Source: a virus
Length of the DNA stretch: 24,706 nt
IMG/VR virus record: IMGVR_UViG_3300017593_000611
Location: 1-24,706 of that record
Reading direction: 5' to 3' (one strand)
Part shown: in pieces, positions 1 through 24,706 of the stretch
Layout: every line of letters starts with the position of its first letter
Numbering within the stretch: position 1 is the first letter of the stretch
The notes under the pieces: model-generated
Seen by the model: the letters and a program-made list of their open reading frames with translations, nothing else
Told to the model about the DNA's origin: nothing
Database searches by the model: none
Position numbers and translations under genes: made by a program

Positions 1-17
1 CCACGTAGGAGAAAAAA

Positions 18-353
18 ATGACGAATAAAAAGAAGAAGACGGAAGCCGAAGAACTTCAAAATGAAGCTCAAAAGACTGAAGTCGATGAAGTGGAAAAAAA
101 ATGGTATTCTGGCAAAAAGGACAAAAGTAAAGCGATGGTAGAAGAAAAACAAATTCCAGTCGAAGAAGAAAAAGTTTTGGTTGAAGAACCAGTTGTTTTA
201 GAAGAGAGAAATTCTCAAACGATTGAAGAATCTGAGCAAAAACATAAAAGTATTAGTGTTTTAGCAAAAACTAATCCGACTCAGTATTGGAAATATCGTG
301 ATGTTGTCGAACAACGTCCTTCTGGAGCGCGTAAATATTTTCGTTCAAAATAA
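18..353 (+). CDS. Small Lys/Glu-rich protein upstream of terminase (possible small terminase)
   Basis: This 111-residue protein is extremely rich in Lys and Glu over its first 80 residues and has no visible helix-turn-helix, signal peptide or membrane segment. The C-terminal 30 residues are less biased and include WKYRDVVEQRPSGARKYF. The ATG is preceded by TAGGAG with a good spacing, so the start is secure. It ends 13 bases before the large terminase gene. That position is where tailed phages often encode the small terminase subunit, which recognises the packaging site, but no DNA-binding fold can be recognised here. The assignment as TerS is therefore only positional. It could equally be an unrelated head-associated protein. 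Confidence 0.75.
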   Translation: MTNKKKKTEAEELQNEAQKTEVDEVEKKWYSGKKDKSKAMVEEKQIPVEEEKVLVEEPVVLEERNSQTIEESEQKHKSISVLAKTNPTQYWKYRDVVEQRPSGARKYFRSK

Positions 354-366
354 AAAAAAGTAATAG

Positions 367-2376
367 ATGACATTTATAAAATCAATAACATTGCGTCCTC
401 GACCTCATTTTTTGAGGTTGAGTGTGCGCCCTTTGAAATGTGTTTTTAGACCAAGAGAAACAATTGTTCTACGACCACAGTTAAAAGAGTTCAAACATAC
501 CCGGCCACCTTCTTATAGGCCAATTGTAAAAAAACAAATGGAACCAGCCGATTGGGATGAAAATTGGCTAGAGTGGGCCTCTACTGTGCCTGGCTTTGTG
601 GATGCGTTCACAAAAGATATGGAGGGTAAAGTCAGCGGCATGTATGACTATCAAGTCGAACACATGCTTGATAAATCTTCTTTTAGACATAGAGACAAAT
701 CCAGACAGGTTGGATATAGTTATGTGTTTTCTGCTGAATCGCTTGCAAAAGTTCATCTAAAAACATATCAGACTTCAATTTTTATTTCGATGAATCAAGA
801 TGAAGCCAATGAAAAGATCCGTTATGCTGAAAGTTTGTATGACGCAATACCAACAGAATTTAAAAAAGCTTTGGTGGTGCGTAACAAACAAAGCCTTGAA
901 TTTCAGTCTGGGAAAACTACAAATCGTATTTTGAGTTTTCCACAGCGTCAGCCACGTGGTAAGGGTCTGAACACTGACGTTTACTTGGATGAATTTGCTC
1001 ATATGCGTGATGCACAGGCGATTTATACAGCCTCTACACCTGTTATCACTCGTGGCTCTGGTGTATTGACTGTTGGTTCGACTCCACTTGGAAAATCTAG
1101 TTTACATTATAAGATTGGCAGCGAAAAAGAAAACTTTGCAATGTTTTCTAGAATGAATGTCCCTTGGTGGTGGTGTCCAGATTTTTTGCGTTCGGATGTA
1201 GATGTTAATGAAGCTAGAAAATTAGCTCCGAACATGAGTACTGACGACCGCGTGATGATGTTCGGGAACACAAAACTTTATGCGATTTATAAGAGCAATC
1301 CTAAATTAGAATTCAAGCAAGAATATGAAATTTATTACATTGATTCTTCTATTAGTTATTTTTCATTAGATTTAATAAGATCATGTGTTTACAGCGATAT
1401 TGACGGAAATGAATTAGAAGATAATATTGATCCTTCAGAGATTCCAGAATCGTGGAAGCCATATACTGATAAAACAGGAAAAGAAATTGTTCCTGACACA
1501 ATAATGGGTAGATATGATAAAGACAAAAAGAGAAAAGTAATTTGGAAGGGCTTTGTCGAAGACCTTTACTTTTTTGATGAAGAAGATTTTAAATTAAGAA
1601 TAAATGATCTTGTTTCTTTGGTTAGAATGGATATCGCTGTTCGTGGTTGGGGAAGACATTTATTTTTTGGATATGATGTTGGCCGGGTAAATGATAGTGC
1701 TGAACTTTCACTTTTTGAAGAAATAGAGTTCGGAGACTTCAACCTTCATGTGGAGAGAATGTGTCTCGGACTTTATGATATTCCATTTTACCTTCAAGAA
1801 TACGCCATAAATAAAATTCTTTCTTCTATTTCGGTTGAAGGCGGAATGGTTGACGCTACCGGAATGGGGAGTCAATTGGGAGAAAATATTGCGAGAATAC
1901 ATTCTCAAATTATTCCTGTGAAGTTTACCCCAGAAAGGAAGGGTTTATGGGCCAGGAGATTCAAGCAGAGGCTTGAGGATAGAACAATAGGGTTAATAGA
2001 CGATAAGCGTTCTATAACGCAGATTCACAGCATTAGACGTAAAATAAGCGAATATTCAAACGTGAAATATGAAGCCGAACAAAACACTGAGCATCATGGA
2101 GATAAGTTTTGGTCAAAGGCTCTTGCTTCTGCCTCTGGAAACTTTTATGAAAAGAATTTGTCGAATGATGTTGACTATAAGGCAGATGATGAGCGTATAA
2201 TATCCCAGCAGAATTTGTCTCAGATAACGCATGGGTCAAATAAATATGGTAGAATTGAGCCAAGTTCGTTTTCAGTAAAAGAGTCTGATTTGGTTAGGTT
2301 TGTTAGAGGCAATAGCGGAGCGTTTAATTCTGGTTCTATGATGAGTGAATTTTTTGATTTCAAATATAGAGGTTAA
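367..2376 (+). CDS. terL: Terminase large subunit (packaging ATPase/nuclease)
   Basis: This is the motor protein that pumps DNA into the prohead and cuts concatemers. The ATPase half shows a deviant Walker A (SRQVGYS, residues 112-118, without the usual GK[ST]), a Walker B (VYLDEF, 205-210, with D208 and E209) and a coupling motif (GST, 237-239). The nuclease half shows the RNase-H-like acidic triad: D437 in GYDVG, D496 in MVDATG and D579 in HHGDK. The 669-residue length is normal to slightly long. The first 57 residues are Arg-Pro-rich (repeated RP pairs) and look like an extension. A second in-frame ATG at 538 (M58, MEPADWDENW) is an alternative start. Neither ATG has a strong ribosome binding site, and a hairpin lies at 398-422. 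The portal gene follows one base after the stop codon. Confidence 0.93.
   Translation: MTFIKSITLRPRPHFLRLSVRPLKCVFRPRETIVLRPQLKEFKHTRPPSYRPIVKKQMEPADWDENWLEWASTVPGFVDAFTKDMEGKVSGMYDYQVEHMLDKSSFRHRDKSRQVGYSYVFSAESLAKVHLKTYQTSIFISMNQDEANEKIRYAESLYDAIPTEFKKALVVRNKQSLEFQSGKTTNRILSFPQRQPRGKGLNTDVYLDEFAHMRDAQAIYTASTPVITRGSGVLTVGSTPLGKSSLHYKIGSEKENFAMFSRMNVPWWWCPDFLRSDVDVNEARKLAPNMSTDDRVMMFGNTKLYAIYKSNPKLEFKQEYEIYYIDSSISYFSLDLIRSCVYSDIDGNELEDNIDPSEIPESWKPYTDKTGKEIVPDTIMGRYDKDKKRKVIWKGFVEDLYFFDEEDFKLRINDLVSLVRMDIAVRGWGRHLFFGYDVGRVNDSAELSLFEEIEFGDFNLHVERMCLGLYDIPFYLQEYAINKILSSISVEGGMVDATGMGSQLGENIARIHSQIIPVKFTPERKGLWARRFKQRLEDRTIGLIDDKRSITQIHSIRRKISEYSNVKYEAEQNTEHHGDKFWSKALASASGNFYEKNLSNDVDYKADDERIISQQNLSQITHGSNKYGRIEPSSFSVKESDLVRFVRGNSGAFNSGSMMSEFFDFKYRG
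398..422 (+). other. Hairpin in the 5' end of the terminase ORF
   Basis: CTCGACCTCA (398-407) pairs with TGAGGTTGAG (413-422) to give a 10-bp stem with one G-U pair and a TTTTT loop. It begins 31 bases after the first ATG. It could affect translation from that ATG or simply be part of the coding sequence. Function is not known. Confidence 0.5.
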
Positions 2377-2377
2377 A

Positions 2378-3940
2378 GTGGGAAAGAAAAAAAATTCTGA
2401 TATTGCAAAACAAATTTTGCAGATTTTTAGAGAAGACGAAGAAATACATGCGGAAATGTCTGAAGTTTTTGCAGAATTAGAAGATCCTTCTGATGAATCT
2501 CCTTCGTTTGCTAATTCTAAACTTCGCCAAACTGATATATTTTTTGCTAATTTAAGCAACAGTATCGGAACTTATAATTCGGATCGCATTCCTGTTTCGA
2601 CTTATGACAAAATGTTGCTGGATCCAGATATAGCTCTTGGAAGATCATTTGTAGTTTTACCAATATTGGCGCAAAACTTCCGCATTGATTCGACTGACAC
2701 AGATAAGGCTCTTGTCGTTCAATCTCTTGTTAAGAAAATTTATCGTGAGCTTATGCGCAATATGCTTACTTCATATGATTATGGTTTTTCAGTTGGAGAA
2801 AAGATTTTTGAAAAACTTCCGAATTATAAACTTACAGTAAAAGATGAATCTGGAAATGAAAGAGTTATTCGAGAAGGTTATACTGTTGGAATTAAAAAAG
2901 TAAAATATGTCAAACCGAGTAGCGTATCCATCGTTAGAGATAAAAAAACAGAAGAAATTAAATATGTTAAACAAGAAAATTATTATGCGAAGAAGCAACC
3001 AAAAGTCAAATATGACAAAGTTGTTTGGTTCGCAATGGATGAAAAGTTTGGAAATGTTTTTGGTATTAGTCGATTAAAACCTGCGTATCAGCCGTGGTAT
3101 TGGTATCAAATAATTATCCAGTTTATGCTCAGGTACTTGGATAGAACAGGAAGTCCAACCGCTGTAGCGCGTGCTCCAAGAGGAACCACTGTTACTAAGG
3201 ATAAATTGAAGGTTGATAATATGGACGTTGGTCTGGCTGTGGCCAACGCAGTGTCAAGCAACTCTTCAATTGTATTGTCCAGCGACCTGTATGCTGAATC
3301 GCGTGAAAAGAAGTGGGATGTAAAGTTTCTGGAAGATACTAAGCGCGGGGATATGTTCTTAGAAGCGTTAAGATTTTTGTCTGTGAATAAAATGCGAGCT
3401 ATGCTGATTCCAGATAAAGTTGGAGTTTCAGAAGGTTCAAACACTAATGCAACTGGTGTGAATAATACTGATATTCACCTTTTGTCGGAAGAAGCTCTAG
3501 TTCAACAAGTTGAAGATGTTTTAAATAAATCAGTTGTTAATGACTTGATCAAATACAATTGGCCTCCAGAAGAACGTTTTCACGCTCAAATAAAAATTGA
3601 GCGACTTAACCATGGTAAACGTAATCTTTTGCGTGATACATTGTTAAGAATGTTGATGTTTGCTGGCGGTGTAAGTGATACAGACAAGCCGAAAACAATG
3701 CCTTCAATTAAAGATATGTGTGAATTTTTGGAAATACCTTATGAGGAATATGATGCTATTTTTACTCCAGAAGAAGATGGTTCAGAAAAAACTGATATAA
3801 TGAAGCCGACAGAGAAGGCGGATGCTAAAGATGATAGCAATGAAAAATCCGTTAAAGAAAAAAAACGCACGCAAGAAGAAATAAATAACAGAAAACGTTA
3901 CTTTGAAAAAGGAATGGAAGAGGTTTCAAATGAAGTTTAA
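2378..3940 (+). CDS. Portal protein
   Basis: The portal forms the dodecameric DNA channel at the unique capsid vertex and docks the terminase. The 520-residue protein sits directly after the large terminase. It contains a portal-like core, with YDYGFSVGEKIFEKL followed by the WFAMDEKFGNVFGISRLKP segment and an aromatic YQPWYWYQ helix. This pattern is typical of DUF935/Mu gp29-type or lambda-type portals. I chose the GTG at 2378 because AGAGG ends five bases upstream. An in-frame GTG at 2345, inside the terminase gene, would add 11 residues and has no good ribosome binding site. The C-terminus is highly charged (Lys/Glu/Asp) and probably disordered. The last 11 bases overlap the next gene. The subfamily is uncertain, but the role is well supported by position and sequence. 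Confidence 0.88.
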   Translation: MGKKKNSDIAKQILQIFREDEEIHAEMSEVFAELEDPSDESPSFANSKLRQTDIFFANLSNSIGTYNSDRIPVSTYDKMLLDPDIALGRSFVVLPILAQNFRIDSTDTDKALVVQSLVKKIYRELMRNMLTSYDYGFSVGEKIFEKLPNYKLTVKDESGNERVIREGYTVGIKKVKYVKPSSVSIVRDKKTEEIKYVKQENYYAKKQPKVKYDKVVWFAMDEKFGNVFGISRLKPAYQPWYWYQIIIQFMLRYLDRTGSPTAVARAPRGTTVTKDKLKVDNMDVGLAVANAVSSNSSIVLSSDLYAESREKKWDVKFLEDTKRGDMFLEALRFLSVNKMRAMLIPDKVGVSEGSNTNATGVNNTDIHLLSEEALVQQVEDVLNKSVVNDLIKYNWPPEERFHAQIKIERLNHGKRNLLRDTLLRMLMFAGGVSDTDKPKTMPSIKDMCEFLEIPYEEYDAIFTPEEDGSEKTDIMKPTEKADAKDDSNEKSVKEKKRTQEEINNRKRYFEKGMEEVSNEV

Positions 3941-5555
3941 AGAAATGAAAAAAGCCATCATGTCGAGAAAAACTTTTGGTTTTAAGCTCGCTGAAGATGA
4001 AAAAAATAAATTAGCAGATAGTATAGTTAATGTTATTTCAAACAATCAAGATTCTTCTGAAGAAGACTTAACTGATATGATTTCATCACTACCAGACGAT
4101 ATTAACATTTATGTTGACGATGGTGGCTTTATTCGATTTACTTCTATTGACCTTGAAGAATTGGCTAAAATTGAAAAAGAAGCAGATCCAGAGAAAGATA
4201 ATTCAGCAGAAAAAGAAGTTGAAAAATTTTCGGAAGATTCTGAAGGAAATAAATTTGCTTGCAGTCTTGAAGATGGTGGTTGCTTCGAAAATAACTCTCC
4301 GAAAGTGTATTCTCTTTCTGACAAGAAAGAAGCTGGCTTTTATAGTTTGGCCCAAGCAGATTCAAAAGTAGATAAAACAGGCAGAACAAAAATAGAGGTT
4401 TTAAGACAAGGAAATTTTGATCATTACTGGTATGGCGAAATCGTTTTTAATAGAGACTATTTTTTGTCTGTAATGGCGAATTTCATTAATGGTTCTGTTG
4501 CTCGTGAAATTTCTTTCGATTTTCAACATCAACCTGAATATGGTGCTGCTGCATGGGTTAAAAAGTTTGGCATTGAAGCGCGTCGTTTTAGTGATGGGAT
4601 TGCTCGATGGGTGTTGACCTCCGATATAGAATATACAAAGATGGGTTTGGAATCAGTTCAGGAAAAGAGATTCAAGTATTTTTCAGTTGAAGTGAGAGAT
4701 GCTTTTACTGATAAGGAAACAAATTTTTTGCATGGTCCTACTGCAATGGGTGGTGGACTTACTAATAGACCGTACATTCCGGGGATGAAAGTTGTTACTA
4801 CGCCTGGTTCTACTGAAGGAGGGTCCGCCAACAGTAGTTCTAAAAATAGTGATAAATATTCTGAACCAAAAACAAAGCCCGCTTCGGAAGATAGCGGCGA
4901 AGGAGTCGGAAAGATGAAGAAACTTGAAGAAAAGATCGCGGATCTTCAGGCAAAATTCGACGCTATTGAGGATAAAAAATCCGAAGCGGCGCAGCTCTAT
5001 GGAGAGCAGATTGATGCCTTGAAGGATGCTCAGAAAATGTTTTCTGAAGTAAACGCTCAAACTGAAGCTGAAATTGCTGAGAAGTTTAACGAACAAGCTA
5101 AGAAGCTCAGTGAGCAAGATCAGAAAATGCAGGAAATGGCCAAGGTTAATGAAAAACTTTTGGCTGAAGCTGATGAAGCTCGCGAAGAGCGGCGTAAGTC
5201 AGATGTTGAGCTTTATTGTAAAACTCTTGCTGAACAAAATCACACTCCAGCCGTTGTCGAAGTTGTCAAGAAACATTTGACCGCTAATCATGTCATTGAA
5301 CTTTATAAGTTCTCTGAAGAAGGCGCTGCTGACAAGTCAATTGCTTTGAAAGATGTGATTGATGAAATTCTATCCGCTATTCCAAAAGAGGGAAAAATTG
5401 ATTTAGGTGAGAACCTGAAACATGATGCGACTAAGAATCCTGAAAAAACCGAAAAAGACGAGAAAATTGTTTTGTCTGACGGCGAAGAGATTGACTTGAT
5501 GGATGAAGATCGCATTAAGAAGAATCTGGCTAAAGTTGGCGTTAAAACCAAGTAA
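3930..5555 (+). CDS. Prohead protease fused to scaffold (Mu gpI-like)
   Basis: The 541-residue protein joins a maturation protease to a scaffold. Residues about 135-290 resemble Mu-like prophage I protein. FDFQHQPEYGAAAW contains H200, YFSVEV contains S252, and the domain ends with the characteristic LTNRPYIPGM. H200 and S252 are the likely catalytic pair by analogy with HK97-type proteases (inference). Residues 291-328 are a Ser/Gly-rich linker. Residues 329-541 are charged, heptad-like coiled coil typical of scaffolds. The acidic N-terminal 100 residues are extra. The ATG at 3930 is chosen because AGAGG sits six bases upstream. A TTG at 3903 lacks this. The gene overlaps the portal stop by 11 bases. 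An internal start at 4914 would release the scaffold alone. Confidence 0.87.
   Translation: MKFKEMKKAIMSRKTFGFKLAEDEKNKLADSIVNVISNNQDSSEEDLTDMISSLPDDINIYVDDGGFIRFTSIDLEELAKIEKEADPEKDNSAEKEVEKFSEDSEGNKFACSLEDGGCFENNSPKVYSLSDKKEAGFYSLAQADSKVDKTGRTKIEVLRQGNFDHYWYGEIVFNRDYFLSVMANFINGSVAREISFDFQHQPEYGAAAWVKKFGIEARRFSDGIARWVLTSDIEYTKMGLESVQEKRFKYFSVEVRDAFTDKETNFLHGPTAMGGGLTNRPYIPGMKVVTTPGSTEGGSANSSSKNSDKYSEPKTKPASEDSGEGVGKMKKLEEKIADLQAKFDAIEDKKSEAAQLYGEQIDALKDAQKMFSEVNAQTEAEIAEKFNEQAKKLSEQDQKMQEMAKVNEKLLAEADEAREERRKSDVELYCKTLAEQNHTPAVVEVVKKHLTANHVIELYKFSEEGAADKSIALKDVIDEILSAIPKEGKIDLGENLKHDATKNPEKTEKDEKIVLSDGEEIDLMDEDRIKKNLAKVGVKTK
4900..4905 (+). promoter_or_regulatory. Internal ribosome binding site for scaffold
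   Basis: AAGGAG lies inside the protease-scaffold ORF, eight bases upstream of an in-frame ATG at 4914. Its match to the Shine-Dalgarno consensus is as good as any true gene start in this window. It lies exactly at the junction between protease linker and coiled coil. Confidence 0.75.
4914..5555 (+). CDS. Internally initiated scaffold protein (in frame within the protease gene)
   Basis: This is a predicted separate 213-residue product that shares the reading frame and stop codon of the protease-scaffold gene. It begins MKKLEEKIADLQAKF and is dominated by charged coiled-coil heptads, with a more globular C-terminal part. A scaffold guides capsid assembly and is then removed by the linked protease. 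Lambda (C/Nu3) and Mu (I/Z) make their scaffolds in the same nested way. The evidence here is the AAGGAG at the right distance and its exact placement at the domain border. Expression is inferred, not shown. Confidence 0.72.
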   Translation: MKKLEEKIADLQAKFDAIEDKKSEAAQLYGEQIDALKDAQKMFSEVNAQTEAEIAEKFNEQAKKLSEQDQKMQEMAKVNEKLLAEADEAREERRKSDVELYCKTLAEQNHTPAVVEVVKKHLTANHVIELYKFSEEGAADKSIALKDVIDEILSAIPKEGKIDLGENLKHDATKNPEKTEKDEKIVLSDGEEIDLMDEDRIKKNLAKVGVKTK

Positions 5556-5602
5556 GCTATTTATGTAAAGACGATTTTTTGTCTTAAACAAGGAGAGTCA
5601 AA

Positions 5603-6067
5603 ATGACTGCTAGTAATCAATATGGTTATGTTGAATTTGACGGCGTAGGGATGAGCGAAGAAATCCTGGCCAGTTCTCATGACCTTGAAAAAATCTCAAT
5701 CACCATTGGCCCAGGCGCGACTGATCCGTCTAACACCAATGGCACTGAAATCCTTCGTCGTGGTCTGCTTATGTATGTACCTGCTGGAGCAGATTATTAC
5801 AAAGAGTTGGACGTTGTTCCTCCCACCCCAGCGGAAATTGAAACTATTATCGTTCTAGGCGCTGAAGTCGTTATGAACGCTGGTGGTGCTGCGGCCAATG
5901 AAACTGCCGTTGCTATGGCTTATTTCACAGCCACTTTCAAGAAAGAAAAAATCTTTGATTCCACTGGTTTCCAAACCAATACGCATTGGGCCGACCTTAA
6001 AATCGGTACTACTGTCACTGGTTCTGGAGCATTGGTTTCACGACTTCGTGAACGTACCAACGTTTAA
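5603..6067 (+). CDS. Head decoration-like protein
   Basis: This 154-residue protein lies between the scaffold and the capsid gene, the slot occupied by gpD in lambda-like phages. Its pattern fits a decoration/stabilisation protein. An ILRRGLLMYVPAG segment is followed by a VVLGAEVVMN-like strand and a late AMAYFTATFKKEKIFDSTGF motif, similar to the 'gtFk...i' motif of lambda D-type proteins. There is no signal peptide or membrane segment. The ATG is preceded by AAGGAG at seven bases. It would bind the outside of the expanded capsid at three-fold sites. The assignment rests on context plus weak motif similarity, so another small capsid accessory role is possible. Confidence 0.68.
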   Translation: MTASNQYGYVEFDGVGMSEEILASSHDLEKISITIGPGATDPSNTNGTEILRRGLLMYVPAGADYYKELDVVPPTPAEIETIIVLGAEVVMNAGGAAANETAVAMAYFTATFKKEKIFDSTGFQTNTHWADLKIGTTVTGSGALVSRLRERTNV

Positions 6068-6116
6068 TAATTTTTGTGTTTCCTGACTTTAATTAGTTTA
6101 GGTAAAGGAGAGAAAA

Positions 6117-7376
6117 ATGGACGGATTTAAAAATCACAAGCTGCTACAACCAGCCTATGTGAACAAAGTTGTGGACGCTATTGTTCCCGACACTTCTAGT
6201 TATGATTTGGTTAGTGATGTTCCTTTGGTGAACACCGACCAAGAAACCATTACAGTTGACGAACAATATGCCATGAGTGGAATGACTCAGGCCGTTTCGC
6301 TTGGTGCTGAATCGCCCACAGTAGAATATGGTTCTCGCAGCCAGTTCTCTTTCCGCCCTGCATTCTTCCGCGAGAAGATTATGCTGAGCGAAAGCGATAT
6401 GCGTGTCATGCGTAAGATGGGTACTGCTAGTGAAGTCGAAACTGCTGAACAGAAAATCACTGAACGTTTGAGTGGTCTGCGATTCCGTCTTGAGACACGT
6501 CTTGAGTGGTCTAAATGGCAGATGATGATGGGTCATTTAAATGTGACTCAAGATAACGTTACTATTGACGTTGATTATGGCATTCCCGCTGAGTTCACTC
6601 CCGCTCTAGTCGGCCCCGCGACTTGGGATTTAGCAACGAGCGATCCTCTTGCTGATATGCAGAATTGGCTCTATCAGTTCCGTGATGAGGGTACTGAACC
6701 TAAGTATTTTGAGTTCAATATGGCAATTGAAAAGTTGCTGTTGCAAAACGACAAAATTCGAACCCTTCATGAATCACAGTTTACTGGAACTGGCTCACGT
6801 GCAGCTATGATGAATCGTGAAGCTCTTGGAAACATTCTGTCCACTTTCGGTGGTCTTCCTTATCGTGTTTTTGATAAGGGTTATATGTTTGACATGAAGA
6901 TGAAGACTCCAATTCTTGGTGGTGTCACTGTTACTGTGACCTTGGCTGAAAATGATGGTCTTGCTGTTGGTGATGAAGTTGTTTTGATTCACGCTCGTGG
7001 TCAACGTGTGGCGCGTGAAAAGGCGACCATTTTGAATGTCGTCGGTCGCACCATCACATTTACCGCTGCTCCTCTGGAAAGTTATCCAGAAGGTTCGCGC
7101 GTAATTATTAAACGTCGATTTATCCCTGACAATCGTTTCGTCATTCGTGGTGAACTTCCTTCAAATGTCATTGGCGGTCCAAATATCGCTGAGTTTGTTA
7201 GCACTCCTAGCGCTTATGGCCCTGGTGGTATGATGAATCCGACACCTGGAATTTTCAGTAAGGTAATTATTGATGATGATGGTGATCCGCCCAAGATTCA
7301 ACTTATCGAAGGTGTTTATGGACTTCCCATTCTGTACTTCCCCACGGGAAATATGGTTTCGAAAGTAACTGCGTAG
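6117..7376 (+). CDS. Major capsid protein (lambda E-like)
   Basis: This is the main shell protein. The 419-residue sequence fits the phage capsid protein E family. The N-terminal part mentions targets of capsid expansion (VNTDQETITVDEQYAMSGM), followed by SFRPAFFREKIMLSESDM and a long helix around residues 105-140 rich in Arg/Glu (RLSGLRFRLETRLEWSKW). The protein is longer than lambda E (341 residues). Much of the extra length is a Gly/Val/Thr-rich beta segment at about residues 268-335, which looks like an inserted domain. AAAGGAG precedes the ATG by six bases. A strong terminator lies just downstream, so this gene probably ends the head transcription unit or marks a step down in expression. 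Confidence 0.88.
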   Translation: MDGFKNHKLLQPAYVNKVVDAIVPDTSSYDLVSDVPLVNTDQETITVDEQYAMSGMTQAVSLGAESPTVEYGSRSQFSFRPAFFREKIMLSESDMRVMRKMGTASEVETAEQKITERLSGLRFRLETRLEWSKWQMMMGHLNVTQDNVTIDVDYGIPAEFTPALVGPATWDLATSDPLADMQNWLYQFRDEGTEPKYFEFNMAIEKLLLQNDKIRTLHESQFTGTGSRAAMMNREALGNILSTFGGLPYRVFDKGYMFDMKMKTPILGGVTVTVTLAENDGLAVGDEVVLIHARGQRVAREKATILNVVGRTITFTAAPLESYPEGSRVIIKRRFIPDNRFVIRGELPSNVIGGPNIAEFVSTPSAYGPGGMMNPTPGIFSKVIIDDDGDPPKIQLIEGVYGLPILYFPTGNMVSKVTA

Positions 7377-7403
7377 TAGACACGCAAGCTTTTTTGGGTT
7401 TAT

Positions 7404-7442
7404 AATGGCCCGGTTCCGGTTAATCTGGGCCGGGCCATTTTT
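7404..7442 (+). terminator. Rho-independent terminator after the capsid gene
   Basis: A perfect 10-bp stem, AATGGCCCGG (7404-7413) with CCGGGCCATT (7430-7439), has a 16-base loop and is followed by a T run (7438-7442). It lies between the capsid gene and the next gene and is the clearest terminator in the window. Confidence 0.88.
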
Positions 7443-7458
7443 ATAAAAAGGAGAAGAG

Positions 7459-7968
7459 ATGAAAAAGTTAGAAGATTTTACAGTTTCGGTTAATTTGCAT
7501 GGTTGGCAAACAAAAGTAGATGGGAAACTAAAGGTCTATCCTCGCGCGTTTAAAGCCAAAGGAATTCAAATTAATGACGCCATGGTTGAATGCCTTGTAG
7601 AAGGCTATCAATTTAGCGGACGTAGCGGAAAGAAATTGCCTGTATTAAGTCTTGTTGGTGGAACTCAACAGGAATTGCAAGAAGCCTTTAATGCCCTTAC
7701 AAAAATAGAACGTGTCGAAAAAATTCGTGAATTGGCTCGTAAGGAAGTTATGGAAACGCTTGGGCCTGATGAAAAGAAGCTGGTTCTAAAGGGAATGAAC
7801 GAACAAGCTGAAGAACAAGCTGAAGAACAAGCTGAAGAGCAAGCTGAAGAGCAAGCTGAAGAGCAAGCTGAAGAGCAAGCTGAAGAGCAAGCCAAGAAAA
7901 TTAAGAAAGCTGAGAAAGCTGAGAAAAAAGCTAAGAAGAAAAAGTTGAAAAAAGAATCTGGTGAATAG
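7459..7968 (+). CDS. Unknown protein with EQAE tandem repeat and Lys-rich tail
   Basis: This 169-residue protein is not recognised. Residues 1-110 look globular, with a beta-rich start (FTVSVNLHGWQTKV) and a helical region around residues 70-100. Residues 115-145 are seven-plus perfect repeats of EQAE, which would form a highly acidic single helix. A Lys/Ala tail (KKIKKAEKAEKKAKKKKLKK) follows and gives an abrupt charge switch. The ATG is preceded by AAAAGGAGAAGAG. It is the first gene after the capsid terminator. It could be a small virion or assembly protein, but nothing in the sequence fixes a function. Confidence 0.82.
   Translation: MKKLEDFTVSVNLHGWQTKVDGKLKVYPRAFKAKGIQINDAMVECLVEGYQFSGRSGKKLPVLSLVGGTQQELQEAFNALTKIERVEKIRELARKEVMETLGPDEKKLVLKGMNEQAEEQAEEQAEEQAEEQAEEQAEEQAEEQAKKIKKAEKAEKKAKKKKLKKESGE
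7801..7893 (+). repeat. 12-bp tandem repeat (EQAE)
   Basis: Seven full copies and one partial copy of GAACAAGCTGAA (later copies GAGCAAGCTGAA) lie in frame inside the gene starting at 7459. The first three copies use GAA and the rest GAG at the same codon, so the array probably grew by slippage in at least two steps. Confidence 0.95.
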
Positions 7969-7970
7969 CC

Positions 7971-8396
7971 ATGTCTCAAAACGAAAAAATTGAAGTTATT
8001 CGTAATGGCGTAGCCGATGGCTTTGTCAAAAAGAAGTATGATATATTGAATAGAAACGTTACTTCTACGAAAATAATTGATTCCATGTATCATAAGGTCG
8101 ATGGCAAAGCCCCAGATAAAGAAGAAATTAAATCTTTTTATAGAACGAGAGAAAAAAGGATTTCTTCTTTTCTAAAAGCGCGCGGGTTTCCTTATAGAGG
8201 AATGGAAAAAGTTTTGATCTCAAGCAAAAATGGAAAGTCTAAAACAATTGTTGTGTTCTGTTTTGATGGCGGTGATGAGACTCGTCAGTCAATATTTGAA
8301 TATTACAATTCCGATGAACGACAAGACTTTAACGTAAATGCAAAAAAAATTCTTGCTGAGTTTTCAAATATAACTTCAATGATTTCAAATTTTTAG
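7971..8396 (+). CDS. Unknown 141-residue protein
   Basis: This is a soluble-looking protein with no signal peptide or membrane segment. It is Lys-rich, with a helical first half (residues 1-75) and a possible beta core around residues 76-95 (KVLISSKNGKSKTIVVFCFDGG). It starts two bases after the preceding stop codon and has only a weak ribosome binding site, so its translation is probably coupled to the upstream gene. I do not recognise a family. It closes the short unit before a 66-bp gap that carries a promoter candidate. Confidence 0.72.
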   Translation: MSQNEKIEVIRNGVADGFVKKKYDILNRNVTSTKIIDSMYHKVDGKAPDKEEIKSFYRTREKRISSFLKARGFPYRGMEKVLISSKNGKSKTIVVFCFDGGDETRQSIFEYYNSDERQDFNVNAKKILAEFSNITSMISNF

Positions 8397-8435
8397 CTCT
8401 ACTTCTTTCAAGTCAAATCTAAAACATTTTTTTTA

Positions 8436-8444
8436 TGTTATCAT
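8436..8444 (+). promoter_or_regulatory. Candidate extended -10 promoter
   Basis: TGTTATCAT in the gap before the membrane-protein genes matches the extended -10 form TGnTATAAT with one mismatch. No clear -35 box is visible, as expected for an extended -10 promoter. The gene start at 8463 lies shortly downstream. Confidence 0.4.
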
Positions 8445-8462
8445 TAAAACACGGAGGTTTTT

Positions 8463-8762
8463 ATGTTGGATCTTAATATTATTCTCGGATACCAAAATGT
8501 AATTTTTATGCTTGTAGTGATCGCGATAATTAGCGCGATTAAGAAAACGACAAAAGTATATAAAATTGACAAAAAGAAAATTGTTTTGGCCATAGTTCCA
8601 TGGCTTCCGATTTTGTTAGGATTAGGGCTTTCATTTATTCCAGGGGCAATAGAAGGTGCTTCTACACAAGGGAAAATTATTACTGGCATTGCTTTGGGTG
8701 GAATCAGTGGCCAAATTTGGAAAATAGTTAGAACCAAACTAGAATTGTTTGGAAAAAAATAA
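8463..8762 (+). CDS. Small multi-pass membrane protein (holin-like)
   Basis: This 99-residue protein has hydrophobic segments at about residues 5-26 and 40-60 and a Gly-rich, weaker third at 71-83. They are separated by a basic loop (KKTTKVYKIDKKK), and the C-terminus is basic. Size and topology resemble phage holins, which form lesions in the inner membrane at the end of infection, but no family motif confirms this. GGAGG lies five bases before the ATG. The stop overlaps the next start (TAATG), and two further membrane-associated genes follow, so the three probably act together. A virion-associated membrane protein is an alternative. Confidence 0.78.
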   Translation: MLDLNIILGYQNVIFMLVVIAIISAIKKTTKVYKIDKKKIVLAIVPWLPILLGLGLSFIPGAIEGASTQGKIITGIALGGISGQIWKIVRTKLELFGKK

Positions 8763-9130
8763 TGAACGTTCTTTATTCAAAGGGACTTTTGCTATTTAAT
8801 CTAATTAAGAGCAATATGACGTATGTTCTACTATTACTGGCGACCGTTGCTGTTGTGATCGGCGTTGTAGTAGTGTTTGTTGGAGGGGCCAAATCTACTG
8901 CTAAATCTATTTGGTCTAAATGGAGTTCTAATTTTTATGAAAATAAGCTTAAAGAGTTGACAAAAAAGAAAAGTATAATGGAAGAGTTCGACATAAAGCA
9001 TGAAGAAATTTTAGCAAAATTGGATAAAGATATAGCGTTAGTACACAAAACAAGTCAAAAGAAAAAATTAGAATCTTTGGGATTAAATGATGAAGAAGTT
9101 GCAAAACAGCTTACCGATATGGGTTTTTAA
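8762..9130 (+). CDS. N-terminally anchored coiled-coil protein
   Basis: This 122-residue protein has one very hydrophobic segment at about residues 20-42, with a Val-rich core. A Lys-rich, heptad-like helix follows at about 55-105, and a short acidic C-terminus ends in Met-Gly-Phe. The overall plan (N-terminal membrane anchor plus coiled coil) is like inner-membrane spanins, but the basic residues just after the anchor would favour a cytoplasmic C-terminus, so this is not certain. It starts inside the stop codon of the upstream gene (TAATG) and the next gene starts right after its stop, so all three are translationally linked. Confidence 0.75.
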   Translation: MNVLYSKGLLLFNLIKSNMTYVLLLLATVAVVIGVVVVFVGGAKSTAKSIWSKWSSNFYENKLKELTKKKSIMEEFDIKHEEILAKLDKDIALVHKTSQKKKLESLGLNDEEVAKQLTDMGF

Positions 9131-9535
9131 ATGAGTTCTATTCTACTATTGTGTTTTTTGAATTCTGTTGCATTTGGCGCTGAACCAATCACATATGATG
9201 GCAAAGAAGGAATTTTCATAGAGTCTCAAAAGGCTAAAGAATTGCTAAGTTCTGTGGAAGAGAAAGAATCTTTAAAAAAAGAAAAAGTTCTTCTTCTTAA
9301 AAAAATAGAAGTATTGGATTTAAGAGTAAAAAATTCTAAAGGTATTTTGAAAATAGAGGAAAATAAATCTGAAATTTTAAGAAAAAGAATTGAATTTTTA
9401 ATAAAAAAACTAGAAGAAAAAGAGTCAAAAGAAGAACGCTTTTTGTATGTTGGGGTTGGATTAATATCACTTGGTGTTATTATTGGAATGGGCACTGTGT
9501 TTTTATCTTCTGAAGTGTTACTTAACATTAGGTAA
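9131..9535 (+). CDS. Exported coiled-coil protein with C-terminal membrane anchor
   Basis: This 134-residue protein starts with a signal-peptide-like stretch (SSILLLCFLNSVAFG) with a plausible cleavage before AEP. A long Lys/Glu coiled coil follows at about residues 36-102, and a strongly hydrophobic segment at about 104-125 ends the protein. The region between the two hydrophobic ends would lie outside the cytoplasm. That layout is reminiscent of single-gene spanins that span the envelope during lysis, but those normally have a lipobox and none is present here. It starts immediately after the upstream stop. The function is an inference from topology and neighbours only. Confidence 0.74.
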   Translation: MSSILLLCFLNSVAFGAEPITYDGKEGIFIESQKAKELLSSVEEKESLKKEKVLLLKKIEVLDLRVKNSKGILKIEENKSEILRKRIEFLIKKLEEKESKEERFLYVGVGLISLGVIIGMGTVFLSSEVLLNIR

Positions 9536-9580
9536 ATGTTGTATAGTTGTTATATCGGAATTTAACAGAAAGTGTTCAAC

Positions 9581-9967
9581 ATGCCTTACGGAACAATGAT
9601 ACACGCTGAAGCGGAACATAAATTATTGGATTCGGCCAATTTATTAACCGCTCCTGTGTCAAAATTGTTGCATGTAGATGGGTATTCTGAAGCGGCCATA
9701 AGGGTTGAGTTGTCTCATGTCGCGGCGTCCAAAATTAGTATGAGAGTTGAAGCCACCTGGGATATGGTCAATTTTTTCTTTATACAGGATAATTTTGGTT
9801 TGAACACAAGTGTATCAACTGGAAATTTTGTGATGAGTAGAGATGTTTCTGGAAATTATAATTGGCTTTGGAATACGCCGACAATTGGTGTAGCAATGCG
9901 TTTTAGTTTTACTGGAACAGGCCCTACTGGTGACACAATAAATGTGTGGGGCGGAGTTTTCGCATGA
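9581..9967 (+). CDS. Solo copy 1 of a repeated beta-rich virion domain
   Basis: This 128-residue protein consists almost entirely of a domain that recurs three more times in the window. The shared pattern is a 'VDGYSE' strand, a strand with a small polar E-x-[ST] motif, a 'D..NF/TW' turn, 'S.D.SGN..W.W' and a final 'RF.F.....GD.I.V'. It looks like a beta-sandwich. An in-frame GTG at 9572 is possible, but ATG 9581 is preferred. The ribosome binding site is weak. The stop overlaps the start of the next gene (ATGA), which carries the same domain at its own N-terminus. It is probably a virion subunit that assembles with that fibre. The function is inferred from domain sharing. Confidence 0.78.
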   Translation: MPYGTMIHAEAEHKLLDSANLLTAPVSKLLHVDGYSEAAIRVELSHVAASKISMRVEATWDMVNFFFIQDNFGLNTSVSTGNFVMSRDVSGNYNWLWNTPTIGVAMRFSFTGTGPTGDTINVWGGVFA

Positions 9968-12561
9968 AAAGTTATGGTCCAATAAAGTATAAAAATAGTG
10001 GCGAGATTTTGTCTACAACTTTAGCTGGTGGAAATGAACAGTTTATTGTTGATGTTGATGGTTTTTCTGAAATGGGATTGTCTTCAACTATTGAAAATCA
10101 TTCAAGTTTAACAAAAATTGATGCCACTTTTGAAGCTTCATATGATAGCGGTTCAACATGGTATAATATTACAGATGATTCTGGAGAAAATGATTTAGTT
10201 TTGTCTAAAGCTATTTCTGGAAATGTAAAGTGGGTGTGGACAGTAAAATCAAGAGCACAGTTAATCAGAGTGACGTTTGCTCCTACTTCCCCAGGCGGAG
10301 AGTCATTGAGTGTCATGGCGACCGTTAGTGCTGTTCCTGTTAAAGCACAAGCGGCACAAAGTGGTGGAGGCGGTGGCCCTGTAACAGCACATCACACTAC
10401 TCACGAAAGTGGCGGTTCTGATGAAATTAATGTTGCGGGTTTATCAGGAGAATTAGCTGGACTCCAGAAACCAAAATTACATCACACTACTCACGAAAGT
10501 GGTGGTTCTGATGAAATTAATGTTGCGGGTTTAAATGGTGTTCTTCTTGACCCTCAGCATCCAATTCGTTCCGCACAAACTGTTATTGTTGCTAAATCAG
10601 GAGGTGATTTTACTTCTATCAATGCAGCAATGGCTTCTATTACAGACGCTGTAAATATTAAACCTTATGTGATAATAGTTGAATCTGGGCTGTTCAGTGA
10701 ACTTCCCGTACTAATGAAACCATTTGTTAAAATCGTTGGAAGAAGTAATAATTCTATAGTGGTTGCTGGTAATAATTCAGCTCCATTGTTTGATATGGCA
10801 GATAACAGTTCAATAGAGAACATTTCGTTAAGTGGGCCTACTTCTGATGTTGCAATGCAAGCGTCTGGAAAGACTAGAGTTGGTGTTAAGAATTGCGTTT
10901 TTTTCCAAGGTCAACAAGCAATAAAAATAAATAATTCTGACGCTTCTGTAGAAAATTGTAAATCATTATCTGGCGTGAATATATTTTTGAATATTTCTAA
11001 TGGAGCTACAGTAAGTGCTAACGGATTGCTTTCTTATTCTCAAATTTCATTTCAATGTTTCGGCTCGGAATTGTGGATTCATAATTCTGGTGTAGCAGGT
11101 GGTTCTTATGGTCTGACAGTTGATTTAGGAGGTTCAGCTTATCCTTCAAATATAACTTTTAATAATTGTCAAACAGTTATCCACACTGGATCTACGGGAA
11201 TAAATAGAGTAGTTGGAAATAGTGTTATTAGTAAAGGGTTGTCCAATTTCGATATTTTACAAGAGTCTGGTACAAGTGAAATTTCTCTTACGGGTTGTAG
11301 TTTAGACGAACATAAAATTCAAGCTGATGATTTTACTAATATTAATATTCAATTTTCATCTAGAACAGAAAGACAAGAGACTTTTATTTCAACTGTAAGT
11401 ACTTCCACAGGAGTTCCCGAATATGGTCAAGAATCTCATATGGGTGAAGGAGGGGAAACTTCTCGTGGCATAAGGGTGTATGAATATTTGAATTCTTCTG
11501 GTGTATTCACTAATGTCACTCTAGCTGCGAAATCCGCAACAGGTTCTACGTTTGGCATCCCAGGGACTTCTGTGAACGATGCTCTTTATATTTCTTGGGA
11601 CCTTAATGACCAAGAATTATCCGATAAGAAGAGGTTTTTTGGGTCCATGTTTGACATTGTTCAAGCGGCTGATTTAGGTGGAACTGGAGAAATTGTTATT
11701 GAATTTTGGGATGGTTCTACATGGTCTTGGTTGAACACTATGTCAACACAAGAAACAGGGAAAAAACTTCCATTTACTAATTATGAAATTTTTCAACGTA
11801 TTGGGAAAGAATCTGTACGCTTCGATAAAAGACTTGATGACCAGTGGGTTAAAAATGATCCAGTGAGTTTGGGTAGTATTCAATATTGGATTAGATTTAG
11901 GGTGGCCGTCGTTATAACAACAGAACCTATTTTTGAACTATTAAAACTTCATCCTTCTCACACTCATATCGGACATGATGGCTGGATTGTGTTTCATGGA
12001 AAAGCTAGGCTTCTTCGTTATGTTGAATGGAATCTTGGCCTGTTAGAAGGTTTTTATCATCCCCCTGCTGCTGCGGATTTGTATCTAGGAGATCGTCTTG
12101 GTTGTGGTCTTCAGATGAATAACTTCATGGATGGAAGCGAAGATTTATCTGGTTTGAATACCTATCTTCCTCTGGATATAGATACAAGTTGTCCTATTGT
12201 CTTAAAATGGTCTTGTGTTGGTTCCGATGATGACCCGACAAATGAATCTGATTGGACGATTAGATGGGGGTGGACATACGATGGAGAAGATATATTCTTT
12301 AGTAGAGCACAAGCTCCTGCGGCAGGAGGAAATGAGCAGTCTATTGATATTTCTCTACTCATCCCGGCAAGAAGAATCCAGAACACATTTTCTGTAGAAT
12401 TAGATGTATCTGAGATGAAATCAAGAAGAGATGGTGGTAATGGAGATGTTCTTTGGATAAGTATTCTTAGACACGGTAACACTGATGCGTATTCTGGCGA
12501 TATTGCCTTAATGAGTCTTGTACCGTATTATACAGCGTGGAATTTAGGAGGACATGAATAA
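9964..12561 (+). CDS. Large fibre/tailspike-like protein
   Basis: The 865-residue protein is modular. Residues 1-118 are copy 2 of the repeated beta domain. Residues about 133-138 are a Gly linker. Two THESGGSDEI.VAGL motifs (about 142-190) follow. This motif type is common in phage fibre proteins. Residues about 205-490 look like a right-handed beta-helix with many Asn/Ser turns, starting VIVAKSGGDFTSI. Residues about 540-650 hold a domain with EFWDGSTWSWL and YWIRFRV, and a beta-rich C-terminal part ends the protein. Such proteins bind or degrade host surface polymers, but no catalytic residues can be named. ATG 9964 is preferred over GTG 9946 because CGGAG lies seven bases upstream. Virion location is inferred. 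Confidence 0.85.
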   Translation: MKSYGPIKYKNSGEILSTTLAGGNEQFIVDVDGFSEMGLSSTIENHSSLTKIDATFEASYDSGSTWYNITDDSGENDLVLSKAISGNVKWVWTVKSRAQLIRVTFAPTSPGGESLSVMATVSAVPVKAQAAQSGGGGGPVTAHHTTHESGGSDEINVAGLSGELAGLQKPKLHHTTHESGGSDEINVAGLNGVLLDPQHPIRSAQTVIVAKSGGDFTSINAAMASITDAVNIKPYVIIVESGLFSELPVLMKPFVKIVGRSNNSIVVAGNNSAPLFDMADNSSIENISLSGPTSDVAMQASGKTRVGVKNCVFFQGQQAIKINNSDASVENCKSLSGVNIFLNISNGATVSANGLLSYSQISFQCFGSELWIHNSGVAGGSYGLTVDLGGSAYPSNITFNNCQTVIHTGSTGINRVVGNSVISKGLSNFDILQESGTSEISLTGCSLDEHKIQADDFTNINIQFSSRTERQETFISTVSTSTGVPEYGQESHMGEGGETSRGIRVYEYLNSSGVFTNVTLAAKSATGSTFGIPGTSVNDALYISWDLNDQELSDKKRFFGSMFDIVQAADLGGTGEIVIEFWDGSTWSWLNTMSTQETGKKLPFTNYEIFQRIGKESVRFDKRLDDQWVKNDPVSLGSIQYWIRFRVAVVITTEPIFELLKLHPSHTHIGHDGWIVFHGKARLLRYVEWNLGLLEGFYHPPAAADLYLGDRLGCGLQMNNFMDGSEDLSGLNTYLPLDIDTSCPIVLKWSCVGSDDDPTNESDWTIRWGWTYDGEDIFFSRAQAPAAGGNEQSIDISLLIPARRIQNTFSVELDVSEMKSRRDGGNGDVLWISILRHGNTDAYSGDIALMSLVPYYTAWNLGGHE
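10389..10443 (+). repeat. 55-bp direct repeat, copy 1
   Basis: It is nearly identical (one mismatch, GGC/GGT) to 10479-10533, 90 bp downstream in the same frame. It encodes the HHTTHESGGSDEINVAGL motif of the fibre gene. Confidence 0.93.
10479..10533 (+). repeat. 55-bp direct repeat, copy 2
   Basis: This is the second copy of the 10389-10443 repeat. The 35-base spacer between copies encodes a short linker. Confidence 0.93.
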
Positions 12562-12896
12562 TGGCTTTTACAACAAATAATGTAGAAATTGTAGAAATAA
12601 AAAAGGTTTTTGATAAGGAGGTAAAAGAGTACCGTATTTATGGAATGAATATTCGCATTGACCCTAATAATGCAGAAGGTTTGATTATAGTTGTTGATTA
12701 CGGTAAGGGTTATCTTGATGATGATGGAAAATTCGTTGCAGTTAAACGGAACAAAGAAACACTATCTGGTCCATCTATATTGAGCGCCGTGACTGCGCCA
12801 GTAACAGAAGGTAACACTAGATACGATGAAATTAAAAATGGCGTATGGAGTACGTTGCTTTCAGAGGGGCTTGTTCCAGAAGGAACGGTTTCGTGA
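12561..12896 (+). CDS. Unknown small protein next to the fibre gene
   Basis: This 111-residue soluble-looking protein has beta-strand-like stretches (GLIIVVDYGKGYL) and a short helical C-terminus (NGVWSTLLSEGLVP). There is no signal peptide or membrane segment. The ATG shares a base with the stop codon of the fibre gene (TAATG) and has AGGAGG nine bases upstream. This tight link suggests a chaperone, cap or partner of the large fibre, but the sequence gives no direct support. I do not recognise a family. Confidence 0.76.
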   Translation: MAFTTNNVEIVEIKKVFDKEVKEYRIYGMNIRIDPNNAEGLIIVVDYGKGYLDDDGKFVAVKRNKETLSGPSILSAVTAPVTEGNTRYDEIKNGVWSTLLSEGLVPEGTVS

Positions 12897-12899
12897 AAA

Positions 12900-13253
12900 A
12901 TGGAGATCCCCGTAGAAGTTTTGAGGGGGCTGGTTGATGTCCTAAAAAGCGGTGGAGTTTACGCTGCTTGGGGCCTTTTTGTCGTTCTTTGGTATTTTGA
13001 AAGACGACAAAATGTAAAAATGAATAAAGAACTTGTTGAAATTGCCGTTTTAAAAGTAAAGGGAGATGTAGCAGTAGAGAGGACTTTAATGGGAATAAGT
13101 GAAACATTAAAAACTCTTGGCTATAATTTGGAATTAATTTCCCGCAATGTAATTGAATTTAAAAATGATTTAAAAAGCTCTCCTTTATTAAAGGGAGAAT
13201 ATAAAATTTTCGCGTTACCTAAGATAGGGGATTACGAAGAGGAAGGTGATTGA
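12900..13253 (+). CDS. Single-TM protein with cytoplasmic or periplasmic helix
   Basis: This 117-residue protein has one hydrophobic segment at about residues 17-33 (SGGVYAAWGLFVVLWYF) followed by basic residues and a mostly helical, charged domain to residue 100. The C-terminus is acidic. The plan resembles small phage membrane proteins of holin or spanin type, but no motif confirms it. It begins three bases after the preceding stop and has a weak ribosome binding site, so it is likely translated by coupling. The next gene begins two bases after its stop. Confidence 0.73.
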   Translation: MEIPVEVLRGLVDVLKSGGVYAAWGLFVVLWYFERRQNVKMNKELVEIAVLKVKGDVAVERTLMGISETLKTLGYNLELISRNVIEFKNDLKSSPLLKGEYKIFALPKIGDYEEEGD

Positions 13254-13254
13254 C

Positions 13255-13602
13255 ATGTTCTGGAAAAAAAGGAAACAAACGTTTGACGAAACCATTGAGA
13301 AAGCGAGAAAAGATCCGCAATCCCTTGGGAGTTTGCTTTTAAAGTTTGGTAGAATAGACAATAGTCAATTAGAAAAAGCCTTAAATTATCAACGAGAACA
13401 CAAAAATGAATTGTTAGGAAAAACATTAATTGAACTTGAATTTATAGACCGAGAAACATTAGAAACCTTTTTGTCTATTCAAGACGAAAAAAAAGTTGAT
13501 ATTGAAAAAGTTTTAAAATTAATTAAGTATCAAGAAAAAAAACTTATATTGGCCCATCGAGCAGTAAGACTAGCTTCTTCCAACATTGTAACAATTGTTT
13601 AA
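13255..13602 (+). CDS. Small protein with tandem MshEN-like (GspE/PilB N-terminal) motifs
   Basis: This 115-residue protein contains two 24-residue motifs, at residues 23-46 and 53-76, of the form xLGxxLxxxxxIxxxxLxxxLxxQ, separated by six residues. This is the layout of the MshEN domain at the N-terminus of type II secretion and type IV pilus ATPases, which in some members binds cyclic di-GMP. The first motif keeps the Gly at position 10 (FGRID) while the second has Glu there, and the Arg of RLG is replaced by Ser and Leu, so binding may be lost. No ATPase domain follows. ATG 13255 is preferred over GTG 13246 because of GAGGAAGG upstream. Function is not known. Confidence 0.7.
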   Translation: MFWKKRKQTFDETIEKARKDPQSLGSLLLKFGRIDNSQLEKALNYQREHKNELLGKTLIELEFIDRETLETFLSIQDEKKVDIEKVLKLIKYQEKKLILAHRAVRLASSNIVTIV

Positions 13603-13610
13603 AACCAGCG

Positions 13611-13638
13611 ATGACTCGTAACGATTTTCTGATACAAT
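13611..13638 (+). promoter_or_regulatory. Candidate extended -10 promoter
   Basis: TGATACAAT (13630-13638) matches an extended -10 box with one mismatch in TATAAT. ATGACT at 13611-13616 is a partial -35 (4 of 6 matches) with a 16-base spacer. It lies in the gap upstream of the gene starting at 13672. Confidence 0.45.
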
Positions 13639-13671
13639 GTTTTATAGGTAAAAGTTAGACAAGAGGAAAAA

Positions 13672-14025
13672 ATGTCAATTTACAAATTGTATCATGGTTA
13701 TCCGCCAACAGAGCATGAAGACATGCTCAACATGGAACTTGTTGCTGGGGATACACTTCCAGAATACCCATTTTATTTAAAAGATCAAGACGGTGCTGAT
13801 GTTGATATGACTGGTTTCGTCGCGGAAATGCACGTCGCTTACGCCGTTCCATTAACTATTCCAGCAAATATTATTGATCCAACTGGTGGAGAATTTTTTA
13901 TTGATTTCGGCCCTGGTGATTTGGTTCAAGGGATTTATTCTGCTGAAATACAAGTCACTAATTCTTCTGGGAAAATACGAACTTGGCAAAAAATTAAATT
14001 GATAATTACGCCGGAGATTCTGTAA
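13672..14025 (+). CDS. BppU-N-like baseplate/fibre adaptor domain protein
   Basis: This 117-residue protein follows the pattern of the BppU N-terminal domain, which attaches receptor-binding parts to baseplates or fibres. GDTLPEYPFYLKDQDGADV leads into the first strands, then a GG-x-F strand (GGEFFIDFGPGDL) and a closing YSAEIQV...KIRTWQKIKLIITPEI pair. Only the domain itself is present, with no receptor-binding C-terminus, so it may link other proteins of this block. AGAGG lies five bases before the ATG, and a promoter candidate sits upstream. The next gene starts directly after its stop. Family assignment is from pattern recognition only. Confidence 0.72.
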   Translation: MSIYKLYHGYPPTEHEDMLNMELVAGDTLPEYPFYLKDQDGADVDMTGFVAEMHVAYAVPLTIPANIIDPTGGEFFIDFGPGDLVQGIYSAEIQVTNSSGKIRTWQKIKLIITPEIL

Positions 14026-15198
14026 ATGTCATTGATTATTGTTCAGCCATGGATAGAAGACATAAACGTTCAAATGAAAACGTTTGGCCGAACACAGATC
14101 TTTCGTTCTGAAACTAAACACGGGTTATACCAAGAGATTACCAATTCTAACACTCGTTTAATATTGCGAGAAGATCAAAATTATTATGATTTTGAAGACT
14201 GGAACGGGAGCGAGTTCTTTTGGTACAAATGGCGTCTTTATGACGACGCATCTCAAGAAAATGGACCATGGTCTGAACCCTGGCGTGGTCAAGTACCGGG
14301 GGCGACATATTGTCGTTTGGAAGATGTGGAGCGGGTACTTAGGACATCGGGGGATGAACGTAGGATACGTTTTTCGTACTTCTACAAAAATCTTTCCTGT
14401 GATTCAGGTAACGAAGGTTCTATAAAACTTTCCAGCTTATCTATTGGACCAGAATATTCTGGCCATGAACCTTTTCAAATAAAATTTAAAAACTCTCAAG
14501 AATTTACCGTTTATTCTGGTGAATCTCATAATATTGAATTGACAGTTATAGGCGAAGGAATAGTAAGTGAAGATTTTGTGGCTCCAGATAATAGTGTTAG
14601 GATACCTTCTGAATCTTGGGAAGGTTTGGCAAAAGAAAACGACACGATAAGGTTTGACACTGATAGTCACATGTCGCAGGCGGATGCTGTTAGATTTATA
14701 AATGATGCAGAAGTTTATGTTGACATGTTGCTAGAAGAAAATTTATCTTGGTTGGAAGCGAAAGAATCTGATTTAAGGTTCACTAGAGATAATATTCCCA
14801 AAACACTATCACAAGCTGCTTCTCGTTTTGCCGCATTTTTTATCTATAGTTCTATTTACAATGAACAAACTATTCCGGGTTTACCTGGCAACATTGATGA
14901 TATTTCTGGCGGTGTTAATAGAGGCCCAGACCAAGAAGATTTAAGTTCGTGGGCGACTCATGCGAATAGGTTGGTCAAAGGTTATGTCAGGAAATATAGT
15001 AAGTATTTCAATGGCGAGACGGGTAAAGCAGTATCGAATGGCGCACAATGGATCAAGACTGAATCAATCTTTGAGCGTGTTGGAATATGTGGTGTCAAAG
15101 ACGGTGTTAAATTTCCAGAACGTAATGTGTTTAAAATTAAAACAGAAGATTCATTTAATTATTGTGTAAATTATGATTTACTGACTGGAGGGATGTGA
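14026..15198 (+). CDS. Virion protein, possible connector with N-terminal fibronectin-like part
   Basis: Residues 1-90 of this 390-residue protein resemble a fibronectin type III-like domain (FFWYKWRLYDDASQENGPWSEPW). The middle, about 95-180, is beta-rich. Residues about 210-290 look helical (ADAVRFINDAEVYVDMLLEENLSWL, then IPKTLSQAASRFAAFFIYSSIY), which recalls head-tail connector and DUF1320-like proteins. The C-terminus is mixed. It could therefore be the connector that is otherwise missing from this window, but the match is weak. The gene starts on the base after the preceding stop codon. Its own stop overlaps the next start (TGATG). I would call it an unassigned virion protein first. 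Confidence 0.7.
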   Translation: MSLIIVQPWIEDINVQMKTFGRTQIFRSETKHGLYQEITNSNTRLILREDQNYYDFEDWNGSEFFWYKWRLYDDASQENGPWSEPWRGQVPGATYCRLEDVERVLRTSGDERRIRFSYFYKNLSCDSGNEGSIKLSSLSIGPEYSGHEPFQIKFKNSQEFTVYSGESHNIELTVIGEGIVSEDFVAPDNSVRIPSESWEGLAKENDTIRFDTDSHMSQADAVRFINDAEVYVDMLLEENLSWLEAKESDLRFTRDNIPKTLSQAASRFAAFFIYSSIYNEQTIPGLPGNIDDISGGVNRGPDQEDLSSWATHANRLVKGYVRKYSKYFNGETGKAVSNGAQWIKTESIFERVGICGVKDGVKFPERNVFKIKTEDSFNYCVNYDLLTGGM

Positions 15199-15575
15199 TG
15201 CCTAAAACATTAAACGCCCAAGGCTATCAAAGGCTTATAACTGACGCTGATTTATCTTTTGGCCCAATCATAGTTGGTCCCGTTGTAATTGGCGGTTATA
15301 ATGAATTAGCACTTTATGTTGATCATTCAAATCATATTAGTTTAAGTCAAATTGATATAACTTGTGAAGTTTCTCAAGAGGGAACCAATTGGCATTGGCC
15401 GTTAGATGATTCAAACGCACAAGAAATGTCAAGACAAAAAACTGGATTGACATCGGACGAAAAGTGGATTTGGAATTTTAATAGTTTTGAAGGAAACTTT
15501 GCTAGATTTCACATTAATGCTGTTTCGGCTGCTCTTGGGGACATTATTACTGTTTCTACACTTGTGATGGGATAA
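15198..15575 (+). CDS. Solo copy 3 of the repeated beta-rich virion domain
   Basis: This 125-residue protein is another stand-alone copy of the domain in the genes at 9581, 9964 and 15580. It shares a G-Y/F-[NS]-E/Q strand (GGYNELALYVDHSNH), a late W-x-W strand (EKWIWNF) and a closing F.R.....A...GD.I.V. The start is ATG 15198, because GGAGGG ends five bases upstream. GTG 15195 is too close to it. It overlaps the stop of the previous gene and is followed at once by another large gene with the same domain, repeating the 9581-9964 layout. Confidence 0.78.
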   Translation: MPKTLNAQGYQRLITDADLSFGPIIVGPVVIGGYNELALYVDHSNHISLSQIDITCEVSQEGTNWHWPLDDSNAQEMSRQKTGLTSDEKWIWNFNSFEGNFARFHINAVSAALGDIITVSTLVMG

Positions 15576-15579
15576 AGAT

Positions 15580-17733
15580 ATGTCTGTTTATGGTCCTATA
15601 GAACAAAAAGTTGAACGTATAATAGAAGCGCAAAATGTTTCTTCTTTAACGTTGGAAAATAGTGAACCCATTAACGTAAGTGGATTTAGCCAAATTTCTT
15701 TGATGATAAGCGTTTCTAATTATGGCGGATTGTCTTCCATGATAGCGGATGTTTATGAATCAACAGATGGATTAATTTGGTTTAAAAGTGAAGACATAAA
15801 TTCTCATTGGACTAAAGCTTTATCTGGTTCTGAAAATTGGACTTGGGCGCGTCAGATTAATTCTGTTTATTTGAAGGTCGTTTTGACTTTAAGCGGAGCC
15901 GCTGGAGAAAATATTTTTTGTGATCTTTATCTTATGAGTTCTCAAGCTGGAAGTTCTTCAGGCGGTACGCCTCCAACGCCTGGCACACTAGAAATTTTAG
16001 ATGAAGGTGGATTGATTTGTAGCAATGTAACAACTTTGAATTTTATTGGAACAGATGTTTTGTCTCAGTGTGCTTCTCCAGGTATTGTTAATGTTTATAT
16101 TCCGCCTCCCGCTTTTGATAGCCATTGGAACACTGATGACGGAGCTAATGGCGCACAATGGACAAGTGAATCAATTTCACGTTTAATTGCGCACATTAGT
16201 GATCCGATTGCTCAAGGAAATCCATTCAATACTTCTGGTTGGGAAGATACAGTACAACAAGCTACCTTACAAGGCTTGATGACTTTTACGACTCCGAGTA
16301 CAACAACTGGATTCGGTGGTGATTCTACGGCTCATGTAGTTGTCTATGACGCGAATGGAACAAACATATTAGAAGAACTCACCACGGCTCCTATTACGGC
16401 TGATGGAAGTTATGGCAGTGGTAATATACAAGTAACAATTTCTTCTTATGCTGCTGATGGTCCACGCTTTAAAGCACAAATGTCTGTGGTTGTTGACGTG
16501 GCTGGAGTTTTGGCTTCCAATAGTTTGTTAAGTGGAAGAATTCATGTTGTGGTAGTCCATATAACTGATACTAATACTGATACTGGAACTGGTTATGCCT
16601 TTGTTCAAACTGATGTTTTCTTAGACAATAACCCAAATACTCCTCAAATAAATGGTAACACTTCAATTGTTGAAACTCCCGCGAGCGTTTTAAGTAAACA
16701 TTTGTCAGGACTTGAATATTATATACTTGGTTCAAGATTCACTGTTGGTGTAATTGACATTGATAATTTGAACCGTGATACTTCAAGGGTTGATTCTAAT
16801 TTAAATATTATTGGAATCAATTATGGTTTACCTGCTTTACATGAAAGTATGCATGGATCTGGTGCAGCAAATTTTTCAAATTGGTCAAATTTGTATAATG
16901 ACATTGACGCCAATTATAATTGGGATGCATGGGCCATCACGCAAGGAAACTTTAGATATGTTGGAGACGCGGCTTCAATTGACGCAAATCCTGCTGATAC
17001 GTGGGGAAATGGCGCTGTTGATAGTTCTCCTGGGGCTTTTATTCTGGTGGATACATGGGGAATAAGGTCAACAGATAAAGAAGAATATTTTGACGATGAA
17101 GCTAGACGACAAGATGAATTTTTTAATGCAGGCACTTTCCCAGGCAATTGGAATTCTATGAATAGTTTAGTTTTAAATGAAGCGATGGTTTTTAATAGTC
17201 AAATCATGCATCCAGATGCAGCAACATTATTTTCTTCATCAAACGCTGTTAATCTTGATTGGTCTTCTTATCAACCTGATGAAGGTGGCCCGAATCCAGA
17301 TTATAGTCCTTTAGCTTCTCAAGGTGATGTGAATTATTATAGAACATTGAGAGATTCAACGGTTAATGGGGGACCTTTGTCAGGTATAAGTAGAACTTCA
17401 GGAAGATTAATATTTTCTGGTAATTTCATGTCTGACGCTACAATTGATTTGACAAATGGAAATCTTGAAATATTTATTTATAAAGTTTCTGGGATGGGAA
17501 ATGTTGGGCCAACGCCTGGTAATACAACTCCACTTTTGCTTCATGGTGGTAATTATAATTTTGCTACTTTTGACGATGGAGTGACGGACGGTCATTGTCG
17601 TCAAGCAACAAGCTCTGGACAGATTGTTGACTTCACATTTGGTGGTTTTAATATGGAAGATGGAATTTATATTCATGTTAAAATAAACAATAAAATCATA
17701 CGAATAGATAGTATGATTGTCACATTTATTTAA
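15580..17733 (+). CDS. Large virion adhesin/fibre-like protein
   Basis: This is a 717-residue beta-rich protein. Residues 1-125 are copy 4 of the repeated domain (MSVYGPI..., close to MKSYGPI... at the start of the 9964 protein). A Ser/Gly/Thr/Pro linker follows at about 126-140, then a long region of Asn/Asp/Thr/Gly-rich strands without helices, typical of phage fibres. Later parts contain several Trp-rich turns (FSNWSNLY, NYNWDAWAI). No catalytic motif is visible. It is preceded within four bases by the solo copy and followed by a 55-residue gene. The ribosome binding site is weak, so expression may depend on coupling. A structural role at the tail or capsid surface is inferred. Confidence 0.8.
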   Translation: MSVYGPIEQKVERIIEAQNVSSLTLENSEPINVSGFSQISLMISVSNYGGLSSMIADVYESTDGLIWFKSEDINSHWTKALSGSENWTWARQINSVYLKVVLTLSGAAGENIFCDLYLMSSQAGSSSGGTPPTPGTLEILDEGGLICSNVTTLNFIGTDVLSQCASPGIVNVYIPPPAFDSHWNTDDGANGAQWTSESISRLIAHISDPIAQGNPFNTSGWEDTVQQATLQGLMTFTTPSTTTGFGGDSTAHVVVYDANGTNILEELTTAPITADGSYGSGNIQVTISSYAADGPRFKAQMSVVVDVAGVLASNSLLSGRIHVVVVHITDTNTDTGTGYAFVQTDVFLDNNPNTPQINGNTSIVETPASVLSKHLSGLEYYILGSRFTVGVIDIDNLNRDTSRVDSNLNIIGINYGLPALHESMHGSGAANFSNWSNLYNDIDANYNWDAWAITQGNFRYVGDAASIDANPADTWGNGAVDSSPGAFILVDTWGIRSTDKEEYFDDEARRQDEFFNAGTFPGNWNSMNSLVLNEAMVFNSQIMHPDAATLFSSSNAVNLDWSSYQPDEGGPNPDYSPLASQGDVNYYRTLRDSTVNGGPLSGISRTSGRLIFSGNFMSDATIDLTNGNLEIFIYKVSGMGNVGPTPGNTTPLLLHGGNYNFATFDDGVTDGHCRQATSSGQIVDFTFGGFNMEDGIYIHVKINNKIIRIDSMIVTFI

Positions 17734-17743
17734 GGAGTTTGTT

Positions 17744-17911
17744 ATGGTTAGTTTTAACGAAGATTTTTCTGTTATAATTGAAGATAGAAAAGTTAGATTA
17801 AGTGTTCGGGTTTCAGAAGGTGTTTCTATAGTTAAGATAACTTCTATTCCTGAATTTGAAGCTATGATTGCTGAGTTTAAAACAAAGCTTCAAGAAACTG
17901 ATGCAATTTAG
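17744..17911 (+). CDS. Small protein of 55 residues
   Basis: This small gene has a strong AAGGAG six bases before the ATG. The product begins with alternating hydrophobic residues (FSVIIEDRKVRLSVRV), suggesting a beta hairpin, and ends in a charged helix. No family is recognised. It sits between two large virion genes with 10 and 9 bases of spacing, so it is likely co-translated and may be a small partner or chaperone. A TTG at 17717 would extend it, but the ribosome binding site fixes 17744. Confidence 0.8.
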   Translation: MVSFNEDFSVIIEDRKVRLSVRVSEGVSIVKITSIPEFEAMIAEFKTKLQETDAI

Positions 17912-17920
17912 GAGTTAATG

Positions 17921-19372
17921 ATGGGCTTTTCCGATGCTGAACGCCGTAATATAGACACCAAGGTGCTTCAAGGATCAGTTTTTGATGCAAATTCAACTGG
18001 TGTTTGGTTTGAAAGTCGTTTATTTTCTGGAAAAATGATTGATAGTCGTCAAGTATTAGCTCAAGTTGATATTTTAGAAACTAATCCTGCGGCTAATGTG
18101 GCTGTAGCTAGAGCAAATGCAGTTGGCCCATTAGCTGGTGTTATCGCTGATGCTAGTCAGGCTCTTGATGCCATTAGACTGTCCTCAGTTCCAGGGACTA
18201 ATGGTTCGACTTATGTCGCTCTTTCTGGTTATAACGATTGGTCCAGTCCTAGAATCAAAAATTGGATTCAACCTCAGATGATCCCGCAGGTTAACGGAGC
18301 TGCGTCTATTGGTTATGCTGTAAGACTCTATAATGGAGATCCCAATGGAGCAGGCGTAGAAATTCTGACAACCTCTGGAACTTCTGGTTTGGGAATTAAT
18401 AAAACTGTTGGCTGGATTTTTAATTATGATAATGGTGAATTAATTCTTTCTGATGATTTTAAAGCAAGTGTTCCTGATCCATATATTCTTGGTTTCTTTT
18501 ACATAGGTGAGACTGGCGGCGCGGGTGGTGGTGCTAGTTGTGAACACACCTACGTTATGGAATTGTTAGGAACTGATTTGTCTCAAGATCCTAATGGAGA
18601 TAGATATTTTAAAGCTAGACTCCCCATGTTCTCTGGTGGAAATTTCTTAAAAGTATTCAAAGATAATGTTTTGATGGTCAAAGATGTCGATTGGAAATGG
18701 GGCGAAGTGAAAATGGGCACTGTCTCCGATCTCGTTGACAATGTTAGTATAACTTCACCAACTCTCACAAGTACATACAGGATTGAATACACGGAATGTC
18801 GTTCTAACTATGTTCCAAGAATGTCTCTGTACAGGACAGATAGCAATCCAGCTCCTCATAAGAACATTACACCACGTATGAATTATTATGACGGGGCCAT
18901 AAATTCGCCATTGGTCATAGAAAAATTCACTTATGCTGATGACAATGAACTAATTTATTTTGTAGACTATATTGATGTTACTGGTTCTCCTCATTCCAGA
19001 AGAAATGTTTGTAAATCATTTAGTAATCATTTGCGTGTTGCTGGTGTTACAGAAAATATTACCATGACTCCATATCGCATTGAGCTTTGGAAAACAGGGG
19101 CCAGAAAATCTGGTGGCAATGGAAGTCGAGTTGGTGGTTATAATACAGCGCTTGTTCCGTTTAATTCTTACTCTAATAATAGAATCAAAATTTATGCAGA
19201 AAATTTCAACTTGCAAGGAACTAGATTCAAGATGATGATTAGGAATACTTTAACAAACGAGATAACATCATTTGCAGATAGAGATTTAGAAGTAAGAAAA
19301 AAAGCTGTGTGGAGATACGGTAATAATGGTGACACATATATTGAGTCATATTATATGCCTATTATCAAATGA
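17921..19372 (+). CDS. Large virion protein, unassigned
   Basis: The N-terminal 60 residues of this 483-residue protein (ERRNIDTKVLQGSVFDANSTG) are helical or mixed. The rest is rich in Gly, Asn, Ser and aromatic residues, as in virion fibre or adhesion proteins. A Gly-rich break (GETGGAGGGASCEHTY) near residue 205 divides the protein. AGGAG lies six bases before ATG 17921. ATG 17918 is too close. It is in the block of accessory virion genes, and its stop is followed by an RNA-structured region at 19390-19485. No family is recognised and no enzyme motif is visible. Confidence 0.78.
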   Translation: MGFSDAERRNIDTKVLQGSVFDANSTGVWFESRLFSGKMIDSRQVLAQVDILETNPAANVAVARANAVGPLAGVIADASQALDAIRLSSVPGTNGSTYVALSGYNDWSSPRIKNWIQPQMIPQVNGAASIGYAVRLYNGDPNGAGVEILTTSGTSGLGINKTVGWIFNYDNGELILSDDFKASVPDPYILGFFYIGETGGAGGGASCEHTYVMELLGTDLSQDPNGDRYFKARLPMFSGGNFLKVFKDNVLMVKDVDWKWGEVKMGTVSDLVDNVSITSPTLTSTYRIEYTECRSNYVPRMSLYRTDSNPAPHKNITPRMNYYDGAINSPLVIEKFTYADDNELIYFVDYIDVTGSPHSRRNVCKSFSNHLRVAGVTENITMTPYRIELWKTGARKSGGNGSRVGGYNTALVPFNSYSNNRIKIYAENFNLQGTRFKMMIRNTLTNEITSFADRDLEVRKKAVWRYGNNGDTYIESYYMPIIK

Positions 19373-19389
19373 TTTTAGTTTTACAAAAG

Positions 19390-19485
19390 GAGTCGATGGT
19401 TCAGAGGGGCTAATGAATGGTCCTTGGGGCCCAATGTATTAGCGCTTTGGGACGCTAATGATTAACCCCTCTGAGCTATCGACTT
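19390..19485 (+). ncRNA. Structured RNA element with long stem and alternative internal pairings
   Basis: The arms 19391-19414 and 19461-19484 form a 24-bp stem with two G-U pairs (19398/19477 and 19400/19475) and one C-A mismatch (19410/19465). A wobble at 19390/19485 extends it. Inside are GGTCC/GGGCC (19419-19431) and ATTAGCG/CGCTAAT (19438-19459). ATTAGC could instead pair with GCTAAT at 19409-19414. It lies between two virion genes, just upstream of the GGGAG ribosome binding site (19494-19498) of the second. Two tiny ORFs, MVQRG and MNGPWGPMY, overlap inside it by TAATG. The structure is seen. Any regulatory role is inferred. Confidence 0.72.
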
Positions 19486-19503
19486 GTGAGAATGGGAGAC
19501 GTA

Positions 19504-20745
19504 ATGGAAGGTGATGGAAAAAACAGAGAAACAGGACAGAAACTGTTCTACGATACTCTCATTGACACTACTATGTCATACCCATGCACTAGACCAAAAA
19601 TACTTAAGATGAATGAGCGTTTTGCTCCAGAAGTGACAAGTGGTTGGATTCATGGAAAGTTTGCCAAGAGTAAGTGGCAGGTGACTAATTACACAACCAA
19701 TGAAATGTATGATAATTTGAGTTTTCCTATTCCAGAAGACTTTGCGAGTTGGAAAAATTACAATATTCCAAATGATGGTTCCTTTTTTGATGAAGAAATC
19801 GATCTTCGTGTCTATGATATTGTAGATGAATCAATCCCCATATTCTCTAGGGCATGGGGTTACAACACAATGTTTATGGCCATGAAGGGGAGAGGTCGTT
19901 ATAAGATTAAACCAGCAACTATGCACTATGGTAAAGGTTATCAGCAACTACTTTTCGATATGTGGACTAGAGCTTATGGTGGATTGGGTGGATTTTCTGC
20001 TGCTAACTTCAGTGAACAGAGTAAACACCGAGGATTGTTTTGGACTGCTTCAAATTATAGAAATATTTACAGTATGCCAAAAGTTGATGACTCTGAAACA
20101 GTCAGAGGGCCTTTTTCTCATGCTCACGGGATCGCAGATAGGCATGATTATAGCGTTGCTGGTGGACTAGAACAGACTACTGATAGCAATTACTACATAA
20201 ATAAAGTATATTTTGCATACGAAAGTTCCTATGGAAATCACTTTACGTTAGTAGGGTCTTCTCATGCCAATGTTAAGAGAATTCGTAGTACTGTTCTCAG
20301 TAACGACGGAGGCAAAGGCGTAGCTTTTTATTCATTGAGCAATACTGTCGATTCCAACAAAAAAGCAATCTTAGTTAAGCCTATGGGTATTGATATTGTG
20401 TGGCTGGATTGGTTTGATCCGATAGTCTACGATCTTGAAGTCGTTTATTTTTACACTAACAAACAACAAATTTATTTCAGAACAATCGATCCAAGTGAAT
20501 TTTGGCGTTCAAGTCCTAAAAATGGTGTAGGATTGTTTAAGAATGTTTTCATGAAAGGGATCCCAATGGTTGGTGCGAATTATAGAAGTTCAAGATATAA
20601 TGCGTTTCCTGATATCTACTTTAGATTGAGAAAAAAATCTAATGGTGGAGTTGGCAGGTTGTCGCGTTCAAAGGTTTCAATGCACTTTGGTTCAGATATC
20701 TACCCATGCAATTTTATGGTGAAGAACGGAACAAAAAGTGTATAA
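19504..20745 (+). CDS. Large virion protein, unassigned
   Basis: This 413-residue protein has no recognised family. It has many Tyr, Trp, Phe, Asn and Gly residues in alternating patterns, with sections such as WGYNTMFMAMKGRGRY and IDIVWLDWFDP, and a basic C-terminal part. There is no signal peptide or membrane segment. ATG 19504 is chosen because GGGAG lies five bases upstream. GTG 19486 and ATG 19492 are in frame but less well placed. The gene starts 18 bases after the structured element. Its stop codon TAA overlaps an ATG (20743-20747) that begins the short-ORF repeat chain. Location in the fibre block suggests a virion component. Confidence 0.76.
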   Translation: MEGDGKNRETGQKLFYDTLIDTTMSYPCTRPKILKMNERFAPEVTSGWIHGKFAKSKWQVTNYTTNEMYDNLSFPIPEDFASWKNYNIPNDGSFFDEEIDLRVYDIVDESIPIFSRAWGYNTMFMAMKGRGRYKIKPATMHYGKGYQQLLFDMWTRAYGGLGGFSAANFSEQSKHRGLFWTASNYRNIYSMPKVDDSETVRGPFSHAHGIADRHDYSVAGGLEQTTDSNYYINKVYFAYESSYGNHFTLVGSSHANVKRIRSTVLSNDGGKGVAFYSLSNTVDSNKKAILVKPMGIDIVWLDWFDPIVYDLEVVYFYTNKQQIYFRTIDPSEFWRSSPKNGVGLFKNVFMKGIPMVGANYRSSRYNAFPDIYFRLRKKSNGGVGRLSRSKVSMHFGSDIYPCNFMVKNGTKSV

Positions 20746-20746
20746 T
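20741..20746 (+). promoter_or_regulatory. Perfect -10 box overlapping the gene end
   Basis: TATAAT at 20741-20746 overlaps the stop codon of the preceding gene. A start of transcription about seven bases later would fall at the beginning of the repeat array. No good -35 box is seen at 16-18 bases, so the promoter is weakly supported. Confidence 0.35.
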
Positions 20747-20751
20747 GTTTA

Positions 20752-20847
20752 TAGGGAAGGCCTAAGTAATGTTCTTCCTGGTTAGGGGATGGCCCATGTA
20801 ATGTTCATCCTGGTCAGGGGAAGGCCTATGTAATGTTCTTCCTGTTT
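20752..20847 (+). repeat. Three 32-bp tandem repeats with covarying hairpins
   Basis: Units run 20752-20783, 20784-20815 and 20816-20847. Each has a hairpin stem: GGAAG/CTTCC in units 1 and 3, GGATG/CATCC in unit 2, a compensatory change. Each unit also carries GTAATGTTC. Read from the ATGs at 20769 and 20801 the repeats encode MFFLVRGWPM and MFILVRGRPM, and each TAA overlaps the next ATG. A shortened copy lies at 20745-20768 and a third ATG at 20833 starts a longer short ORF. The repeats are seen directly. The meaning is open. Confidence 0.88.
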
Positions 20848-20848
20848 T

Positions 20849-20882
20849 GCCTCTCTCTGGTTCAATCCCAGAGAGGGGCTTT
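20849..20882 (+). terminator. GC-rich hairpin, terminator-like with a T-loop-like loop
   Basis: GCCTCTCTCTGG (20849-20860) pairs with CCAGAGAGGGGC (20868-20879) with one G-U pair, enclosing TTCAATC. The T run that follows is only TTT, so termination may be weak. The 12-bp stem with TTCAATC is also the shape of a tRNA acceptor/T-arm minihelix. GGCTTTCCC (20877-20885) can alternatively pair with GGGAAGGCC in repeats 1 and 3. Confidence 0.6.
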
Positions 20883-20929
20883 CCCATCTTTTAACTGATG
20901 GCGAAAGCCTTTCTTGGTAGGAGAATATC

Positions 20930-21016
20930 ATGGCCTTTGGAATGGACAACTATCAAACTAGTGGTTCTTACACAACATTTGTTGATTCAATTTTTTGTAA
21001 GAAGATTGACGTATAA
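20930..21016 (+). CDS. 28-residue micro-ORF upstream of the nuclease
   Basis: The ATG at 20930 has TAGGAG six bases upstream, the only strong ribosome binding site near the nuclease gene. The ORF (beginning MAFGMDNYQTSG, ending CKKIDV) stops at 21016, one base before the nuclease ATG at 21018. Such an arrangement fits a leader whose translation is coupled to the nuclease. No family or motif is recognised. The longer frame starting at 20898, which runs into the nuclease, lacks a ribosome binding site. Confidence 0.55.
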   Translation: MAFGMDNYQTSGSYTTFVDSIFCKKIDV

Positions 21017-21017
21017 A

Positions 21018-21374
21018 ATGTATCAGTACAATGCTATGGTAGTCAGAGTTGTGGATGGAGATACTCTTGACCTTATGGTTGATTTAGGATTTGATATTTT
21101 TCAAAAAATGCGTGTGCGATTATTTGGAATTGATACCCCCGAAATTTATGGTGTAAAACGTGATTCTGAAGAATATTCAAAAGGTAAATTGGCTTCTGAT
21201 TTTGTAAAGAAAATACTTCACCCCGGAACCAAAGTGTCTATGAATTCAGTTAAAGATAAAAGAGGTAAATACGGGAGGTATCTAGCTACAGTGTTTTGTG
21301 ATATGAATGGAGTGTTAACAAATTTAAATGATATGTTGGTCACAAATGGATTGGCTGTAAAGAAAGATTATTAG
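21018..21374 (+). CDS. Thermonuclease-like (SNase family) nuclease
   Basis: This 118-residue protein fits the staphylococcal nuclease fold, an OB-fold enzyme that cuts DNA or RNA with calcium. The sequence carries VVDGDTLDL (D13, D15, T16), RLFGIDTPE (R34, D39, T40, E42) and GKYGRYLA (R87), which correspond to the catalytic D21, R35, D40/T41, E43 and R87 of the reference enzyme. No signal peptide is seen in this start choice, although the in-frame ATG at 20898 would add 40 residues including a weakly hydrophobic stretch. I chose 21018 because it follows the micro-ORF by one base. Phages often carry such nucleases, and its place between virion genes is unusual. Confidence 0.85.
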   Translation: MYQYNAMVVRVVDGDTLDLMVDLGFDIFQKMRVRLFGIDTPEIYGVKRDSEEYSKGKLASDFVKKILHPGTKVSMNSVKDKRGKYGRYLATVFCDMNGVLTNLNDMLVTNGLAVKKDY

Positions 21375-22013
21375 ATGATAAAAGTAGATGTAGATTTAAC
21401 TGGAATAGAAAATTTATCTGGAAATTTTAGATTATTTATAACTGATTTTGTTAATTTATCTTCTAATTCAAATGAAAAGTTCATCGGCACAATTAAAAAA
21501 GTCATGAGCACCAAAATTAGAAAAAATTACAATATTGCAAAGTCTTATCCGACAGGTTCTGAATGGAGAAAAACAAAAGCAGAACTCGTTGGCAAACCAA
21601 TGAGCGATGTAAAGAAAAAATTAGAAAAATTTGGATATGATACCATAAGATTTTCTGGTGGCGACTGGCTCCCTATCAACCATTCTAGCAATTGGAAAGC
21701 CACGGGAACTTTAGAAAAAAGATTCTTTCGAGATGTCCCTGCTGAAAAAACAAAAACAGTAAAAACTGGTGATGGAATATCTTTAGAATCTTCCATGGAT
21801 GTTTCAGATTTAAAACCAACAGAATATGGCGGCCAATGGGTTCCTTATCCCGTTGCTATTGCCGATATGATGATGGATATAAGCGACGATAATGCTTCTA
21901 TTATGTATGTGTCAGAACATGGTAAAGATGAAATTTCTGATATACTTAAAACTGAACTTGAATTTATATTAAAAAATAAATATTCTTCTTCAAAAGTTGG
22001 AGAGAAGGGTTAA
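21375..22013 (+). CDS. Probable neck or minor tail protein
   Basis: This 212-residue protein starts directly after the nuclease stop. Segments such as KSYPTGSEWRKTKAEL and SSNWKATGTLEKRFF fit the general pattern of head-closure, HK97 gp10-like or virion morphogenesis proteins that join head and tail. The C-terminal third is Lys/Ser-rich. No enzyme motif is seen. The order (this gene, tail terminator-like, tail tube) matches the standard neck/tail order of long-tailed phages, which is the main evidence. Confidence 0.7.
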   Translation: MIKVDVDLTGIENLSGNFRLFITDFVNLSSNSNEKFIGTIKKVMSTKIRKNYNIAKSYPTGSEWRKTKAELVGKPMSDVKKKLEKFGYDTIRFSGGDWLPINHSSNWKATGTLEKRFFRDVPAEKTKTVKTGDGISLESSMDVSDLKPTEYGGQWVPYPVAIADMMMDISDDNASIMYVSEHGKDEISDILKTELEFILKNKYSSSKVGEKG

Positions 22014-22016
22014 AAC

Positions 22017-22598
22017 ATGGGTCCAAAAGATTGTTCTACAGAAGACTGCGCTATTACAAATTGTTTACCAACAGGACATTTAATTAAAACAGGAAATTTA
22101 TTTTCTGATGTAGTTAACAACTTAGTTGAAATAATTAAACGTGAGCAAAGAGAAGATAAAGGACAGAAATTAAAATACATTAGAAGGCTTCATGAAGTGT
22201 ATGACGGCGATATAATTATAGTGCCAAGAACGCCTTGTATAGCTGTTTCTTTTGATAGTTGGAGCGAAGGGGTAAGAACAATTGGGCAAAGATATCCACA
22301 AGCTATGCATATAGAAGCGAATATTGTGGTACACTATTACCATCAAGAGTTAAACAACAAGATAAAAGACATTGAAATTCGCGACGCCCTTTGGGAAATC
22401 TCTCGTATTCTACGGCGCAATTCGGACTTGAACGGACTCAGTACGAAAGGCGCGATAATAGAAGAAGGAGTTTCAGCCGTTAGGGTGAAGCAAAATAAGG
22501 TTTATGTGGGTGGAGTTATTCACATGACCGTCCCCGTATTGTTTGAAGAACGACGTGGGGTTACACCAATCCAGGCTCATGGTCATAGGGGCCGTTAA
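22017..22598 (+). CDS. Probable tail terminator protein
   Basis: This 193-residue protein has the pattern of small tail completion proteins that cap the tube. A helical start (SDVVNNLVEIIKR) is followed by a beta strand with a conserved PCIAVSFDSW, then a helix around residues 120-140 and a final beta hairpin (KVYVGGVIHMTVPVLF). The N-terminus has four Cys residues (residues about 6-16), which might bind metal. The gene lies between the neck-like gene and the tail tube gene, as expected. The assignment is by context and weak pattern. Confidence 0.73.
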   Translation: MGPKDCSTEDCAITNCLPTGHLIKTGNLFSDVVNNLVEIIKREQREDKGQKLKYIRRLHEVYDGDIIIVPRTPCIAVSFDSWSEGVRTIGQRYPQAMHIEANIVVHYYHQELNNKIKDIEIRDALWEISRILRRNSDLNGLSTKGAIIEEGVSAVRVKQNKVYVGGVIHMTVPVLFEERRGVTPIQAHGHRGR

Positions 22599-22617
22599 AG
22601 TCTGAAGGAGAATGAAA

Positions 22618-24588
22618 ATGAGCATATGTAGTTTTAGACATGCTGTTGGTGCACGCGGCAAATTGTCTTACGGTGATGAAAATTGCTGGGGACGCGCTGT
22701 TGAACCTACCAACGAAATCGCTTTCAAAACTGAAGGTTTCAAAAATGAAATTGGCGACCTTCGTTCTGAAGCCCTTGACCCGAATCGTTCTTTGACGAAA
22801 CGTGTTAATGGAGTTTCCAGTGTCAGTGGCGAATTTGCTTTTGAACAAAATGTAACTGGTTATGAATTTATCGCGCGACATGCTCTTGGCGATTATGTCA
22901 GCGTTGCTTCTGCTGATGGCGCTATTGGCAGTCGCGTAACGACTGAATACGCTGCTTCTGTAAATGATATAATTGTGGCGGATAATAGCGTTTTTGTCGC
23001 TGGTACTGGCGCTGGCGCTGGTAATCATTATTTCTTGGCCGCTATTTACAAAGATTCAAGCGGTAAGCTTAAATCTGAGATTTCAATAGCTCAATATACT
23101 TTGCACACTGACGGCGTTACCATTAATGGCGCTTCTTCATTGTTTACAGTGAAAGTTCCTCTTGGTGCTTACATTGTCCAGACAAATTCTGACTGGAACA
23201 ATGTTCACACGCATTATATCGAAGCGGCCCGTGATCTTCCTGAAGGTCTTACCTTTGAAGTTGGTCGCGATGTGGCTTATTTTGTTTACACGGGTATGAA
23301 AGTCAATACTCTTGAGTACACTTTCAACGCTCAAGAAATTTGTCAAGGTACTGCAAGTCTTGTCGGCAAGGGTGAATATAGTGGCGGCCTTTTGAACACT
23401 GCTACTACTGAACTTTCAGCTTCTGTTGTTATCGACACCTTTGGCATGGATATTTATGTTGCTGGCCAGCAAGTCTCTGCTGCAATTGCTAATGCTGCAA
23501 ACGATGAGACTGCGGCTGCAAATAGTGATACGCCTAATGATGTTAATCTTTTGGCTGCTTCCACTTCAACCAATGACACTTATGAGTTTGGTCTTGCGAG
23601 CAAACTATCTTGCGTTACAGTACAGAATCTTACACTTGGCGCAGAAACAGACTTAAACCTTGTTTGGGAATATTATAACGGCACAGCTTGGGTCGCTCTT
23701 AATGTGACTCAAGATGAAATTGGTGACACTTTTGTTGCTGGTTCTGTTGCTGGTTCTGTTGGCGAAAAAACCACCACGTGGGACGTTCCAAACGACATGG
23801 CGACTACAACTGTTGCCGCGCTTGGTCCTTTCTATTATGTTCGTATGCGCGTTGATGGTGTTGTAGTCGCTGGTACTGCCGCTGTAACTGCTGACCGTGT
23901 TTGGGTCGGTCCATCTGCTATTGGCTTTCCACGTGAAGGTGGTATTCTTCAGGTTGGTTCAGAAAATGGTGTAGCTTTTAGCTCTTACACCATTGATTAT
24001 GATACTGCGTTAGCAACTTTCATTGTGGACCCCGTTGAATGGAACCGAGGTTCAGCCCATGAACTCGCAGAGCCTGTTGTTAGTCAACAGACTTGGGGTC
24101 ATAATGTGGCTCTTCCGACTGATACAGATCCGCTTTCAAGTTATCAAGCAGCCGCTTACATGAATGGTGTATATCAGGAAGTTTTGAGTGCTACCGTTAC
24201 GTTGAATAACAATCTGAATACTGATAAATTCCAGATTGGCGCTCGCTTCCGCGCTGGTGTTCCTGAAGGTATGCGTTCAGTTGAATGTACGCTTAATGCT
24301 GAGTTTGATGATCTTATTCTTTATCGTAAGTATATTGATCATAATGGCTTTGAGCTTGAAATCCGTGCCGTTCAGGATTCAGAACCTATTAACACTGCGA
24401 TTCTTGTTGATCCAGTATACGCTTCGAAAACGTTGTTTATGCCAAAGGTTGAACTTACTGGCACGACCCCCAATATTGGTGGCCCTGATCAGATTTTAAT
24501 TGACCACCCTGGCGTTTGTATGCGTGATACGGTACGAGATATCAACGAATTGGTTGTTATCTTCGTTAATGAGAGTCCTAGTGTTTAA
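22618..24588 (+). CDS. Major tail tube protein with inserted domain
   Basis: The 656-residue protein starts with the typical tube-protein pattern. GKLSYGDENCWGRAVEPTNEI is followed by FKTEGFKNEIGDLRSEALDPNRSLTKRVNGV and VSGEFAFEQ, ending in HALGDYV, near residues 10-100. The length is about twice that of a simple tube protein. A domain at about residues 290-430, with LVWEYYNGTAWVAL and YYVRMRV, appears inserted. The C-terminal third continues the tube fold. ATG 22618 is preferred because GAAGGAG lies seven bases upstream. ATG 22612 is too close. It would polymerise to form the tube of a long tail. Confidence 0.85.
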   Translation: MSICSFRHAVGARGKLSYGDENCWGRAVEPTNEIAFKTEGFKNEIGDLRSEALDPNRSLTKRVNGVSSVSGEFAFEQNVTGYEFIARHALGDYVSVASADGAIGSRVTTEYAASVNDIIVADNSVFVAGTGAGAGNHYFLAAIYKDSSGKLKSEISIAQYTLHTDGVTINGASSLFTVKVPLGAYIVQTNSDWNNVHTHYIEAARDLPEGLTFEVGRDVAYFVYTGMKVNTLEYTFNAQEICQGTASLVGKGEYSGGLLNTATTELSASVVIDTFGMDIYVAGQQVSAAIANAANDETAAANSDTPNDVNLLAASTSTNDTYEFGLASKLSCVTVQNLTLGAETDLNLVWEYYNGTAWVALNVTQDEIGDTFVAGSVAGSVGEKTTTWDVPNDMATTTVAALGPFYYVRMRVDGVVVAGTAAVTADRVWVGPSAIGFPREGGILQVGSENGVAFSSYTIDYDTALATFIVDPVEWNRGSAHELAEPVVSQQTWGHNVALPTDTDPLSSYQAAAYMNGVYQEVLSATVTLNNNLNTDKFQIGARFRAGVPEGMRSVECTLNAEFDDLILYRKYIDHNGFELEIRAVQDSEPINTAILVDPVYASKTLFMPKVELTGTTPNIGGPDQILIDHPGVCMRDTVRDINELVVIFVNESPSV

Positions 24589-24706
24589 CTGGGAGATACA
24601 GTTGTTACGCTGCTGTCCTGCGGGTTCCTCGTTCTGGATACGCTTTGTTTGATGATAACACATCGGACGTAGAAAGAATGGGATTATTGGTCAGGCGTTA
24701 TTGTTC
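24589..24706 (+). other. Right-end stretch without supported gene
   Basis: These 118 bases after the tail tube gene contain no terminator with a T run and no long ORF. An ATG at 24678 is open to the window end but has a weak ribosome binding site, so nothing is called. Confidence 0.5.

Follow-up and report, generated by a model that had tools for sequence, protein, structure and literature searches.

Results

Gene neighborhood. The window, i.e., the whole stretch of DNA that was analyzed, is IMG/VR virus record IMGVR_UViG_3300017593_000611, which has 24,706 bases and comes from an uncultured phage. Its genes include those for a terminase and a PF03864-type capsid protein, unassigned virion genes, a staphylococcal-nuclease-like gene, and a tail-tube-like gene. 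An open reading frame (ORF) of 419 aa on the plus strand (19486 to 20745; stop codon at 20743 to 20745) adjoins, on the 5' side, the repeat array described below; its product gave no match in Pfam, PHROG, or PDB, and its position marks it as a putative fiber or other virion gene. Downstream of the array, also on the plus strand, come a Shine-Dalgarno sequence, TAGGAG, located 6 to 7 nt 5' of the ATG of the next ORF (20918 to 20932 for the two together), that ORF itself, which starts with MAFG and has only 28 aa (20930 to 21016), and a 118-aa staphylococcal-nuclease-like gene (21018 to 21374; PF00565, 6.7e-13; PHROG 452, endonuclease) with an ATG of its own at 21018.

The search for related phages carrying the array, as called for in the original prediction, yielded one, IMGVR_UViG_3300033146_003904 (35,805 bases; loci L002, L007, and L008), in which pairing was kept, compensatory pairs were present, and TAATG was found in all the loops. 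The two phages have a common gene order; the 212-aa gene 3' of the nuclease is 95% identical between them and the 419-aa gene is 63% identical to its homologue, while TAGGAG with its ATG (in L002) and the start of the nuclease are shared. The 28-aa ORF is the remnant that an internal deletion, stopping just short of the nuclease start, has left in the window of a gene with 252 aa in the relative (MAFG..., L002, 6430 to 7188). The array and a folded gap upstream of the 419-aa gene lie inside a cassette of about 69% nucleotide identity, compared with 86% upstream and 92% downstream. Since it lies in this fast-diverging cassette and next to a deleted gene, the array might mark a recombination or cassette-exchange junction for host-range genes. 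It lies, however, inside the divergent stretch and not at its edges, its pairing is kept, there is no early promoter such as T4-type PeSL cassettes have, and neither contig holds further copies; we regard such a junction as improbable.

Elsewhere in the window, a hairpin with a T-run is located 3' of the capsid gene (7395 to 7447), is nearly identical in the relative, and looks like an ordinary terminator, and in-frame 12-bp repeats at 7804 to 7892 encode EEQA, the copy number of which is apparently different in the relative (L007, 6752 to 7231). At the end of a tail-assembly-chaperone-like gene of the relative (PHROG 313), GAGGGGGAAACGAACGG precedes a hairpin (L008, 7520 to 7580), an arrangement that resembles the programmed -1 frameshift of tail chaperones. 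Past the stop of the relative's tail-tube-like gene, no further stop interrupts the frame for about 95 codons, which include a repeated FENWSGVIVPWVESSSTPASFDG module (L008, 6524 to 6817); readthrough there is doubtful because the counterpart in the window (24589 to 24706) has TAA and a broken frame. The 484-aa gene of the relative contains a perfect palindrome, TATATTAGAAGC-TAATCCT-GCTTCTAATATA, within its coding sequence (L007, 17240 to 17272).

Hairpin repeats in the intercistronic gap. The gap 3' of the 419-aa gene, which separates two genes of the tail region, contains three direct repeats (20754 to 20849; TRF score, 147), and the 32-bp period that had been read from them held, with unit 1 at 20754 to 20785, unit 2 at 20786 to 20817, and unit 3 at 20818 to 20849, all on the plus strand. 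In each unit, bases 2 to 7 pair with bases 20 to 25, forming a 6-bp hairpin with TAATG in the loop; the paired segments are 20755 to 20760 with 20773 to 20778 in unit 1, 20787 to 20792 with 20805 to 20810 in unit 2, and 20819 to 20824 with 20837 to 20842 in unit 3. The stems read GGAAGG/TCTTCC in units 1 and 3 and GGATGG/TCATCC, with a compensatory A-U-to-U-A change, in unit 2. The predicted hairpins GGAAG/CTTCC and GGATG/CATCC are therefore present, plus a sixth pair, which is G-U. No other copy of the array was found in either contig, making it a single locus.

The array gap folds better than its shuffled versions both in the window (z = -3.3; 0/200 shuffles) and in the relative (z = -6.3; 0/200). 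The energy model preferred one nested rod, with unit 1 paired with unit 3 and unit 2 forming the tip (-25.3 and -34.5 kcal/mol), over three separate hairpins (-14.3 and -22.2 kcal/mol). Such a modeled rod would demand that units 1 and 3 match and would allow the self-complementary unit 2 to drift, a pattern that fits the one seen and would not discriminate the rod from three hairpins. An extra hairpin ahead of the start of the next gene (20880 to 20906, plus strand) does not have the same fold in the relative.

A hairpin with a T-loop next to the repeats. Directly 3' of unit 3, on the plus strand, lies a 12-bp hairpin with a canonical 7-nt T-loop (20849 to 20879; GCCTCTCTCTGG-TTCAATC-CCAGAGAGGGGC), which the original prediction did not contain, nor did it contain the rod at 19392 to 19483 or the next ORF at 20930 to 21016 with its own TAGGAG. 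The stem is perfect, and the geometry is that of a tRNA acceptor stem stacked on the T-arm: 12 bp, seven loop bases with U54-U55-C56-A57-A58, and a G-C end pair, without a D-arm, an anticodon arm, or CCA. The homologue in the relative (L002, 6352 to 6382; GTCCCTCTCTGG-TTCAATT-CCAGAGAGGGAC) differs by a compensatory C-G-to-U-A pair. Among the hairpins of 12 bp with a 7-nt loop in 287 kb, a comparison made post hoc, a T-loop (TTCRANY with a closing G-C pair) occurred only in this hairpin and its homologue and in none of the other 18 entries. It is a stronger element than the repeats.

ARAGORN found 0 tRNA genes with a full cloverleaf and anticodon, and the possibility of a full tRNA interrupted by a long insert was likewise rejected, as no tRNA was predicted. 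The search for Rfam families (riboswitches and small RNAs) gave 0 matches at the gathering score in 60.5 kb, and lax searches of the gaps returned nothing exceeding that score. The hairpin has the 12 bp from T-loop to cleavage site and the canonical T-loop that characterize RNase P substrates (PMC11143913); in place of the 3' RCCA, there is TTTCCC in the window and TGCTC in the relative. Judged from its sequence, the hairpin may work like an RNase P signal without having every feature of one, and we do not class it as such.

A stable 12-bp stem 3' of a virion gene could also be a weak intrinsic terminator or attenuator, the more so as the relative's hairpin, which is followed at a distance of a few bases by CTTTTT, was accepted in a lenient terminator scan and as this phage does have a clear terminator-like hairpin 3' of its capsid gene. 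The hairpin of the window nevertheless failed the same lenient scan, neither phage has a T-run directly 3' of the stem, and a terminator would leave unexplained the three upstream repeats and the other folded gap, which is without a T-run. Termination at this site is unlikely, although we rate it a little above the other alternatives considered here.

Conservation of pairing in the relative. At the corresponding position, the relative has three units of GGGAAGGCTCATCTAATGTCCTTCCGGGGTAT, of which the third deviates at the 3' end; its array aligns with that of the window with zero insertions or deletions. All 30 proposed pairs form in both phages (60/60 pair cells). Unit 2 and the T-loop hairpin each contain one pair with a double compensatory change, and four pairs switch between G-U (or U-G) and G-C (or C-G) from one phage to the other. 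When the partner was slid by one column, pairing fell from 100% to 67 to 72%. With the same number of changes placed at random and scored for pairing retention and as many double changes, P was about 0.02 for unit 2, 0.04 for unit 3 versus the relative, and 0.01 for the T-loop hairpin; these values are nominal and partly dependent. The selection on RNA pairing that the original prediction had favored is supported by this comparison with one relative: the 60 retained pair cells, the two double changes, and the drop on sliding all speak for it.

Exact-pattern scans of IMG/VR, run with the unit and with the T-loop hairpin, returned the relative only. The unit-junction pattern gave 15 single, non-tandem matches in GTDB genomes, not above the chance expectation, and blastn searches of phages and plasmids returned either nothing or chance matches. 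Protein searches with the 419-aa, 212-aa, and 484-aa genes led to the same contig, that of the relative, only. The conserved N terminus of the 484-aa protein matches Vibrio, Shewanella, and other phages; among the seven records searched by way of it, there was no homologue of the 419-aa gene, and at the corresponding gene boundaries of records with this N terminus, no comparably outlying folds were seen. As the array is known from two phages only in the collections searched, the covariation comprises few events.

Two further explanations bear on these changes. The repeats could be a neutral tandem duplication of a functionless hairpin: tandem duplication alone explains repeats, the units of the relative are nearly identical, and the sample is two phages. 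A neutral history has little to offer, however, for 100% retention of pairs while unpaired positions change, nor for the compensatory changes, and we think it quite unlikely. The palindromes, regularly spaced at 32 bp (three helical turns) in both phages, would also suit a dimeric protein that binds an array on double-stranded DNA. The compensatory change of unit 2 would yet hit both half-sites of such a protein together, there is no promoter-like site on the coding strand of the gap, and the site is not repeated in the neighboring T-loop hairpin. Moreover, wherever the named helices depart from Watson-Crick pairing, the pair on the coding strand is G-U, which suits RNA. A DNA-binding array has, in our estimate, a small chance of being the explanation.

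A second folded gap. The gap between the 484-aa and 419-aa genes (19392 to 19483, plus strand) contains a second structured intercistronic element of equal stability, in which an 18-bp closing stem surrounds inner hairpins (z = -6.5; 0/200 shuffles). The corresponding gap of the relative (L002, 4898 to 5000) is closed by a stem of about 20 bp that encloses two hairpins (z = -7.1). The sequences of the two are unrelated and align unconvincingly, yet their layout is identical. The array gap and this upstream gap are the 120-nt folds of lowest energy in each contig. The upstream gap has no T-run at all, and unlike the capsid gene hairpin, neither of these two folds resembles an ordinary terminator. 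Its duplex, at about 18 to 22 bp, differs in length from the array helices, which have only 6 to 7 bp and are joined by loops, a point relevant to RNase III, the sites of which are duplexes of roughly two helical turns.

Mini-ORFs across the repeats. The original prediction had described a chain of tiny TAATG-linked ORFs running from the stop of the virion gene into the nuclease and had proposed, in combination with RNA pairing, a termination-reinitiation relay. Part of the chain exists on the plus strand (20769 to 20898): MFFLVRGWPM (20769 to 20801), MFILVRGRPM (20801 to 20833), and the 21-codon MFFLFCLSLVQSQRGAFPSFN (20833 to 20898), with TAATG, TAATG, and TGATG as the links. The first step of the proposed chain does not hold, since MFIGKA (20745 to 20765) ends three bases short of the ATG at 20769 and is not linked by TAATG. 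TGATG at 20896 to 20900 indeed opens a frame into the nuclease, but the nuclease domain has its own ATG at 21018, and the frame is absent in the relative. A nuclease fusion read from this frame was rejected because the relative's nuclease begins at this internal Met, too, and has nothing that corresponds to the extension.

The ladder does not exceed chance. There are 35 overlapping chains of at least three ORFs on the plus strand of the window, and chains of at least four occur in 75% of its dinucleotide shuffles. With one TAATG per copy and a 32-nt period, overlap is automatic, and the ladder comes out stop-free in about 63% of cases; given these frequencies, it needs no selection of its own. 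Differences between the window and the relative fall at codon position 2 in 6/8, 5/9, and 3/6 cases in the three units, and the relative's peptide, MSFRGMGRLI, is unrelated to MFFLVRGWPM. The mini-ORFs show no sign of coding constraint in their sequence. TAATG loops and the 32-nt period are common to both phages by descent, and the mini-ORF ladder, which we judge incidental, looks like a chance by-product of the hairpin period.

In the relay, ribosomes leaving the virion stop would step through the TAATG mini-ORFs, melting the hairpins, toward the next gene. It accords with this that TAATG is found in 6/6 loops of both phages, that the 32-nt period preserves the overlap, that AAGG lies 8 nt 5' of each loop ATG except in unit 2, and that 1-nt and 4-nt overlaps are favored in prokaryotic coupling (PMC10666635). 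A relay between the virion gene and the nuclease is not conserved, however, because the relative has neither the entry TAATG (the virion stop context there is TAATA) nor the exit TGATG, and its third mini-ORF, with 53 codons, overruns the point where the next gene begins. That gene is provided with a Shine-Dalgarno sequence of its own, the differences fall mostly at codon position 2, the peptides are unrelated, and ladders of this length are common in shuffles. Reinitiation also falls steeply over tens of nucleotides (PMC10666635), and the last mini-ORF of the window ends 31 nt before the next real ATG. We consider the relay, the least probable of the alternatives, very unlikely; this part of the original prediction is not supported.

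Discussion

Selection on the structure of the sense-strand RNA is the most probable reading of the locus (probability, about 0.8). Because only two phages carry the element, we infer its function. The single mechanism that seems best to us, to which we give roughly an even chance judging from sequence, is that the structure delimits, cuts, or stabilizes virion mRNAs. The element would be a structured intercistronic RNA on the sense strand of the late (virion gene) transcript, in which the three palindromic units would fold as three hairpins or one nested rod, followed by a T-arm-like minihelix. It would delimit the mRNA of the upstream virion gene by resisting 3' exonucleases and/or marking a cut by a host endoribonuclease, the candidate enzymes being RNase III for the rods and, for the minihelix, RNase P or a T-arm enzyme. 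The virion mRNAs of one operon would thereby be separated and stabilized individually, and the next gene would be started de novo from its own Shine-Dalgarno sequence. Transcription through the element, its cleavage or protection, and the enzyme involved are presumed here.

Two observations count against this mechanism in part: the array helices, at 6 to 7 bp, are short for RNase III, and the minihelix does not have the 3' RCCA that helps RNase P. A third, that the downstream gene is nearly all deleted in the window while the array is intact, nonetheless fits a role for the upstream mRNA; that the array outlived the 252-aa gene suggests that it serves the upstream message.

More tentatively, and with a good deal of doubt, the element could act in the viral mRNA as a mimic of the acceptor/T-arm half of a tRNA, a signal bound or cut by a tRNA enzyme, which may be RNase P, a T-arm modifier, or EF-Tu, with the homogenized hairpin array as a partner domain. 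If true, this would be a compact mRNA-delimiting module, and to our knowledge, no module of this kind has been described in phage late operons. Except for a few model phages, little is known of how separate expression levels of virion genes are obtained from one long message, and a hairpin array plus a tRNA-like minihelix offers a compact, defined, and testable sequence. The case also illustrates how a hairpin period of 32 nt can, as a by-product, line up overlapping mini-ORFs in a striking ladder.

Phage T7 carries RNase III processing hairpins between its genes. The element resembles these in that folded spacers lie between the genes of a polycistronic phage transcript, but the array consists of tandem 6-bp units and not of one long duplex, the gap at 19392 to 19483 being a closer match. 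The promoter early stem-loop (PeSL) cassettes of T4-type phages, as far as they are described where they are cited (PMC4503421), are similar as stem-loops between phage genes in a variable region; by the same description, they differ from the element, which has no plus-strand promoter-like site in its gap, is a single locus, and lies among virion rather than early genes. The plastid intercistronic expression element is short, was shown experimentally, and was proposed to yield separate stable mRNAs (PMC2230500); the element analyzed here is from a phage and unrelated in sequence, and its role is only deduced. Its TAATG overlaps recall termination-reinitiation at overlapping genes (PMC10666635), from which it differs in that neither its mini-ORFs, as coding sequences, nor entry and exit are conserved.

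RNase P cleaves model hairpins made of acceptor stem, T-stem, and T-loop with 12 bp, and the phage RNAs that it cuts include M3 RNA, the C4 antisense RNA, and T4 gene 32 mRNA (PMC11143913). Unlike those substrates, the minihelix has no 3' RCCA and is preceded on its 5' side by a hairpin array, and its cleavage is only predicted; unlike a tRNA, it is not recognized as one by ARAGORN or Rfam. Like the model substrates, it has 12 bp from the loop to the 5' end and a 7-nt T-loop within a phage transcript region, and its G+1 is paired with a C at the far end.
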